NCBI RefSeq assembly: GCF_000426725.1
Contig: NZ_AUFX01000005.1
Location: 62,001-126,000, forward strand
Length of the DNA stretch: 64,000 bases
Direction of reading: 5' to 3'
Source of the DNA: Sporocytophaga myxococcoides DSM 11118
Lineage (GTDB): Bacteria > Bacteroidota > Bacteroidia > Cytophagales > Cytophagaceae
A program made the position numbers and the translations under genes. Shown piece by piece: positions 1-64,000 of the stretch. The stretch's first letter is position 1. The number at the start of each line of letters is the position of its first letter. The notes under the pieces were generated by a model, which worked only from the letters and a program-made list of their open reading frames with translations, searched no databases and was not told where the DNA came from.

Positions 1-280
1 TTACCTTATTGTCAAAGCGGACCCGATACCCAACTGTTTTCCCAACCTCTTCATTCAGGTGTTTGGCCATTCTTGATGCCACAGCCCGGGCAGCCAGTTT
101 CCTGGGTTCGAGCATAAGAATTTTTTTGCCTTTGAGCCAAGGTTCATTATATAATGCAAGTGGGAGAACTGTACTCTTTCCTGCTCCTGGAGGAGCTTGT
201 AATATCAGGGTAGTATAAAGATTTAATTTATCTTTTATATCCGGAATAATTTCCTGAATCGGAAGATCAGTTGTGCTCAC
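1..280 (-). CDS. hrpB: ATP-dependent helicase HrpB, N-terminal fragment (runs off the window)
   Basis: This is a partial DEAH-type helicase gene of which only the first 93 codons are present. The protein begins (V/M)STTDLPIQEIIPDI and carries a Walker A motif in LQAPPGAGKSTVLPLALYN (residues about 29-47), followed by LEPRKLAARAVASRMA and VGKTVGYRVRF. This order of motifs is typical of the HrpB family of DExH helicases, a cytoplasmic RNA helicase group of poorly defined role. The start is taken as GTG at 280 because LPIQEIIPDI is the usual HrpB N-terminus and no ATG lies in frame just upstream. It is divergent from msrB, with 139 bp between them. Confidence 0.85.
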   Translation of the reverse strand, partial: MSTTDLPIQEIIPDIKDKLNLYTTLILQAPPGAGKSTVLPLALYNEPWLKGKKILMLEPRKLAARAVASRMAKHLNEEVGKTVGYRVRFDNKV

Positions 281-377
281 TTTATTACAAATTAGATGAA
301 TATGAAAATCAATAAGCAATTCAATATTTAGAAACGCTATTTTGTTTTAAAATTAGAAAGACGACATAAGAAAAGCT

Positions 378-418
378 ATCTCAAAAAGTTTTATATTGTA
401 TTAACATCTTTTTGAGAT
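378..418. promoter_or_regulatory. Inverted repeat abutting the msrB start codon
   Basis: ATCTCAAAAAG (378-388) is repeated in perfect inverted form as CTTTTTGAGAT (408-418). The arms are 11 bp with a 19-nt spacer, and the second arm ends 1 nt before the ATG at 420. It could be an operator overlapping the promoter or an mRNA hairpin that hides the translation start. No Shine-Dalgarno sequence is visible. Confidence 0.6.
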
Positions 419-419
419 T

Positions 420-920
420 ATGAAGAAATGTGTTTTTCTTTTGCTTGGCAATATGTTGTTATTTTATGTTTCATCCTGTTCTCAGAATAAACCTATGAAT
501 ACAAATGAAAAATCGGTGGAGTTAGAAAAGTTCCATGTGGCTAAAGATTCTTCCCAGTTTAATGCTTTGAATCCTGAAGAAGAAAGGGTTATAGTGCATA
601 AAGGTACTGAAAGACCTTTTACAGGTAAATATTATAAAAACAAAGAAGAGGGAACTTATATCTGTAAAAGGTGTAATGCTCCTCTTTATAGATCTAAGGA
701 TAAATTCGATTCTTTTTGTGGATGGCCAAGTTTTGATGATGAAATTCCAGGTGCAGTAGAGAGAATTCCTGATCCTGATGGAATGAGAATTGAAATTATC
801 TGTGCGAATTGTAAAGCGCATCTAGGTCATGTTTTTGAGGGAGAAGGTTTTACGGCCAAAAATTTAAGGCATTGTGTCAACTCTGTATCTATGGAGTTTG
901 TACCTTTTAAAGAAAAGTAA
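420..920 (+). CDS. msrB: Peptide-methionine (R)-S-oxide reductase, lipoprotein form
   Basis: MsrB reduces the R epimer of methionine sulfoxide in oxidised proteins. The 166-residue product starts with a lipoprotein-type signal (hydrophobic run, then VSSC with Cys20), so it probably acts in the periplasm or at the outer membrane. Zinc ligands are visible as CKRC (Cys82/85) and CANC (Cys128/131). GWPSF follows Cys100, HLGHVF is at about 134-139, and the catalytic cysteine is Cys152 in RHCVNSVSM. The length suits a one-domain MsrB plus a signal sequence. An inverted repeat ends at the start codon, and a strong bidirectional terminator follows the gene. Confidence 0.95.
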   Translation: MKKCVFLLLGNMLLFYVSSCSQNKPMNTNEKSVELEKFHVAKDSSQFNALNPEEERVIVHKGTERPFTGKYYKNKEEGTYICKRCNAPLYRSKDKFDSFCGWPSFDDEIPGAVERIPDPDGMRIEIICANCKAHLGHVFEGEGFTAKNLRHCVNSVSMEFVPFKEK

Positions 921-933
921 TAACTAGTTAAAT

Positions 934-967
934 AAAAACGCCCATCGAAATTCGATGGGCGTTTTTA
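934..967. terminator. Bidirectional terminator between msrB and the acidic secreted protein gene
   Basis: Near-perfect hairpin: AAAAACGCCCATCGAA pairs with TTCGATGGGCGTTTTT across a 1-nt gap. It has A-tracts and T-tracts on both sides and sits between convergent genes ending at 920 and 984. Confidence 0.9.
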
Positions 968-983
968 TTATGAGATGTATTTT

Positions 984-1877
984 TTAATAATTATGAATCT
1001 CAACATCAGTTTCATCCTGATAAGGTGATTCAGAGTTTATTTCTACATCCCCATTTCTATCAATTTCAACTTCATCGTTGCTATCGAAATTGTATTCGCT
1101 AGAAGCATCATATCCTTCGTCCATTGGAGTTTTTGCTTCTGTTTCTTCATAATAATATTCTGTTTTCTCAACAGGTTGTGATGGATTTTCAACGACACTT
1201 TCTCTATATTTTTTGTTGTACTGATCCTTAGGCTCACCTCTGAAAAGCTTGGTTATACCTTTTACCGGTGAGTATGCAATACGTGCAATACCTTCACCTG
1301 TTTCACTGACTATAGTTGTAGCGACTTTAAAAGGAGCTTCTACTATATTTCTGAATTTAGACTGATGCCCTTTCTCTTTCTTTTTATAAGTTACGGTTTC
1401 GGTAGCTTCAGTCATTTCGTCACTTGTAGTTACAAGTTCCTCTTCGCTTTTCACAGTCTGATCGCTGTTATCTGCATAGTCTTCTTCCATAAATAGAGAA
1501 GTGTCACCGCCTGCAGTACTTGCTGATTCTTCAAAAGATGAAGTATCGTTCAGCATAGATGAACCGCTTGGGCATGATGCAGAAGTATCTTCAAGCATTT
1601 CGTCATTCATGTCCACATCTTCACTTTCGGATGATTCAAACTGGTAAGCATCGTTGTAATTGTCACCTGTGCTGCTATAATCATATTGTCTGTCCTGCTC
1701 ATCGAGCTGGTCATCATTTATATTATAGTCGTATTCGTCATACTGGAGTTCATCTGGTTTAGATTTGTCACCTGACATTCTGGACTCACCAGATTCTTTT
1801 TCTGTACAAACATATTCCTGCGCTACTGAAACGTTCCATATCCCTGCAGCCAGCAAAATAACCATTATATATCGCAT
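984..1877 (-). CDS. Secreted acidic low-complexity protein, function unknown
   Basis: I do not recognise this family. The 297-residue product starts with a signal peptide (MRYIMVILLAAGIWNVSVAQ, cleavage near VAQ). About 120 residues rich in Asp, Glu, Ser and Tyr follow (e.g. DEYDYNINDDQLDEQD). A basic segment sits at about residues 165-215 (KFRNIVEAPFKVATTIV, IARIAYSPVKGITKLFRGE), and a second acidic tail ends the protein. The alternation of acidic, basic and acidic blocks suggests a disordered exported protein. The central basic segment may be an amphipathic or membrane-binding patch. It is a single gene, convergent with msrB. No enzyme motif is visible. Confidence 0.7.
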   Translation of the reverse strand: MRYIMVILLAAGIWNVSVAQEYVCTEKESGESRMSGDKSKPDELQYDEYDYNINDDQLDEQDRQYDYSSTGDNYNDAYQFESSESEDVDMNDEMLEDTSASCPSGSSMLNDTSSFEESASTAGGDTSLFMEEDYADNSDQTVKSEEELVTTSDEMTEATETVTYKKKEKGHQSKFRNIVEAPFKVATTIVSETGEGIARIAYSPVKGITKLFRGEPKDQYNKKYRESVVENPSQPVEKTEYYYEETEAKTPMDEGYDASSEYNFDSNDEVEIDRNGDVEINSESPYQDETDVEIHNY

Positions 1878-2163
1878 TGTCGTTTTGTTTTAATTTAAAC
1901 TTACAATTGATTAACATCAATGACTTTTTATTCTGTTCCTCAATTCGTTTAAGGGATAATTTTTGATGATTTAATGAACTAATTTTTATTCATTTTTATT
2001 TAGTACTTTTTTTTATAAACGTTACCGAAGAGCTGAAAACAGGGCAGATTAATATTATATCAGTGAAGATCCGTATGTATCTGAACTTAATTGAAGTCCA
2101 TATTTTTAATAATTATATAGTGTGACTAATTGAAAAAATTATTGTGTACTTAGAACTGATATT

Positions 2164-2709
2164 ATGGAGACTTCTGTATCGAGATATGAGAGAAGGGTGC
2201 GGTGGATGGCTGCCTTAAAAGGACTCGTTCTTATTCTATTAGGTGTTGTAGCTTTGTTTTACCCAATCGCAACAATACTTACATTTGCAATTTATGTTGG
2301 TATTACTACATTAGTGACAGGCTTTATTATAACTATTGCAGCAATTGTGAATCATAGGGTTAATGGTTGGGGATGGGCTCTTGCTGAAGGTATTTTGGAT
2401 ATAATTTTCGGAATAGTGCTATTGTCGTATCCATTTATGACAGCTTTAATATTTCCAATAATGGTGGGATTCTGGATATTCTTTGGAGGTGTTCTTCAGA
2501 TATCTACTTCAATTGCCTACAGGTCTGAAGTTAAAAGCTGGTGGTTAGGACTGATATTTGGAATAGCGGCTATTATGTTTGCTTTCTGGATATTGTATTC
2601 ACCTGCAACTTCGGCGCTAGCGCTTACTTTCGTTGTCGGAATCTTTGCAATGGTGTTTGGATTATATTATATTATTAATGCTATTACTCATAAGAGGATT
2701 GCATTCTAG
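2164..2709 (+). CDS. HdeD/DUF308 family six-helix membrane protein
   Basis: The 181-residue protein is almost entirely hydrophobic, with about six transmembrane helices arranged as three similar helical hairpins. The loops contain short repeats such as GLVLILLGVVALFYP, GILDIIFGIVLLSYP and LIFGIAAIMFAFWILYSP. This internal repetition and length fit the HdeD (DUF308) family, which in E. coli is linked to acid resistance at high cell density. The biochemical role of the family is not known. The gene stands alone and is followed by a clear terminator. Confidence 0.85.
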   Translation: METSVSRYERRVRWMAALKGLVLILLGVVALFYPIATILTFAIYVGITTLVTGFIITIAAIVNHRVNGWGWALAEGILDIIFGIVLLSYPFMTALIFPIMVGFWIFFGGVLQISTSIAYRSEVKSWWLGLIFGIAAIMFAFWILYSPATSALALTFVVGIFAMVFGLYYIINAITHKRIAF

Positions 2710-2770
2710 AGTTGCAGATCTTCTATCTGATTATTATTAATAATAATTTCTATTAAAAGATTATAGATTG

Positions 2771-2798
2771 AAAGGAGCTTCTTGAAGCTCCTTTTTTT
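2771..2798 (+). terminator. Rho-independent terminator after the HdeD-like gene
   Basis: AAGGAGCTT and AAGCTCCTT form the stem, followed by a run of seven Ts. It ends before the convergent gene that stops at 2816. Confidence 0.85.
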
Positions 2799-2815
2799 AT
2801 ATGAATTTTTTCTTA

Positions 2816-4030
2816 TTAAAAACTAACCCTCGTCTGATTTCTCTTGTCCATGAATTTTAAAAGCAGTCCTCCATAGGCTGCACATGTAAGTAGAGCAATA
2901 ATTAGAAATCCTATAAACGGAATCAGCAAGATCACATGAAGTAGTATCAGGATAATAATGGCTGTTAATAAAAGCATCCATTTACTCCAGTGCTTCTGTA
3001 GCTTATAATTCCCCATATTGGCAATGGCAAGGGATGTAACGACAAGTCCGCAGGAAATACTAAAGAGATAGATAAAGAATAGAAGTACAGCGATTGGTAT
3101 GCCGATAATACTTATAAACAGAAGAAAAATCGCAAATGGAAATAATATGAAGTAAATAAGTCCATATCCCAGGCTTTTTATTGGTGTCTTAGCAAGATAT
3201 ACTCCGGTGCTCTGAAAAGATGCAGGCCAGATATATGTGAGAATGATAAACATCAATATCGCAAAAAAGATATGCCAGATAAGAAAGATGAATCCAGATT
3301 GGAATGAAGTATCGTTCTTTTGATTGTGTGCTGCCAAGGAATTGTCGTAATCAAAGCGTCCGGAATGAACTTTGGGGGAAACTTTTAGTGGTCCTCCTTC
3401 CTTCCAGTATCTGACATTATCCTTAAAAAAAGCATTGGAACCAACTGTAAAATTTTGTGCTGCAATTTCAGCACGTCCATTCAATACTGCATTGATTCGG
3501 AGTTTCCCTCCTTCAATTCTGGTATTACCATCAATGTTTCCACCTAGAGATATGGTCCCACCTTTAATGATAAGATTACCTTTGATGACTCCTTCACAAA
3601 ATATGCTTCCTGCATATACAGTAAGATCACCATGGATAATACTGCCTTTGCTGATATATACTTCGTTTGCAAATAGTATTACATCTCCCTTAATGATACT
3701 GTTGATGTTGATGTTTCTCGCTGCAGCTCTGAAGTCATCATTCAATACACTTTTTACGTCTATTGTTTCAGCTGCTGTTACGAGATCTCCCTTTATGGTG
3801 TCTTCAATTGAAATGCTTTGTGCTGCCGCATATAAGTCGCCGCTTATAACTGCCTTGGAAACAAGTTTTTTGGAGGAAACATATTGATCTCTGCTAGTAG
3901 AAGTGTCAATGATAACGACATCCCCATTTTTATAATCACCGGCAAGGGCAGGATTTGAATAAGGGGATAATAGGGGGAAGAATAAAATAATGAGGTTGAA
4001 AACCGGGATGATTAAAGAGGGTAGTTTCAT
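2816..4030 (-). CDS. Bactofilin-like beta-helix protein with C-terminal membrane domain
   Basis: The 404-residue product has a signal peptide, then a long run of short beta-solenoid repeats (about residues 50-205) of the form [VI]xGDL-x-AxxxI-x-IxGxI, e.g. AVISGDLYAAAQSI, TIKGDLVTAAETI, IIKGDVILFANEV and VIKGNLIIKGG. This is the polymer-forming (bactofilin-type) repeat. About four transmembrane helices follow (about 246-390). Bactofilins are normally cytosolic, but this protein has its solenoid after a signal sequence, so the repeats probably face the periplasm. It lies downstream of an MreB paralogue on the same strand with a 59-bp gap, which suggests a shared role in envelope or cell-shape organisation. 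Confidence 0.75.
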   Translation of the reverse strand: MKLPSLIIPVFNLIILFFPLLSPYSNPALAGDYKNGDVVIIDTSTSRDQYVSSKKLVSKAVISGDLYAAAQSISIEDTIKGDLVTAAETIDVKSVLNDDFRAAARNININSIIKGDVILFANEVYISKGSIIHGDLTVYAGSIFCEGVIKGNLIIKGGTISLGGNIDGNTRIEGGKLRINAVLNGRAEIAAQNFTVGSNAFFKDNVRYWKEGGPLKVSPKVHSGRFDYDNSLAAHNQKNDTSFQSGFIFLIWHIFFAILMFIILTYIWPASFQSTGVYLAKTPIKSLGYGLIYFILFPFAIFLLFISIIGIPIAVLLFFIYLFSISCGLVVTSLAIANMGNYKLQKHWSKWMLLLTAIIILILLHVILLIPFIGFLIIALLTCAAYGGLLLKFMDKRNQTRVSF

Positions 4031-4089
4031 CTTTATTAAAGTTTAGATGAAAACTACGCTCAGAATGCATTGTTCACAATGGCTTAAGC

Positions 4090-5118
4090 TTAAGCCATTA
4101 GTACATGATTAAAGTTTTCAGGTTTTTGAAGTATTTGAGCAATCCCTTTGCTAACCGAGAAAAAGGCATTATAATCAATATGCACTGGCACTTGAATACG
4201 GGCTTCGAATCTTTCCTTCAAACCCCTTAACAAAGCATTTCCACCTGTTACATGAATTCCATTGTAATAGATATCGGAAGCAAGTTCCGGAGGACAGGTT
4301 TCTAAGGTTTGAACGATGGTATTCTCTATTTTTGTAACTGATTTATCAATAACAGAAAAGATTTCTTTGTAGTCGATTTTTTTTGTTATGGGAATTCCTG
4401 TAACAAGGTCTTTACCCTTGATAGTGAGAGGAGCAGGAGGATTGTCGATATCTTCACGAACTGCCCCAATGCGGATCTTTATCTGCTCTGCAGTTTTAAG
4501 CCCCACCGCAAGGTTATAATTCCTCCTGAAATGGTCCTGAATTTCTTCGTCAAAAGTATCTCCAGCTGTTCTGATTGAATTAAATGATACGATACCGGAT
4601 AAGGAAATCACGACGATTTCAGTGATGCCTCCTCCAATGTCAACAATAAACTTTCCGTCAGGTTCTTCAATATTCAATCCCATGCCCATTGCAGCAGCCA
4701 AAGGCTCGAAAATAAGATATTTTTTTCTGGAATTAAATTGCTCCAAAGCATCGCGTAAAGCTCTTCTCTCCACTTCGGTCGCATAATAAGGGATTCCCGA
4801 TATAATGTGGTCAAAACCCCTGAAAGGCAATTTGCTAGGGAAGATCTTCTCAACAAGCCCTCCAAGCATTTTTTCTGCAGAATGAAAGTCTGCTATTACA
4901 CCACCTTTCATTGGTTTTACAGCCTTAAGGTTCTCATGTGTTTTTTCAAACATATCATATGCCTCACCACCAACAGCTTTGAGAGAATTGTTATATCTGT
5001 TCAAAACAATGTAGGAAGGTTCTGATAATAAGACATTATTCTTGTCTGTTAGTAAAGTATTATTATTGCCAAGGTCAATGGCAAAACTTTTTTCTTTGTT
5101 GAAGTTTAAATTTAACAT
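4090..5118 (-). CDS. Divergent MreB/actin-like paralogue
   Basis: A 342-residue actin-fold ATPase, close to the usual MreB length (about 345). Visible motifs are phosphate-1 DLGNNNTLL (15-23; MreB usually has DLGTANT), FEPLAAAMG (137-145, with the hydrolysis-associated Glu138), phosphate-2 DIGGGITEI (160-168) and adenosine motif GGNALLRGL (291-299). MreB forms membrane-bound filaments that guide cell-wall synthesis. No mreC, mreD, pbp2 or rodA gene is adjacent, as is usual for the housekeeping copy. This, with the changed phosphate-1 loop, suggests a second specialised paralogue. It is cotranscribed at most with the bactofilin-like gene downstream. Confidence 0.85.
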   Translation of the reverse strand: MLNLNFNKEKSFAIDLGNNNTLLTDKNNVLLSEPSYIVLNRYNNSLKAVGGEAYDMFEKTHENLKAVKPMKGGVIADFHSAEKMLGGLVEKIFPSKLPFRGFDHIISGIPYYATEVERRALRDALEQFNSRKKYLIFEPLAAAMGMGLNIEEPDGKFIVDIGGGITEIVVISLSGIVSFNSIRTAGDTFDEEIQDHFRRNYNLAVGLKTAEQIKIRIGAVREDIDNPPAPLTIKGKDLVTGIPITKKIDYKEIFSVIDKSVTKIENTIVQTLETCPPELASDIYYNGIHVTGGNALLRGLKERFEARIQVPVHIDYNAFFSVSKGIAQILQKPENFNHVLMA

Positions 5119-5481
5119 ATGGTTAGTACCCCTGCCTGTATAAATCCTTTTAACGGCGAATTTCCTAAAAGTGATGTCTTTAAATTAAGTTTATTTGTCG
5201 AAGAAATGTAAAAATATATAGAAATACTAAGATAAAACCTTTAATTTTATTGAAAATCGCTTAAACCTGTATTTTAGGTTTTTACTTTTTTACGGGTTTT
5301 GCGTACATCCACTTATATTATATAAAAACCTTTAGGGGGGATGTTACAATTTCAAATTATGGTCCCCGTTACCAAGATATACTTTGACAGTTTAAAGGTC
5401 TGTAGTGTGGGAGATCAGGTGTGAAAATTAGCAAGTAATTGTTTATTAAATGAGTCAGTAATCGGAATCCCGATTCTTAAT
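5119..5481. other. 363-bp divergent promoter region (mreB-like gene / histidine kinase gene)
   Basis: AT-rich intergenic DNA without a coding frame. It holds a small hairpin AAACCT-GTATTT-TAGGTTT near 5263-5282, a run of six Gs near 5334-5339, and a hairpin AATCGG-AATC-CCGATT at 5460-5475 just 6 nt before the kinase ATG. I cannot place promoters with confidence. Confidence 0.5.
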
Positions 5482-7455
5482 ATGTCTGTTTTAAGGTCTT
5501 TTCTATTAATCCTTCTTTATCTTATCTCATATGCAGGTTATAGCTCGACACCTATTGAGATAGGGGAAAATGATCCTGAAATGGATTATGTTTTTACAGG
5601 AGGGTCAATTGAAATTTTTAAAGATACCAGCAGAAAAGTAACAATCAGGGATATTGTGGATCATCACAATGTGGTTTTTGAACCCTATGATGCTGCCATG
5701 GTAGCTACTATCGTCAATTCAAAGGTAGATTACTGGGTGAGGTTCACAGTCATCAATAGGAAGGCCACTTCCGGTTGGACAATTGAACTTTTTGATTTCA
5801 GAATTGATGATTTTGAGCTATATGTTCCTAATCCTTATGGTGGTTTTGAGAAATTTGAAGGGGGAGATAAACGACATTTCAATAAGAAAATCTATAAACA
5901 TAAAAATTTTGCATTTGATGTCAATCTCCCCAGAAACAGGCCTAATGTAATTTATTTGAAAGTAAGATCAGAAGGGCCCGTTGGAATCATTGGGGTTATC
6001 CGAAATTCAAAGCGATTCCTAGGTTACGCAGTAAGTGAATACTTCCTTCTGGCTCTTTTTTACGGAGTGCTCATTGCGATGGTGCTCTATAATATCTCCA
6101 TGTTTGTAACTGTAAAAGATAGAGCATATATCTATTATGTCTTTTATCTGATTAGTATCATTATTTATGCTTCTACTCAGGACGGGACAGGGTTTCAATA
6201 TCTCTGGCCAGATATGCCTGTATTGAATGAGTTTTTACCAGATTTTTCTTTGTTGCTTGTTATTCTGTTTGTAATACTTTATTGCAGAGCCTTTTTGCGG
6301 ACAGAAACAGAGTCTATCTGGTTTGACAACATGCTTGTCATGTGGAGTTTTATAAGAATGGGATTGTATCTGGTAAGTTTTGTACATCCTGTTTTGTATA
6401 GACTTATTTGCCCTTTTACTGATCTGGTTATTTTTCTGTTTACTTTTGCCGCTGGTATAGAGGCCATGCGTAGACAAAAGTATAAGCCTGCGTATTTATA
6501 TGTTATCGCCTTTGGATTTTTCTTCTTAGGGTATACGATCTATGTTTTCGATCATTTAAGATTTATTTCTCCTTCAATCTTCTATGTATACAGCCTTAAT
6601 TTCGGTGTTGCACTGGAAGCTATTATATTCTCTCTTGCATTGGCGTTAAGAGTTAAACTTTTGCTTAAAGAAAAGCAAGATATGCAAGAGCAGCTTATCT
6701 ATCACTTAAAGGAAAAGGAGCAATTCAGAAGTAAGGTTAACAGGGATTTAGAGCAAAAGGTACTGGAGAGGACTCAAAAGCTGGATACTTTTGTTTTTAA
6801 GGCTTCCCATGACATCAAAGGGCCGTTAAGGTCTATCATTGGTCTAACCAAAGTAGGAGCAAAGGACGTTCAAGACCAAAAGGCTAAAGAGTATTTTGAG
6901 CATATTTTGAAAAGCACCACCAGGCTGGATCTTCTGCTTGCTGATTTAATTTCCCTTACAAGGATTCAGCAAGCAACTTTGAAAGAGGAAGAAATAGATT
7001 TTAAAGTATTAGTGGAAGAGTCTATCAATAGCTTTTCACATCTGGAGTTGTTTCATGATGTTTCAGTCTATATTGATATAAATGTACAGGAGCCTCTGAA
7101 AGGCGATAAATCTCTGTATAGGTCAGTGATTCAAAACCTGGTAGAGAACGGATTGAAGTATAGTGATCCTTCAAAGGAAAATTCATTTTTTAAAGTAATA
7201 ATAAAGTCATCAGGAAGAAAACTTTCAATGGTTTTTGAGGATAATGGTCTTGGAGTAGATTCTTCATTAAAGGATAAGATTTTTGAAATGTTTTTTAAGA
7301 TTGATTCAACTTCTGAAGGGTCCGGTCTTGGACTACATATTGTAAAAATGGCACTTGAAAAGATGGGCGGAAAAATAAGTCTGGAAACTGCTGAAGGCAA
7401 GGGGAGTACTTTTACAATTGAAATACCTTTAGTCAAGCAATTGGATTTTGCTTAA
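5482..7455 (+). CDS. 7TM-DISM sensor histidine kinase
   Basis: A 657-residue membrane kinase. In order it has a signal peptide, an extracellular 7TMR-DISMED2-type beta-sandwich (about 40-175), seven transmembrane helices (about 185-395), a coiled coil, HisKA with phospho-acceptor His443 in KASHDIKGPLRSIIGL, and a HATPase domain with N box NLVENGLKYS, G1 DNGLGVD and G2 GSGLGLHIV. The DISMED2 domain is thought to bind carbohydrate-like ligands. There is no receiver domain and no response regulator gene nearby, so its partner is encoded elsewhere. A 6-bp hairpin lies just before the start codon. Confidence 0.93.
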   Translation: MSVLRSFLLILLYLISYAGYSSTPIEIGENDPEMDYVFTGGSIEIFKDTSRKVTIRDIVDHHNVVFEPYDAAMVATIVNSKVDYWVRFTVINRKATSGWTIELFDFRIDDFELYVPNPYGGFEKFEGGDKRHFNKKIYKHKNFAFDVNLPRNRPNVIYLKVRSEGPVGIIGVIRNSKRFLGYAVSEYFLLALFYGVLIAMVLYNISMFVTVKDRAYIYYVFYLISIIIYASTQDGTGFQYLWPDMPVLNEFLPDFSLLLVILFVILYCRAFLRTETESIWFDNMLVMWSFIRMGLYLVSFVHPVLYRLICPFTDLVIFLFTFAAGIEAMRRQKYKPAYLYVIAFGFFFLGYTIYVFDHLRFISPSIFYVYSLNFGVALEAIIFSLALALRVKLLLKEKQDMQEQLIYHLKEKEQFRSKVNRDLEQKVLERTQKLDTFVFKASHDIKGPLRSIIGLTKVGAKDVQDQKAKEYFEHILKSTTRLDLLLADLISLTRIQQATLKEEEIDFKVLVEESINSFSHLELFHDVSVYIDINVQEPLKGDKSLYRSVIQNLVENGLKYSDPSKENSFFKVIIKSSGRKLSMVFEDNGLGVDSSLKDKIFEMFFKIDSTSEGSGLGLHIVKMALEKMGGKISLETAEGKGSTFTIEIPLVKQLDFA

Positions 7456-7459
7456 AATA

Positions 7460-7489
7460 AAAAGAACAGGTTCTTATACCTGTTCTTTT
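7460..7489. terminator. Bidirectional terminator after the histidine kinase
   Basis: AAAAGAACAGGT (7460-7471) pairs perfectly with ACCTGTTCTTTT (7478-7489) across a 6-nt loop. The distal arm overlaps the stop codon of the convergent small gene. Confidence 0.9.
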
Positions 7490-7838
7490 ATGCTTCTCCG
7501 CTTCCTGATTTCTCCAGGTTTATATCTCTGGTAATATTGGATCCTGTTGTACCTGTATCGATTTTGTTATAATCGATCTCATAGGGTAAAGATCCTGCTG
7601 AACCTTGTCCATCCGGAAGTTTATTTGTTCTATTTCTTATTTTCCCTGTTCCTATAAAGTCTCCTCCTTCTTCTCCTTCTCCGGAGGACAGTCCATTGTG
7701 AATTTCTTCATCTATATCTTCAGAAGATTCTGCCATAAAATCTCCGGCTTCTTCTCCTAATCCTGAAGAAAGTCCGGGATGTTCATCTCTTTCTTTCTCA
7801 GCTACAATTTCTTCTATGTCCCGGGATTTTGTTTTCAT
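7488..7838 (-). CDS. Small hydrophilic protein with GLSSGxGEExGDF repeats
   Basis: I do not recognise this 116-residue protein. The start is set at MKTKSRDIEEI (7838) because the longer frame has a poor, Cys-containing N-terminus. It contains two copies of a 13-residue motif, GLSSGLGEEAGDF and GLSSGEGEEGGDF, about 30 residues apart and each followed by an acidic stretch. There is no signal peptide, membrane helix or cysteine. The composition (Gly, Glu, Ser, Asp) suggests a disordered cytoplasmic protein. It lies 55 bp downstream of the lipoprotein gene ending at 7894 and may end the operon that begins with the trypsin-like gene. Confidence 0.6.
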   Translation of the reverse strand: MKTKSRDIEEIVAEKERDEHPGLSSGLGEEAGDFMAESSEDIDEEIHNGLSSGEGEEGGDFIGTGKIRNRTNKLPDGQGSAGSLPYEIDYNKIDTGTTGSNITRDINLEKSGSGEA

Positions 7839-7893
7839 AATTAATCCTTTGTATATAAAACAAGACCTGCAAGGGATTAATTTCAATCAGAGA

Positions 7894-8337
7894 TTATTTG
7901 GTTGGAATGATTTGAGGATATGGATTGATCTTAACAGAATAATTTTTTGATATTTTTCTGAGTGGAGAAAGGTCAAAACGTAAGGTGTCTAATAATAATC
8001 TTCTGCAATGGTCATCTGTAGTAAGATGAAGTAGGTTCAACTCGAAAACCGAAGCAGAAGGCTTGCCATTGCTTAATAGTTCAAACTTATGCTGCCTGCA
8101 TCCTCCTCCATATTTAACTGTAACAGTTAATATGTCATTAGTGATCTTTGAAGATAGTATGTCATAGTCAGGGTCTCTAAATCCCGATGCAGTATCTTTT
8201 ACTATCTGTATCGCAGGGTAATTACTGTTTCCTTGAAAAGATGCTGTAGATGCAGGCCCTTTTTTGCATGAAGCTGTTATTGCGAATAAGAATAGTATGA
8301 ATGCTTTTGTATAGTTTTCAAAGATTACTTTACTCAT
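7894..8337 (-). CDS. Small lipoprotein coupled to the secreted protease gene
   Basis: This 147-residue protein has a lipoprotein signal ending ITASC (Cys24). The mature part contains GGGCRQHKFEL and, about 32 residues later, TTDDHCRRLL. A Gly-Gly-Gly-Cys-x-x-His motif followed by a distal Asp-x-Cys occurs in uncharacterised Bacteroidota lipoproteins, as I recall. The two cysteines could form a disulfide. The ATG overlaps the stop codon of the upstream trypsin-like gene by 1 nt (TAATG), so the two are probably translationally coupled. A role with the protease, such as inhibitor or chaperone, is inference from position only. Confidence 0.75.
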   Translation of the reverse strand: MSKVIFENYTKAFILFLFAITASCKKGPASTASFQGNSNYPAIQIVKDTASGFRDPDYDILSSKITNDILTVTVKYGGGCRQHKFELLSNGKPSASVFELNLLHLTTDDHCRRLLLDTLRFDLSPLRKISKNYSVKINPYPQIIPTK

Positions 8338-9392
8338 TAATTTTTATAAAATTTACCTGAGATCATTTGATTTCCGTCCTGTACTAAAATTACGTATAGG
8401 CCATCTTTAAGAGAAGATAGGTTGACTTCATTGTTACTAATGGATCCTTTGCAAAGCAAGCGTCCACAAACGTCATAGATGGAATATTCTCCTTCAGATA
8501 TTGAAGAGTTTAGTTGCATAAAGCCATTGATTATGGTTCCTACACTTTCAGGCTGTGTAATTGATGTAACAGTGGCATTGGCAAGTATCCAGTCTGCATA
8601 GTTTGCAACTCTGGTATATACTCCTGGCTGGTTAGGTGCCGCACATGCTCCGCCCCAGCTAACGATACCTGTCTGAATGGTTTTGTTTTCATTTACAGAC
8701 TTAAAAACAAGAGGACCTCCGCTGTCTCCGGCGCAAGCATCCTTACCTCCGGTCAGAAACCCTGCACAAAGCATATTTGAAGTAACTTCTCCCTCATAAA
8801 CAGCATCACTGTTGCAAACCGCATTGGAAATGATTTTTACCTCAACCTCCTGTAGGGTATCTGCAATTAATGATGTAGGTTGTGTATATCCCCACCCCAT
8901 TACAGTGCTGGTTAACCCATTTTTTGTATAAGTTGTATCGTCTTGTTCGGGTAAAGAAACAGGAGTATTTGTTACTGGGTGTTCGAGCTGAATAAGTGCG
9001 ATGTCTCCATCTACAGTAACTGGATCATATGTAGGGTGAATGATGATCTTTTTAACATTGATTCTCTGGTAGCCTGATTCAGGCTTCGTCAGAGAATAAA
9101 AGTCAGTAAAAACGTTGATTTGAGATGGTTTGTATGGGGTAGTAGTAGTTGTAGTTTCGTCAGTGACACAGTGTGCAGCTGTAAGTATCCATTCATTATT
9201 GATGATTGTTCCGCCGCAGTATATAGAATTCTCTGGTGTAGTTTCATCGGAGTATCCGATACCTACCATCCATGGATAAGCACCTTTGGCTGCATTTTTT
9301 CCTCCGATGATTCTTTTAATCTGTGCTGTCGCAGAAAGAAATAAAGAGTTGAATACGATACAGGCTAGTATGATCGGTAAAAATTTTTTCAT
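8337..9392 (-). CDS. Secreted trypsin-like (S1) serine protease with T9SS sorting domain
   Basis: A 351-residue chymotrypsin-fold protease. A signal peptide (about 1-24) is followed almost at once by the activation site IIGG (28-31). The catalytic triad is His74 (TAAHC), Asp130 (GDIALI) and Ser224 (GDSGGP). Asp218, six residues before Ser224, predicts trypsin-like cleavage after Lys or Arg. The last 75 residues (LNSSISEGEYSIYDVCG, then LKDGLYVILVQDG) form a type A T9SS C-terminal sorting domain, so it should be exported across the outer membrane and anchored or released. The propeptide is very short (about 3 residues). A TAATG overlap couples it to the next gene. Confidence 0.93.
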   Translation of the reverse strand: MKKFLPIILACIVFNSLFLSATAQIKRIIGGKNAAKGAYPWMVGIGYSDETTPENSIYCGGTIINNEWILTAAHCVTDETTTTTTPYKPSQINVFTDFYSLTKPESGYQRINVKKIIIHPTYDPVTVDGDIALIQLEHPVTNTPVSLPEQDDTTYTKNGLTSTVMGWGYTQPTSLIADTLQEVEVKIISNAVCNSDAVYEGEVTSNMLCAGFLTGGKDACAGDSGGPLVFKSVNENKTIQTGIVSWGGACAAPNQPGVYTRVANYADWILANATVTSITQPESVGTIINGFMQLNSSISEGEYSIYDVCGRLLCKGSISNNEVNLSSLKDGLYVILVQDGNQMISGKFYKN

Positions 9393-9454
9393 CTTAGTCG
9401 GTTTTGATTTCTATAATAGCTTAAAATGTCAAAAATGTTTTATTATAAGAAAAA

Positions 9455-9486
9455 GTTAAGGCTGATTTTGTCAGCCTTAATTTTTG
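9455..9486. terminator. Terminator-like hairpin at the end of the M48 protease gene
   Basis: TTAAGGCTGA and TCAGCCTTAA form a 10-bp stem around a 5-nt loop, with A-rich and T-rich flanks. The stem covers the M48 stop codon (9477-9479). On the minus strand it would terminate the M48 transcript. Confidence 0.7.
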
Positions 9487-10298
9487 GTAGTTAGCAGTTT
9501 TACAATTTCTTTATGCTTCTCAGTGCCTGTATCTCCTTCTTTAGATCCCATTTCTTCCCACTTAGTATTAATATCATCAATGCGGTCTTGAGAAGCTGGG
9601 TGGGTACTCAGAAAGTCCGGAATTTCGTTATGATCTTTTTCCTCTTTAATGAGCTTTTTGAAAAATCCGCCAACTCCTCTGGGATCATATTTGGTGTCAT
9701 AAAGGTATTCAACAGCATATTCGTCAGCTTCTTTTTCATCTCCACGGCTAAATTTTAAAGAGAGAAGTTGTTGGCCAACATTAACGAGTTCTTTGTAGTC
9801 CGAACCAAATATCAAGGAGATTACTACCCCCGTGCCATAAGATTCTGCCAGCTGTTTTACAGTATGTCTGTTTTCTGCATGCGCTATCTCATGGGCAAGT
9901 ACACCTGCAAGCTCGGATTCGGAATCGACATACTTGATTAGGCCAGTGTAAACATAGATATATCCGCCAGCTACACAGAAAGCATTAAGCGTATTGTCGT
10001 CCTGAATAATTTTTACTGTATAGGGAAATTGATCTTTATATTTTATTTTATCAGAATTTATCAGCTGGTTTTTGATGTTTTCTACATAGTCATAAACTTC
10101 TTTATTTTTTTCCGGATCAAGGAATGGATATTCGGATTGGCTTTCATTGATCTGATAGGAAAATTGTTCTCCCAGATTTTTATCAATATCCAGAGGAATC
10201 ATTTCCATTACTGAGTTACAGCTGGAAAAGAGAATGACCGACAGAAGTAAGTACCACCTTTTTAGCAAAAACATTGATGTTGTATTTAAAAGATTCAT
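9477..10298 (-). CDS. M48 family zinc metalloprotease, lipoprotein (BepA/LoiP-like)
   Basis: A 273-residue peptidase with an N-terminal lipoprotein signal ending FSSC (Cys27). It has the zinc motif HEIAH (136-140) and the third-ligand region DEKEADEYAVEYL (Glu190). Two short conserved stretches, FCVAGGYIYVYTGL and THPASQDRI, are typical of the BepA/LoiP branch of M48. These are outer-membrane-associated proteases that act in protein quality control. There is no TPR tail, so it is closer to LoiP (YggG) than to full-length BepA. An alternative start at Met9 (10274) is possible. It stands alone and is divergent from the SIMPL gene. Confidence 0.92.
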   Translation of the reverse strand: MNLLNTTSMFLLKRWYLLLSVILFSSCNSVMEMIPLDIDKNLGEQFSYQINESQSEYPFLDPEKNKEVYDYVENIKNQLINSDKIKYKDQFPYTVKIIQDDNTLNAFCVAGGYIYVYTGLIKYVDSESELAGVLAHEIAHAENRHTVKQLAESYGTGVVISLIFGSDYKELVNVGQQLLSLKFSRGDEKEADEYAVEYLYDTKYDPRGVGGFFKKLIKEEKDHNEIPDFLSTHPASQDRIDDINTKWEEMGSKEGDTGTEKHKEIVKLLTTKN

Positions 10299-10451
10299 AA
10301 AATCTAAACGAATATAAATTTATGAAAAATCTGTAAAGGCAAACAATTCTTTTTGTGTTGCCTCATTGAACTGGCCATTTTACTTATTCAAAGTGGAGGT
10401 TCCCTAATTTCTTGTGGAACTTATTTTTCAATCATTTTACCTTTCTTAAAA

Positions 10452-11162
10452 ATGATAAATAAAATGATAAAATTAAGATTGTTTGTAGTGGCAATAGCAG
10501 TGTTTATAGGTCACATTGTTTCGGGTCAGACCCTTATTGCACAGGAAGAGAAGCCTCATATTGATGTTGTTGGAACTGCAGAAATGGAGATTGTTCCGGA
10601 TGAAATTTACTTGAGTATCATAATAAAAGAGCGATATGAAGGAAAGGAAAAAATAGATGTGGAAAGTCAGGAAGTGCAACTCCGGAATTCCTTAAAAGAA
10701 ATAGGGGTCAATCTTAATAATTTTTATTTGTCTGATGCAAATGCAGATTTTGTGAAGATCAAATGGAGGACTAAGGATTTGCTGAGTCAAAAAGATTATA
10801 CTCTGAAAGTCGATGGAGCAACTACTGTTGGTAAGGTCTTTATGCAACTGGATAAATTGAAAATCTATGATGCTTCAATTTGGAAAGTTTACCATTCGAA
10901 AATGGACAGCCTGAAAAAAGAAACGAATATAAAAGCTATAAAAGCTGCAAAAGAAAAGGCGGATTATCTGCTAAGCGCCTTAGGTGAACAAACTGGTAAG
11001 GTTATTTGGGTTAATGATTCTGGAGCATCACTTTCTCCGGTATTATATGCTAATTCAAATGAACGACTTGATTTAAGTTATGGGAAGTTTAAAAATGATG
11101 AGCTACAGTTTCAGAAAATAAAAATATCAGCAAGTATTCAGGTTAAATTTTATATAAAATAA
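10452..11162 (+). CDS. SIMPL domain (DUF541) exported protein
   Basis: About 236 residues. The start at 10452 (MINKMIKLRLFVV) gives a good signal peptide, while the upstream in-frame Met at 10353 adds a Cys-rich stretch unlike an N-terminus. The mature part opens with IDVVGTAEMEIVPDEIYLSIIIKERYEG, the characteristic SIMPL/DUF541 opening. Its end, with IKISASIQVKFYIK, is also typical. SIMPL proteins are periplasmic or surface proteins and the E. coli member YggE is linked to oxidative stress tolerance. No enzymatic activity is established. A strong terminator follows. Confidence 0.85.
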   Translation: MINKMIKLRLFVVAIAVFIGHIVSGQTLIAQEEKPHIDVVGTAEMEIVPDEIYLSIIIKERYEGKEKIDVESQEVQLRNSLKEIGVNLNNFYLSDANADFVKIKWRTKDLLSQKDYTLKVDGATTVGKVFMQLDKLKIYDASIWKVYHSKMDSLKKETNIKAIKAAKEKADYLLSALGEQTGKVIWVNDSGASLSPVLYANSNERLDLSYGKFKNDELQFQKIKISASIQVKFYIK

Positions 11163-11212
11163 ATCTTTATTGAGAAGTAAAGAGTGATCATAATTTTTCT
11201 ACAAATTATAAA

Positions 11213-11246
11213 AAAAAGCTGCCCCGATAACGAGGCAGCTTTTTGA
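11213..11246. terminator. Bidirectional terminator between the SIMPL gene and amtB
   Basis: AAAAAGCTGCC (11213-11223) pairs with GGCAGCTTTTT (11234-11244) across a 10-nt loop, between convergent genes. Confidence 0.9.
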
Positions 11247-11265
11247 TTTATCAAAGTCAGATGTA

Positions 11266-12588
11266 CTATACCACAAGTACTTTTTCTTCGTGTTGAGAAA
11301 GATCCAATCCTTCTTTTTCTTCTTCTTCTGTTACTCTTAGAGGAGCGATTAAGTTTGTAATTACAAGAAGTATGTAAGAGCCTACGAATGAGAATGCTAC
11401 AACAATACCTAGAGCGATAAGGTGGGTTACGAAAAGTGTAGTTTCACCGAAAGCGAGACCGTTACCGGTAGTGTTTGCAGAGTTTACTGCAACATGAGCA
11501 AATACAGCAGTAAAAAGCATACCGCTCATTCCTCCAACACCATGGCAAGGGAATACATCAAGTGTGTCATCGATGCCAGTTTTAGCTCTTAGGCCTACAA
11601 CGATGTTGCTGATTAAGCTAGCGCCAACACCTATTACAACACTGGATGCAATTGTTACGAAGCCAGCAGCAGGAGTGATAGCTACAAGACCAACAACGAC
11701 ACCGATACAGAATCCCATTGCAGATGGTTTTTTACCTTTAACAGAATCAAATAATATCCAGGCAATACCAGCAGCAGCAGCGGCGATGTTTGTAGTAGCG
11801 AAAGCAGAAGCAGCAAGTGCAGATGCTCCAACAGCTGAACCAGCGTTAAAGCCGAACCATCCGAACCATAATAAACCTGTACCTAATAATACAAATGGAA
11901 TGTTTGCAGGAGCAGGTTCAACATGTTCTTTTCTTTTGCCAAGGTAGATAGCAGCAGCAAGAGCAGCGCAACCAGCAGAGATGTGAACTACAGTACCGCC
12001 GGCAAAATCAAGAACTCCCATTTTAAAAAGGAAGCCTTCAGGATGCCATGTCCAGTGTGCAATCGGAGCATAGATAAACATGCTGAAAAGGCATGCAAAC
12101 AGAATATATGATGTGAATTTGATTCTTTCTGAGAATGATCCGGTTATCAAAGCAGGTGTGATAACTGCAAATTTCAACTGGAAGAAGGCGAAAAGAACCA
12201 AAGGGATAGTTGCAGCTAATGGCCATGGCTTTCCATCTAATACATTCTGGAACATAAAGAATGAGGTAGGATCTCCGATAAATCCTCCGATGTCTTCACC
12301 GAAAGCAAGGCTGAAACCAACTGTAATCCATAGTACGGAGATGATACCCATACATATGAAACTTTGTAACATAGTAGAGATTACGTTTTTAGCGTTAACC
12401 ATTCCACCATAAAAAAGTGCAAGTCCGGGAGTCATTAGGAGTACAAGCGCTGCGGATGCCAACATCCATGCGATGTCACCTGTGTTAAGACCTTCTGTTT
12501 CGATTGATTTTGGAACACCCGGGAAAGCAAATGCCAGTGCAGTAACAACCAGCAATACTGCAAATGGGACAATTGATAGTTTTTTCAT
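11266..12588 (-). CDS. amtB: Ammonium transporter
   Basis: A 440-residue Amt channel that conducts ammonia or ammonium across the inner membrane. A cleavable-type N-terminus is followed by 11 predicted transmembrane helices. Diagnostic residues include ALFYGGMVNAKN (57-68), the pore histidines His202 (GTVVHISAG) and His349 (PCHGVGGMSGM), and FGWFGFNAGSAVG (242-254). The C-terminal tail is short and ends in LSQHEEKVLVV. No P-II gene (glnK) is adjacent, unlike the common glnK-amtB arrangement. The 632-bp upstream region contains a triple CCAATTT repeat that may be a regulatory site. Confidence 0.97.
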   Translation of the reverse strand: MKKLSIVPFAVLLVVTALAFAFPGVPKSIETEGLNTGDIAWMLASAALVLLMTPGLALFYGGMVNAKNVISTMLQSFICMGIISVLWITVGFSLAFGEDIGGFIGDPTSFFMFQNVLDGKPWPLAATIPLVLFAFFQLKFAVITPALITGSFSERIKFTSYILFACLFSMFIYAPIAHWTWHPEGFLFKMGVLDFAGGTVVHISAGCAALAAAIYLGKRKEHVEPAPANIPFVLLGTGLLWFGWFGFNAGSAVGASALAASAFATTNIAAAAAGIAWILFDSVKGKKPSAMGFCIGVVVGLVAITPAAGFVTIASSVVIGVGASLISNIVVGLRAKTGIDDTLDVFPCHGVGGMSGMLFTAVFAHVAVNSANTTGNGLAFGETTLFVTHLIALGIVVAFSFVGSYILLVITNLIAPLRVTEEEEKEGLDLSQHEEKVLVV

Positions 12589-13220
12589 AAGGTAGTTAAA
12601 ATTTAGTAAAGGTTAATTGTGAACTAAAATTAGTAAATTTTCTTAAAACAAGTAAAATTTTTGGGTATAAAATTTATAAAATATATTCATTGTTGCTTTT
12701 GGTGTTTAAAATTTGACCTACTTTTAAATAAAACTAGTAAAAAACCGTATTACTACCTAATTTTTTAAAGTAGAATTTTTTCTAGATTAATAAATTCCTG
12801 AACTTCTGTTAATTAAAAATGCCAATTTTGACCAATTTGGCCAATTTTTTAGGTAGGTAAGATGAAAAACGTAACTCTTACATACGATATACCCGGTTTT
12901 GTGAAGTATGTTTGTTGGGTTTTATAAGTTTTGGTGGATTTAGGTATAAAATTTATCCTATTAATTATGTTGAACGAGTCGTTTCTTTATAAGCGATTTT
13001 AGAATAAAATACATATACATTTACCTTACTCCTTAATATGTATAAATGGACTATTTTTTAGCTTATATAATAGTGTGAAATATTTCCTTGGAATAAGCCA
13101 TTCTTTTTAATCTTGTCGATTTATTCTAATTCTTCATCTAGTTCTTATTGGTTATGCTAGTATTCTCATGTCTTTTCAATTGGGTCCATCGTATTAGAAG
13201 TATTTTAAATCTGAATTTTT
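12589..13220. other. 632-bp divergent intergenic region upstream of amtB and the flavoprotein gene
   Basis: Very AT-rich with no coding frame. The most ordered part is 12822-12848, which has three CCAATTT motifs in a row with 9-10-bp periods (see separate entry). An inverted pair CTACCTAA (near 12754) and TTAGGTAG (near 12848) flanks about 85 bp. I see no RNA gene. Confidence 0.5.
12822..12848. promoter_or_regulatory. Three phased CCAATTT direct repeats
   Basis: CCAATTT starts at 12822, 12832 and 12841, so the repeats are one DNA turn apart. This is what several regulator monomers on one DNA face would need. It lies about 235 bp upstream of amtB and 375 bp upstream of the flavoprotein gene. 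The role is inferred from phasing only. Confidence 0.35.
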
Positions 13221-14918
13221 ATGGATCCCAAAAAGAAAAGTGTCATCATTCTTGGAGGAGGTATAGGAGGGTTGAGCGCTGCTCATGAATTAATCAACAG
13301 AGGGTTTAATGTTGTAGTGTTTGAATCCAAGGGCATTCCCGGAGGTAAGGCGCGAAGTCTTTCTGTGCTAAACACTGGAACGGATGGCCGGAAAGATCTG
13401 CCAGGGGAACATGGTTTTCGCTTTTTTCCAAGGTTTTACAAGCACATCATTGCTACCATGAAAGAAATTCCTTATGGCGAAAATAAAAATGGTGTAGCTG
13501 ATAATCTGGTAGATACCACACGTATTCAAATGGCAAGATTTGGAAAAGATCCTGTTTTGATGCCGGCCAGGTTTCCCAGATCTCTTGGGGAGTTTATTCA
13601 AATACTTGCAGATGGTTTGGATCTCAACCTTGGTCTTTCTACAGAAGAAAAAGCTCTGTTTGCAAAAAAAGTCTGGCAACTAATGACTAGTTGTAAGGAA
13701 AGAAGAAAGCATGAGTATGAAAGGATCAGCTGGTGGGAGTACCTCGATGCCGATCAACAATCTTCTGCTTATCAGAGTATTTTTGCCAAAGGCCTTACTC
13801 GTACACTGGTGGCGGCAAGGGCTGAAGAGGCAAGTACTAAAACAGGAGGCGATATTTTTATCCAGCTTTTATTTGATGTCGCTAAACCCGGTATTAGTTG
13901 CGACAGAGTATTATGTGGTCCTACCAATGAAGTTTGGATTGATCCCTGGCTTGAAGACCTTAAAAAGAAAGGCGTTGAATACAGATTCAATTCAAAGGTT
14001 CTGAGCATTAATTGTGCTGATAATGCGATTAAAAGTGTTACCATCTCTTGCGAAGGAAAACAGCAGGAGTTTGTCGCAGATTACTACATTTCTGCAGTAC
14101 CTGTAGAAGTAATGGCCAGCTTGCTTAACAATGATCTGGTAAAAATCGATCCTACTTTAAATTATCTTAAAACGCTTAGTCAGTATGTTTCTTGGATGAA
14201 CGGTACTCAGTTCTATCTGAATACCAACATTGAGTCTGTTCCCGGTCATTCAATATATATAGATACACCATGGGCACTTACTTCCATATATCAGTGCCAG
14301 TTCTGGAAGAAATTCAGCATTGCTGAGCATGGTGATGGTAAGGTTAAAGGTATATTATCAGTAGATGTCTCAGATTGGAATACTCCGGGTGTAATTTATA
14401 ATAAGCCTGCTAAAGAATGTACGAAAGAAGAAATCATTAAAGAGATCTGGGAACAGTTAAAAAGAAGTCTGAATGTCAATGGTAATGTAGTTCTTAAAGA
14501 TGACTTTCTGCATTCATCTTTTATCGATCCCGATATTGTCTTTGAGAGTCCTATGCGTAATGAAGAACCTCTGTTGGTCAACTCTACTAATACCTGGGAC
14601 TTGCGACCTTATGCATACACTCAGGTTCCTAATCTGTTCCTTGCATCTGATTATGTGAAAACCAATACGGATCTAGCTACTATGGAAGGTGCAAATGAAG
14701 CTGCCAGAAGGGCTGTCAATAGCATCTTGGATGCTTCAGGAGTAAAGGCTCCTAAGTGCAAAATATGGGATCTGCATGAACCGGCAATATTTGCCATACT
14801 TCGGTGGAGAGACTTGCAGAGGTATAAAAAAGGATTGCCATGGTCGCATCATCAGCCATTTATAATTAAACTACTTCATAAAATAAGGTTCTGGTTCTTT
14901 GAGAAATCAGGACGATAG
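13221..14918 (+). CDS. FAD-dependent desaturase/hydroxysqualene-dehydroxylase-like flavoprotein
   Basis: A 565-residue amine-oxidase/phytoene-desaturase fold enzyme. The Rossmann motif VIILGGGIGGLSAAHELINRG opens the protein (residues 8-28) and is followed by PGGKARS, the second FAD contact. GEHGFRFFPRFYKH (about 61-75) resembles the signature seen in proteins annotated as hydroxysqualene dehydroxylase (COG3349 type). FLASDYVKTNTDLATMEGANEAARRAVNSIL near the end is the C-terminal FAD-binding block. The substrate is probably a polyisoprenoid, by family. The membrane protein encoded 40 bp downstream resembles Pyr4-type terpene cyclases, so the two may act in one isoprenoid pathway. Confidence 0.8.
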   Translation: MDPKKKSVIILGGGIGGLSAAHELINRGFNVVVFESKGIPGGKARSLSVLNTGTDGRKDLPGEHGFRFFPRFYKHIIATMKEIPYGENKNGVADNLVDTTRIQMARFGKDPVLMPARFPRSLGEFIQILADGLDLNLGLSTEEKALFAKKVWQLMTSCKERRKHEYERISWWEYLDADQQSSAYQSIFAKGLTRTLVAARAEEASTKTGGDIFIQLLFDVAKPGISCDRVLCGPTNEVWIDPWLEDLKKKGVEYRFNSKVLSINCADNAIKSVTISCEGKQQEFVADYYISAVPVEVMASLLNNDLVKIDPTLNYLKTLSQYVSWMNGTQFYLNTNIESVPGHSIYIDTPWALTSIYQCQFWKKFSIAEHGDGKVKGILSVDVSDWNTPGVIYNKPAKECTKEEIIKEIWEQLKRSLNVNGNVVLKDDFLHSSFIDPDIVFESPMRNEEPLLVNSTNTWDLRPYAYTQVPNLFLASDYVKTNTDLATMEGANEAARRAVNSILDASGVKAPKCKIWDLHEPAIFAILRWRDLQRYKKGLPWSHHQPFIIKLLHKIRFWFFEKSGR

Positions 14919-14958
14919 CTACATGGATTTTTAATTAACTATTTAATCTTTTATAATT

Positions 14959-15648
14959 ATGGAAAAGCTTTTAAATCTTGAAGTGTATAGTCCTTTAGAC
15001 TTAAGCTTGTTTGGGATATGCTGTATTTTCTGGTTTCTTGTTTACATCATTGTAATTATAAATATCATTAAACATAAAGTAGTAGAGATACCAGTTGCAG
15101 CAGTAGTTGCCAATTTTTCATGGGAGTTGCTTTGGAGCTGGTGCTTTCATACGAACCTGGGAGAGCTCTTTCAATGGGGGTACAGGATATGGTTCTTTAT
15201 GGACATCTTTATCATTTACAGCATTTTTAAATATGGTCATAAGCAGTTTCAGCTTGAGCCATTTAAAAAGCAATCAGTGTTAATTACAACTTTCGGGCTT
15301 GCCTTTTGGATGATAGGTTTGTATTTCCTTATTCCTGAGCATGACACAGATGGCTTTGGTGCCTTTTCTGCTTATCTCATCAACGTTTATATGAGTGCTT
15401 TTTATTGTTATCAGATCATCAGACAACCTGAGTTTGCAATTTCAAATGCAAATGGCTGGTTCAAAATGATTGGTACTGCAGGATGCTCAGCTATGATTTA
15501 CAATCATTTCTGGAACATTCCCGGATATAATGGATTGATGGCTTTATGTGCCATTACTTTATTCCTTGATCTATGGTATGTTTATTTGCAGTATAGCCGA
15601 GTGGGAGTGAGAGATAAAGTGGGCAAGGTGAACTTCATTCCGGCGTGA
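14959..15648 (+). CDS. Seven-helix membrane protein resembling Pyr4-type terpene cyclases
   Basis: A 229-residue protein with about seven transmembrane helices and little else. ANFSWELLWSW (51-61) places Glu56 in an N-F-x-W-E-L motif. LFLDLWYVYLQY (201-212) places Asp204 in the last helix. Pyr4-family membrane cyclases of fungal meroterpenoid pathways are about 240 residues with seven helices, and need a Glu in N-F-A-W-E-L near residue 63 and an Asp near 218. Length, topology and both acidic residues therefore agree. It follows the desaturase-like gene by 40 bp on the same strand. The assignment rests on motif recall. An unrelated seven-helix protein remains possible. Confidence 0.55.
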   Translation: MEKLLNLEVYSPLDLSLFGICCIFWFLVYIIVIINIIKHKVVEIPVAAVVANFSWELLWSWCFHTNLGELFQWGYRIWFFMDIFIIYSIFKYGHKQFQLEPFKKQSVLITTFGLAFWMIGLYFLIPEHDTDGFGAFSAYLINVYMSAFYCYQIIRQPEFAISNANGWFKMIGTAGCSAMIYNHFWNIPGYNGLMALCAITLFLDLWYVYLQYSRVGVRDKVGKVNFIPA

Positions 15649-15657
15649 GGTTAAAGT

Positions 15658-15801
15658 ACAAAGCGGAAAGCTTAAAGCAAAAAGTATATAGTTAAATGCT
15701 TCATCAGAAGCAGAAGGCCTGCTGGCTGTAATCAATTAATTAGATTAAGAAAATCTATTAAGTGGATTTACCTAGCTATTACTTTAAGCTTTCCGCTTTG
15801 T
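15658..15801. repeat. 20-bp inverted repeat with GCTTTTA heptamers between convergent genes
   Basis: The segment at 15658-15677 (ACAAAGCGGAAAGCTTAAAG) is repeated in perfect inverted orientation at 15782-15801, 104 bp apart. Right after the second arm, 15802-15822 reads GCTTTTA GCTTTTA GCTTTCC, a tandem heptamer. This is more like a dispersed intergenic repeat than a simple terminator. Pairing of the arms would still form a strong hairpin between the convergent genes. Confidence 0.7.
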
Positions 15802-15812
15802 GCTTTTAGCTT

Positions 15813-17270
15813 TTAGCTTTCCGTCAAAAATTTATCAGCCACATCATAATACCCCTTAATAGTTCGTCTATCCTTTTTTTCAAGCTGCCTTAGCATTAAG
15901 GTCATTCTTGGATTGCTTTGGAATTTCTTTTTATGTAAATCAATAAATCTCCAGTATAAACTGTCCCAGATATTGGTCCACGGTCCTCGGGGATAATCGC
16001 TCATTTTTAATACATAGTTTGAACCGGAGATATATGGTTTGGTAGTAATAATATGGCCAGCAGCAAACTGGCTCATTCCATAGACATTGGGTACCATTAC
16101 CCAATCGTAGGCGTCAATATACATTTCCATAAACCATTTGTAAACTTCATCAGGATCTGTTTCACATAGAAGCATGAAGTTTCCCATTATCATAAGACGT
16201 TCTATATGGTGATTATAGGAATTACTAAGCACATTTGAGATGGTGTTGTCTACTGGTAAGATTCCTGTAGATGCATCCCAGAATGATGTGGGCAATTTTC
16301 TTTTATGATTAAAATAGTTTTGTGTCCGAATATGTCTTCCTTTAAATTGATATACAGCCCTCATGTATTCTCTCCAGCCAATGATTTGCCTGATAAAACC
16401 TTCTAATGCGTTTATTGGAATCTCATTTTGATGTTCCATGACTTTATCCAGAATGTCTTCCGGAGTCAGCAAGCCAGAATTGAGAAGCGGGCTTAATACT
16501 GAATGATATATAAATGGATACTTAGAGGAAATAGCATCTTCATATGTTCCAAATGAATTTAACCTTTTGGTAATAAAAGAGTCCAGCCAAATTTGAGCTT
16601 CTTTATGAGTGACAGGGTATAAGAAAGGTATTGTGGTTCCCGGGTTAGTGCTGAAATTTCTTTTTACATAATCAATTGCCTCTTTTACAAATTCATTTGG
16701 TTCAGGGGAGTGAACTGCCGGAGGTATATGGTTTTTAGGAAGTTTTTTTCTGTTTTCATCATCAAAGCTCCATTTACCTCCTCTTGGTTTGCCATTGTCT
16801 ATCATTATATCAAGGCGTATTCTTTCGTGAGAGTAAAAATCAGCCATATAAAATCTCTTATGGGAGAAATAGTCTTCAAGATAGCTGATTGTATTGAGAA
16901 ACATGGGTGAACTTTCTACAACTGTTTTGATTCCATTTATAGCCGCATTTTTTTCTATTCGTTTTGATAGCCAGTCATCTGTAGGATCTATATAAGTAAT
17001 GTGATTAATTTTATTCTTAACCAATTCTTTGAAAAGAGCCTCAGTATCAGAAAATTTTACCTGTTCAAAGTAAATGCACTTATAACCTTTTGATATAAGT
17101 TGTTGCTCATAAGCTTTCATACTAGCCCTGTGGAATATAAGTTTTTGCTTATGAAATTTGTACTGAGTAAAAAGCAAGGGTTCTTCGATTAAGCAGATGA
17201 ACTGGTTCTTCTTTCTGTGAAAATTATTTTCAAATAACTGATGAGGGAAAACTAAAAAAGCTTGATTCAT
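15813..17270 (-). CDS. Photolyase/cryptochrome-related protein of the FeS-BCP class, lacking the cluster cysteines
   Basis: A 485-residue protein of the deoxyribodipyrimidine photolyase-related family (prokaryotic (6-4) photolyase class). Shared motifs are GGKWSFDDENRKKLP, RQIIGWREYMRAVY, HHIERLMIMGNFMLL, WVMVPNVYGMSQFA and TKPYISGSNYVLKMSDY. In PhrB-type proteins a 4Fe-4S cluster is held by a Cys just before the HHIQRLM motif and by a C-x2-C...C set after KMS-x-Y. Here those places read NTISNVLSNSYNHH (about 338-351) and SDYPRGPWTNIWDSLYW (about 424-440), with no cysteine. FAD binding and repair are still plausible. The gene is convergent with the terpene-cyclase-like gene. Confidence 0.88.
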   Translation of the reverse strand: MNQAFLVFPHQLFENNFHRKKNQFICLIEEPLLFTQYKFHKQKLIFHRASMKAYEQQLISKGYKCIYFEQVKFSDTEALFKELVKNKINHITYIDPTDDWLSKRIEKNAAINGIKTVVESSPMFLNTISYLEDYFSHKRFYMADFYSHERIRLDIMIDNGKPRGGKWSFDDENRKKLPKNHIPPAVHSPEPNEFVKEAIDYVKRNFSTNPGTTIPFLYPVTHKEAQIWLDSFITKRLNSFGTYEDAISSKYPFIYHSVLSPLLNSGLLTPEDILDKVMEHQNEIPINALEGFIRQIIGWREYMRAVYQFKGRHIRTQNYFNHKRKLPTSFWDASTGILPVDNTISNVLSNSYNHHIERLMIMGNFMLLCETDPDEVYKWFMEMYIDAYDWVMVPNVYGMSQFAAGHIITTKPYISGSNYVLKMSDYPRGPWTNIWDSLYWRFIDLHKKKFQSNPRMTLMLRQLEKKDRRTIKGYYDVADKFLTES

Positions 17271-17320
17271 AGAGTTTTTTAAAAGATGTAATGAGGCAAT
17301 AGGATGTCAGATTAATTCGT

Positions 17321-17328
17321 TATTTTTG
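17321..17328 (+). promoter_or_regulatory. Bacteroidota-type -7 promoter element
   Basis: TATTTTTG matches the Bacteroidota -7 consensus TAnnTTTG exactly. It lies 34 nt upstream of a terminator-like hairpin and 148 nt upstream of the histidine kinase ATG. I see no good -33 TTG at the right spacing, so confidence is modest. Confidence 0.35.
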
Positions 17329-17361
17329 CAATTCGGAATTATATTCCTCTCTGCTTACACT

Positions 17362-17390
17362 GGTGACGGGGGAGTCCGTCACCTCTTTTT
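17362..17390 (+). terminator. Orphan terminator/attenuator hairpin upstream of the histidine kinase
   Basis: GGTGACGG (17362-17369) pairs perfectly with CCGTCACC (17376-17383), followed by TCTTTTT. No gene ends just before it on the plus strand; the neighbouring genes diverge. It may end a short RNA of about 55 nt started near 17335, or attenuate transcription into the kinase gene. Confidence 0.6.
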
Positions 17391-17475
17391 ATCAGGTTTA
17401 TCCACATTTTTTAATTTATTTTGAATCCTTTTATCGACAAAACCAGTAATTAGAAGCATTGGTTTAAAGATAAGT

Positions 17476-18366
17476 ATGAAGGAAACCCAGACTTTTGATT
17501 ATCAGCAATTTTTAGAAATTCAAAAAGAAAACGCAAGGCTTAAAGAGCATATCACCACTCAGGAGAATATGTTCGGAATGACTCTGCGTAATATGGGTGG
17601 TCTTAATCAGGAGCTCAAGTTTGCCAAAGAAAAAATTAAAGAACAAAATCTTCTTTTAGAAAAGATTGTTGCTGACCGCACAATTGAACTTCTTGCAATC
17701 AATAACCAACTGAATGCCTTGTTATATCGTGCATCTCATGATATGAAAGGACCCGTAAGCACATCTGAAGGACTTCTAAATCTTATTGAACTTACCAATG
17801 ATCAGGAAGAAATAAAGCAAATGTCAAATTTAATGAGACTGACTTTGCGTAAGCTGAGCAAGCTTTTGGATGGCCTTTCATTCCTGGGAAGATTGAAAAC
17901 TGAAAAAAGTATTATTTCCCGAATAAATTTCGATACATTCTTTTCAGAATTTAAAGATAAACTTTACCAAAATCATTCTCACAGATTTCCTGTTATTCAT
18001 GCTCAACTTCCCGAGAACAGAGATTTCAATTCAGATCCGGATATTTTACATGTCATCTTCAGAGAGATATTTGAAAATAGTATTGTTTTCGGAAGAAATG
18101 ATTTGCTTGAAATTACCTTTGTGATGGATATAACACATGACCATATTACTTTTTCAATTACAGATAATGGGTATGGAATTAGAGAGGGTGTCCTTAGTCT
18201 TGTTACAGAAATGTTTTTCAGAGGAAGTGAAAAGTCTGAAGGTAGTGGAATGGGCTTATTCCTAGTACAAAGTGCTGTAGAACATTTGCAGGGAGAACTC
18301 TTTATTTCCAGTGGAGAGAAAAATGGGACAACAGTAAAGATTATTATCCCAAATAGTACTTTCTGA
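17476..18366 (+). CDS. Soluble sensor histidine kinase
   Basis: A 296-residue kinase without signal peptide or membrane helix. A coiled coil (about 5-75) leads to HisKA with phospho-acceptor His88 in RASHDMKGPVSTSEGLL, then HATPase with N box REIFENSIVF, G1 DNGYGIR and G2 GSGMGLFLV. There is no PAS, GAF or receiver domain, so the input must come through the coiled coil or a partner protein. The HATPase and H-box style resemble the other three kinases in this window. No response regulator is nearby. Its leader contains a terminator-like hairpin about 90 nt before the ATG. Confidence 0.92.
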   Translation: MKETQTFDYQQFLEIQKENARLKEHITTQENMFGMTLRNMGGLNQELKFAKEKIKEQNLLLEKIVADRTIELLAINNQLNALLYRASHDMKGPVSTSEGLLNLIELTNDQEEIKQMSNLMRLTLRKLSKLLDGLSFLGRLKTEKSIISRINFDTFFSEFKDKLYQNHSHRFPVIHAQLPENRDFNSDPDILHVIFREIFENSIVFGRNDLLEITFVMDITHDHITFSITDNGYGIREGVLSLVTEMFFRGSEKSEGSGMGLFLVQSAVEHLQGELFISSGEKNGTTVKIIIPNSTF

Positions 18367-18451
18367 TTTATATCCTGTTAATTGTTTCTGAGCAATAATC
18401 CTTGAATAAAGCAAACGGATTATATTGAAATTATCTTAACTTACTTTCTTA

Positions 18452-19651
18452 TTAGAACTTCCCTCCGGAACCACCACCGCCGAAATTACCTTCTCCAAAT
18501 TCAAACCCTTCCTGTTGTGATGAGTCTTTTCCCATTGTCTCTGCAATTACCAGAGCTTCTGCATCAGATAAGTTGAATTCTTTTTCTAATACATCCTTAT
18601 CCACTGTCAATCCTATTTTAGGTGTTTTCAAAAGTTTATTTACAAACCATGCAACACCAATCATAATAATTCCGGCAAGTGTAATCGTTATTTCATGATG
18701 GCCAAGGCTGAAATAGAATTTGAAAGTAAATACCGCAAATGTAATTAGCATCATGCCTAGCTGAAGTTGTAGTCTGTCTTTTTTTATTATACCAAAGTAA
18801 ATATATAACAAAGGGGTAATAGCTGTAGTAATGTAGAATAGCCAGGCTAGTGGTATTTGAGAGCTCGAATATTCATCATTCATTATAGCATTAAGTTCTC
18901 TTACCACGAAGTAATTAACGGAAAGATATAAAGTAAGTAAACTAAGCAGTTCAAGGATTTTAAAATTATCTTTCCATAATAACCTTTTTTCAACATAACC
19001 ATATTTTTTAACCAGCTGATATATAAGAAAGCTTGTAATGCATATGGTGAAAGGGCAAATTGCTATGCCTATATTTCCCGTATTAGATACTACATAAAAA
19101 ATAATGTAAATTAAAACTCCAAATGCCAGTGCAGAGATAAGGCGGTCTACATAACGAATAGCAAAGAAAATAAGGAGGGGTAAAGAAAGCGTAAGTATTT
19201 GTAATGTATAATCAGTCCTGTCATAGTAAGATTCACTATTGTTATTTAGATTATCAAAGAAAATTGCGATCGCAGAAATACAAAGACCTAAAGTAGCATA
19301 TTGGAAAGCATCATCAACACCTGCCCTGAAAAACTTCTTTTCTCTAATTACCTTTTCGGCTGTGATACCTGTAATAATTGCATAAATCAACATTCTGATC
19401 GGTAATCCATATCCAGAGATGGTGTCATGAATTGTTATCAGAGTGATAAGGCCAAGGCTTGCACCAATCAGTATAGAAGTAAACAGGAATAGACCTGTTC
19501 TTATAAAGAAATTGGGTGTATATAGATCATTTATATATTTCCCTTTTATCTTTTCAAATAATGATTCGGATAATAATTGTTTTTCTTTCCAGATTTTAGC
19601 CTGATCAATAAGTCTTAGATTCTCAAGTGATTTTTTATTATAGATAATCAT
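18452..19651 (-). CDS. Polytopic membrane protein with Gly-rich C-terminus (partner of DUF2157 protein)
   Basis: About 399 residues with roughly 10 transmembrane helices. The start at 19651 is chosen because its ATG overlaps the stop of the upstream gene as ATGA, a classic coupling arrangement; the longer frame would overlap by about 55 bp. After a cytosolic N-terminus (IDQAKIWKEKQLLSESLFEKIKG) come the helices, then a cytosolic tail with LTVDKDVLEKEFNLSDAEALVIAETMG and a terminal FGEGNFGGGGSGGKF. The protein is not recognised beyond general similarity to DUF2157/DUF4401-type membrane proteins. It probably forms a complex with the upstream product. Confidence 0.75.
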   Translation of the reverse strand: MIIYNKKSLENLRLIDQAKIWKEKQLLSESLFEKIKGKYINDLYTPNFFIRTGLFLFTSILIGASLGLITLITIHDTISGYGLPIRMLIYAIITGITAEKVIREKKFFRAGVDDAFQYATLGLCISAIAIFFDNLNNNSESYYDRTDYTLQILTLSLPLLIFFAIRYVDRLISALAFGVLIYIIFYVVSNTGNIGIAICPFTICITSFLIYQLVKKYGYVEKRLLWKDNFKILELLSLLTLYLSVNYFVVRELNAIMNDEYSSSQIPLAWLFYITTAITPLLYIYFGIIKKDRLQLQLGMMLITFAVFTFKFYFSLGHHEITITLAGIIMIGVAWFVNKLLKTPKIGLTVDKDVLEKEFNLSDAEALVIAETMGKDSSQQEGFEFGEGNFGGGGSGGKF

Positions 19652-20628
19652 ATTTTCAACAGACTTTTGTGATTCTTGATAAGGTAAACAGCTAGGGCAC
19701 AACTACCGATAAAATAGAAAAATCCGAAATAGACTAATTCTATATCTGCTCCGGTTTGCAACAGGAAATGAAAAGTAATATAGGTAATACCTATGTATAA
19801 ATAAATCATGATGAAAAGCAAGAAATAGTATGACTCAAGTTTTCTTGCATGGAAATAATAAACTCCTGCCAGTACAAATAAAATTGGTATAAATAGGAGG
19901 TGATTTGTTTCTAAAAACAAACCGGCCAATGCTGCTATGAAAAGAATGTGAATGGCGAAGTTAAGGTAAGTAAATGCAAAATGGTTTTTCAGATTTATTC
20001 TCTGGAACCCAAATACCATGGCATTCAGAAAGCAACCCAGGCCCAGAGCAGTCCATATGTATGAGTGATCAGAGAAGTTCTCCAGGCCATCATATACACC
20101 TCTTGGAGTTACTGCTATTCCTGCCCAGCCTGCGAGACCGGTAACAGCCATGCTTAAAACACCCTTGTGATCAAATCTGTAAGCAAGCAGGAAGAATAAG
20201 AGCGTAGGAATAATTGTGGCAGTCCCGAATTGTGTTCCGAATATGGTGTATTGAACTTGCAGATATGTTTCGAGTGACAAAAAAAGCAAGCAGCCGAGAA
20301 GCAATATATAATCATTCCATGGAGAGGTGCTGATTACTTCATTAAAGGAAAAGGGCTCACTTTTTTTGAAAGTTATGTAGAAGCAGGCCGTGCATGCTAG
20401 TCCTATAAGGGAAATGATTGAAATATGACCTATTGTGTCAATATTCAAATAAATAATCAAACCAGCTCCCGCTGAGAAGAGTAATACTCCCAGGTATAAA
20501 ACTGTTTTTGCTTCCCAAAAGAGTGAAAAAAGCTTATTTTGCTCATAGTTTTCAAGCTTTTCTTTGTCTTCAGTGGAAATAATTCCATCAGTGAGCAAAG
20601 TATTTAAAATAAATTTTCTTTCAGGCAT
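19648..20628 (-). CDS. DUF2157-type polytopic membrane protein
   Basis: A 326-residue protein with a cytosolic N-terminal helix region (FILNTLLTDGIISTEDKEKLENY) followed by about 9-10 transmembrane helices. A short soluble N-terminus that mentions a 'ledge' of helices and then continuous membrane segments (VLYLGVLLFSAGAGLIIYLN) is the usual DUF2157 layout. The function of the family is unknown. The TGA stop overlaps the ATG of the next gene, so the two are an operon and likely subunits of one membrane assembly. The pair is divergent from the DUF493 gene, with 67 bp between. Confidence 0.75.
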   Translation of the reverse strand: MPERKFILNTLLTDGIISTEDKEKLENYEQNKLFSLFWEAKTVLYLGVLLFSAGAGLIIYLNIDTIGHISIISLIGLACTACFYITFKKSEPFSFNEVISTSPWNDYILLLGCLLFLSLETYLQVQYTIFGTQFGTATIIPTLLFFLLAYRFDHKGVLSMAVTGLAGWAGIAVTPRGVYDGLENFSDHSYIWTALGLGCFLNAMVFGFQRINLKNHFAFTYLNFAIHILFIAALAGLFLETNHLLFIPILFVLAGVYYFHARKLESYYFLLFIMIYLYIGITYITFHFLLQTGADIELVYFGFFYFIGSCALAVYLIKNHKSLLKI

Positions 20629-20695
20629 GAGAAAGTTTTACGATTTTTAGCATGTTTTTTGGAACGCAATTTTAATAGTTCCAGTTACCAAATTT

Positions 20696-20956
20696 ATGGA
20701 AGATAAGAAATTTAAAGGTTTACAGGAAAGGCTTGAAAAATTATCATGGCCGTCCATTTATATGTTCAAGTTTATTGTTCCTACGGAGAAAGAAAAAGAA
20801 TTGGTTAATATTTTTGAGGGAAGAATTACAGAAAAAAAATATTCTCAAAAAGGGAACTATGTAAGTGTTACATCCACATTCGCTGTTGAATCTGGTGATT
20901 CTGTCTTGCATTATTATAAGGCAGCTTCCAAAATTGAAGGTGTAGTGGCATTGTAA
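20696..20956 (+). CDS. DUF493 family protein (YbeD-like)
   Basis: An 86-residue cytosolic protein. It has LEKLSWPSIYMFKFIVP at the N-terminus, a central charged stretch, and GNYVSVTSTFAVESGDSVLHYYKAASKIEGVVAL at the end. This matches the ferredoxin-like DUF493 family, typified by E. coli YbeD. The family has an ACT-like fold and is thought to be regulatory, possibly binding a small molecule; its ligand is unknown. A terminator follows and no cotranscribed neighbour is seen. Confidence 0.85.
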   Translation: MEDKKFKGLQERLEKLSWPSIYMFKFIVPTEKEKELVNIFEGRITEKKYSQKGNYVSVTSTFAVESGDSVLHYYKAASKIEGVVAL

Positions 20957-21008
20957 ATTTTAGAATATAGACTATTTGAAAGCATCTTGACTAATTAAAC
21001 ATTCTCTT

Positions 21009-21042
21009 AAAGCCGTCTCATAAAAGCCGGCTTTTTATTTTT
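21009..21042 (+). terminator. Terminator after the DUF493 gene
   Basis: AAAGCCG (21009-21015) pairs with CGGCTTT (21028-21034), then TTATTTTTTTT. Confidence 0.75.
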
Positions 21043-21156
21043 TTTAAAAATTTTTAGAATTTAACCTTTTAGTTTGGCTATTTCTCTACCTCGGCAGTTA
21101 TAAGTAGGAAGAAAATGCCTAAGAATATTTTATCCAATCATGCAGAATACTTTTAA

Positions 21157-22584
21157 ATGACAGATACCGGGAAAATACCTGAAAATAAATATAAAAATAA
21201 GTGGCTGATCCTTGCCAATGTCTCATTTGGGGTCTTAATGGCCACCCTTGATGGAAGTATTGTAAATATCGCGCTTCCCACTATTAAAACAGAGCTTCAG
21301 GCTGGCAGTGCAGTTCAATGGATTGTAATATCTTATTTTCTTACAACTACCAGTACCCTGCTGATAATGGGCAGGATCTCTGATATCATAGGAACAAAGC
21401 CGGTATATGTTTCTGGATTTGCAGTATTTACAATTGGTTCATTGCTCTGTGGAATTGCTCCAGGTATCTGGTATCTGACAGCCTTTAGGGTAATTCAGGG
21501 TTTAGGTGCTTCTATGTTGTTTGCTGTTGGGCCAGTGATCATCGCAAATGTTTTTGAGCCTAAGGATCGTGGCAAGGCTTTAGGTTTAATAGGCACGATT
21601 GTCGCTGCAGGCAATAGCCTTGGTCCTGTATTGGGGGGAATACTTTTGGGATCTTTAGGTTGGAAAAGCATATTTTTTGTAAATGTTCCGCTTGGGATTA
21701 TTGCTGTAGTATTTACTCTAAGAAATATTCCAGGAGGGGCTGAAAGGAAAAAGGAGTACTTCGATTATCCCGGAGCACTATTGTTTCTTGCCGGAGCAAT
21801 ATTATTTCTGGTTGGGCTTTATCTCGGGCCATTAGATGATTTTGGATGGAGTAACAAGTATGTAATAATGTACCTTATTGGTGGGGGAGTACTGCTTAGC
21901 TTTTTTTTCATTTGGCAGAAAAAGGCACCGGTCCCCATGCTAAATTTTACTTTATTTAAAAGAAGAAATTATAGTTATTCGATCATTTCGGCTTGGCTGG
22001 CTTTTACATCCACTGGGGCAAACTTTTTTATTTTACCTTTTTACCTTCAGCAAATTTTGAACTACCCGCCTGAAAAGGCAGGTTTTATATTGCTTGCAGG
22101 TCCGGCAACGCTGAGTGTTATAGCCCCTATAGGAGGCTTTCTCTCCGATAAAATCGGTCCGCGTTTTATAGCTACGATTGGTCTTATCATTACAGCTACA
22201 GGTTATTTTTCCTTTACATTTATTGCAGAAAACTGGGATTGGCACCAGATTGTCTGGAGAAGCGCTTTGATAAGCCTTGGCTTTGGATTATTTCAATCTC
22301 CCAATAGCTCAAGAGCTTTAAATTCCGCTCCCGCACACCTTCGGGGTGTCGGAAGCAGTATGCTTGCTTTTATGAGAAATCTGGGACTGCTAATGGGTGT
22401 GTCAATAGCAGCAGCAATCTGGTATTCATTCAGAAAGAAAATAGCTTATTCGGCAGGTATTGAGGAGTTAAGCCATCATGCCCAGGTTTATGGGATGCAC
22501 TTTGTTTATTATGCCCTGACACTGTTTGTCCTTAGTGCTGCAGTATTGTCTTATCTTAATATTCCGGAAAGTGAAGAAAATTAA
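21157..22584 (+). CDS. DHA2-type MFS multidrug exporter
   Basis: A 475-residue drug:proton antiporter of the major facilitator superfamily with about 14 transmembrane helices. Motif D1 is LDGSIVNIALPTI (helix 1), motif A is GRISDIIGTKPVY, and motif C is GNSLGPVLGGILLG (helix 5), which together indicate the EmrB/QacA DHA2 family. The substrate is not predictable. No membrane-fusion protein or outer-membrane channel gene is adjacent, so it probably acts alone at the inner membrane. The next gene is convergent with a 6-bp gap. Confidence 0.93.
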   Translation: MTDTGKIPENKYKNKWLILANVSFGVLMATLDGSIVNIALPTIKTELQAGSAVQWIVISYFLTTTSTLLIMGRISDIIGTKPVYVSGFAVFTIGSLLCGIAPGIWYLTAFRVIQGLGASMLFAVGPVIIANVFEPKDRGKALGLIGTIVAAGNSLGPVLGGILLGSLGWKSIFFVNVPLGIIAVVFTLRNIPGGAERKKEYFDYPGALLFLAGAILFLVGLYLGPLDDFGWSNKYVIMYLIGGGVLLSFFFIWQKKAPVPMLNFTLFKRRNYSYSIISAWLAFTSTGANFFILPFYLQQILNYPPEKAGFILLAGPATLSVIAPIGGFLSDKIGPRFIATIGLIITATGYFSFTFIAENWDWHQIVWRSALISLGFGLFQSPNSSRALNSAPAHLRGVGSSMLAFMRNLGLLMGVSIAAAIWYSFRKKIAYSAGIEELSHHAQVYGMHFVYYALTLFVLSAAVLSYLNIPESEEN

Positions 22585-22590
22585 ATACAA

Positions 22591-23076
22591 TTAGCCCAAA
22601 GCTTCAATACATTCTTCAAAGGTTCTGAAAATTTTGCCTCCTGACTGTGTTATTGCATAGTGAATCATGAGATTTACACAGTGACCAAAATCTTCGACCT
22701 CACTATATTCAGGCTGTTTGGAGATATCAAACATTTTTTTTGTTGTTTCCGGAATTGTGCATTCTGGCTCAGTACAGTATGCATAAATCTTTTTCTTTTT
22801 ACCGAATGCCATTCCTATTTCAAATGCAGTGCCATCATCCATGCAAGCTCCACGAAAGGGATCTATATTCGCTACTACAACATCTGCCATTTCTATCATC
22901 TGAATATTTCCATTGAAGATCTGTTCGCATACAAGTTCGGCTTTGTACGGATCAATCTGATTATCCAGTGGAATCAAGGCTTTATGTCCTTTGGAAGAAA
23001 GAAAACTATTCAGTTTATGGAAATGCTCTTTTGCATTTTGCCTGAATACATCAGGACCGGCAAGGTAAATTTTCAT
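22591..23076 (-). CDS. Nucleoside 2-deoxyribosyltransferase
   Basis: A 161-residue enzyme that transfers deoxyribose between nucleobases (nucleotide salvage). The start at 23076 gives MKIYLAGPDVF, the family's standard first strand; the longer frame only adds eight residues. Other marks are VVANIDPFRG (about 67-76) and DDGTAFEIGMAFG (80-92), where Glu86 corresponds to the catalytic glutamate. It is convergent with the MFS gene and lies downstream of a 460-bp gap. Confidence 0.88.
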   Translation of the reverse strand: MKIYLAGPDVFRQNAKEHFHKLNSFLSSKGHKALIPLDNQIDPYKAELVCEQIFNGNIQMIEMADVVVANIDPFRGACMDDGTAFEIGMAFGKKKKIYAYCTEPECTIPETTKKMFDISKQPEYSEVEDFGHCVNLMIHYAITQSGGKIFRTFEECIEALG

Positions 23077-23536
23077 CTTTATTTCAATAATGTCTAGCAA
23101 GATAATGCAAATATTCTTTTGATGTTTTATGATTTATGAAACTGGATTTTTTTTAGATTAATAACTGTCCTTCAAATTTATAATTTAGTTCTAATTATGT
23201 TCACTCTGCACTTTCCTTAGTCTGGGAATGCGACATTCCTGATCCGAAAGCTAAAAAAGTTAATTTGGGCCAGGTGGTAAAATTTCTTTTAATCAGGTAC
23301 TTATAATGTAATATTGAAAAGGTTGAAAAAAAGTTTTATTTTTTTTGCTTTAGTTATATTAAATATCAGAATAGTTAAATATTTTTAAAGTGTAAATCGA
23401 TTACTATTTGTCCTTTTACAGTATTAAAGAGGAATATTATAATCTATTTATAATCTCATCATTTTGTATTTATTGAAGAAAAGCCGCATTTCTTCGAATA
23501 CACAATCAAGTCATTTATATAAAAATCTCAAGATTA
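23077..23536. other. 460-bp intergenic region upstream of the glycine-rich secreted protein gene
   Basis: AT-rich, with poly-T runs near 23330-23345. One hairpin, GGAATG-CGA-CATTCC, is at 23225-23239. I see no gene or recognised riboswitch. Confidence 0.4.
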
Positions 23537-26398
23537 ATGAACAAGCATTTTGCTTTTCTAAAAAACTGCGGTCTGTTAATATTGCTATCAGCCCTATCAC
23601 TTATTCAAACTCTTTCGGCTCAACCACTGGTTTTGAATCAATATGCAAAGGTGCTTGATTTTCCATCCTGTAATCCTTGTCTTAATCCTTGTAATAAGGT
23701 CACTGTAGATGATATCACTCCATTTGTGGTTGGTGATGAGGTACTTCTTATTCAGATGAAAGGTGCTGATATAAGCTGGGCCCAGGATACTACTTTTGGT
23801 GACATTATTAGTTATGGTAGTACAGGTTTCCATGAAGTTCTTTCTATCGCTGCAATCAACGCGTCTACCAAGCTTATAACATTTGATAATACCATTGGTG
23901 GAAATTATTTTATAGATGGAAAGGTACAGCTCGTAAAGAAGTTTAAAGCATCTGGAAATTATACTGTTCCTGCGGGAGGGGTTACATGTGCTCCCTGGGA
24001 TGGAAACAAAGGTGGGGTTTTGTTTATGGAGGTAAATGGTACCTTGTCGCTTTCAGGAAGTATAGATGTTACAGGTATGGGCTTCAGAGGTGCGGTGAAT
24101 CCTAACTCCAATCTGGACATTACTCAATGTGGTACGGGAGGCCCTGCTGGTGATGAGTTTGCCAATGGTATATTTTACCTTGATGGTGCCAATCTTCAAT
24201 GGGCAGGAAGGAAAGGAGAGGGGATAACTGAATTTAGAAATCCACAGTATGAGTTGGGGACAGGTAATCTCGCCAATGGCGGAGGCGGTGGATTAAATCA
24301 TAATGCAGGGGGAGGTGGTGGTTCCAATATGGGTGCTGGTGGAAAAGGAGGAAATTCTTATATAGGTATATCCAATGAAATTTGCGGCGTGATATCCAAC
24401 GGATCCGGTGGCGCTGCACTTGACAGGATGGGTGGCCTTCGTCTTTTCCTTGGTGGAGGTGGCGGTGCAGGACATGAGAATAATCATAGAGGAAACTCAG
24501 GAGGTGATGGAGGGGGTATTATTGTGATAAAAGCAGACAAGATTGAAGGCAATGGAAATAAAATAATCTCTGATGGGTTTATCGGTTTCAATTACGATCT
24601 TATTCAGGGAGGAAAAGGTGAAAATGACGGTGGCGGTGGTGGTGGTGCCGGTGGTTCTATTAAAATCGAATGTAATGATTTTGGAACTTCAGCACTCACT
24701 ATCCAGGCCCGCGGGGGAAATGGCGGAAGCCTTACTGCACAGGAGCATGGCCCTGGTGGAGGAGGTGGAGGAGGACTCGTTTGTTTTAATGCTGCTTCTA
24801 TTAGCAATGCTTTAGTTAAGGTAGTTTCAGAAGGTGGAAACCCTGGTTTAACTGCGGGAGATACTTCCAGCTATGGTGCTCAAGCCGGTTCTCCGGGGAT
24901 AACTGGATTTTCCTGTTCTACCATTTCTTCTCCACCTCCCAGAGTTATTCTTTTTTCAGCAGGTAGTGATCAAACCCTTTGTAATCCTGGAGTAGCAATT
25001 CTTGATACGAAACTTGAAAAGACAGGAACTTCCTTTACATGGTATAAAGATGGAGTGGAGCTTACAGCAGAAAAGGATTCGGTTTATACAACTAATGCTC
25101 CCGGAACTTTTGTAGTAAAAGTAACTACAGCTAATTGTTCCTCTACAGATACGGTGGTGATCAAAAAAATCGGAAATGAGGTTCCTGTAAATCAATATTT
25201 CTGTGATAATGCTGGCCCAGCAACTGTCACGCTTGAAGTGGGGAATCCGGAAGCTGCAGCGAAATATGGATGGTTTACTGAGGAAAACGGAGGTACGCTT
25301 GTTCATGTTGGAACCAGCTATACCGTTTCAGGGCTTACTAAGGATACTGTGTTCTATGTTGTAGATACTGTTAAAGTAACTACTGTTTTGGGCCCTACCG
25401 GAACAGGTGCAGCTCAGGAATGGTATATAGCAGATGGTAGTAACAATGATATAACTGTTCAGGAGCAATTAAGGAAATTTAATGTCATTGCTCCCATAAA
25501 GCTTAAATCTGTAGAAGTTAGGGCAGCCCTATATATTGGTGGTTGCGGGGTTACAAGGAGTGTAACCATTCAGCTTTTTCAAAATGGGGTAGCCACAGGA
25601 CAAACAGCAACAGGTACTATTCAATGCGATGTTCCGACTAAAGTTGTCTTGAATTTTGATATTCCTCCAGGAAATAATTATGAATTAAGAATTGATGGTA
25701 TTGATAAAGCTTTTTTTAAAATCAGCGATGAAGAAGAAGCTTATTCCATTCCTGTTGTAATGACCATTCTTCCAAATCTGAAAAAATCAGGAGCGTTCTT
25801 TAATTGGGAAATTGAATATGGAGCTCCATGTGGAAGAATGCCTATCTGGGCTAAAAAGAGCTGTCCGCTTCCTTTAATGCTCTTATCTTTTTCAGGAGTA
25901 AGTCAGGATGGAGTAGCCAATTTGTATTGGTCTACAGCAATGGAGAAAAATGTTGAAGGTTTTATAATTGAAAGCAGTAGCGATGGATTTCAATTTGAAT
26001 CAAAAGGATTTGTCTCTGCAACCGGTCTTGGTCACTATCAGTTTCAGGATATGAATGGAGGTAGCAGTTTTTATTACAGGCTTAAAATGGTTGATAGAGA
26101 TGGTACTTTTACATATAGTCCCATCATACATTTGAAAGGTGACAATGAAAATTATATCAATCTGTTTCCGAATCCTGCTTCAGAAATATTGTATCTACAG
26201 ATTGTGGCTTCAGGTCAATCATCAGTGTTACTCGAATTGACTGATATTGTAGGAAAACAGCTTTTAACAAAAGAACAAGTTGTTGAAAAAGGTCTTAATA
26301 CGCTTTCTTTAAATGTATCATCATTGCCAACAGGAGTTTACTTCCTGAGTATACTAACATCTGCAGGCGTTGAAGTCAGAAAGTTTGAGAAGAGATAA
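23537..26398 (+). CDS. Glycine-rich surface protein with T9SS type A sorting domain
   Basis: A 953-residue secreted protein. A signal peptide (about 1-29, ending LSAQ) is followed by a domain with VGDEVLLIQMKGADISW. A long glycine-rich region (about 230-430) has repeated GGGGG blocks in turns (GNLANGGGGGLNHN, AGGGGGSNMGAGG, GPGGGGGGGLVCF), recalling the glycine-rich fold of ALK/LTK-type receptors. An Ig-like region (SAGSDQTLCNPG) and a beta-rich part follow. It ends with INLFPNPASEILYLQI and PTGVYFLSILTSAG, the type A sorting domain. It is probably cell-surface or extracellular. Related N-termini occur in gliding or adhesion proteins, so adhesion is likely. Confidence 0.85.
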   Translation: MNKHFAFLKNCGLLILLSALSLIQTLSAQPLVLNQYAKVLDFPSCNPCLNPCNKVTVDDITPFVVGDEVLLIQMKGADISWAQDTTFGDIISYGSTGFHEVLSIAAINASTKLITFDNTIGGNYFIDGKVQLVKKFKASGNYTVPAGGVTCAPWDGNKGGVLFMEVNGTLSLSGSIDVTGMGFRGAVNPNSNLDITQCGTGGPAGDEFANGIFYLDGANLQWAGRKGEGITEFRNPQYELGTGNLANGGGGGLNHNAGGGGGSNMGAGGKGGNSYIGISNEICGVISNGSGGAALDRMGGLRLFLGGGGGAGHENNHRGNSGGDGGGIIVIKADKIEGNGNKIISDGFIGFNYDLIQGGKGENDGGGGGGAGGSIKIECNDFGTSALTIQARGGNGGSLTAQEHGPGGGGGGGLVCFNAASISNALVKVVSEGGNPGLTAGDTSSYGAQAGSPGITGFSCSTISSPPPRVILFSAGSDQTLCNPGVAILDTKLEKTGTSFTWYKDGVELTAEKDSVYTTNAPGTFVVKVTTANCSSTDTVVIKKIGNEVPVNQYFCDNAGPATVTLEVGNPEAAAKYGWFTEENGGTLVHVGTSYTVSGLTKDTVFYVVDTVKVTTVLGPTGTGAAQEWYIADGSNNDITVQEQLRKFNVIAPIKLKSVEVRAALYIGGCGVTRSVTIQLFQNGVATGQTATGTIQCDVPTKVVLNFDIPPGNNYELRIDGIDKAFFKISDEEEAYSIPVVMTILPNLKKSGAFFNWEIEYGAPCGRMPIWAKKSCPLPLMLLSFSGVSQDGVANLYWSTAMEKNVEGFIIESSSDGFQFESKGFVSATGLGHYQFQDMNGGSSFYYRLKMVDRDGTFTYSPIIHLKGDNENYINLFPNPASEILYLQIVASGQSSVLLELTDIVGKQLLTKEQVVEKGLNTLSLNVSSLPTGVYFLSILTSAGVEVRKFEKR

Positions 26399-26522
26399 GA
26401 ATAGTCTATCGAAGAAGATTTTGGAATACATACTTTTTGTTATCAAGCGTCCGCTTGCACTCAAAATAAATAGGCCGTCATCGCTTGATCAGAATCCAAC
26501 AGTTAATTGAACGATCATTAAT

Positions 26523-26562
26523 AAAAAAGAAGAATGGTAAACCACCTTTCTTCTTTTTTTAT
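26523..26562. terminator. Imperfect bidirectional terminator
   Basis: AAAAAAGAAGAATGGT faces ACCTTTCTTCTTTTTT around a short loop, with one mismatch. It lies between the convergent glycine-rich protein gene and fabF. Confidence 0.65.
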
Positions 26563-26569
26563 CTGGCCA

Positions 26570-27811
26570 TTACTCTTTATATCTTCTGAACAGTGCAATA
26601 GCATTATGTCCACCAAAACCAAATGTATTGCTCATTGCTACATCCACATTGGTTGATTTATGTTTACCTGTTACAATCTCAATTCCTGGTGCCAGATTAA
26701 ATTCAGAAAGATCATTTGTATTAATAGTCGGAGGAATAATATTTTCATCAATACTTTTAATCGCTATGATGGCTTCCACAGCTCCCGCGGCCCCCAGCAG
26801 ATGACCAGTCATAGATTTTGTAGCACTGATATGTAGTTTTTGTCCGTTGAATAATCTGTCAATTGCCGCCAGTTCGCTCGGATCTCCAAGGGGAGTAGAA
26901 GTTGCGTGGCAATTGATATAGTCCACTTCAGAAGGAGAAATATGCGCATCTTCCAAAGCATCTTTCATGGCAAGATAAGCTCCGATTCCTTCCGGATGTG
27001 TGGCTGTAATATGATAAGCATCTGCCGCAAGTCCCCCTCCGATAATTTCTGCATAAATTCTGGCGCCCCTGGACTTTGCTTGTTCCAGTTCTTCAAGAAT
27101 CAATGTACCACTACCTTCTCCCAGTACAAAGCCATCTCTTGTTTTGTCAAAGGGGCGTGAAGCTTTTGAGTATTCTTCATTATTTTCCGATAAAGCTTTC
27201 ATCGCATTAAAACCACCGATACCGGCATCAATAACTGGAGCTTCCGAACCACCTGCAATAATTATATTTGCTTTTCCAAGTCTTAAATAATTAAAGGCGT
27301 CTACTATAGCATTTGTTGATGAAGCGCAAGCTGAGACTGTACCGAAATTTATTCCCCGTAAACCAAATTTTATAGAGATATAACCCGGAACTATATCGGA
27401 AATCATTTTGGTAATGAAGAATGGATTAAACTTAGGTACTTTGCTTTGAGCGTATGCCAGAACCTCTTCCTGAAATGTTACAAAACCTCCAATCCCTGAA
27501 GACCATATCACACCAACTTTATCTTTATTGATTGTATCAAAGTTGATTCCTGCATCTTTTATGGCCTCCTCTGTACTTGCAATTCCGTATTGGCAAAACA
27601 GGTCCATTTTTCGGGATTCTTTCTTATCCAGATAGTCCAGGGGATTAAAATTCTTTACCTCACAGGCAAACTTTGTCTTGAAGTGTGTCGTGTCAAATCT
27701 TGAAATAAGGTTTGCTCCACTTTTCCCTTGCTTAACAGAACTCCAAAAATCATGGATAGAATTTCCAATTGGGGTAATCGCTCCCATACCTGTTATTACA
27801 ACTCGTTTCAT
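26570..27811 (-). CDS. fabF: Beta-ketoacyl-ACP synthase (FabF-type)
   Basis: A 413-residue condensing enzyme that extends acyl-ACP with malonyl-ACP. The catalytic triad is Cys162 (VSACASS), His302 (NCHATSTPLGD) and His337 (MTGHLLGAAG), with Lys332 also present. N-terminal RVVITGMGAITPIG and C-terminal NTFGFGGHNA are standard. It is divided by 66 bp from a tetR gene that precedes it on the same strand, and both genes have the same palindrome 30 bp before their start codons. No acpP or other fab gene is next to it, so this may be a second, regulated FabF used for a specialised acyl chain. Confidence 0.9.
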   Translation of the reverse strand: MKRVVITGMGAITPIGNSIHDFWSSVKQGKSGANLISRFDTTHFKTKFACEVKNFNPLDYLDKKESRKMDLFCQYGIASTEEAIKDAGINFDTINKDKVGVIWSSGIGGFVTFQEEVLAYAQSKVPKFNPFFITKMISDIVPGYISIKFGLRGINFGTVSACASSTNAIVDAFNYLRLGKANIIIAGGSEAPVIDAGIGGFNAMKALSENNEEYSKASRPFDKTRDGFVLGEGSGTLILEELEQAKSRGARIYAEIIGGGLAADAYHITATHPEGIGAYLAMKDALEDAHISPSEVDYINCHATSTPLGDPSELAAIDRLFNGQKLHISATKSMTGHLLGAAGAVEAIIAIKSIDENIIPPTINTNDLSEFNLAPGIEIVTGKHKSTNVDVAMSNTFGFGGHNAIALFRRYKE

Positions 27812-27841
27812 ATGAGTGTTTTTTATTTATATTATAAATTA

Positions 27842-27857
27842 TACTTATTAGTAAGTA
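27842..27857. promoter_or_regulatory. Predicted TetR operator in front of fabF
   Basis: TACTTATTAGTAAGTA is identical in 15 of 16 bases to the perfect palindrome upstream of the tetR gene. It lies 31-46 bp upstream of the fabF ATG. Confidence 0.7.
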
Positions 27858-27877
27858 AGTTGTGCTTTCAAATTTTT

Positions 27878-28435
27878 TTAACTTCGATTTAGTTCGTTTA
27901 AAATTGCATTTTTAACACTTTTAAAACTTTCCGGCCCCAATATTTTAGCCATTTGAGCTGCAGCCATAATAGAAGTGATAATAAGCATCGCTCTGGTTCG
28001 TGAATCTCCTTTATATGTTAAAGTACCATTTTGAAGCCCTTCTTCCATAACATTTGTTAACCAATCACCCACAATGGTCACAAAAACAGTAAGTTTTTGT
28101 TGGATTTTTTCATCGATTGTGTCCCAGTCAGTGGCCAAAGTCCCCACAAGACATACTTTTTTATTGGTCTGAATCTGATCATAGATATTCAGAAATGCTT
28201 CTACTTTTTCAGGTTCTGAAAGAGAAGCAACTTCCTTAATAAAGTGCTCAACTTTCTGAATATGAAATTCAATAACAGCAACTCCAAGGTCTGATTTGGA
28301 TGGAAAGTGATAATGGATAGCAGCATTTTTTACTGATAAGACTTTAGAAATATCATTGTAACTGAATGCATTATATCCTCTTCTTCGGATAAGGTCATCT
28401 GCAATATTTACTATAGACTCTTTGGTGGAAGTCAT
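27878..28435 (-). CDS. TetR/AcrR family transcriptional regulator
   Basis: A 185-residue repressor-type regulator. The N-terminal helix-turn-helix (about 8-56) reads IVNIADDLIRRRGYNAFSYNDI and VKNAAIHYHFPSKSDLGVAV, which is the TetR signature. The C-terminal ligand-binding half contains a hydrophobic stretch (AMLIITSIMAAAQMAKILG). A perfect 16-bp palindrome is 31-46 bp upstream and a near copy precedes fabF, so autoregulation and fabF control are likely. The ligand may be a fatty acyl compound, inferred only from the target. Confidence 0.92.
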   Translation of the reverse strand: MTSTKESIVNIADDLIRRRGYNAFSYNDISKVLSVKNAAIHYHFPSKSDLGVAVIEFHIQKVEHFIKEVASLSEPEKVEAFLNIYDQIQTNKKVCLVGTLATDWDTIDEKIQQKLTVFVTIVGDWLTNVMEEGLQNGTLTYKGDSRTRAMLIITSIMAAAQMAKILGPESFKSVKNAILNELNRS

Positions 28436-28761
28436 TAGGGCTTATTTTTAATATTACAAATATAATACTTACTAGTAAGTAAGTTTAATTTTATGATTAA
28501 ATTTTTTAAGAAAATTAAAGGAGGAAATTTACAGCCTCTGGTTCTCTGTGTTTTTTCCGAGGTTCTTTATTTAATAAAATCATTTCACTCGGTAAATATC
28601 TAATGATCAAAGGTTAATAGTAAAAATTTACTCAATAAGGCTCAGAAAGCTGTAAAGTTGTATTATAACAACTTCCTGAGATATTGATTAAAAGAATCAT
28701 ACATCCATAATTGGAAAATCAAATTAATATTTCCGACCTTTAAGACCGAGTTTAGCATAGC
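28436..28761. other. 326-bp divergent region between tetR and the sigma factor gene
   Basis: Contains the tetR operator palindrome (separate entry) near its left end. The remainder is AT-rich; I see no further structure or gene in it. Confidence 0.5.
28466..28481. promoter_or_regulatory. Predicted TetR operator (autoregulatory)
   Basis: TACTTACTAGTAAGTA is a perfect 16-bp palindrome 31-46 bp upstream of the tetR start codon. The fabF upstream copy differs in one base. Confidence 0.75.
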
Positions 28762-29343
28762 ATGTCTGAAAGTATAAATAAGGAAGGTACACAAGAAAGT
28801 TTTTCTGATCCTGAATCTTTTGAAAGGATTTTCAGAACATACTACGCTCAGCTTTGCCGTTCCGTCTATCGGATAGTCCAGGATAAAGACGCAAGTGAAG
28901 ATATTGTGCAGGAGGTTTTTATGAGGATCTGGACTAAAAAGGATGAACTCTCCATTCATCTTACTGTCAAATCTTATCTTTTTGCTGCAGCCTACAACAG
29001 CTCATTTAACTATTTAAAACAGAAGAAAAAATTTTCTGAAACAGAAGAGGATACCTGGATTAATATTCCGGGCAGCGATAGAGCAGATCAATCCCTGCAA
29101 GTAGGGGAGCTGGATGGGCATATCTCTCAGGCAATAGATAGTTTGCCTCCTGCCTGTCGTTCTGTTTTTATTTTGAGCAGGTATGAAGAACTTAGCTACA
29201 AGGAAATAGCCGAAACTTTACAGATATCGGTTAAAACGGTTGAAAATCAAATGGTCAAAGCTTTGAAAGTCCTTCGGGAGAGATTAGCTCCGTTCCTGAA
29301 AGATGCCATTCTGGTTTTGATTTTTTTGCTAAATAATTTCTAA
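28762..29343 (+). CDS. ECF RNA polymerase sigma factor (FecI-like)
   Basis: A 193-residue sigma-70 family member with only regions 2 and 4. Region 2 is FERIFRTYYAQLCRSVYRIV with DASEDIVQEVFMRIW; region 4 is LPPACRSVFILSRYEELSYKEIAETL with VKTVENQMVKALKVLRERL. The C-terminus is hydrophobic (AILVLIFLLNNF), which is common in Bacteroidota FecI-like factors. The next gene encodes a FecR anti-sigma factor, followed by an STN-domain protein and a TonB receptor, so it probably controls this locus in response to an outer-membrane signal. Confidence 0.92.
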   Translation: MSESINKEGTQESFSDPESFERIFRTYYAQLCRSVYRIVQDKDASEDIVQEVFMRIWTKKDELSIHLTVKSYLFAAAYNSSFNYLKQKKKFSETEEDTWINIPGSDRADQSLQVGELDGHISQAIDSLPPACRSVFILSRYEELSYKEIAETLQISVKTVENQMVKALKVLRERLAPFLKDAILVLIFLLNNF

Positions 29344-29418
29344 AAAAAAAATTGAAGGTAGCGTAGGGGTAAATTAAAATTCAATTGTCATAGTATCAGA
29401 TTGGCCAATTAATTAAAG

Positions 29419-30429
29419 ATGGAAAGAGAACATCAGGAACTTATTCTTAAGCACTTAAGGAAAGAATCTTCGGGTTTCGAAGAACAATTACTTTCCGAAT
29501 GGCTGCAGGAAAATCCTTCTAACAGAAAGGAATTTGAAGAGTATGTCCGGACTTGGGATTTTTCCGCAAGAGCCAAAGTTGACTTTGAGCCCGATGTAGA
29601 CGCTGCCTGGATGAAGTTTAAAGCAAAGGCCGGTTTTGAGCCTCAGCAGACAGTGCCTCAGAAGGAAGCCAAAGTTGTCAAGCTCTTCGATTATAACCTT
29701 ATTTTGAAAGCTGCTGCAGTTTTATTGGTATTTGCCGGCATTAGCTATTTATCAATGAAGCTGTTTAATCAAAAGGAGATTCAAGAAATGTCTTTTGCAG
29801 CCGGAAATGAAAAAAGGGAATTACAACTTCCTGACAGCAGCAAAGTCTGGCTGAATGCACACAGTAAAATTTCTTATGCCAAGGATTTCAAAGGCGATAT
29901 AAGAAAGGTAAAACTAGAAGGAGAAGCCTTCTTTGAAGTAAAGCGAAATGTTGAAAAACCATTCAGAGTAGAAGGATTGTCATCTATTACTCAGGTATTA
30001 GGTACTTCATTTAATGTAAAAACAATTGTAGGTCAGGCCGATGAAGTAGAGGTCGTTACCGGTAAAGTGTCTTTCGCATTAAAGAAAAACGAGACAAAGA
30101 AAGTCATTCTGACTCCTGGCATGAAAGGAAGAGTTGAAAACAATAGCAATGTTGTTTCGGAGAAAATCGATAATCCGAATTTCTTAGCATGGAAACAGGA
30201 GAAACTGGTCTTTGAAAACAGTACGCTTGAAGAAGTAGCATCTACAGTAGAGGCTTATTTTGGAACAAATGTAGAGCTGGCTAATTCAGAATTAGTCAAC
30301 TGCAGGTTTACCGGAACTTTTGAAAAACCTAAAATACAGGAAGTATTGGATGTAGTTTCGGAATCTATGAGCTTAAGCTCTAAAAAAGACGGCAACGGAT
30401 ATATACTAGAGGGTTCGGGCTGTCAGTAA
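29419..30429 (+). CDS. FecR-type anti-sigma factor
   Basis: A 336-residue single-pass membrane protein. The cytosolic N-terminal part (1-90) binds the sigma factor and carries the FecR N-terminal motif (SEWLQENPSNRKEFEEYVRTW). A transmembrane helix lies at about 93-113 (ILKAAAVLLVFAGISYLSM). The periplasmic FecR domain includes LPDSSKVWLNAHSKISY and VTGKVSFALK. A DUF4974-type C-terminal domain (LEEVASTVEAYFGTNVEL, FTGTFEKPKIQEVLDVV) would contact the STN domain of a signalling partner. The gene lies 75 bp after the sigma factor. Confidence 0.93.
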   Translation: MEREHQELILKHLRKESSGFEEQLLSEWLQENPSNRKEFEEYVRTWDFSARAKVDFEPDVDAAWMKFKAKAGFEPQQTVPQKEAKVVKLFDYNLILKAAAVLLVFAGISYLSMKLFNQKEIQEMSFAAGNEKRELQLPDSSKVWLNAHSKISYAKDFKGDIRKVKLEGEAFFEVKRNVEKPFRVEGLSSITQVLGTSFNVKTIVGQADEVEVVTGKVSFALKKNETKKVILTPGMKGRVENNSNVVSEKIDNPNFLAWKQEKLVFENSTLEEVASTVEAYFGTNVELANSELVNCRFTGTFEKPKIQEVLDVVSESMSLSSKKDGNGYILEGSGCQ

Positions 30430-30511
30430 TTAATCAACAGAGCGTGTTACTACCTATTTAGGTTAAGATTACGCAGGTAAAAATCATTTAATTTATTAAT
30501 TCATTTCACTA

Positions 30512-32560
30512 ATGAGGCTTATTCAAATCCTTATCATACTATTACTTTGTCTTAACTTTTCCCTGCAGGCTCAGCCATCGCTGGATACAAAGGTTACACT
30601 TAAGATGAAGGCCAAGCAAAGCGAAATACTGAAAACCATTACTGAAAAATATGGAATAAGATTTTCTTATTCGAATAATATGGTTTCGCTTGACAAAAAT
30701 GTATCTCTGAATGTTCAGGGGAAATCGTTGAGAGAAGTCCTGGACCTAGTCTTTACGGAGCATAACGTGAATTACTCTGTAGTAGGAAATCAGGTTGTAC
30801 TGAAAAAGAAAGCTGTTAAAAAATCGGCTGATGCCACTGCAGATTCAAGAAAGGGAGCTACTTCATTTGTGATTGTGGAAAATGCGAATTCAATTACGAT
30901 AAACAGTGTGAGCACTGATAAAGCTGAAGAAGTTGAAGAAAATGATCATGCGGACGAAGTGCAACCAGAAACCAGTGAAAAACTTGAAGAAACACTTCTG
31001 GTATCATCAGATACAACTTTAAAAGCACCCATGCTGAAGGCTAAGAAACCCAAAGGCGATGATGTGGTAAGTCTGCGTAAGCAATATTTATTGGAGAAAA
31101 GGAGATTGAGGGATGAATATCTTACCAAGATGGACAGCCTGAATTCCGGAGGAAACAAGAAAACAAAGGAAGACTTTAAAAGCAGCTTTAAAACGATTTC
31201 TCACAAACTTAGAGAAGAGTTAAACGAGATTGCTGACAGTATTGAAAACAGAGCGCCAGTAGGAGTTTGGAAAAGATTGCAAAAGTCTGATAACCCTTCT
31301 GATTCACTTTCAGGCAATGAAGGACAAAATGTAGACTCTGCCACTTATAAAACCGTACCGCTTTCTGTCAGCTTCGTTCCTCCTATGAGCACGAATGGTG
31401 CTCATGCATCGGAGGTTGTAAACAAAGCTTCATTGAACATTCTGGCCGGTACTTCAAGAGGGCTGGATGGTGTTGAAGTTGGGGCTCTTGTAAATGTGGA
31501 CAAGGAGTTTGTCAATGGTGTACAAATTGCTGGTTTGACAAACTTAGTAGGAAAGAATGTAAAAGGCGCGCAGATTGCTGGTCTTACCAATATATCTTCA
31601 GGCTATGTAGAAGGTGTGCAAGTGAGTGGTCTTGTTAATACCGCCAAAGACAGTATGTATTGCTTTCAGGCTGCAGGATTGGTGAACAGCTCAGGAGGAA
31701 ATAGCCTGGGTGGACAGTTTTCCGGATTGGTAAATTTTAGCAACGGATATATGTATGGCCCACAGTGCGCGGGATTCGCAAACGTAGCCAATGGTATGGT
31801 GACAGGTCCTCAGTTGGCTGGGTTTATAAATGTTGCGAATGGAAGCCATAAGGGAATTCAAGCTGCAGGATTCATGAGTGTCGCTAAGCATAACTCTGAA
31901 GGTTGTCAGTTAGCTGGTTTTATGAATACTACCGGTGATTTAAGAGGTGCACAAGCTTCTGGCTTCATCAATTTTGCAAAAAGAGTAAAAGGTGTTCAGA
32001 TAGGTGTAATAAATATCGCAGACACTGTTGATGGTGCTCAGATAGGCATTCTTAATATAGCAAAGAAAGGCTATCGCAGATTTGAAATCTGGGGTTCAGA
32101 GAGTTTATATGGAAACATAGCTTTCAAAATGGGAGGTTCAAGAAGTTTTTATAACATCTTTGCTGTCGGTGCTCAACTGAACAATGGAGGAAAGTTCAGA
32201 ACAGGATACGGAGTGGGATTCGGTACTGAATTAAAGGCAAGTCAAAAGCTTTGTGTAAATATAGATGCTATCGCATACCACATCAACGAAGATGGAGCTT
32301 GGACCAACAAACTCAATTTACTTAATCAACTAAGAGTAAATGTTGGGATAGCATTAGGAGAGAGAACGACAATATTCTTTGGTCCTACTTTTAACGTAAT
32401 GGTATCCCAGATTTTTGATGCCGATAAAAACGAATACGGCTCTAATATAGCTCCATGGACAGTCTCCGATGAAACCTACGCAGGTCGTGTAGATAAAGGT
32501 CGAAAAGAAAATACAAATGTGAAAATGTGGCCCGGATTTAACGCAGGTATCAGGTTCTGA
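30512..32560 (+). CDS. STN-domain protein with LA_2272-type surface repeats
   Basis: A 682-residue exported protein. After a signal peptide (1-20) an STN (secretin/TonB short N-terminal) domain occupies about 25-100 (ILKTITEKYGIRFSYSNN, LREVLDLVF). A polar, partly coiled-coil linker follows (about 105-270). Thirteen tandem repeats of the form x-Q-[IVLA]-[AS]-G-[LF]-x-N, spaced 18-20 residues (about 320-520), match the LA_2272 surface repeat. A beta-rich domain of about 160 residues ends the protein. In known loci the STN domain belongs to the TonB receptor and touches FecR; here it is on this separate protein, while the receptor downstream lacks one. That makes it a candidate signal carrier. 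Confidence 0.82.
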   Translation: MRLIQILIILLLCLNFSLQAQPSLDTKVTLKMKAKQSEILKTITEKYGIRFSYSNNMVSLDKNVSLNVQGKSLREVLDLVFTEHNVNYSVVGNQVVLKKKAVKKSADATADSRKGATSFVIVENANSITINSVSTDKAEEVEENDHADEVQPETSEKLEETLLVSSDTTLKAPMLKAKKPKGDDVVSLRKQYLLEKRRLRDEYLTKMDSLNSGGNKKTKEDFKSSFKTISHKLREELNEIADSIENRAPVGVWKRLQKSDNPSDSLSGNEGQNVDSATYKTVPLSVSFVPPMSTNGAHASEVVNKASLNILAGTSRGLDGVEVGALVNVDKEFVNGVQIAGLTNLVGKNVKGAQIAGLTNISSGYVEGVQVSGLVNTAKDSMYCFQAAGLVNSSGGNSLGGQFSGLVNFSNGYMYGPQCAGFANVANGMVTGPQLAGFINVANGSHKGIQAAGFMSVAKHNSEGCQLAGFMNTTGDLRGAQASGFINFAKRVKGVQIGVINIADTVDGAQIGILNIAKKGYRRFEIWGSESLYGNIAFKMGGSRSFYNIFAVGAQLNNGGKFRTGYGVGFGTELKASQKLCVNIDAIAYHINEDGAWTNKLNLLNQLRVNVGIALGERTTIFFGPTFNVMVSQIFDADKNEYGSNIAPWTVSDETYAGRVDKGRKENTNVKMWPGFNAGIRF

Positions 32561-32613
32561 TTTTTAGTACAACCAGGAAAACTCAAGTAAAACACATTTA
32601 AAAAACTAAGACG

Positions 32614-34992
32614 ATGAGACTAATTTTTAGCCTTATAATGGCATTGCTATGCCTAAACTTTTCGGTAATAGCACAGCAAGTGACTCAGACTATAAGAGGA
32701 ACTGTAATTGATAAAAATCTTCAATCACCACTACCAGGAGTAAACGTGGTGATCACAAGTACCAATCCTCCAATGGGAACTGCTACAGATGAGAATGGTA
32801 GATTCCGATTTGACAATGTACCTCTCGGAAGACATGAAATAAAAATAATGTATGCAGGATATAAGGAAGGTGGTTCAGCCAACGTGCTGGTTACATCAGG
32901 AAAAGAAGTTATCCTGAATATGGACATGGAAGAAGAAATAGAGAATGTAAAAGAAGTTGTTGTAGTAGGACAAAAGGATAAATCACAGGCCAATAACCAG
33001 CTTGCTGTTGTCAGTGCAACAAATCTTCGTACAGAAGAGATAAACAGATTTGCGGGATCAAGACAAGATCCGAGCAGGATGGCCTCTAACTATGCAGGAG
33101 TTGCCGGTGGAGGAGATCAAAGGAATGATATTATTGTAAGAGGTAATTCTCCAATAGGTGTTTTGTGGAGGCTCGAAGGTGTTGACATTCCGAACCCGAA
33201 CCACTTTACCTTTACAGGTAACAGCGGAGGTGCATTCAGTATTTTAAATAACAACCTGCTTGCGAATTCAGATTTTCTTACCGGCGCATTTCCTGCTGAA
33301 TATGGAAATAAAAGCGCAGCGGTGTTTGATGTGAAATTGAGAAACGGAAACAATGAAAAAAGAGAACATACAATTCAGGCAGGGCTTAATGGACTTGAGT
33401 TTGTAACAGAAGGACCTATATCAAAGAAATCAGGTAGTTCATATTTGGCAAGCTACAGATTACTCTCTTTTGAAGCATTGAATAAAATTGGTGTAAACTT
33501 TGGAGTCAACGGTATTCCACAGTTTCAGGATGCAGCATTGAAAATTAATATACCTACGAAAAAGGCCGGAACATTTACATTATGGGGAATTGGAGGTAAG
33601 AGTAAGATCTATATTAAAGATCCGGAACTGGAAATAGACCCTGGTGATCCTTATAAGTTCACAACAGATAATTTTTCCTCCGATATGTATGCTGCAGGTA
33701 TTTCCAATGCTCACAATATAACTCCTAAAACAACAGGTAAGATAATTCTTAGTACTTCCGGAAGTCGTATTAAAGTGGTTAGTTCAAAGATATATGATAT
33801 CAAACCAGAATTTTTTGAATTTGATATGTCAAATACCGAGGGCCAGTATATTGCAAACTATACCGTTACGCACAAATTAAGTAGAAGAAATCTTGTAAAA
33901 GGAGGAGTTATTTACAGAAGCATTTTCTATAATAATAATTCTAATTATTTCGATGATACCGATAGTTTATTCAAACAAGGTTTAAAGCAAAAAGGCAGCA
34001 CAGAATTGTTTCAGTCATTTGCGCACTGGCAATTCAGAGTTACAGAAAAGCTTACTTTAAATTCAGGAGTGTATTATCAACGTTTGACTCTAAATGGTAC
34101 CCAGTCTCTGGAGCCAAGATTGGCAGCGACATATATGGTTACAGAAAAGGATAGAATAAGTATCGCAACAGGACTTCATAGTCAGGCTCAGAACCTGTTT
34201 ATATATCAGTATAGATTCTATGATGATAAAACTGGAAACTATAATCAGCCAAACAAAAACGTAGGATTTACCAAGAGTCTACACCTTGTTGGAGGATATC
34301 AAAGAGCTCTCACTAAAAATCTGAAGTTTAAAACGGAAGCCTATTATCAGCATATGTATAATGTTCCTGTAAGTATCTCACATGAGGATGGAGCAGGGGT
34401 ATATTCCATCTTAAACACAGGAGCTGATTACGGTTTCTATGTTCTTGACAGCACTGTTAATACAGGAAAAGGGAGAAATTATGGACTTGAACTAACTTTA
34501 GAAAGGTATTTCAATAAAGATTATTATTTCTTAACCAATTTGTCACTTCTTAAATCTGAATATCAGGGATCTGATGGAGTATGGAGAAACTCAGCCTTTA
34601 ACATCGGGTATGTAGTCAATGCACTTGCCGGAAAAGAATTTCACCTTGATGCAAATAATAAAAAGTTGATATCAGTTGACTTTAAAGTAACATCATCTGG
34701 AGGAAGAAGAATTATACCAATTGATGCACAGGCGTCCATTCAAAAGGGGGAAGCAGTGTATGACTATAGCAGAGCTTATGAAACGCAGCTAAAAGATTAC
34801 TTCAGGACTGATTTGAAGATTTCGTACAGACTTAACAAAGCCAAATCAAATCATAATTTCTTTATAGCAGCAGACAATTTGCTCAATACTCAAAATGTAT
34901 TAACTCAGGAGTGGGATGAGAAGAAAAAAGAAGTAGAAACTTATTATCAGCTTGGGTTATTTCCATACATGGGATACAAGGTGCAGTTTTAA
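32614..34992 (+). CDS. TonB-dependent outer-membrane receptor
   Basis: A 792-residue receptor. A signal peptide (1-20) precedes a CarboxypepD_reg-like domain (about 25-110, TVIDKNLQSPLPGVNVVI, GTATDENGRFRF). The plug domain (about 140-230) has RQDPSRMASNYAGV and RNDIIVRGNSPIGVLWRLEGVDIPNPNH. A 22-strand-type beta-barrel follows, ending in QLGLFPYMGYKVQF with a terminal Phe. Energy comes from TonB. The substrate is unknown: no SusD-like partner is present. It is the last gene of the sigma/FecR/STN locus, with 53 bp from the STN gene and a strong terminator after it. Confidence 0.93.
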   Translation: MRLIFSLIMALLCLNFSVIAQQVTQTIRGTVIDKNLQSPLPGVNVVITSTNPPMGTATDENGRFRFDNVPLGRHEIKIMYAGYKEGGSANVLVTSGKEVILNMDMEEEIENVKEVVVVGQKDKSQANNQLAVVSATNLRTEEINRFAGSRQDPSRMASNYAGVAGGGDQRNDIIVRGNSPIGVLWRLEGVDIPNPNHFTFTGNSGGAFSILNNNLLANSDFLTGAFPAEYGNKSAAVFDVKLRNGNNEKREHTIQAGLNGLEFVTEGPISKKSGSSYLASYRLLSFEALNKIGVNFGVNGIPQFQDAALKINIPTKKAGTFTLWGIGGKSKIYIKDPELEIDPGDPYKFTTDNFSSDMYAAGISNAHNITPKTTGKIILSTSGSRIKVVSSKIYDIKPEFFEFDMSNTEGQYIANYTVTHKLSRRNLVKGGVIYRSIFYNNNSNYFDDTDSLFKQGLKQKGSTELFQSFAHWQFRVTEKLTLNSGVYYQRLTLNGTQSLEPRLAATYMVTEKDRISIATGLHSQAQNLFIYQYRFYDDKTGNYNQPNKNVGFTKSLHLVGGYQRALTKNLKFKTEAYYQHMYNVPVSISHEDGAGVYSILNTGADYGFYVLDSTVNTGKGRNYGLELTLERYFNKDYYFLTNLSLLKSEYQGSDGVWRNSAFNIGYVVNALAGKEFHLDANNKKLISVDFKVTSSGGRRIIPIDAQASIQKGEAVYDYSRAYETQLKDYFRTDLKISYRLNKAKSNHNFFIAADNLLNTQNVLTQEWDEKKKEVETYYQLGLFPYMGYKVQF

Positions 34993-34993
34993 T

Positions 34994-35014
34994 TAAGTAC
35001 TAAGTACTAAGTAA
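34994..35014. repeat. Tandem heptamer TAAGTAC x3
   Basis: TAAGTAC TAAGTAC TAAGTAA runs without interruption just after the TonB receptor stop codon. Confidence 0.7.
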
Positions 35015-35034
35015 TAAAATTTATTTAATAAAAG

Positions 35035-35084
35035 ACCCAATATTTAAGTTCATGTAAGACAGGGAACTTAAGTATTGGGTTTTT
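35035..35084 (+). terminator. Strong terminator of the sigma-FecR-STN-receptor operon
   Basis: ACCCAATATTTAAGTTC (35035-35051) pairs with GAACTTAAGTATTGGGT (35064-35080) over 17 bp with one G-U wobble, followed by TTTT. Confidence 0.85.
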
Positions 35085-35145
35085 GCTTTAAAATTCAGTT
35101 GTAAAAATGTTTAAAATAAGCAGGGTTTATATAAAATTTACATTC

Positions 35146-35206
35146 AGCTTTGCGTATTCCGCATTCCGCTTTTTTCTTATAACTTACAACTTAAAACTTA
35201 TAACTT
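35146..35206. repeat. Degenerate heptamer repeats upstream of the AlbA_2 gene
   Basis: 35150-35172 contains TTCCGCA/TTCCGCT units. The last 28 bp read as AACTTAC AACTTAA AACTTAT AACTTTA, four heptamers of the form AACTTAN. The style is like the heptamers near 15802. Confidence 0.6.
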
Positions 35207-35213
35207 TAAAAGA

Positions 35214-35831
35214 ATGAGTATCAGGCAACAGATAAGGCTGGGAGAAAATGAAGTGCTTGACTTTAAACAAACAATTGGCAGTGTTCAAAAGATTGCCAAG
35301 ACAATAGTAGCATTTGCAAATACAAAGGGAGGGAAGATATTAGTAGGAGTGAGGGATAATGGAAGTATTGCCGGGGCGAAGGCTGAGGAGGAACGACATA
35401 TGCTTGAGGGAGCGGCTTCATTTTTTTGTAAACCAGAAATAAAAGTAAATTTTACTGAAGAAATAATTGAAGGTAAAAGTATTTTAATCGCAGAAGTTCC
35501 GGAAAGTGATGAAAAACCGCACTATTCAAAGGGAGAAGATGGAAAATGGTGGGCTTATATTCGTGTTAAGGATCAATGCCTCTTAGCAAGTAAAGTAATG
35601 CTGGATGTTATGAAAAGTGATACCAGAGGTTTTGATGCTCAGATTACAATTGGAAAAGCTGAGAAGATTATTTTAGAATACCTGGAACATAATGAAAGAA
35701 TAACATTAAAGGCTTTTTGTAAAATAGCCAATATTTCCAGGTGGAGGGCCAGTAAGATCCTGGTAAATCTTGTCAGGATGAAACTGATAAAAGTGCTTTC
35801 TCATGAAAAGGAAGACTATTATTCATTATAA
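35214..35831 (+). CDS. AlbA_2 (Schlafen-type) domain putative regulator
   Basis: A 205-residue protein. The N-terminal part (about 8-130) is an AlbA_2/Schlafen-like domain, with VLDFKQTIGSVQKIAKTIVAFANTKGGKILVGVRDNG. This is the divergent AAA-4 family signature and is usually tied to nucleic-acid binding. The C-terminal third (about 145-205) looks like a winged helix (ITLKAFCKIANISRWRASKILVNLVRMKLIKVL). It has no partner gene. It may be a stand-alone transcription factor. Heptameric repeats precede it and a terminator follows. Confidence 0.75.
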   Translation: MSIRQQIRLGENEVLDFKQTIGSVQKIAKTIVAFANTKGGKILVGVRDNGSIAGAKAEEERHMLEGAASFFCKPEIKVNFTEEIIEGKSILIAEVPESDEKPHYSKGEDGKWWAYIRVKDQCLLASKVMLDVMKSDTRGFDAQITIGKAEKIILEYLEHNERITLKAFCKIANISRWRASKILVNLVRMKLIKVLSHEKEDYYSL

Positions 35832-35863
35832 CAATCGTACAGTAGGAAAATATACTGGAAATA

Positions 35864-35892
35864 AAAAAGAGGTTTGCTAAAACCTCTTTTTG
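35864..35892 (+). terminator. Terminator after the AlbA_2 gene
   Basis: AAAAAGAGGTTT (35864-35875) pairs with AAACCTCTTTTT (35880-35891) across a 4-nt loop. It may also serve the convergent minus-strand gene. Confidence 0.85.
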
Positions 35893-35941
35893 GGGGAATT
35901 ATATTGCCACTTCTGGTTGGAAGGAATGGTGTGATTTTTAT

Positions 35942-37153
35942 TTATATAATTTCATTCAGATTGCTGGTCAGCTGAAGAAATTGCGCTTCAGCTATATTTT
36001 TTTTGAGATTATTTAAAGCATATTCTAGTGCAACAACGATACTTATAGTGTCCTCTGGCGCAGAGAATATTATAAGTGGAGCGTTTCCATTCAACACTAT
36101 TTTTAGTTCTATTCCTGGATTTTTTTCGTTGATTGATTTTATAAATGCTCCTGTTTGAGTCCTGTCTTTAAGATAGAATCCGATTCTGTTTCCAAACCCA
36201 TTTCTCATATTGGTAAATGCTGGTAAATAACTTTCAGAAGTAGGCAAGCCAGCATAAACTACTTTTGCAATATTATCATTGGTATTTAGGTATTTTGCAA
36301 TCTGCAATGCATTCTCAGACCTTTTGGATGCTTTTGAATAGATAGTCTCCAATTTATGTATCAGACTTAATGGATCATTTGGAATTTCATATTTATTGTA
36401 GTTTGATACGGATTTTCTGAGGACATCTATCAAAGTCACTTTGGAAGAAGTATTTATAGTTTCTGGTCTGATAATTCCATTGTTTATAGTAAGATAAGTT
36501 ATTTCCTCAGGTGAAGTTTTTACATTGAATTTTGACCAGTCTGTATTTCCCTCAATAATAACTGCCTGTGGAGTGTTTGGAGCATTGTCGAAATATTCAC
36601 TTGTGCTTTCAATCACTATCGAAGCACCTTTGCTTAAAGGTTTTATAAAATATCCAGCAACTCCATGACTATTGTCTACCACCACAGGTACGTTCTTTTC
36701 CTTAGCCACAGCAATGATTCTCGCAAAGTCTGGAATGCTTAGATCGTTTTCACCTATCGTTTCAAGATATATAATGCCTGTTTTATCATCGATTAAACTT
36801 TTAAATTCAGGGAGGCTGTATGTTGACAGTGATTTAACTGTTATTCCCAGAATCTGAAGCTTCGATTTTTCTTTTCCCTGGAATGTAGATGGATTAACAG
36901 TTACTATGTTTTGTCCTGCAGTGAGTAATGTTTTAAATAAAAGAAATTTAGCAGCATGAAGTGATTTTACCACCAAAGCATTTGTTCCTCCTTCTAATGC
37001 AGCAATTCGCTGTTCAAAGAATGTAACTTTTGGATTAGTGGTTGCATAATCCTGACCATAGTCTTCAGCTTTTTCTGAAGGATTTAAATATTCTTCAAAC
37101 AAATCAGAATTGTTTTCAGATAGAATGTATGGGTTTTTAAATGGATTTTTCAT
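35942..37153 (-). CDS. Cys/Met-metabolism PLP-fold protein lacking the catalytic lysine
   Basis: A 403-residue protein with the fold of O-acetylhomoserine sulfhydrylase / cystathionine synthase. Recognisable blocks are YATTNPKVTFFEQRIAALEGG (about 36-56), VVVDNSHGV (157-165, with the cofactor-ring Asp160) and GASIVIESTSEYF (176-188). In active enzymes the last block is GADIVVHSATKYI, where Lys forms the PLP Schiff base. Here residue 186 is Glu (GAA codon). The usual Y-x-R-x-x-N-P-T also reads YATTNPK. The frame is intact across 403 codons, so this is a probable pseudoenzyme or a rare new activity. A sequencing error at one base could explain Lys to Glu but not the other changes. Confidence 0.85.
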   Translation of the reverse strand: MKNPFKNPYILSENNSDLFEEYLNPSEKAEDYGQDYATTNPKVTFFEQRIAALEGGTNALVVKSLHAAKFLLFKTLLTAGQNIVTVNPSTFQGKEKSKLQILGITVKSLSTYSLPEFKSLIDDKTGIIYLETIGENDLSIPDFARIIAVAKEKNVPVVVDNSHGVAGYFIKPLSKGASIVIESTSEYFDNAPNTPQAVIIEGNTDWSKFNVKTSPEEITYLTINNGIIRPETINTSSKVTLIDVLRKSVSNYNKYEIPNDPLSLIHKLETIYSKASKRSENALQIAKYLNTNDNIAKVVYAGLPTSESYLPAFTNMRNGFGNRIGFYLKDRTQTGAFIKSINEKNPGIELKIVLNGNAPLIIFSAPEDTISIVVALEYALNNLKKNIAEAQFLQLTSNLNEII

Positions 37154-37432
37154 GGCTATATCAGGATTATGTGATGACTTATTTTTATACTCTATTAAAT
37201 CTATAGACTAAATTAGGTTATAGCGAAGTAAAATCCAAATCATCAAATGAAAAAGTTTTTATCAAAAAGAAGGTTTTGGGGTTAAATGTTTGTTTTTCAG
37301 TTATTTTAACAAAAGTAGAAATTCGAAAATTGTTATAAAAAAAGTTGAATTCTGAAAAGTATACCAACAAATTAAGGTTTACCTTTAATATATGAAGCAG
37401 ATAAATTAGCAGAGTTATATTGAAATTGTCGA

Positions 37433-37894
37433 ATGAAAATATATACAATAAATAGAGTTCAAATATTACCGGTTAAGATAGAGCAAGCATGGGATTTCTT
37501 TACTTCTCCTCATAATCTTTCAAAAATTACTCCTTCCTCTTTGAATTTTAAAGTCTTATCAAAAAACGAGGGTCCGATTCATCCAGGGATGATCATTCGC
37601 TATAAGGTGCATCCGATATTGGGGATACCTCTTGACTGGGTCACTGAAATAACTCATGTAGCGCATCAGCATTTATTTGTAGATGAACAACGTTTCGGTC
37701 CATACGCTTTCTGGCATCATTTGCACAAGTTCAGAGAGGTAAAAGAGGGAGTTGAAATGGAAGATCTAGTGCATTATGCTCTTCCATTTGGTCCGATAGG
37801 TTCCCTTGCACACGCTCTTATTGTTAAAAAGAAGGTGAATGAAATTTTCGATTTCAGAGCTAAGATTCTCAAAGAAATTTTAGGAAGTTACTGA
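37433..37894 (+). CDS. SRPBCC family (START-like) ligand-binding protein
   Basis: A 153-residue cytosolic protein. The order ILPVKIEQAWDFFTSPHNLSKITP, then GMIIRYKVHPILGIPLDWVTEI and AHQHLFVDEQRFGPYAFWHHLHKF, is typical of a SRPBCC (polyketide cyclase/START-like) family found in many Bacteroidota. The helix-grip fold binds hydrophobic ligands. The substrate is not known. It leads a plus-strand run with an outer-membrane protein, an S41 peptidase and a small membrane protein. Confidence 0.82.
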   Translation: MKIYTINRVQILPVKIEQAWDFFTSPHNLSKITPSSLNFKVLSKNEGPIHPGMIIRYKVHPILGIPLDWVTEITHVAHQHLFVDEQRFGPYAFWHHLHKFREVKEGVEMEDLVHYALPFGPIGSLAHALIVKKKVNEIFDFRAKILKEILGSY

Positions 37895-37965
37895 TCAAAA
37901 TTCATTTTAAAGACCGAATATTGCCTGGCCAAACAATGTTTTTGGCTAATTCTTATAATAATCAA

Positions 37966-38772
37966 ATGAATCTGAAAAAAAGTCGTCCTATTGCTTTTCT
38001 CCTCTTATTTATGGCTTTTGCAATATCTTCAAAAGGTCAGGAAAGCTTTAATAAAATATCTGTCAGTGGTGGTTTAGCGGGAAGCACTTTGAAAGACAAG
38101 GTAATTTCAACTTATATTTATAAAAAGAAAAGTATTCCCGTCATAGGTGAATACTCCTATAAAGGGTATAAATCTTTGCTGGGATTGAGGTTATACTTCT
38201 TAAAAAGTAAACTTAAAACAGATGAGAATAAAGGTTTCTCCTATTCGGGCGACCTTGGGACTTTTATTCCAGATAAGGTAAATGGTCTTAATCAAAGTCA
38301 GGTTAATTTTTTAATGTTCCAAACCAGGTTGTATTATCTGGCAAGGATACATATTGATGACCGCTTCAGTCTAGGACTCGGAGGTTTTGCCCAATATGAT
38401 TTAATCAACAAAAAATTTTTGGTTCTTGACTATGAAAATAAACTGAAAGAACGTTTCCTTTCTGTCGGTCCCCAGATTATGCCCGTTTACATTTCCGGTC
38501 AGCATGAATTTCAATATGCCCTGTCGGCTTCTATATTCAATATAGGTTCAAGAACGTTAACTCCTGAAGAAGGTAGTGGAGCCAAAGCTTCAGGAACATC
38601 TTTTTTCAAAAACTATTTTGGTGTGGAAAGCAGGATTACATACAGCTATAGTTTTTCCCAAAATATAGGAATCGATATCAATTATATCTTTTATTATTAT
38701 CAATTCAAGAAGCCAAGGAAAGAACAGATGGTCATTCAAAATCTGACATTAGGACTGGCTATAATGTTTTAA
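37966..38772 (+). CDS. Outer-membrane beta-barrel protein, function unknown
   Basis: About 269 residues. The start at 37966 (MNLKKSRPIAFLLLFMAFAISSKGQ) gives a good signal peptide; the upstream Met at 37921 does not. The mature part is a series of alternating amphipathic strands with aromatic ends (GYKSLLGLRLYFLKSKL, LFYLARIHIDDRFSLGLGGFAQ-like segments) and a final strand LTLGLAIMF ending in Phe. This is typical of an outer-membrane barrel of about 10-12 strands. I do not recognise a family. It lies between the SRPBCC gene and the S41 gene. Confidence 0.7.
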   Translation: MNLKKSRPIAFLLLFMAFAISSKGQESFNKISVSGGLAGSTLKDKVISTYIYKKKSIPVIGEYSYKGYKSLLGLRLYFLKSKLKTDENKGFSYSGDLGTFIPDKVNGLNQSQVNFLMFQTRLYYLARIHIDDRFSLGLGGFAQYDLINKKFLVLDYENKLKERFLSVGPQIMPVYISGQHEFQYALSASIFNIGSRTLTPEEGSGAKASGTSFFKNYFGVESRITYSYSFSQNIGIDINYIFYYYQFKKPRKEQMVIQNLTLGLAIMF

Positions 38773-38806
38773 CATTCAACTTTATAAAAGCTAAAAAACT
38801 TATTCT

Positions 38807-39871
38807 GTGAAACTCATTCAGATAAAATATATTTATACTCTTCTGTTGTTGGTTATTTTGTTTTCGGCTTGCGAGAAGGCTTTGATAGAACCCAATAAAA
38901 GTTCCTCACCAGAAAAAAACTTTGAAATCTTCTGGAACGATATCAATAACACTTATCCCTTCTTTAAATACGATCATGTAGATTGGCAGGCTGTATATAA
39001 TTCCAACAGACCTCTCGTAAATGCCTCCACTACAGATGATGAACTTTTTGAAATTTTTAAAAATATGCTACGTCCTTTACTTGATGGACACATTTCATTA
39101 AAGAAGCCTAATGGAGAGACTTGGGCAAATGAGAGACATTATCAGTATTACTCCAATTTTAGTTTTAGTCTTGTCAGGGTCAAATACCTTAATAATAAGG
39201 TGAATTTTGTAACAGCTCCTGATTATTCCGACAAAACTAAAACTGATACTATCATAAGATATGGTTTTATAAACAGTAATATTCTTTATTTTCATGTAGG
39301 AACATTTCTTACCAACCTTCCGATCAGAGATACACTGCGAAATATAGTGAAAAGAAATCCGCAATTGATGGGGGTGATTGTAGACATGCGCAGCAACGGA
39401 GGAGGTATCCTATCTGCTGCCCAAAAACTTGCCTCTTATTTTACTGGTACGACTCAGCTATATGGCTATATTAAAAATAAAACCGGTCCTCTTGATAATA
39501 ATTTCTCAGATAATTACAGACTATATACACAGGGAGATGGGCTTGGCTCATTTGGGACAAAGCCAGCAGCTATTCTGACTAATCGATACGATTTCAGTGC
39601 AACAGAGCATTTTGTTATGGCAACAAGGGATCTGACCAATGTGACAACAATAGGTGATACGACCGGAGGAGCATTTAGTCCTATCATCCAAAGGACTTTA
39701 CCTAATGGGATTCAGTATACAGTAGTTTCCAGCATCACCACAGACAAGCAAAATAATGTTTTTGAGAGGACAGGCTTGGCTCCTGAAATTTATAAAGAAC
39801 TGACTAATCTGGACTTTCTTGCAGGAAAAGATCCATTGGTAGATGCAGCTATTAATAAAATAAAAGAGTAA
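38807..39871 (+). CDS. S41 family peptidase, lipoprotein
   Basis: A 354-residue tail-specific-protease family member. A GTG start opens a lipoprotein signal ending FSAC (Cys22). The tricorn/TSP core includes VDMRSNGGG (192-200) and YDFSATEHFVMATRDL, with Ser264 and Glu267 in the catalytic S-A-x-E motif, then TTIGDTTGGAFSP. No PDZ domain is visible between the N-terminal helices and the core, so it is of the short PDZ-less type. It is probably anchored in the outer membrane facing the periplasm. The GTG start lies only 35 bp after the outer-membrane protein gene. Confidence 0.88.
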   Translation: MKLIQIKYIYTLLLLVILFSACEKALIEPNKSSSPEKNFEIFWNDINNTYPFFKYDHVDWQAVYNSNRPLVNASTTDDELFEIFKNMLRPLLDGHISLKKPNGETWANERHYQYYSNFSFSLVRVKYLNNKVNFVTAPDYSDKTKTDTIIRYGFINSNILYFHVGTFLTNLPIRDTLRNIVKRNPQLMGVIVDMRSNGGGILSAAQKLASYFTGTTQLYGYIKNKTGPLDNNFSDNYRLYTQGDGLGSFGTKPAAILTNRYDFSATEHFVMATRDLTNVTTIGDTTGGAFSPIIQRTLPNGIQYTVVSSITTDKQNNVFERTGLAPEIYKELTNLDFLAGKDPLVDAAINKIKE

Positions 39872-39919
39872 GCACTATTAAGGATTAGCCTTTGTTTTTA
39901 ATGAAAAGAATTATTCGTT

Positions 39920-40387
39920 ATGAACAGGGAAGATTTGAAAGAAGGGGTTTACGCAGGTTTGATTGCAGGTTTGTTTTTCCTTGTAATTCAAATGCTGTTA
40001 ATGGCATTGTATCTGAAGACTAGTCCATGGGTACCGCCAAGAATGATATCTGCAATGATACTTGGAAAAGGAATTTTAAGTCATCAGAATTTTAATTTAG
40101 GTATAGTATTGTTGGCAGGAATTATTCACTTTGCTTTCTCTATAATTTATTCACTTATTCTGGTCTTTCTTATCCGGTTCCAGTCCTTGGCCACTGGCAC
40201 ACTAATCGGAGTAGTTTTCGGACTAGTACTTTATTTTGTTCATTTCTACGGATTCGCTATGTTGTTTCCCTGGTTTGTCGAAGGACGAAATGTTGTAAAT
40301 GCTTTTGCACATATGATATTTGGTGGTGTATCTGCATTTGTATTCAAAGAACTTCAAATCAGTTATCATTCCAAAGCAGAGTCCTGA
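39920..40387 (+). CDS. Small four-helix membrane protein
   Basis: A 155-residue protein with about four transmembrane helices, preceded by a polar MNREDLKEGVYAG. Conserved-looking motifs are SPWVPPRMISAMILGKGIL between helices 1 and 2 and LFPWFVEGRNVVNAFAHMIFGG between 3 and 4. No family is recognised with certainty. It lies 48 bp after the S41 gene and ends 17 bp from the convergent multi-PAS kinase. Confidence 0.6.
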   Translation: MNREDLKEGVYAGLIAGLFFLVIQMLLMALYLKTSPWVPPRMISAMILGKGILSHQNFNLGIVLLAGIIHFAFSIIYSLILVFLIRFQSLATGTLIGVVFGLVLYFVHFYGFAMLFPWFVEGRNVVNAFAHMIFGGVSAFVFKELQISYHSKAES

Positions 40388-40404
40388 AAGTTTTCAAAGT
40401 GAGG

Positions 40405-42654
40405 TTATTCAGGATTAATAGTCTCACTTTGACCACTCTCAATACAAGGGAGAAATATTGAAAATTTACTTCCTTTATTGAGCTCACTTTTAACGTCGAT
40501 AATGCCTCCGACTTTATCTACAGATGATTTTACTATATAAAGTCCCAGACCGGATCCGGTAGATTTATCGTGACCTCGGTAAAACATATAGAAGATTTTC
40601 TCCATAATATCTTCCGGGATGCCTATACCATTGTCTTCAATATTAATTCTTATTCCGTCTGCTTCATTACTCATACTTATGGAAATTTGAGGTGAATCAC
40701 CGGACCGTTTGAAATCAATGCTGTTCTCTATAAGATTATGGAGAATACTTGTTAGTATAAAAGGATCATAATAAAATTCCTTAAAAAGAAGATTTATATG
40801 AAATTCAATGTTTGAAATCCCTACTTTACTTTTGAGATTATCGATAATTTCATTTACCAGCTCTTCTGCAATGATTCGCTCTGGTTCCAGAACTTTTTGT
40901 TTGATCTTTGCAAGGTCAAGAAGATTGGTTAAAGTATCATTAAGTCTCTCTGTACGATCTTTAATTAGTTTTATATACTGTAAAGGATGAGCATCCGAAA
41001 TCTCCATTTCGGCAACCATAGCCAGCCCGATGATGGAAGCAAGGGGACCTCTGAGATCATGAGATGCTTTATAGATATAAGCCTCAAGCTCTGCGTTAGT
41101 TTTCTTTAGTTCCGATTCACTTTTTTTCAAGGCTTCTTCAAAATCCTTCCGCTCTGTAATATCGATAATAACACCTTCCAATGAGCTTGAAAATCCTCCA
41201 TTATTAACTAATCTACCTTGCTCCCAGACCCATTTGATTTTGCCTTCTTTTGTAATAATCCTATACTCTACAAGATAATTGCCATCATTATCAATAGCAG
41301 TTTGAACTTCGTCCCAGACTCTTGCTCTGTCCGCAGGATGTATCAGTTTCTGAAATGAAAGAACTTCATTGTTAATGAGGTCTCTTACATCATACCCCGT
41401 GAGTTGTTTTACCCCTTCACTAATAAATTCCATGGTCCAGTGTGGGTCGTTTTTGCATTTAAAAACGGCACCTGGAATATTTGACATAATACTTGATAGT
41501 CTGTTTTGATTTTCAAGAAGTTGATTTCTTACTTTCTCCAGCCCTGTAGTTTCTCTGGATATCATCAAGACACTACAGACTTCACCTGTACTTGAAAATT
41601 CAGGTATAAGCCTTATCGAAAATGAAATAATCCCTTGATGAGATTTGTAATCATTTTCAAACTCTAAGGGAGTTCTTTCCTTTATAGCAATGCGAACCTG
41701 CTTTTCGAAAGTTTCATACTCCTTAGGGTCCATACCAAGTTCCTTATAAGTTTTTCCGATAAATGATGAAGGTGGAGTAGAGCTAATCTTTCCGACGGTT
41801 CTATTGATGAAAGTAATCTTCAAATCAAGATCTATCCTTACTATTATGTCAGGAGAGTTTTCCAGAAGGGTTTTTAACTCCAGCTCATTTCTTAATTTGA
41901 TATTTTCATTTTTAATTCTTTCGGTAATGTCAATGCTAAGGCCGACGATTGCCATTACTTCCTGATGCTGCTTTACCGGAGTGATGATAGAGTAGAAATG
42001 CTTCTCATCCTGGTTGGCAAAATAGTTTTGTTCCCTCGTTACTGTTTCTCCTTTTCTTAATTTTTCAAAATCTGTTTTCCATTTTGCCAAAAACTCCTGA
42101 GAGTCGTCAAGGTCTCTAAAGTTTTTCCCTTTCAAGTCTCCAAAATTTTGAATAGAATGATTATTCTGTAAGAGGAATTTGCCTTCAGCATCCAGTAGCC
42201 AATAGTCATATGGCGTGCTTTCAAAAGTAGTTTTAATAGTTTGTTCAAGCAGATCCAGATGTTTTTTTACAGAGTTACTTTCTGTAATGTCATTAATGAT
42301 TACAAGACCTCCTTCTATTTCTTCACCATTTTTGATAGGGAAATATTTAGCATCAAAAAAAATTTTCTGACCTGTATCGCTTGGAATAAATATGCTGTTT
42401 TGAGAGATAGGACTTTTTCCTTTAAGAGTATCAAAAAATTTAGTTCTTGTTTCTTCCTGAAAAAGATGAGGAAATACATCAAAAATAAATTTCCCAATGC
42501 ACTCTTCAGCCTTTTTTCCCGTCTTTTGCTCCAAAGTTTTATTCCAGACAGTAAATTTTAATCCTGTATCAAAAGCTAATATGCCTTCGGAGCTGCTTTT
42601 TATCAGAATCTGAAACATTTCTTGATTAAGATTCAGATTTTTTTCTTCTATCAT
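40405..42654 (-). CDS. Multi-PAS sensor histidine kinase, soluble
   Basis: A 749-residue cytosolic kinase without transmembrane helices. Four PAS domains lie at about 10-125, 130-245, 255-375 and 385-510; the last has a clear PAC part (EYRIITKEGKIKWVWEQGRL, GVIIDITERK). HisKA has its phospho-acceptor His532 in YKASHDLRGPLASIIGL. The HATPase part has N box ILHNLIENSIDF, G1 DNGIGIP and G2 GSGLGLYIV. It lacks a receiver domain and no regulator gene is nearby. Multiple PAS domains imply several small-molecule or redox inputs. It is divergent from yceI. Confidence 0.95.
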   Translation of the reverse strand: MIEEKNLNLNQEMFQILIKSSSEGILAFDTGLKFTVWNKTLEQKTGKKAEECIGKFIFDVFPHLFQEETRTKFFDTLKGKSPISQNSIFIPSDTGQKIFFDAKYFPIKNGEEIEGGLVIINDITESNSVKKHLDLLEQTIKTTFESTPYDYWLLDAEGKFLLQNNHSIQNFGDLKGKNFRDLDDSQEFLAKWKTDFEKLRKGETVTREQNYFANQDEKHFYSIITPVKQHQEVMAIVGLSIDITERIKNENIKLRNELELKTLLENSPDIIVRIDLDLKITFINRTVGKISSTPPSSFIGKTYKELGMDPKEYETFEKQVRIAIKERTPLEFENDYKSHQGIISFSIRLIPEFSSTGEVCSVLMISRETTGLEKVRNQLLENQNRLSSIMSNIPGAVFKCKNDPHWTMEFISEGVKQLTGYDVRDLINNEVLSFQKLIHPADRARVWDEVQTAIDNDGNYLVEYRIITKEGKIKWVWEQGRLVNNGGFSSSLEGVIIDITERKDFEEALKKSESELKKTNAELEAYIYKASHDLRGPLASIIGLAMVAEMEISDAHPLQYIKLIKDRTERLNDTLTNLLDLAKIKQKVLEPERIIAEELVNEIIDNLKSKVGISNIEFHINLLFKEFYYDPFILTSILHNLIENSIDFKRSGDSPQISISMSNEADGIRINIEDNGIGIPEDIMEKIFYMFYRGHDKSTGSGLGLYIVKSSVDKVGGIIDVKSELNKGSKFSIFLPCIESGQSETINPE

Positions 42655-42817
42655 ATCAGGATAGCAATAGGAAAAATTTTTTGAATGATTAAGGCTATTA
42701 AAGCCTGAAAATAAAATATTTATTTAATTTCCTTTTACTTAATTACTACTATTTTAGTTTAGCGATCATAACAAGGCAGGGTAGATAAGTGTTAGTTTCT
42801 TAGAAAATAATTATGTT

Positions 42818-43378
42818 ATGATGAATAAAAAGGTATCCTACTTATTTCTTAAATCATTTTTCTTCTATTATTTCTTTTTTAATCATGCCTATGCTCAGAC
42901 TTATACAACAGAAAGTGGACATGCAGAATTTAAGGCAAAAGCTTCATTGAACAGCTATACAGGCAATTCAAATCAGCTTAAAGGAAGTATTAATCTTAAG
43001 GAGAAAACTGTTTATTTCTCTGTCCCTTTTGAAAGTATTGATACAGGGATAAAAAAGCGAAATAAACACATGAAGGAATTGATTGAAACAGATAAATATC
43101 CTGATGCGGAATTTGAAGGAAAGATCATTTCTGACTTTAATTCAGAGAAGGAGGGCAATCAGAAAGTAACCGTCAAAGGGAATTTTAAAATGCATGGAGT
43201 CTCAAGGGAAATAACTGTAGAAGGTACATTAACAAGAACAGGAGACAAGCTCACAGCCAACGCAGAGTGGAAGGTTCTTATCACTGATTACAAAATTACG
43301 CCTCCCAAAATATTTGGAAATAAAGTGCAGGATGAACATATCATAGTTATTAATGCCGATATGGAAAAAAGAAATTAA
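42818..43378 (+). CDS. YceI family periplasmic protein
   Basis: A 186-residue lipocalin-like protein with a signal peptide (about 1-26, ending AYAQ). Marks of the family are FSVPFESIDTGIKKRNKHMKE, DKYPDAEFEGKI, VKGNFKMHGVSREITVEGTL, and a C-terminal VQDEHIIVINADMEK. YceI proteins bind isoprenoid lipids in an eight-stranded barrel. Here the lipid is unknown, but isoprenoid-related genes occur at 13-15 kb. It is a single gene, divergent from the multi-PAS kinase. Confidence 0.9.
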   Translation: MMNKKVSYLFLKSFFFYYFFFNHAYAQTYTTESGHAEFKAKASLNSYTGNSNQLKGSINLKEKTVYFSVPFESIDTGIKKRNKHMKELIETDKYPDAEFEGKIISDFNSEKEGNQKVTVKGNFKMHGVSREITVEGTLTRTGDKLTANAEWKVLITDYKITPPKIFGNKVQDEHIIVINADMEKRN

Positions 43379-43506
43379 TTGTTGAAGAACATTTCAGAGT
43401 CTTGCCATATAGACTTATTACCCTTGAATGAATTTCTATCAATATTATTTTTATTTAAGCATTTTTAAATGACCTCTTTGTCAAAGCTTATTTATATTAT
43501 TGCACT

Positions 43507-44052
43507 ATGATTGAGAAATGGAAAACACTGGCCTCGGAAATAGTATTCAACCATAAATGGTATAAATTAAGAAAGGATCTTGTTCAACTACCTGATGGAA
43601 AAATTGTAGATGATTATTTTGTAAGTGTAAGACCTGAGGTTGTAATTATTTTTGCCATAACTAAAAGTAAGAAGGTTGTCCTTGTAAAGCAGTACAAACA
43701 TGGCTCCGGTGAAATATTAATTGAGTTACCCGGAGGTATCTATGATCCGGACACTGAAAGTCCGGAAGAAGCAGCTTTAAGGGAGCTTAAGGAAGAAACC
43801 GGATACTCAGGTAAAGTTGTGAAAATAGCAGAACTGATAGATAATCCAACTAAAGACACGAATAGAATTTCTTTATATGGAGTTAAAAATGCTGTTAAAT
43901 CCGGAGAACAGAATCTTGATGAAACAGAAGCTATAGAGGTACTTTTGGTATCGGTAGAAGAGCTGAAAACAATGCTTTTACAGGGAGAAATCAAAGTTTC
44001 AGGTTCGGTAGCAGGTGCAATGCTCGCACTTCATAAATTAAATATTGAGTAA
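43507..44052 (+). CDS. Nudix hydrolase (ADP-ribose pyrophosphatase-like)
   Basis: A 181-residue Nudix enzyme. The Nudix box (about 76-101) is GGIYDPDTESPEEAALRELK followed by EETGYSG, with one extra residue in the first spacer compared with the canonical form. LPGG and the N-terminal DYFVSVRPEVVIIFAITKSKKVVLVKQYKHG are typical of the ADP-ribose pyrophosphatase branch. It hydrolyses nucleoside diphosphate compounds with Mg2+. It stands alone. Confidence 0.88.
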   Translation: MIEKWKTLASEIVFNHKWYKLRKDLVQLPDGKIVDDYFVSVRPEVVIIFAITKSKKVVLVKQYKHGSGEILIELPGGIYDPDTESPEEAALRELKEETGYSGKVVKIAELIDNPTKDTNRISLYGVKNAVKSGEQNLDETEAIEVLLVSVEELKTMLLQGEIKVSGSVAGAMLALHKLNIE

Positions 44053-44257
44053 AATTTTTAGATTGTTACTTTTAACATTTTTTCTATTTGAAAGTTAAAA
44101 CTTCTGTTCACTTTATCTGACAAACATAAAGCTAAAATAAAATATATAAGGTGGAACACTCTGATGTTTCATTCTGAAATCACACAGTGCATTGGTGGAG
44201 CTGGTGAAGTACGCCTGCTCTTTTGGTCTAAATAAACATTTTAACATATATCATTAT

Positions 44258-45385
44258 ATGAAAATCGTAATGTTTTATCAATCCCTCATATCTGACTGGA
44301 ATAATGGTAATGCGCATTTTTTAAGAGGAATAATTTCGGAATTGAAATCCAGAGGGCATGATGTTAAATTATATGAACAGGATGGAAATACCTGTATCCA
44401 GAATCTTGTATTAGAGCACGGTCAGAAAGCTGTTAAAGAGTTTTATTCTTTTTACCCTGACTTAAGCACAAATTTTTATAATCCTTTAAAACTAAATCTT
44501 GATAATATTTTAAAGGAAGCTGACCTAGTTATAGCTCATGAGGCTAATGACCCAGAGATGATTGCAAGGATTGGCGAAGTGAAAAGTAAACATAAATTTA
44601 AGCTGTTGTTCCATGTTACAAATCATAGGGTTGTAACTGACAAAGAAGCAATAGAAAAATATAATCTTGGTAACGTAGATGGAGTATTGGCATTTGGGGA
44701 TGTTATAAAAAATATTTTTCTCATAGAAGGCTGGGCTAAAAGAGCCTGGGCATGGCATGAAGCGGCTGATACCAGAATGTTTTATCCGAGAAGTAAATCT
44801 TACGAAGGAGACCTTGTCTGGATAGGAAATTATGATGAGGAAAGAAGTGTTGAACTACAGGAGTTTTTGATCAATCCTGTGAAAGAACTAAAATTGAAAG
44901 CTAAAGTATATGGAGTAAGATTTCCGGAAAGTGTTATCAAAGCTTTTAAAGACGCAGGCATTGAATATGGTGGGTGGTTACCGAACTTTAAAGTGCCGGA
45001 CATCTTTGCCAAATACCGTGTTACTGTACACATTCCCCGCAGACCATATGTTCAGCTATTACCAGGTATACCTACAATAAGACCTTTTGAAGCACTTGCT
45101 TGCGGTATCCCTTTAATTAGCGCTCCATGGAGCAATTGTGAAAACCTGTTTTCTCCAGGTAAGGACTATCTGGTAGCAAGAACAGGAAAACAAATGGTAT
45201 TACATCTTGCAGCTGTTTTGAATACAAGTATAAATGAAGCGCTTTCTATTTCAGGCCTGAGAGCAATTAATAAAAAACATACCTGTTTTCACAGAGTAAA
45301 TGAACTTGAAAAAATCTGCGAAGAGATTGGAATAGACAGATCCAGAATATCTTCGAGCAGACAAGAAATATATGTTGCTAAATAA
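44258..45385 (+). CDS. Glycosyltransferase (GT4-like, CgeB-type)
   Basis: A 375-residue enzyme; the start at 44258 (MKIVMFYQSLISDWNNGNAHFLRG) is preferred because the upstream frame (from 44192) reads unlike an N-terminus. The first half is a Rossmann-like donor of GT-B type. The second half contains IRPFEALACGIPLISAPWSNCENLFSPGKDYLVA, the standard GT4/CgeB acceptor of UDP-sugar, with Glu before ALACG. No sugar biosynthesis genes are nearby, so the acceptor is unknown. A terminator follows. Confidence 0.85.
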   Translation: MKIVMFYQSLISDWNNGNAHFLRGIISELKSRGHDVKLYEQDGNTCIQNLVLEHGQKAVKEFYSFYPDLSTNFYNPLKLNLDNILKEADLVIAHEANDPEMIARIGEVKSKHKFKLLFHVTNHRVVTDKEAIEKYNLGNVDGVLAFGDVIKNIFLIEGWAKRAWAWHEAADTRMFYPRSKSYEGDLVWIGNYDEERSVELQEFLINPVKELKLKAKVYGVRFPESVIKAFKDAGIEYGGWLPNFKVPDIFAKYRVTVHIPRRPYVQLLPGIPTIRPFEALACGIPLISAPWSNCENLFSPGKDYLVARTGKQMVLHLAAVLNTSINEALSISGLRAINKKHTCFHRVNELEKICEEIGIDRSRISSSRQEIYVAK

Positions 45386-45415
45386 GTTACTTTGTTTTAA
45401 TTGTTTAATTGTGGG

Positions 45416-45449
45416 GAGAGCCTTTGCAAAGAAGGCTCTCTTTTTTTTA
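45416..45449 (+). terminator. Terminator after the glycosyltransferase gene
   Basis: GAGAGCCTT (45416-45424) pairs with AAGGCTCTC (45432-45440), then eight Ts. Confidence 0.9.
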
Positions 45450-45588
45450 GTCTTTATCTCTGCTTTAATATACTTATGATAGAATTAATTGATGAATAAG
45501 GGATAAGAATATTTTTTACTTTAAAGACGTAAACATTCATGTGTGTAGTCTGGTTAGTTGTTTGAAAAGAGAAAACTCCAAACAAAAC

Positions 45589-46215
45589 ATGAAAAAAATA
45601 AAGATTCTTGCAGGTTGCCTCAGTGTATTGTTATATGCTACGGCATGTAATTCAGGTAATGAAAAACAAACTGCCGAAGTGAAACAGGCTGCCATTGAAC
45701 CTAAAAAGGTTGTGGAAGTGACCGTAATGGACCCTAAAGAATTTGTTCAGAAAGCCGCTACCGGTGGAATGGCTGAAGTAGAAATGGGTAAACTAGCAGT
45801 TAAAAATGCCAAGGATAAAGAAGTTAAAAGTTTTGCTCAAATGATGGTAGATGAGCACACCAAAGCAAATACTGAGCTGAAGAAAATCGCTACCAAACAA
45901 AATATTACAGTGCCAACTTCTGTGGGTGAGGAAAAAACAATGATGATGAATGAGCTGAAAAAGAAGACAGGTACGGAGTTTGATAAAGCTTATATCAAAG
46001 ATATGGTTGACAGCCATAAAAAAATGCTGGATCTTTTTCAGAAAGCATCTACTGAACTTAAAGATACTGAACTGAAGAACTATGCTGCTACTAACATTAA
46101 AACCATTCAAATGCATTATGACAAAGCTACTGCTTTAGAATCAAAGCTTAATGCAACAAGCAGCACAAAAATGAATAACAGCAATATGGAGAATAGCAAA
46201 ATGAACTCTCATTAA
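45589..46215 (+). CDS. DUF4142 lipoprotein
   Basis: About 208 residues. The start at 45589 (MKKIKILAGCLSVLLYATAC) gives a lipoprotein signal ending ATAC. The DUF4142 domain (about 45-195) has EFVQKAATGGMAEVEMGKLA, KEVKSFAQMMVDEHTKAN and a second EH-type helix MVDSHKKMLDLFQKAS. This is a ferritin-like helix bundle and a common exported stress-linked family with no known enzymatic role. The C-terminal tail is Asn/Ser/Met-rich. The gene has a terminator shared with the convergent small gene. Confidence 0.88.
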   Translation: MKKIKILAGCLSVLLYATACNSGNEKQTAEVKQAAIEPKKVVEVTVMDPKEFVQKAATGGMAEVEMGKLAVKNAKDKEVKSFAQMMVDEHTKANTELKKIATKQNITVPTSVGEEKTMMMNELKKKTGTEFDKAYIKDMVDSHKKMLDLFQKASTELKDTELKNYAATNIKTIQMHYDKATALESKLNATSSTKMNNSNMENSKMNSH

Positions 46216-46250
46216 TAAGTAATTAATTAACTTTAGATTTATTTTTTCTT

Positions 46251-46281
46251 AAAACCTGTATTGAAAAGATACAGGTTTTAT
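46251..46281. terminator. Bidirectional terminator after the DUF4142 gene
   Basis: AAAACCTGTAT (46251-46261) pairs perfectly with ATACAGGTTTT (46269-46279) and is followed by ATTATTT. Confidence 0.9.
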
Positions 46282-46526
46282 TATTTATGAAAATCACATT
46301 TCCTTTTAATCTCTTCATATTCTTCTTCTGTAATTGAGATGAGATATCCATGCTCATTTTCCGTAAGATCTCTGATATAATTTCTTTCTGGAAGTTGAGT
46401 AGCTTCTATCGTGTAAAATAGATATTTTGTGCCTATCCGTTTAATCTCTTCAAAGTATACATATGAAGTTATTTTATAGTAAGTACTGTCGCTCGCGGTC
46501 TTCTTGAATAAAGGAAAATTTACCAT
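46281..46526 (-). CDS. Small hypothetical protein
   Basis: An 81-residue protein with no recognisable domain: MVNFPLFKKTASDSTYYKIT, ISITEEEYEEIKRKCDFHK at the end. It has no signal peptide or transmembrane helix and looks like a small alpha/beta protein. The coding style (AT-rich with sensible amino-acid use) and the terminator that exactly overlaps its stop codon support a real gene. No function can be inferred. Confidence 0.6.
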   Translation of the reverse strand: MVNFPLFKKTASDSTYYKITSYVYFEEIKRIGTKYLFYTIEATQLPERNYIRDLTENEHGYLISITEEEYEEIKRKCDFHK

Positions 46527-46592
46527 TATGATTCAATATTATTTCGCAATAAATTTACCTGTCTAAGGTTATTTTAGGTAATATTTTAGTTT

Positions 46593-48977
46593 ATGAGTGT
46601 TGTTTTTGAAAAAGACAAAAAACAGAATTTAAATCTTATTCTTTTAATTATTCTTACGGGAATATTAACTTATTTAAGTTATGCTCCTGTTCTGAAGAAT
46701 AAATTTACAAATTGGGATGATCCGAATTACGTTACTGAAAGTCCGTTTATAAAACTTATAGAAAAGGGAAATTATAAACCCTATTTTACGGAGAATCATA
46801 TGGGAAATTACCATCCTTTTTCTCTTATTTCTCTATCGTTGGATTATCAATCAGATAAATTTAATCCTTTACCCTATCACAGAACAAATCTTATTCTGCA
46901 TATTTTAAATTCGGTTCTCGTATTTCTGTTGATATACAGATTACTCGAAAATAGCTATACCGCTTTTTTTACCGCTTTATTATTTGGAGTCCATCCGATA
47001 CACGCAGAATCCGTAGCCTGGATAGCCGAAAGAAAGGATGTTCTTTTCACGTTTTTCTTCCTTATTTCACTATGGCTTTATGCAGGATTCGCTAAAGAAA
47101 AGAATTACGTTTATTATGGCCTATCTTTGGTCTTCTTTATTTTCAGTTTGTTATCAAAGGGAATGGCAGTTTCTTTGGCTCCTACTCTTTTTCTGCTGGA
47201 TTATTTTTATGGGAGAGATATAAAATCTATAAAAGTAATTTTGGAGAAAATTCCTTTTTTTCTACTTGCATTAGGTTTTGGTATATTAGCTGTGTATGCA
47301 CAGAGCTTAGGGCCAGATACAGAAGGAATCCCTGATTATAATTTATTTAAGCGTCTGGTATTTGCAGGATATGGATGCTCTCAGTACATACTAAAGCTTT
47401 TGTGGCCATATGATCTGGTTGCTTTTTATCCATATCCCAAAGCTGAAATACCATTTTACTATTATGCTGCTTTCCTCTCAGTCACATGCTTTTTTACCTG
47501 GCTTGTTATTTTCTTTAGAACGAATAAAATAGTAATCCTCTCAGTCATTTTCTTCATATTGAATATTGTTCTAGTACTTCAGATACTTCCTGTTGGCAAG
47601 GCTCTTATGGCAGATCGTTATGCCTATCTACCTTCCATTGGTTTTTTTCTATTGCTGGTGTTTGCTGTTGATAAGGTTCTGAGTTTTCAAAAAGGATATT
47701 TGATTGGACGGGGAATATTAGCCTTATATATTTTGGCTCTGGGAATTTATAATTATTCACATGTACAAGTGTGGAAAGACAGCTTTTCATTATGGAATTA
47801 TGCAATTGGGCATATTCCTTCTGATGTGGCTTTTAACAACAGAGGTGTAGAATTCAATAAAACCGGGGAATATAAACAGGCAATTGAGGATTTTAATAAA
47901 GCTATAGAATTAAACCCGACTCATAAGGAAGCTTATAATAACCTTGGTGTAGCGCTTGCTAACCTGGGTAAAAATAAGGAAGCAATATCAGCATATGATA
48001 ATGCTTTAAAAATTCATCCAACCTATGTTAATGCACTTTATAACAGGGGAAATTCTTATGCAAAGCTCAATGAAGCAAATACTGCTTTAAATGATTATGA
48101 TCAGGTGCTGAAGCTTGATCCAAAGTATTTATCTGTTTACAATAACAGGGGACTTGTTCTCAAAAGTCTTGGCAAGCTGAATGAGGCATTGAATGATTTT
48201 GATAAGGCAATCCTTTTTGATCCTGACAATGCTGATGCTTATAGCAACAGAAGTATGGTGAAGTATGCATTGAATGATGCTAAAGGAGCAATGGAAGATA
48301 ATCAAAAGGCTATGTCAATTAACCCAAATGTAAGTGTAGCTTACCTTAACAGCGGAATTGCCAAATGCAAGCTTAATGATTTTAAAGGAGCTCTGGAAGA
48401 TTTTAATAAGGCAGTCACTATAAATCCTTCGGATAAAGAGATTTATCTTAACAGAGGTATAACATATTACCATATTCAATCTGTTGAGCTTGCCCTTAAA
48501 GATTATAACAAGGCTATTGAGCTGGATTCCACATATGGAGAAGTATTTTTGAATAGGGGAATATTAAAGGCAAATACCGGAAATGTAAACGGTGCAATCA
48601 GTGATTATGCGAAGGCAGCTATTTATATACCTGAAAATCCTTTGGTTTATGGCAACCGAGCCATCCTTAAATTTGCATCAAATGATTTTAAGGGAGTAAT
48701 AGAAGATCTTAATATGGCTATAGTTCTAGATCAAGACTATGCTGACGCTTATTGTAACAGAGGTCTGGCCAAAGCCAATCTGGGAGACAAAGCCGGAGCA
48801 ATGAAAGATTATAACAAAGCTTTGGAATTAAATAAGTCTTTTGGACTGGCTTACAATAACAGAGGAGTGTTACGCTATCAGACCGGAGATAAACAAGGCG
48901 GATGTGCAGACTGGCATGAAGCACTCAAACTAAATTTTGAAGGTAGTAGAGCATTCATACAGGCATATTGCAAATAG
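46593..48977 (+). CDS. TMTC-like membrane glycosyltransferase with TPR repeats
   Basis: A 794-residue protein. The first 400 residues hold about 10 transmembrane helices. A luminal loop opens with FTNWDDPNYV (38-47), and HPIHAESVAWIAERKDVLFTFFF follows the second helix. This is the layout of GT-C-type enzymes of the TMTC/ArnT-like group, with acidic residues after helix 1 as catalytic candidates. The second half holds about 11 TPR units, with repeats such as YNNLGVALANLGKNKEAISAYD. TPRs would bind peptide or protein partners. A role in surface protein mannosylation or glycosylation is inferred from architecture. Confidence 0.8.
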   Translation: MSVVFEKDKKQNLNLILLIILTGILTYLSYAPVLKNKFTNWDDPNYVTESPFIKLIEKGNYKPYFTENHMGNYHPFSLISLSLDYQSDKFNPLPYHRTNLILHILNSVLVFLLIYRLLENSYTAFFTALLFGVHPIHAESVAWIAERKDVLFTFFFLISLWLYAGFAKEKNYVYYGLSLVFFIFSLLSKGMAVSLAPTLFLLDYFYGRDIKSIKVILEKIPFFLLALGFGILAVYAQSLGPDTEGIPDYNLFKRLVFAGYGCSQYILKLLWPYDLVAFYPYPKAEIPFYYYAAFLSVTCFFTWLVIFFRTNKIVILSVIFFILNIVLVLQILPVGKALMADRYAYLPSIGFFLLLVFAVDKVLSFQKGYLIGRGILALYILALGIYNYSHVQVWKDSFSLWNYAIGHIPSDVAFNNRGVEFNKTGEYKQAIEDFNKAIELNPTHKEAYNNLGVALANLGKNKEAISAYDNALKIHPTYVNALYNRGNSYAKLNEANTALNDYDQVLKLDPKYLSVYNNRGLVLKSLGKLNEALNDFDKAILFDPDNADAYSNRSMVKYALNDAKGAMEDNQKAMSINPNVSVAYLNSGIAKCKLNDFKGALEDFNKAVTINPSDKEIYLNRGITYYHIQSVELALKDYNKAIELDSTYGEVFLNRGILKANTGNVNGAISDYAKAAIYIPENPLVYGNRAILKFASNDFKGVIEDLNMAIVLDQDYADAYCNRGLAKANLGDKAGAMKDYNKALELNKSFGLAYNNRGVLRYQTGDKQGGCADWHEALKLNFEGSRAFIQAYCK

Positions 48978-49019
48978 ACAACCTCTCTAAACCATAAAAA
49001 TGGAAGGTAGAACTTCCTG

Positions 49020-49328
49020 TTATGAATTAAGAAAATAAGTTACGAATTCTAAAATTAAGGTTTTAGCTGCTGGCTGAAGTTCAATTGAATTTGTAGCAAG
49101 ATGGGAGGTGAAATCTCCCAATAGCTCGTCTATTCGAAGTAGCTGATCTTTTCTTTCCAGATTTTTGTGAAAGGAGATATATTCAACAAAAAGATTTAAT
49201 CTTAATACCTCTGTAGATTTTGGAATATCATCAGTATCTGCTTTTGAGTCCAAAAACTTTAAAATAGCCTCCTCCAGTTCTTGCTGGAAGAATTCATAGG
49301 GAGGCATATCGTCAAGAGATGAAGACAT
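49020..49328 (-). CDS. Small hypothetical protein downstream of the PorE-like gene
   Basis: A 102-residue, mostly helical, acidic cytosolic protein (MSSSLDDMPPYEFFQQELEE at the N-terminus, LQPAAKTLILEFVTYFLNS at the C-terminus). I do not recognise it. It starts only 15 bp after the stop of the OmpA-family gene, on the same strand, so they are likely cotranscribed. No signal peptide is seen, which suggests a cytoplasmic role rather than an outer-membrane one. Confidence 0.6.
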   Translation of the reverse strand: MSSSLDDMPPYEFFQQELEEAILKFLDSKADTDDIPKSTEVLRLNLFVEYISFHKNLERKDQLLRIDELLGDFTSHLATNSIELQPAAKTLILEFVTYFLNS

Positions 49329-49343
49329 AGTGATAGGAATGTA

Positions 49344-51383
49344 TTATTTCTTTTCAGGTCTGATAATTTCAAATTCAACCCTTCTGTTGATTCTTTTATC
49401 TTCGTCTGTCTTTTCCTCCACAATCGACTTCTGGTTTCCGAATCCAAGTGCTTCGATTCGGTCAGGATCAATCTGCCCTTTGGCAATAATATATTCTTTA
49501 ATTGCCTGAGCTCTTTTTTGAGATAATTTCAAGTTCAGGTCAGAGTTTCCGTCAGAGTCTGTGTGCCCGGAAATCCTGAGCTTAAGAGTAGGGTTGTCCA
49601 AAAGGAAGTTTACAACCTTATCAAGGTCAGGTTCCATTTCTGTACGTATTTGGGAACTTCCTCCTTCAAACTCAATAGAGGCAAATTTCCATTTGTTATA
49701 TTTCAGCCCTGGTGTATGAAGGTTTAAAGTAGTATCGCCATCCAGGTGAAATTTTTGTTCCACTCTAAAGAAATCCTCTCCCTGAATCACAAGCAAGTAA
49801 TCATTATTATCAATCAGGTCAAATTCAAAAGAGCCATCCGGCCTCATAAACTTAGGAGCTACCTCAATACCATTCGTTAAGTCAATAATGGAAACAATAC
49901 CTTTATATGGGTTTCCTGTAGCTGTATCTGTAAGAGATCCTGAAAATTTAATATTTGCAGTTGGTTGCGCTTCCATCGGAAGTGGGAAGCTATACAGGTC
50001 CAGATTCTTAGGATCTATTACTTCTGTCTTAGCATAAAACAGATCTTTTGACTTTGGATCAATTGTAAAGTAATATTCTTCTCCTTGCCCATTTACTAGT
50101 GGTCCTATGTTTTTAGGCTCAGTCCATCTTCCGTTTAGTTTTACGGATTTGTAAATATCCATTGTATGGAAACTATAGTCTGTAGAATCCAAATCTCCAA
50201 AGTTCAGTAACTGACCATTTGAACTAAAATAAAATACATCGTGAGCTGCGTGATAAAATGGACTTACTTCATTACCTCTGGTATTGAATATTGGGCCCAT
50301 GTTCTGCGCAGGTGCCCAGCCTTTCGGTGTCTTATAAGTAAAGTAAATGTCAGAAAGTCCGAACCCTCCAATTCTGTCGGAAGCAAAGTAAAGCGTATCT
50401 TCTGTATGTGAAAGGGTTGGGTGAGAATCCCATGAAACACTATTCACTTGAGGTCCGAGGTTTTCTGGTACAGTCCATGTAGAGTCTTTAAAGTAACTCA
50501 CGTAGATATCGCAGCTTCCCATGCAGTCTCTGCAGTCGTACTTATATTCTTCTACGATGCATCTGCTGAAGAATAATGTTTTACCATCTCTGCTGAGGTA
50601 TGCAGATCCTTCATTACAATGAGAATTTATGACATTCGAGAAAGGGTAAGATTCGTCCCAGAAACCGTCATAATTTTTGCTTACATATAGTTCTTCATTT
50701 TCTCTGAAGGACAATTTAGTAGCACTCAGTTCTTTTTTCCTTTTAGTAAACACCAGTAAATCTTGCTCTGCGTGATAGCTAGGCCCGTAATCAGGAAATT
50801 TATTGTCGTTTACGAGCTCTCCCATATTCAGAAATACACTTTTGGGAGGAATCAGTGTATCAATGGCTTTTCTGTATTCTACAAGGTCATAATAATACTG
50901 AAGCGGAACATAAAATTCCTTTTTGTCAGTATTCAATGTGTCATAATGTAGTAATATTTTCCTGAGTTCTTTGCCTCTATGGTGTTTGAGGATAATACGA
51001 TAAAGGGATTTGGCTTTGTTTGCTCTGCCGAAATGTTCGTACAACTGGGCTAGCTTCCAAAGCAATACAGGGTTTTGGGAGAAGTTATCTATTCCAAAAT
51101 TGCTTACATAATTTTCCAGGACAGGAAGTAATGCGGCATAGTTTTTCTGGTCCTCTAGTTTTCGGATCAACGCCAATTGCTTAGGATCCTGATAGAAGGG
51201 GACTTTGTTGAGATTTTTAAATTCAATGGAGAAATTTTCATCAATGGCTTTCAAAGAATCAGGATTTCCCAAAGAAACATCTCTGGTAGTATAATTTTTT
51301 TTATTTCTCTGTGCAGTAGCAGTTTGAAAACTAAAAAAAATAAACTGGGTTATGATAATGATTAATAAACTATGAGACCTCAT
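49344..51383 (-). CDS. PorE-like OmpA-family protein (TPR, PD40 propeller, CRD, OmpA)
   Basis: About 679 residues. The start at 51383 (MRSHSLLIIIITQFIFFSFQTATAQ) gives a good signal peptide. In order come a TPR-like helical part (about 55-165), a beta-propeller of PD40 repeats (about 200-450; e.g. GGFGLSDIYFTYKTPKGW and DSHPTLSHTEDTLYFASDR), a carboxypeptidase-regulatory-like domain (about 465-560) and an OmpA peptidoglycan-binding domain (about 570-675; LRISGHTDSDGNSDLNLKLS, RIEALGFGNQ). This is the domain order described for PorE, which anchors the T9SS outer-membrane machinery to peptidoglycan. Several paralogues of this architecture exist in Bacteroidota, so the exact orthologue is unsure. 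Confidence 0.8.
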   Translation of the reverse strand: MRSHSLLIIIITQFIFFSFQTATAQRNKKNYTTRDVSLGNPDSLKAIDENFSIEFKNLNKVPFYQDPKQLALIRKLEDQKNYAALLPVLENYVSNFGIDNFSQNPVLLWKLAQLYEHFGRANKAKSLYRIILKHHRGKELRKILLHYDTLNTDKKEFYVPLQYYYDLVEYRKAIDTLIPPKSVFLNMGELVNDNKFPDYGPSYHAEQDLLVFTKRKKELSATKLSFRENEELYVSKNYDGFWDESYPFSNVINSHCNEGSAYLSRDGKTLFFSRCIVEEYKYDCRDCMGSCDIYVSYFKDSTWTVPENLGPQVNSVSWDSHPTLSHTEDTLYFASDRIGGFGLSDIYFTYKTPKGWAPAQNMGPIFNTRGNEVSPFYHAAHDVFYFSSNGQLLNFGDLDSTDYSFHTMDIYKSVKLNGRWTEPKNIGPLVNGQGEEYYFTIDPKSKDLFYAKTEVIDPKNLDLYSFPLPMEAQPTANIKFSGSLTDTATGNPYKGIVSIIDLTNGIEVAPKFMRPDGSFEFDLIDNNDYLLVIQGEDFFRVEQKFHLDGDTTLNLHTPGLKYNKWKFASIEFEGGSSQIRTEMEPDLDKVVNFLLDNPTLKLRISGHTDSDGNSDLNLKLSQKRAQAIKEYIIAKGQIDPDRIEALGFGNQKSIVEEKTDEDKRINRRVEFEIIRPEKK

Positions 51384-51471
51384 TAAGCGCTTCAAAATAA
51401 ATTCTGCCTCAGACACTAACGACAAAGTACATGATATATGATATAAAAATCAAGTTTGAAAACGAAATAAT

Positions 51472-51487
51472 TGGCACGAGGGTTGTA
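51472..51487 (+). promoter_or_regulatory. Possible sigma-54-type -24/-12 element upstream of lon
   Basis: TGGCACGAGGGTTGTA resembles the sigma-54 consensus TGGCACG-N4-TTGCW, with one deviation (GC to GT at the -12 side). It is 89-104 bp upstream of the lon ATG. Confidence 0.35.
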
Positions 51488-51575
51488 AACATTTAATTCT
51501 GCATATTATTTTGTGAAAAACTAATAACTTGTGCCATCTTGGCAACGAAATCGTAAAAAAGGGAAGGGATAGAAA

Positions 51576-54086
51576 ATGAATAATAAAAAGAAGGAGAGAA
51601 TATCAATTTTTTTACCTAAGTTTTTAGAAGGTGATACCGGGGAAATGATCCCCCTTTTATCTCCTGAGGAAGAAGAGGAACTTAACAAAGAAGGGACACC
51701 AGATGAGTTACCTATACTACCCGTCAGAAATACTGTACTATTTCCTGGTGTTGTGATTCCCATTACGGTTGGAAGACAAAAATCAATAAGACTTGTAAAA
51801 AAAGCTTACAAAGGCAATAGAATCATTGGCGTTGTAGCACAGGAAAATGCTACTACTGAAGAGCCTCAGATACAAGATTTATATAAAGTCGGAACTGTTG
51901 CCAAGATCCTGAAAATGCTGGTAATGCCAGATGGTAATACGACCATTATCATACAGGGAATGAAGCGGTTTCAGATCGAAGATGTATTTCAGGAAAACCC
52001 TTTCATAATAGCCAAGATAAAAATTCTGGAAGAAAATTTTCCGGATATTAAAAAGAAAGAGGTTAAAGCACTGCTTCAGTCATTAAAAGATTCTGCAAAT
52101 AAAATTTTAAAACTTAATCCTGAAATTCCTCAGGATGCACAGATTGCTCTGAATAATATTGAAAGCCCCTCTTTCCTGACTCATTTTCTTTCTTCAAATA
52201 TCAATACTGAGGTAAAGGAGAAGCAAAATCTGCTGGAAATCAATGATGGTTTGAAAAGAGCGACGCTCTTACTGGAGTACATGATGAAAGAGATCCAAAT
52301 GCTTGAATTGAAGCAGGAGATCCAGAGCAAAGTTCACTCAGATATTGATCAGCAACAAAGAGATTATTATCTGCGTCAGCAGATTAAGGTACTACAGGAT
52401 GAGCTTGGATACGAATCTTCAGACCAGGATATTGACAATCTGAAAAAGAAGGTAGAAAATAAGCAATGGCCTGAGGCTGTAGCTAAGCATTTCCATAAAG
52501 AACTTGAGAAAATCGAGCGCATGAATCCTATGGCGTCCGAATATCCTCTTTCTATGAACTATGTGGAATTTCTTGCGGAACTGCCTTGGAATGAATACAG
52601 CAAAGACAATTTTAATCTTAAAAGGGCCAAGAAAATACTAGACGAGGATCATTTCGGACTCGAAAAAGTAAAAGAAAGAATTATTGAATATCTGGCAGTT
52701 CTGAAGTTGAAAAACAACATGAAAGCTCCAATCCTTTGCTTGTATGGCCCTCCAGGTGTTGGAAAAACATCTTTAGGTAAGTCTATAGCCAAAGCTTTGA
52801 ACCGAAAGTATGTCAGAATGTCATTAGGCGGGGTTAAGGATGAAGCAGAAGTTCGGGGACATAGAAAAACCTACGTCGGAGCGATGCCTGGCAGAATTAT
52901 TTACAATATCAAAAAAGTACAGAGTTCTAACCCTGTCTTTATTCTTGATGAAATAGATAAAATCGGTTCAGACTTTAGAGGAGATCCTTCTTCTGCTTTG
53001 TTAGAGGTTCTTGATCCAGAGCAGAATTCTACTTTTGTGGACAACTACCTGGAAGTAGAATATGATCTCTCAAAAATCTTATTCATAGCCACAGCAAATT
53101 CCCTTGATACCATTCACCCTGCTCTTTTGGACAGGATGGAAATCATTGAAATTAATGGATATACGCTTGAGGAGAAAGCCCATATTGCAAAAGATTATCT
53201 AATTCCAAAGCAAAAAGAGGAACATGGACTGAAAGAAGAAGATGTTCAGTTCAGTAAAAAAGCAATTAATAAAATTATCGAAGATTATACCAGAGAGTCA
53301 GGTGTAAGAAGTCTTAACAGAAAAATAGGTGCGGCAGTAAGAGGCGTAGCTAAGTCTGTTGCGATGGAAGAGAAGTATAATAAGCTACTGGAACCGGAAG
53401 ATGTTGTTAAATTGCTTGGACCTGAAGATTTTGAAAGAGAAATTTATCAGGATAATGAACTGGCTGGTATTGTAACTGGCCTTGCCTGGACTTCTCACGG
53501 GGGAGAAATCCTATTTATTGAATCCAGTTTGAATAAGGGAAGAGGTAAAGTGATTTTATCAGGGCAGTTGGGAGAAGTGATGAAAGAATCTGCAACTGCT
53601 GCTTTGTCATACCTGAAAGCCAATGCTGAAAAATTCGGCATCAACCATAAAATTTTTGATCACTTCGATCTTCATATTCACGTTCCTGCCGGAGCCGTTC
53701 CAAAAGACGGGCCATCTGCCGGGATTACTATCTTTACCTCATTAGCATCTATATTTACCCAGAGAAAGGTAAAAAGAAATATTGCCATGACAGGTGAAAT
53801 AACACTTAGAGGGATTGTGTTGCCAGTTGGCGGTATAAAAGAAAAAATTCTGGCCGCCAAAAGGGCCGGGATTAAAGAAATAGTACTTTCGACAAAGAAC
53901 AGAAAGGATATATTGGAAATTAAGCCTGAGTATATTAAAGATCTGGTAATTAATTATGTAGATAATGTAGATCAGGTTATTGAAATAGCTTTACTTAAAA
54001 CAAAAGTCAAGAAACCAATAGATCTTTCAGTAATTGAGCACCCTGTTCCGGGAGCTGGTAAAATGTCAAAAATTGAAATAAACTAA
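51576..54086 (+). CDS. lon: Lon ATP-dependent protease
   Basis: An 836-residue AAA+ serine protease that degrades unfolded and specific regulatory proteins. The N-terminal LON substrate-binding domain starts at LPILPVRNTVLFPGV. AAA+ Walker A is GPPGVGKT (391-398) with Walker B VFILDEIDKIG, and the protease domain contains the Ser714-Lys757 dyad in KDGPSAG and VGGIKEK. It is a full-length LonA. It leads an apparent operon with porQ (40-bp gap) and hslU. A possible sigma-54-like element is upstream, and a purine-rich AGGGAAGGGA lies before the ATG. Confidence 0.97.
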   Translation: MNNKKKERISIFLPKFLEGDTGEMIPLLSPEEEEELNKEGTPDELPILPVRNTVLFPGVVIPITVGRQKSIRLVKKAYKGNRIIGVVAQENATTEEPQIQDLYKVGTVAKILKMLVMPDGNTTIIIQGMKRFQIEDVFQENPFIIAKIKILEENFPDIKKKEVKALLQSLKDSANKILKLNPEIPQDAQIALNNIESPSFLTHFLSSNINTEVKEKQNLLEINDGLKRATLLLEYMMKEIQMLELKQEIQSKVHSDIDQQQRDYYLRQQIKVLQDELGYESSDQDIDNLKKKVENKQWPEAVAKHFHKELEKIERMNPMASEYPLSMNYVEFLAELPWNEYSKDNFNLKRAKKILDEDHFGLEKVKERIIEYLAVLKLKNNMKAPILCLYGPPGVGKTSLGKSIAKALNRKYVRMSLGGVKDEAEVRGHRKTYVGAMPGRIIYNIKKVQSSNPVFILDEIDKIGSDFRGDPSSALLEVLDPEQNSTFVDNYLEVEYDLSKILFIATANSLDTIHPALLDRMEIIEINGYTLEEKAHIAKDYLIPKQKEEHGLKEEDVQFSKKAINKIIEDYTRESGVRSLNRKIGAAVRGVAKSVAMEEKYNKLLEPEDVVKLLGPEDFEREIYQDNELAGIVTGLAWTSHGGEILFIESSLNKGRGKVILSGQLGEVMKESATAALSYLKANAEKFGINHKIFDHFDLHIHVPAGAVPKDGPSAGITIFTSLASIFTQRKVKRNIAMTGEITLRGIVLPVGGIKEKILAAKRAGIKEIVLSTKNRKDILEIKPEYIKDLVINYVDNVDQVIEIALLKTKVKKPIDLSVIEHPVPGAGKMSKIEIN

Positions 54087-54126
54087 ATTATTGTTCGTTT
54101 ATGGACAAAATAATTTTTTAAAGTAA

Positions 54127-55173
54127 ATGACAATAAGGTTTACATCGCTCTTTTTATTAGTTTTTGGATTATCCTATACTATTGCCAATGCGCAATTAGG
54201 TGGTAGAGCATCATATCAGTTTCTTAATGTCCCGGTAAATACCAGGATTGCCGGTTTGGGAGGTATCAATATCTCTCAACCGGGAATTGATGTTAATTTA
54301 ATGACTCAAAATCCTGCAACACTTTCAGATTCACTACGGAATTATCTTTCTATTAACTATTTACCATACCTGGCTGATGTAAGAGCTACAATGGTAAATT
54401 ATGCATTTAATGCCGGAAAAACAGGAACATGGGGAGTAGGTATGCGGTATTTTGATTATGGAACCTTCAGTGGTGCAGACCTTGCCGGTAATAGCACAGG
54501 TGACTTTAAATCAAAGGAATATGCCTTCACTGTAGCTAAATCTCATACAATTAATCACTTCACATTAGGGGTATCATTAAATCTGGCTTTTTCTCAAATT
54601 GGAACATACAATTCTGCTGCACTACTTACCGATTTGGGAGGTGTATTCAAGCATCCTAAAAAAGATTGGGCAATAGGTCTTGTAATTAAAAATGTAGGTG
54701 TGCCTTTGAAAAAATACGTGCCGGGAGAAAGCGTCGATTTACCTACCGATGTTCAGTTGGGGACAAGCTTCAAACCGGAGCACATGCCTGTTAGATTGTC
54801 ATTGACAGCTCATCACCTGCATAAATGGGATATTGTTTATGATGATCCAAATCAAAAAGGCAAGGTAGATCTGAATGGAAATGTTATAAAGGAGAAGGTC
54901 TCATTTGGAAGTAAAATGCTATCGCACTTTGCTGTTGGAGCGGAGTTTTTGATGTCTAAAAATTTCCAATTAAGAGCTGGTTATAACTTTTTACGAAGAA
55001 AAGAATTAAAAGAAGAAAGTAAATCTGGGGGAGCCGGACTTTCAATAGGTGGTATGATCAGGATAAAATATTTTGAGTTTGCCTATACAAGATCATTTTA
55101 TTATATCGGAACAGGTACCAACCATTTTACTCTAACTACGGATTTTAACAGGATATTTAAAAAGAGGATCTGA
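54127..55173 (+). CDS. porQ: Type IX secretion system protein PorQ
   Basis: A 348-residue FadL-like outer-membrane barrel. After a signal peptide (about 1-22) the mature part opens [23 protein letters not shown], then [20 protein letters not shown], and ends in [15 protein letters not shown]. This opening is the signature of PorQ, which works with PorU, PorV and PorZ in the attachment complex that modifies T9SS cargo. It is placed between lon and hslU, and its TGA stop overlaps the hslU ATG as TGATG. PorV is a related barrel, so a PorV paralogue is the main alternative. Confidence 0.85.
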
Positions 55174-56573
55174 TGATTGATAATAACAGTTATTTAACTC
55201 CCAGGCAAATTGTGGAGGAGCTTGATAAATATATTATAGGTCAGCACGAAGCGAAGAGAAATGTTGCTATTGCCTTGAGAAACAGATGGAGGCGCATGAA
55301 TGCCGGACAGGATATGCAAAAGGAGATCGTTCCTAATAATATTCTGATGATTGGCGCCACTGGAGTAGGTAAAACGGAAATAGCCAGAAGATTGGCAAAA
55401 GTAGCTGACGCTCCCTTTACTAAAGTGGAGGCTTCAAAATTTACAGAAGTTGGATATGTGGGAAGGGATGTTGAGAGCATGGTAAGGGACCTTGTGGAGC
55501 AGTCTGTAAACATGGTCAAAGCCCGCAAAAAAGAAGATGTTAAAGCTAAGGCAGCACAAATAGTTGAAGATATTATCCTTGACGCTCTTATTCCTCCATT
55601 AAAAAAGAATAGTCCGTCAGGAATTTTTACAGGAGAAGTTCCATCTCCTTCTTCATCCGATGATGACCATGAACTCAATGAAAGAACCAGAGAAAAGTTT
55701 AGAGAAAAAATTAAATCAGGTGAGCTGGATGAAAGGAAAATTGAAATAAATGTTTCTTCGAGTAGCAATCCTGGTGTAGGAGTAATCGGAGGGGGAATGG
55801 ATGAAGTTTCCATGATGAATATTCAGGAAATGATTAGTGGCATGATGCCTAAAAAATCCAAGAAGAGGAAAGTAGCTATTGGTGAAGCCAGACAACTATT
55901 GTTGGAAGAAGAGGCGGCAAAACTGATAGATATGGATGAGGTGAAGGAGGAGGCTATCAGAAAGGCTGAAAATACAGGAATAATTTTTATTGATGAAATT
56001 GATAAAATAGCTTCTGGCTCCAGAAAAAATGGAGGCGGTGGTCCTGATGTGAGCAGAGAAGGAGTACAGAGAGACCTTTTGCCTATCGTAGAAGGAAGTT
56101 CTGTAAATACCAAATATGGGGTGATACAGACTGATCATATTCTTTTTGTAGCTGCTGGAGCATTTCACATTTCCAAACCATCAGATTTAATTCCGGAATT
56201 GCAAGGAAGGTTTCCGATAAGAGTAGAGCTGAACAGCCTTACTAAAGATGACTTTTTTCAGATACTGAAGGCCCCGAAAAATGCCTTGACAAAACAGTAT
56301 CAGGCTATGCTGAATGCAGAGGGAGTTGAGCTTTCATTTTTGGAAGATGCTTTGGAGAAAATAGCTGAAATTGCCTTTCATGTAAATACTGAAGTTGAAA
56401 ATATAGGGGCAAGAAGGCTTCACACTGTAATGAGTCACTTACTGAATGAAATAATGTTCGATGTTCCAGAAAAAATTGGACCAAATGCAAAAATTTTAAT
56501 TACTAAAGAAATTGTATCTGAAAGATTGTCCGGACTAGTTAAAAATCAGGATTTAAGTCAGTATATATTGTAA
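55173..56573 (+). CDS. hslU: HslU (ClpY) ATPase of the HslUV protease
   Basis: A 466-residue AAA+ unfoldase that feeds substrates to the HslV peptidase. It opens [34 protein letters not shown], with Walker A GATGVGKT (about 64-71), the GYVGRDVE pore loop (about 95-102), an insertion I-domain (about 110-235) and Walker [11 protein letters not shown]. The C-terminus ends NQDLSQYIL, as needed to dock HslV. HslV is not encoded nearby, unlike in many bacteria. A TGATG overlap couples it to porQ, and a terminator follows. Confidence 0.97.
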
Positions 56574-56591
56574 CAAAAAAATATTTTTTTT

Positions 56592-56628
56592 AAAAAAAAG
56601 GCAGATAAGAATTATCATGCCTTTTTTT
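56592..56628 (+). terminator. Terminator of the lon-porQ-hslU operon
   Basis: AAAAAAAGGCA and TGCCTTTTTTT form the main stem; GATAA/TTATC continue it inside. A T-run follows. Confidence 0.85.
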
Positions 56629-56709
56629 ATGACTAAATTGTTAGTAAACTCGTAACTCGAACAGTATTAGGATTTTTGTGCAAGTTTATAAGACGGGTTG
56701 CAGATTTTT

Positions 56710-58362
56710 ATGACAATTTTTCAAGGCGATATTAACAGGAATACGGTAATTTTAAGGTTATTTCTTTTAACAGGAATCAGCCTTGCTTTTGCTTTTTTTA
56801 TTTTTACCAATACTTACGAAGACTCGCTTTACAGCTATTTGGTATTCACCACACTTATAGTAGCTCTTGTAGTTATTAATTTGCTGTCTTTAAGGGTGTT
56901 CACCCAAAGTAGGAAGGATGTAATCAACAAAGTCAATGCAGATAATATGGTTACTTTGCTTGACAATATCTCCGACATTTGTTGCATATGCGATAAAGAT
57001 TTCAGATTTATTTATTGGAATAAAGCTGCTCAGGAAATCTCAGGTTATGCATTTGAAGAAATTGCAGGCAAAAGATTTGATGATCTTTTTAAATCAGCAT
57101 CCACTCCGGAAAGAGATAAACTGATAGGTCAAATGATGATGGAGAAAAGAAAGTCTCTGACTTTTTCTTATGAGGCTTTTATGAAAGGCGTTCTTAATCA
57201 GTTTGAAATTACTGTTTTCCCTTCAGGTGAAAACTACATTTATCTGGTAAGAAATATTACGGATAAGTTATTAATAGAACAACAGAATAACAGGACGAAT
57301 AAAATTCTTGAAGCTACTTCTGATCTTGTGGCAATGGTTAATGTTCAAGGGCAAAATGTATATATGAATTATGCCGGAGTGAAATTGCTGGATGAGAAAA
57401 ATAATGCTGGAAATATCAGAAGGAGTTTAATGGAAATGCATCCTCCGGATGTTTATAAATATTTGATTACAGAAGCTATACCATATGCGCTAAAGCATGG
57501 CACCTGGCAAGGAGAATCAAGATTTATCACTTCTGAAGGAAAAACTATTCCGGTCTCTCAGGTAATTATTGCACACCTGGATTCGCAAGGGCATCTTGAA
57601 TATATATCTACAATTGCCAGAGATATTTCAAAGGAAAAACAGGCTGAAGAAGAACTGAAGAAGATTAATTTTGAGCTGGATCATTTTGTGTACAGAGCTT
57701 CCCATGATTTGAGAGCTCCCCTTACTTCCATTAGGGGATTAGTGGAAATATCTCTGGAAGAAAAGGACACACAAAAGCTTAAGCAATACATGTCTTTTGT
57801 TGGGGAATCGGCCAAAAAACTGGATAATTATATCATTAACCTCTTATCCATATCAAGAAATGATCGTCTTGAAATGGAGCAACGCCCAATTGATTTTTCA
57901 ATACTCATACAAGAAGCCATAGATGAATTGAGATTCCTGAAAAATGCAGACAGGATAAACATCACCTGGGATATTTCATGTGATGGTCAATTCTGCTCAG
58001 ACCTGATCAGGTTAAAAATTATTTTCAAAAATATCATTTCGAACGCCATAAAATATCAGCGTATAAATATCGCTAATTCATTTCTTTCCATAAATATCAG
58101 TGGTAGTCCTCAATTGATTAGGGCTGTTTTTACTGATAATGGTATCGGGATCCACGAAGATTCCAAAGAAAGGATATTTGATATGTTTTACAGGGGAACT
58201 GAGTTGTCTGATGGTTCGGGTTTGGGACTTTATATTGTCAAGAGTGTAATAGAAAAGTTAAAAGGCCGAATACAGCTGCATTCCAAAATTTCTGAGGGTA
58301 CTACAACTATAATTGAGATTCCTGGTTATTCTATGAAAAAGGAAGCCGATCAGGAACTATGA
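56710..58362 (+). CDS. Membrane sensor histidine kinase with two PAS domains
   Basis: About 550 residues; ATG at 56710 is preferred over TTG at 56698. Two transmembrane helices (about 16-34 and 40-60) have almost no periplasmic loop, so sensing is likely in the cytosol or membrane. Two PAS domains follow (about 80-195 and 205-315). HisKA has His332 in YRASHDLRAPLTSIRGLV. HATPase has N box KNIISNAIKY, G1 DNGIGIH and G2 GSGLGLYIV. The stop overlaps the start of the next gene (SDR) by 4 bp (ATGA), so they are an operon. No response regulator is present. Confidence 0.93.
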   Translation: MTIFQGDINRNTVILRLFLLTGISLAFAFFIFTNTYEDSLYSYLVFTTLIVALVVINLLSLRVFTQSRKDVINKVNADNMVTLLDNISDICCICDKDFRFIYWNKAAQEISGYAFEEIAGKRFDDLFKSASTPERDKLIGQMMMEKRKSLTFSYEAFMKGVLNQFEITVFPSGENYIYLVRNITDKLLIEQQNNRTNKILEATSDLVAMVNVQGQNVYMNYAGVKLLDEKNNAGNIRRSLMEMHPPDVYKYLITEAIPYALKHGTWQGESRFITSEGKTIPVSQVIIAHLDSQGHLEYISTIARDISKEKQAEEELKKINFELDHFVYRASHDLRAPLTSIRGLVEISLEEKDTQKLKQYMSFVGESAKKLDNYIINLLSISRNDRLEMEQRPIDFSILIQEAIDELRFLKNADRINITWDISCDGQFCSDLIRLKIIFKNIISNAIKYQRINIANSFLSINISGSPQLIRAVFTDNGIGIHEDSKERIFDMFYRGTELSDGSGLGLYIVKSVIEKLKGRIQLHSKISEGTTTIIEIPGYSMKKEADQEL

Positions 58363-59084
58363 AATATTATATAATAACAGGAACCAGCAAGGGATTAGGA
58401 AAAGCAATTGCAGAGCGTATTTTGTCTGATCCCGGCAATTTTGTTATAGGAATCTCACGCACCGCCTCTATTCACCACGATAATTACGAGCACCTCTTCA
58501 TAAACCTTTCAGAGGTTGATTCACTTCATAAGTTTTACAATAGTATTTTCCCAAATTTTAAAAATCCTTCAAAGATTTGTCTGATTAATAATGCAGGCAG
58601 TATTGGTGAAATTACTTATCTGGGAAAACAACATGATAGTAAGATCATAGATGGATATAACTGTAATGTTATAGCCCCTGCTTTACTCATGAATGAATTT
58701 GTGAGCAGATATAGAAATAATGATGCATCAAAATTGATTTTAAATATCAGCTCCGGTGCAGGTAAAAAACCTGTCGACGGGTGGTCTGTTTATTGCAGCT
58801 CAAAAGCAGCTCTTGATATGCAGACCGCTGTGGCTGCCAACGAAGCTAAGTTTTCACATAGCAATTTCAGATTTTTCTCTCTTGCTCCCGGAATATTAGA
58901 CACACCTATGCAGACTGAGATTAGAAAAGTTTCACCGGAAGATTTTAGTCGTGTAGAGGAATTCATTAATTATAAAAAGGAGCACATGCTGGTATCTCCC
59001 GAAAAGGTTGCAGAGAAGATATGGAGACTACTTGAAAATGAAAATAATTACAAAGGAGTTGTAATGTCTGTAAATGAAGTTTAA
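58359..59084 (+). CDS. Short-chain dehydrogenase/reductase (SDR)
   Basis: A 241-residue classical SDR. The NAD(P)-binding motif is TGTSKGLG (7-14), with NNAG at 77-80, Ser131/132, Tyr145 and Lys149 (YCSSK) as catalytic residues. The sequence resembles the sepiapterin/benzil reductase-like subgroup, but the substrate is not certain. It overlaps the upstream kinase gene by 4 bp. A terminator-like hairpin (GAGCC/GGCTC) follows at 59087. Confidence 0.88.
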   Translation: MKYYIITGTSKGLGKAIAERILSDPGNFVIGISRTASIHHDNYEHLFINLSEVDSLHKFYNSIFPNFKNPSKICLINNAGSIGEITYLGKQHDSKIIDGYNCNVIAPALLMNEFVSRYRNNDASKLILNISSGAGKKPVDGWSVYCSSKAALDMQTAVAANEAKFSHSNFRFFSLAPGILDTPMQTEIRKVSPEDFSRVEEFINYKKEHMLVSPEKVAEKIWRLLENENNYKGVVMSVNEV

Positions 59085-59086
59085 AG

Positions 59087-59112
59087 GAGCCTGGTCAGGG
59101 CTCTCATTTTTT
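59087..59112. terminator. Terminator after the SDR gene
   Basis: GAGCC (59087-59091) pairs with GGCTC (59099-59103), followed by TCATTTTTTAT. Confidence 0.6.
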
Positions 59113-59137
59113 ATACAGAATATATATGTAGGTAAGA

Positions 59138-59761
59138 TCAACGACTGAGGCCTTTAGTAATCAGTATACCTGATACTTTGGCAGAATCAGATAGTGTTTC
59201 AATATCTATATTTTCCCTTGCGGACGCTGATAAAGTGTTAGTATCAATTAGGAAGGTAATTCCGAGGCGTTCAAGACCAAAGGCCGGACCATCTTCAGTA
59301 TTTCCGGCCCAGTCAATAAAATGGTAACTTTTTATATCTCCTACTTTTGAGCCTATTCCTATTCCTGATCTTGTTTTATATCTTTTGTCGTATACCTTAA
59401 TTCTCCAGATTTTGCAGGAGTCCGTGCATATTGGGTCTACTCTAAGATACCTTGAGGTGTCTCTGCTGGTTTTTATAAAATAAGCTTCAAATTTTTGTCC
59501 TTCGGATGTAAAGGAAGATTTGCTAATTTGGGACTTATCATAATAATTGAAAATGCTTCCAATAGGCATGTCTATAGTTAAATTTCCAGCACGTTCTTTA
59601 GAAATTGCGTATTCATCCGGAACTTCTATAATGCCCTTTTCATTATAACCTGTTGTTGACTCTGATCCTGTACTTGTTTTTTTTGAACTTTCACAAGAGA
59701 AAAGATAAAAAACTCCTACCAGCAACGCTGTCCTTTGACGAATATAAGATGAAAAAGACAT
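59138..59761 (-). CDS. Hypothetical lipoprotein at the end of the cysteine/ergothioneine gene run
   Basis: A 207-residue lipoprotein; the start at 59761 (MSFSSYIRQRTALLVGVFYLFSC) gives a lipobox ending LFSC. The long upstream frame overlaps cysM and is not used. The mature part reads as beta-rich, with RVDPICTDSCKIWRIKVYDKRYK (two cysteines four residues apart) and GIGIGSKVGDIKS. No family is recognised. It lies 61 bp downstream of cysM on the same strand, so it may be cotranscribed with it. Confidence 0.65.
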   Translation of the reverse strand: MSFSSYIRQRTALLVGVFYLFSCESSKKTSTGSESTTGYNEKGIIEVPDEYAISKERAGNLTIDMPIGSIFNYYDKSQISKSSFTSEGQKFEAYFIKTSRDTSRYLRVDPICTDSCKIWRIKVYDKRYKTRSGIGIGSKVGDIKSYHFIDWAGNTEDGPAFGLERLGITFLIDTNTLSASARENIDIETLSDSAKVSGILITKGLSR

Positions 59762-59822
59762 TTGACCTTTTATATTGATTTCAGATAGAAAACTGATATC
59801 AATATAAAAGGTTTTTAGAGTT

Positions 59823-60707
59823 TTACTGGCCAAATAAATCAGTAGATAAATACCTGTCTCCTCGGTCGCATATGATGCAAACGATAACACCTTTATCTAG
59901 TTCCTTAGCAAGTTTTATTGATGCTGCCATAGCTCCTCCACTGCTCATTCCTCCAAAGATAGCCTCTTCTTTACTGAGTCTTCTGGCTGTATTAGTGGCA
60001 TCTTCCTGTGATACATCAATAATTCTATCTATCCTTGACGGATCAAATATTTTAGGAAGATATTCCTTCGGCCATCTTCTGATTCCTGGTATCTGTGAGC
60101 CATCCATAGGCTGGACACCAACAATTTGTATGGATTCGTTTTTTTCCTTTAAAAATTTAGAAGTACCCATTATGGTGCCAGTAGTACCCATTGAAGATAC
60201 AAAATGAGTTATCTTATGTTCTGTATCCCTCCAGATTTCCGGACCTGTACCATGGTAGTGCCCCATATAATTATCTGGGTTCGCGAACTGGTTAAGCATA
60301 AAATAACCTCCTCCAGCGACCTTCTCATGAGCAAGGTCAATAGCGCCTTCCATTGACTTCTCTGAAGGAGTAAGGATCACCTTTGCTCCAAAAGCTTCCA
60401 TTGTTAGTACTCTTTCCCTCGTTGCATTAGATGGCATGATTATTTCAATTTCCAGTCCGAATAAACGTGCTATCATGGCGAGGGCTATTCCGGTATTCCC
60501 ACTTGTTGCTTCTACAAGCTTCATCCCTGATTTTAACTCACCGCGGGAAAGGGCGCCTTTGATCATACTATAAGCTGCTCTGTCTTTTACGCTTCCACCA
60601 GGATTGTGTCCCTCCAGCTTGGCAAAAATTTTTACAGCTTTGTTCGGGTTTATATTTTTTATTTCGACCAGTGGAGTATTTCCAACAAAGTCAAGAAGTG
60701 ATGCCAT
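59823..60707 (-). CDS. cysM: Cysteine synthase B
   Basis: A 294-residue PLP enzyme that makes L-cysteine from O-acetylserine and sulfide or thiosulfate. PLP-binding Lys41 is in GGSVKDRAA. The substrate loop VEATSGNTGIALAM and PLP phosphate site SSMGTTGTIMG are present, and the C-terminus contains AIFGGMSSGGAMA. The GIRRWPKEYLP stretch is typical of CysM. It follows cysE by 44 bp, so both steps from serine are encoded together, next to egtD and egtB. Confidence 0.93.
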   Translation of the reverse strand: MASLLDFVGNTPLVEIKNINPNKAVKIFAKLEGHNPGGSVKDRAAYSMIKGALSRGELKSGMKLVEATSGNTGIALAMIARLFGLEIEIIMPSNATRERVLTMEAFGAKVILTPSEKSMEGAIDLAHEKVAGGGYFMLNQFANPDNYMGHYHGTGPEIWRDTEHKITHFVSSMGTTGTIMGTSKFLKEKNESIQIVGVQPMDGSQIPGIRRWPKEYLPKIFDPSRIDRIIDVSQEDATNTARRLSKEEAIFGGMSSGGAMAASIKLAKELDKGVIVCIICDRGDRYLSTDLFGQ

Positions 60708-60751
60708 TGAGTAGAATTTTATAATCTTTTAATCTATAATATTTTGATTTA

Positions 60752-61600
60752 TCAATATCCGGGGAGTCCTTTGATGTCTTCCAATTTACCAATTTCAATC
60801 TGAGCTTTATGGTATACAGTGGAAAAAGGAGGGACAGTTTTAGTCAGCCAGACATTTCCTCCAACAATGCTGTGGTGCCCAATGATAGTATCGGCGCCAA
60901 GGATTGTTGCTCCTGCATAGATAACAACATGATCTTCTATTGTAGGATGTCTTTTTTTGCTTGCCATACTTTTGTTTACACTTAGTGCTCCAAGCGTTAC
61001 TCCCTGATATATTTTAACATGGCTTCCGATTATGGAGGTTTCACCGATAACGATACCTGTGCCATGGTCTATGCAAAAGTGTGAACCAATTTCAGCTCCC
61101 GGGTGAATATCAATACCTGTCTTTGAATGAGCAAACTCAGTAACAATTCTGGCTAAAACAGGAATCGACATCTTAGAAAGTGCATTGGCCATTCTATACA
61201 TGGCAATGGCATAAAAACCCGGATAAGCTCTTATTACCTCATATGCACTGGTAGCAGCAGGGTCGCCGATAACAATTGCCTCAACATCTGATTTTAACTT
61301 ATCAAAAATGCCAGGTAAGTAATCCAGAAAACCGTTAGTAATAACTTCAGCCTTTTTAGGGAGGAATCTTTGCATCGATTGAAAAGCAGCTAAAAGCTGT
61401 TGATGCAGCTCTTTATATCTTGCTTCAACCTCCTCAATATTTCCGTATTGTTTTTCAGATAATTCCGGAAACATCAGCTTTAGATATTCATTTAAAATTT
61501 CATATATGCTTTCAGGCTGGGGATTAGGTTTCGCCAGTTTGTAAGAAAGAAATACCTTGTTAATAAATTCACTTTTCATTTTGCTTAACAAATTTTTCAA
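60752..61600 (-). CDS. cysE: Serine O-acetyltransferase
   Basis: A 282-residue enzyme that acetylates serine with acetyl-CoA, the first step to cysteine. The C-terminal left-handed beta-helix includes HPGAEIGSHFCIDHGTGIVI (with the catalytic His-Gly) and TLGALSVNKS. The N-terminal alpha-helical extension (about 1-130) matches the EpsC/CysE-like long type. It is the second gene after egtD, 126 bp downstream. A 20-bp palindrome sits 31-50 bp before its start. Confidence 0.93.
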   Translation of the reverse strand: MKNLLSKMKSEFINKVFLSYKLAKPNPQPESIYEILNEYLKLMFPELSEKQYGNIEEVEARYKELHQQLLAAFQSMQRFLPKKAEVITNGFLDYLPGIFDKLKSDVEAIVIGDPAATSAYEVIRAYPGFYAIAMYRMANALSKMSIPVLARIVTEFAHSKTGIDIHPGAEIGSHFCIDHGTGIVIGETSIIGSHVKIYQGVTLGALSVNKSMASKKRHPTIEDHVVIYAGATILGADTIIGHHSIVGGNVWLTKTVPPFSTVYHKAQIEIGKLEDIKGLPGY

Positions 61601-61630
61601 ATTGCTTACCTACTCAGGAGTCTATCCCTT

Positions 61631-61650
61631 AATTCTTTATATAAAGAATT
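61631..61650. promoter_or_regulatory. Perfect 20-bp palindrome upstream of cysE
   Basis: AATTCTTTATATAAAGAATT is its own reverse complement. It lies 31-50 bp upstream of the cysE ATG, within the 126-bp egtD-cysE gap, and may be the operator of a sulfur-responsive regulator. Confidence 0.6.
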
Positions 61651-61726
61651 ATAAAGTATATGAAATTAAAACAATTTTATCCTTCAGTGTGGTTCGCGGT
61701 GCAAAATAAGCAAAATGTGTTAACTT

Positions 61727-62704
61727 TTATTTTTTCACCCACAGAGAGTCTGTGAAATATTTGTTATCATCGTAAAAGTTCTGAATTTTGGCAAAACCTG
61801 TAAGATCCGCCAGTGTTTCTATTTCATTTTCGGAATATTTCTTTGAGACTTCTGTCTGAATACTTTCCCACGCTCTGAAACTAACATTAAGATCAAGAGC
61901 TTTAAGTCTCACACTATGGTTTACTGTGCTTACCAAAAAGCTTTTACATTCTCCTGTAGCAGGATCGTAGTATGGGAAATGTTTGAAGTATTCAATTTTA
62001 AAATCACCTGAAAACTCCTTGTTGATTCTTTCCAGTAAATTGAGATTGAACTTCGCAGTAATGCCCTCTGAGTCGTCATAAGCTTTTAAAATCAATCTTG
62101 GATCTTTTTTCAGATCAAAACCTGTGAGAACTAAATCTCCTGCCTTAAGACAGCTGCTAAGCTCTTTATAAAAGTTAATACTTTCTTTCGTGCTGAAATT
62201 ACCAATATTACCTCCCATAAACAGCACTACTTTTCTTTTTCCTTCAAATTTCCGAAGTTCAGACATGGCGCTGAAATAATCATTACATTGAGGTTTTAAT
62301 ACTAGTTCCGGAAATTCTTCGCTGAGTTCGGATGATAATAAGTTGAGAATATTTTCTGAAATATCTACCGGCATGTATTGAAAGGCAGCTTTTTTATCAG
62401 TTAAAAATTTTAGGAGTATTCTGGTCTTAAGTCCATCACCTGCGCCCAGTTCAATAAGGTCAAAAGGTTTGTTGTAGTGGATAAAATAATCAAGAAGATC
62501 TTCCTTATTGTTTTGCAGAATTTGAAATTCAGCTCTTGTAAGATAATATTCCTCAAGATTCATTATCTTCTGGAATAAAACATCTCCTTTATCATCATAC
62601 AAATATCTTGATGGAAGATATTTCGGGATGCTACTTAACCCTTTGATAAGGTCTTCTGCAAAGTTCTCCTGGTTAATAGTTTTCACAATATCTGATATGT
62701 CCAT
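61727..62704 (-). CDS. egtD: L-histidine N-alpha-methyltransferase
   Basis: A 325-residue SAM-dependent methyltransferase that trimethylates histidine to hercynine, the first step of ergothioneine synthesis. The family entry is YLPSRYLYDDKGDVLFQKIM with EEYYLTRAEFQIL, then LIELGAGDGLKTRILL (SAM site) and FMGGNIGNF. The length and lack of fused domains fit EgtD, not a fused Egt1. It is 6 bp downstream of egtB. The cysE and cysM genes follow, so hercynine and cysteine synthesis are linked. Confidence 0.93.
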   Translation of the reverse strand: MDISDIVKTINQENFAEDLIKGLSSIPKYLPSRYLYDDKGDVLFQKIMNLEEYYLTRAEFQILQNNKEDLLDYFIHYNKPFDLIELGAGDGLKTRILLKFLTDKKAAFQYMPVDISENILNLLSSELSEEFPELVLKPQCNDYFSAMSELRKFEGKRKVVLFMGGNIGNFSTKESINFYKELSSCLKAGDLVLTGFDLKKDPRLILKAYDDSEGITAKFNLNLLERINKEFSGDFKIEYFKHFPYYDPATGECKSFLVSTVNHSVRLKALDLNVSFRAWESIQTEVSKKYSENEIETLADLTGFAKIQNFYDDNKYFTDSLWVKK

Positions 62705-62710
62705 TACTTT

Positions 62711-64000
62711 TTATATATAGTCTGCCAATCTTATTCCTGTATACTGCCATCTTTTTTCTGTTTGAAAAAAATTTCTGTAGGTTGGTCGTATATGCGATAA
62801 TGGCGTTGCGCAAGAACCCCCTCTAAGCACCATCTGGTTTATCATAAATTTACCATTGTATTCCCCAATAGCTCCAGGTTCTTTTTTATAGTAGGGATAA
62901 GGTAAATATGCACTGTTTGTCCATTCCCAGCAGTCTCCGAATAACTGAAGGTTGTTTTCGCTTTCTCTTACCTTTGGCTCAAAAGCCAGACTTTCCATAA
63001 AGTTATTTTTATTACCAGGGTTTGGTGTGTAGAGCAGACATGCACTTTCCCATTCCTGCTCTGTTAGTAATCTTTTATTCTTCCATTTGGCATAAGCATC
63101 GGCTTCATAAAAGCTGATATGTGTAACGGGTTTGTTTCTATCAACTTTTGTAAGACCTTCTGTGAGAGTATAGTAATGCCATTCATTCTCTAATCTATGC
63201 CAATATAGAGGAGCTTCTATATGATTCTGATTCACCCATTCCCATCCTGAAGAAAGCCAGAATGTAAAATTTTTATATCCCTTGTCTTCAATGAAGTCAA
63301 TGTATTCTCCATTGGTTACAAGTCGGTTTAGAAAACGAAAGGGATGAAGATATACTTTATGTTTAGCTCTTTCATTATCGTAAGAGAAATTATCTGTATC
63401 TGAAGTTCCTATTTCGTACAGTCCTTCTTCTACTTCCAGATATTTCTCAACTGATTCACCATGGAGAACTGATGCAACGGATGTTTCTATTCTGGGAAAT
63501 AAAGACGGATATAAAGGGTTATGACCTAATATGTATTTTATATCCGTAATCATAAGTTCCTGATGTTGTTGTTCGTGGTTAATTCCAAGAGTTATCAGTT
63601 TTGATAATTCATCAGAAGGAAAAGGAACAGAATCTAGGAGCGTTATAATAGCCTCGTCAACAAAGATTCTATATTGATATATTTCTTCTACTGAAGGTCT
63701 TGTCATATTACCTCTGTCACCTCTGGATACCCTGTTCCCTAAGCTTTCATAATAACTGTTAAAAAAAAAGGCAAAAGATGGATTGTATTCCTTGTATTTA
63801 TCTGAGTACACCATCAATATAAAGTATTCGAAGAACCATGTTGTATGTCCAAGGTGCCATTTGGGTGGGCTTACATCCATGATTGGTTGTGCAACGTAAT
63901 CTTCAGTTTTCAGGTGTTTGCAAATTGCTACCGTTGAGCTTCTGGTTTCCAGATATTTTACTTTAAGTATCTCCTTAGTTGGTGATACAATCTTTTTTTC
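62711..64000 (-). CDS. egtB: Ergothioneine sulfoxide synthase EgtB, 5' end off the window
   Basis: A non-heme iron sulfoxide synthase that joins a cysteine-type thiol to hercynine. The frame runs through the window edge; at least 430 residues are present. The part before the internal Met at 63880 (KYLETRSSTVAICKHLKTED and VAQPIMDVSPPKWHLGHTTW) is conserved in EgtB, so the true start lies beyond 64000. Iron ligands are His in KWHLGHTTW and HEQQH. The C-terminal FGE-like domain has GDCWEWTNSAYLPYPYY and VLRGGSCATPLSHIRPTYRNFF. No egtA or egtC is seen, and nearby cysE-cysM hint at direct use of cysteine, as in type II EgtB (inference). Confidence 0.9.
   Translation of the reverse strand, partial: EKKIVSPTKEILKVKYLETRSSTVAICKHLKTEDYVAQPIMDVSPPKWHLGHTTWFFEYFILMVYSDKYKEYNPSFAFFFNSYYESLGNRVSRGDRGNMTRPSVEEIYQYRIFVDEAIITLLDSVPFPSDELSKLITLGINHEQQHQELMITDIKYILGHNPLYPSLFPRIETSVASVLHGESVEKYLEVEEGLYEIGTSDTDNFSYDNERAKHKVYLHPFRFLNRLVTNGEYIDFIEDKGYKNFTFWLSSGWEWVNQNHIEAPLYWHRLENEWHYYTLTEGLTKVDRNKPVTHISFYEADAYAKWKNKRLLTEQEWESACLLYTPNPGNKNNFMESLAFEPKVRESENNLQLFGDCWEWTNSAYLPYPYYKKEPGAIGEYNGKFMINQMVLRGGSCATPLSHIRPTYRNFFQTEKRWQYTGIRLADYI

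Follow-up and report, generated by a model that had tools for sequence, protein, structure and literature searches.

A pair of adjacent genes in Sporocytophaga myxococcoides DSM 11118, coding for a flavoprotein and a Pyr4-like terpene cyclase, probably constitutes a membrane-associated unit for the modification of isoprenoids, in which the flavoprotein would perform an oxidation and the cyclase a ring closure. Since operons of oxidase, cyclase and signalling genes are the usual form in the clade of this cyclase, the most likely role of the product is to feed or tune a signalling output. Bacterial Pyr4-like cyclases are already described. The new part is the oxidase-cyclase-sensor context, and no published description of this operon type was found in the open-licence literature. 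To our knowledge, no member of the oxidase-linked cyclase clade has a known activity, substrate or product.

Both genes lie in the window, that is, the whole stretch of 64,000 nucleotides that was analysed. The first (FLAVO; 13221..14918, + strand) encodes a 565-aa FAD-dependent oxidoreductase resembling HpnE and phytoene desaturases, an assignment based on Pfam PF01593, on an NCBIfam HpnE match below its cut-off and on the adjacency to the cyclase. The second (CYC; 14959..15648, + strand) encodes the 229-aa Pyr4-like transmembrane terpene cyclase and begins 40 bp after the first, with the oxidase directly upstream. The two ORFs, their gap, the GEHGFRFFP motif of FLAVO and, in CYC, Glu56 within NFSWEL and Asp204 were all found as the initial annotation had described them. 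The pair is kept in three other genera (CYC 36-41% and FLAVO 51-60% identity), and comparison of the window with its congener L002 gives dN/dS values of about 0.05 (CYC) and about 0.04 (FLAVO). Both genes are under purifying selection, and their retention in other genera together with the low dN/dS indicates that the pairing is not due to chance. The genome carries a single CYC (one by protein search and one by family model), which is 92-93% identical to the CYC of two Sporocytophaga MAGs. In one Sporocytophaga MAG (L003; G003:C9:514296-515991), the FLAVO frame is split near residue 415 and CYC is intact, a case of either true decay or assembly error.

CYC matched a single Pfam family at E up to 1, that of the Pyr4-like transmembrane terpene cyclases (PF25129; 58.7 bits, cut-off 27, E 9.2e-16). 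With a score so far above the cut-off, the Pyr4-like identity first proposed for the 229-aa protein is upheld, and as a prediction from sequence the identification as a cyclase is strong. Trp25, Tyr29, Pro45, Glu56, Asp82, Ser146, Gly172 and Asp204 are invariant across 17 aligned bacterial sequences, which comprise the window, two congeners, twelve other Bacteroidota and two Nostoc plasmids, with identity to the window CYC down to 21%. Glu56 and Asp204, the two acids on which the initial annotation had based the cyclase idea, are thus conserved in all sequences of this set. According to the DmtA1 study (PMC6173783), E60A/Q abolished complementation, so that E60 is essential, variants of Y33 were inactive and D214A gave very little product. 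By motif and spacing, with DmtA1 standing outside the 17-sequence alignment, these residues correspond to Tyr29 (Y33; codon 15043..15045, + strand), Glu56 (E60; 15124..15126, + strand), which is the presumed general acid, and Asp204 of the last helix (D214; 15568..15570, + strand). The Tyr-Glu spacing is 27 in CYC and DmtA1 alike. The codon of Asp82, a residue with no role assigned, is at 15202..15204 (+ strand).

An AlphaFold2 model of CYC from a 3-sequence alignment (window, L002 and L003) consists of seven long helices at low confidence (mean pLDDT 49.8), with Glu56 falling in the second helix and Asp204 in the seventh. In a simple hydropathy scan three helices passed, and a sequence search of solved structures gave no match at E up to 1. 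CYC is similar to the bacterial Pyr4-like cyclases DmtA1, XiaE/XiaH, TylF, GroF and ZigF in its PF25129 membership, its length and its Tyr, Glu and Asp positions.

The tree of 68 CYC proteins, which was midpoint-rooted and has some long branches flagged, showed two groups. The first (48 rows, support 100/99) contains every oxidase-linked row, the window CYC included, and the second (20 rows) has no such oxidase and includes f35 and cyanobacterial sequences. The window CYC is sister to those of L130 and L138 (support 99/97), where the gene order is FLAVO, CYC and a gene for a 1783-aa kinase-type protein. In the 48-row group, 37 of 41 order loci have a signalling gene no more than two genes from CYC, a count that keeps near-identical genomes and takes the window and L002 as positive through a soluble kinase two genes on, versus one of 13 in the other group (Fisher 6e-8).

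FLAVO contains a Rossmann FAD domain and is placed in Amino_oxidase by its Pfam match (PF01593; 4.4e-25). Among the named NCBIfam models, HpnE (TIGR03467) scored highest, with 99.1 bits against a cut-off of 283.05, and 15-cis-phytoene desaturase (TIGR02731) gave 49.5 bits against 569.4. FLAVO belongs to the same FAD-dependent superfamily as these two enzymes and has different neighbours. Its scores fall far below both cut-offs, for which reason any precise reaction is a guess. In a sequence search of solved structures, matches were confined to the FAD-binding N-terminus.

Sixteen plasmid records, from Ruegeria, Streptomyces, Nocardia and haloarchaea, contain homologues of FLAVO with 40-49% identity. 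The gene next to the homologue codes for a polyprenyl synthetase in both Ruegeria plasmids and in all three Streptomyces plasmids viewed (of five records); in Streptomyces it is convergent with the homologue, and an MpaB/DUF2236 oxygenase is also near. Of the eight haloarchaeal records four were viewed, and the annotation around the homologue includes no polyprenyl synthetase in any of them; in the unannotated Nocardia record a search with two polyprenyl synthetases and the Streptomyces oxygenase gave no match. The isoprenoid reading of FLAVO in the initial annotation is thus favoured by the Ruegeria and Streptomyces plasmids, but finds no such neighbour in the haloarchaeal ones. On the Ruegeria plasmids (L035, megaplasmid NZ_CP031947.1, and L205), the homologue and the polyprenyl synthetase are accompanied by a family 1 encapsulin, a DUF3237 protein and a protein with an adenylate/guanylate cyclase domain.

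The family model found CYC in eight of 39 relatives and in 24 of 395 genomes across the phylum, both samples including the window genome. A narrower profile, A2, made for the subfamily of the window CYC, found CYC in 54 of 390 genomes of the order (E up to 1e-10), and FLAVO (E up to 1e-60) was found in 32 of the same 390. The two co-occur in 23 genomes against an expectation of 4.4 (hypergeometric 1.8e-15, with kinship not corrected). They are adjacent in 21 of these 23, and in G717 and G725 they are on different contigs. A survey in other Cytophagales had been recommended at the outset, and it shows the pair recurring across the order. Counting against the reading of the two as a pair, nine of the 32 FLAVO genomes have no CYC.

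In order to describe the gene plan, gene neighbourhoods were taken for 55 of the 59 order-wide CYC matches (the remaining four are the window congeners G001 and G003 and two fragments of G570), 11 FLAVO loci without an adjoining CYC were added and all ORFs were clustered. One locus (L140), whose CYC frame was lost to the overlap filter, enters the oxidase counts and is omitted from the ORF-position counts. FLAVO is located upstream of CYC in 19 of the 55 order loci, an MpaB/Lcp oxygenase (PF09995) takes this upstream place in 18, and a different flavoprotein (c19) is 3′ of CYC in four. A recognised oxidase of these three types is therefore beside CYC in 41 loci, and none is recognised in 14. 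FLAVO and MpaB occur together in none of the 41; MpaB/Lcp belongs to a different Pfam family and none is near the window pair. The gap from oxidase to CYC is at most 42 bp in 34 of 35 measured cases and includes 4-bp overlaps in three, whereas larger negative values are probably artefacts of start choice.

With respect to CYC, the signalling genes (BLAST cluster 0) are the next gene downstream in 33/53 loci and the preceding gene in 0/54, and at two genes' distance they are downstream in 14/52 and upstream in 4/53. As read from the gene tables, 22 of the 27 CYC-bearing genera, from nine families, show the full plan, in which oxidase and CYC are joined by a signalling gene one or two genes downstream of CYC, and in 21 of these 22 the signalling gene is on the CYC strand. 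Outside the plan are the window's own genus, where a convergent gene intervenes, g25, g228 (at a contig end), g256 and g241. The 11 FLAVO loci without an adjoining CYC follow a similar arrangement, with a signalling gene at +1 or +2 in ten.

In the phylum sample, six of the nine CYC loci outside the order and f35 adjoin a signalling gene (L046, L048, L052, L061, L068 and L063, the last with the signalling gene upstream). Two others (L047 and L053) have neighbours that were judged UbiA-like by eye, and the ninth, L067, lies at the end of its contig. Fourteen phylum-sample genomes of f35 carry a Pyr4-like gene; four of these 14 loci were viewed, and in L056 and L059 the gene is, by eye, two genes from a flavoprotein resembling geranylgeranyl reductase. 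At L045:9719-13101, CYC is followed by a TPP-dependent enzyme and a membrane protein of 304 aa, which resembles UbiA by eye but has no Pfam match.

Among 45 of the 47 signalling partners, a set that includes those of FLAVO-only loci and omits the soluble kinases of the window and L002, Pfam scans recognised HATPase_c in 27, SpoIIE in 16, guanylate cyclase in one and 7TMR-DISM in nine. Partners of 400-540 aa are mostly related at their N-terminus, since 26 of 30 fall in one single-linkage BLAST group over the first 230 residues, which form a 6-TM region. The outputs behind this common region are a histidine kinase, SpoIIE or a guanylate cyclase. Across the membrane part, scans of individual partners named no Pfam family.

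A search for the 6-TM domain in 49 genomes of the order (25 with CYC and 24 without) listed 26 matches, one per genome. The 19 strong ones (E 1.6e-36 or lower) are all in CYC genomes and all adjoin CYC or FLAVO, with the exceptions that in G032 a P450 gene intervenes and in G717 the match is beside FLAVO only; this confinement to cassettes is partly by construction, because the profile was built from cassette loci. The seven weaker matches are orphans and include one in G463, which is a CYC genome; in L192 a generic amine-oxidase-like gene is located at a distance of about 2.6 kb. In the 395 genomes of the phylum sample, with up to eight candidates scored per genome, at least 26 matches (E up to 1e-18) occur in 12 genomes, two of which are from the order. 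One of the matches listed (G101) adjoins CYC, and in the short loci around the other 25 a profile search found no CYC, FLAVO, MpaB or DUF6989. The orphans in both samples rule out that the 6-TM domain is exclusive to the cassette, and they indicate that the cassette is linked to one subfamily of a broader sensor family.

The window pair itself has no same-strand signalling gene directly downstream of CYC. A convergent gene for a photolyase-related protein (DPRP, PF04244; 15813-17270, - strand) is placed between the pair and the nearest signalling gene on the 3′ side, the second gene on, which encodes a soluble histidine kinase-like protein with no predicted TM (17476..18366, + strand; HATPase_c PF02518, 1.3e-17) whose membership in the cassette is doubtful. 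The order in L002 is identical, and among the clustered loci the photolyase-related gene cluster is restricted to the window and L002. In the window's genus, neither the 6-TM sensor nor the membrane sensor of the L043/L132 type was found at the thresholds used, the 6-TM search covering G000, one of four congeners. The giant soluble kinase of the sister lineage (L130) was considered as the absent partner of the window pair; it has a 35% relative on another contig of the window genome, but its family is large.

The initial annotation had found no UbiA in the window, and the genome-wide search agrees, as all seven UbiA matches of the genome are on contigs other than that of the window (C3). Two UbiA-family matches about 7 kb apart at G000:C19:65138-73051 possibly belong to a separate prenyl pathway. 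SQS/PSY genes, considered as possible indicators of a squalene or phytoene substrate, were uninformative, as they occur in 42/44 carriers and in 32/35 non-carriers.

The two enzymes are likely to act in sequence on an isoprenoid. FLAVO would oxidise or desaturate an isoprenoid chain made elsewhere in the cell. Glu56 of CYC, aided by Tyr29 and Asp204, would protonate an alkene of the chain with the closure of one or more rings, and the cyclised product would feed or tune the signalling output. We infer the order of the reactions, the isoprenoid nature of the substrate and the coupling of product to sensor; the only hint of a signalling role for the product is the gene order. The cassette may then be understood as a terpenoid-making module tied to signal transduction, possibly through the supply of a ligand. 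Against this, the window's genus has no adjoining membrane sensor and, beyond the order, most occurrences of the 6-TM domain are orphans. A further-reaching version, in which the operons are self-contained terpenoid signalling units where the oxidase and the Pyr4-type cyclase make a cyclic isoprenoid ligand that the neighbouring 6-TM protein senses, is doubtful.

The main rival explanation, doubtful in our estimate, is that the pair is an ordinary fragment of a natural-product pathway, making a meroterpenoid or carotenoid-like secondary metabolite, and that the kinases in the relatives merely regulate its production. Biosynthetic gene clusters can hold cluster-situated two-component regulators. 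The cassettes are similar to these in having a kinase gene next to biosynthetic genes, and behind the partners in L043 and L132 a separate receiver protein is encoded, which is the arrangement of ordinary two-component systems. A bacterial survey (PMC13307353) places the named bacterial Pyr4-like cyclases in meroterpenoid or triterpenoid pathways, and L045, from the same tree group as the window CYC, recalls the zig cluster described there in its by-eye combination of TPP-dependent enzyme and UbiA-like protein. The UbiA matches elsewhere in the window genome also favour such a pathway. On the other hand, dmt and zig have a prenyltransferase in the cluster (PMC6173783, PMC13307353), whereas the window pair lacks a neighbouring UbiA and its relatives have an oxidase and a signalling protein. 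Furthermore, the outputs vary behind a common 6-TM domain and are often a SpoIIE phosphatase and sometimes a guanylate cyclase, which would be unusual as pathway regulators.

It is rather improbable that the pair tailors the membrane by modifying a respiratory quinone or carotenoid, with the neighbouring sensors reading membrane or redox state. CYC is a membrane protein and the frequency of SQS/PSY among carriers indicates that such isoprenoid chains should be available, but these genes are almost equally common in non-carriers, and no quinone or carotenoid gene was recognised by eye beside the cassettes, whose neighbours were scanned in part. That the predicted seven-helix protein lost or never had cyclase activity and is a membrane subunit of the sensor agrees with its tight coupling to signalling genes and with the occurrence of oxidase and sensor without CYC or with DUF6989 in its place, but is very unlikely given that the catalytic positions known from DmtA1 are invariant (n=17) and that an oxidase accompanies CYC in most order loci.

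One clade of cyclases is repeatedly located beside signal-transduction genes, which suggests a further use of terpene cyclisation. The survey of bacterial Pyr4-like cyclases collected 1107 candidates and retained 264 for their nearby terpenoid genes, 69% of the 264 being from Actinomycetota (PMC13307353). A filter of this kind may have let the signalling-linked clade escape. The cassettes thus offer a concrete gene set for seeking bacterial terpenoid signals and their receptors. If the self-contained signalling unit were true, bacteria would have a counterpart of isoprenoid hormone systems in which the genes of producer and receptor are side by side, and the 6-TM input domain would be reused with kinase, phosphatase or nucleotide-cyclase outputs.

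The cassettes also provide a lead on the uncharacterised DUF6989 (PF22497), which is membrane-like by eye. It replaces CYC between FLAVO and the sensor in L182 and L184, and in L157 it is located between MpaB and CYC. Kinship of DUF6989 with CYC was considered, and a profile comparison of the two gave no match. In one genome, FLAVO and DUF6989 are fused in a single protein of 884 aa (L186:8000-10654).
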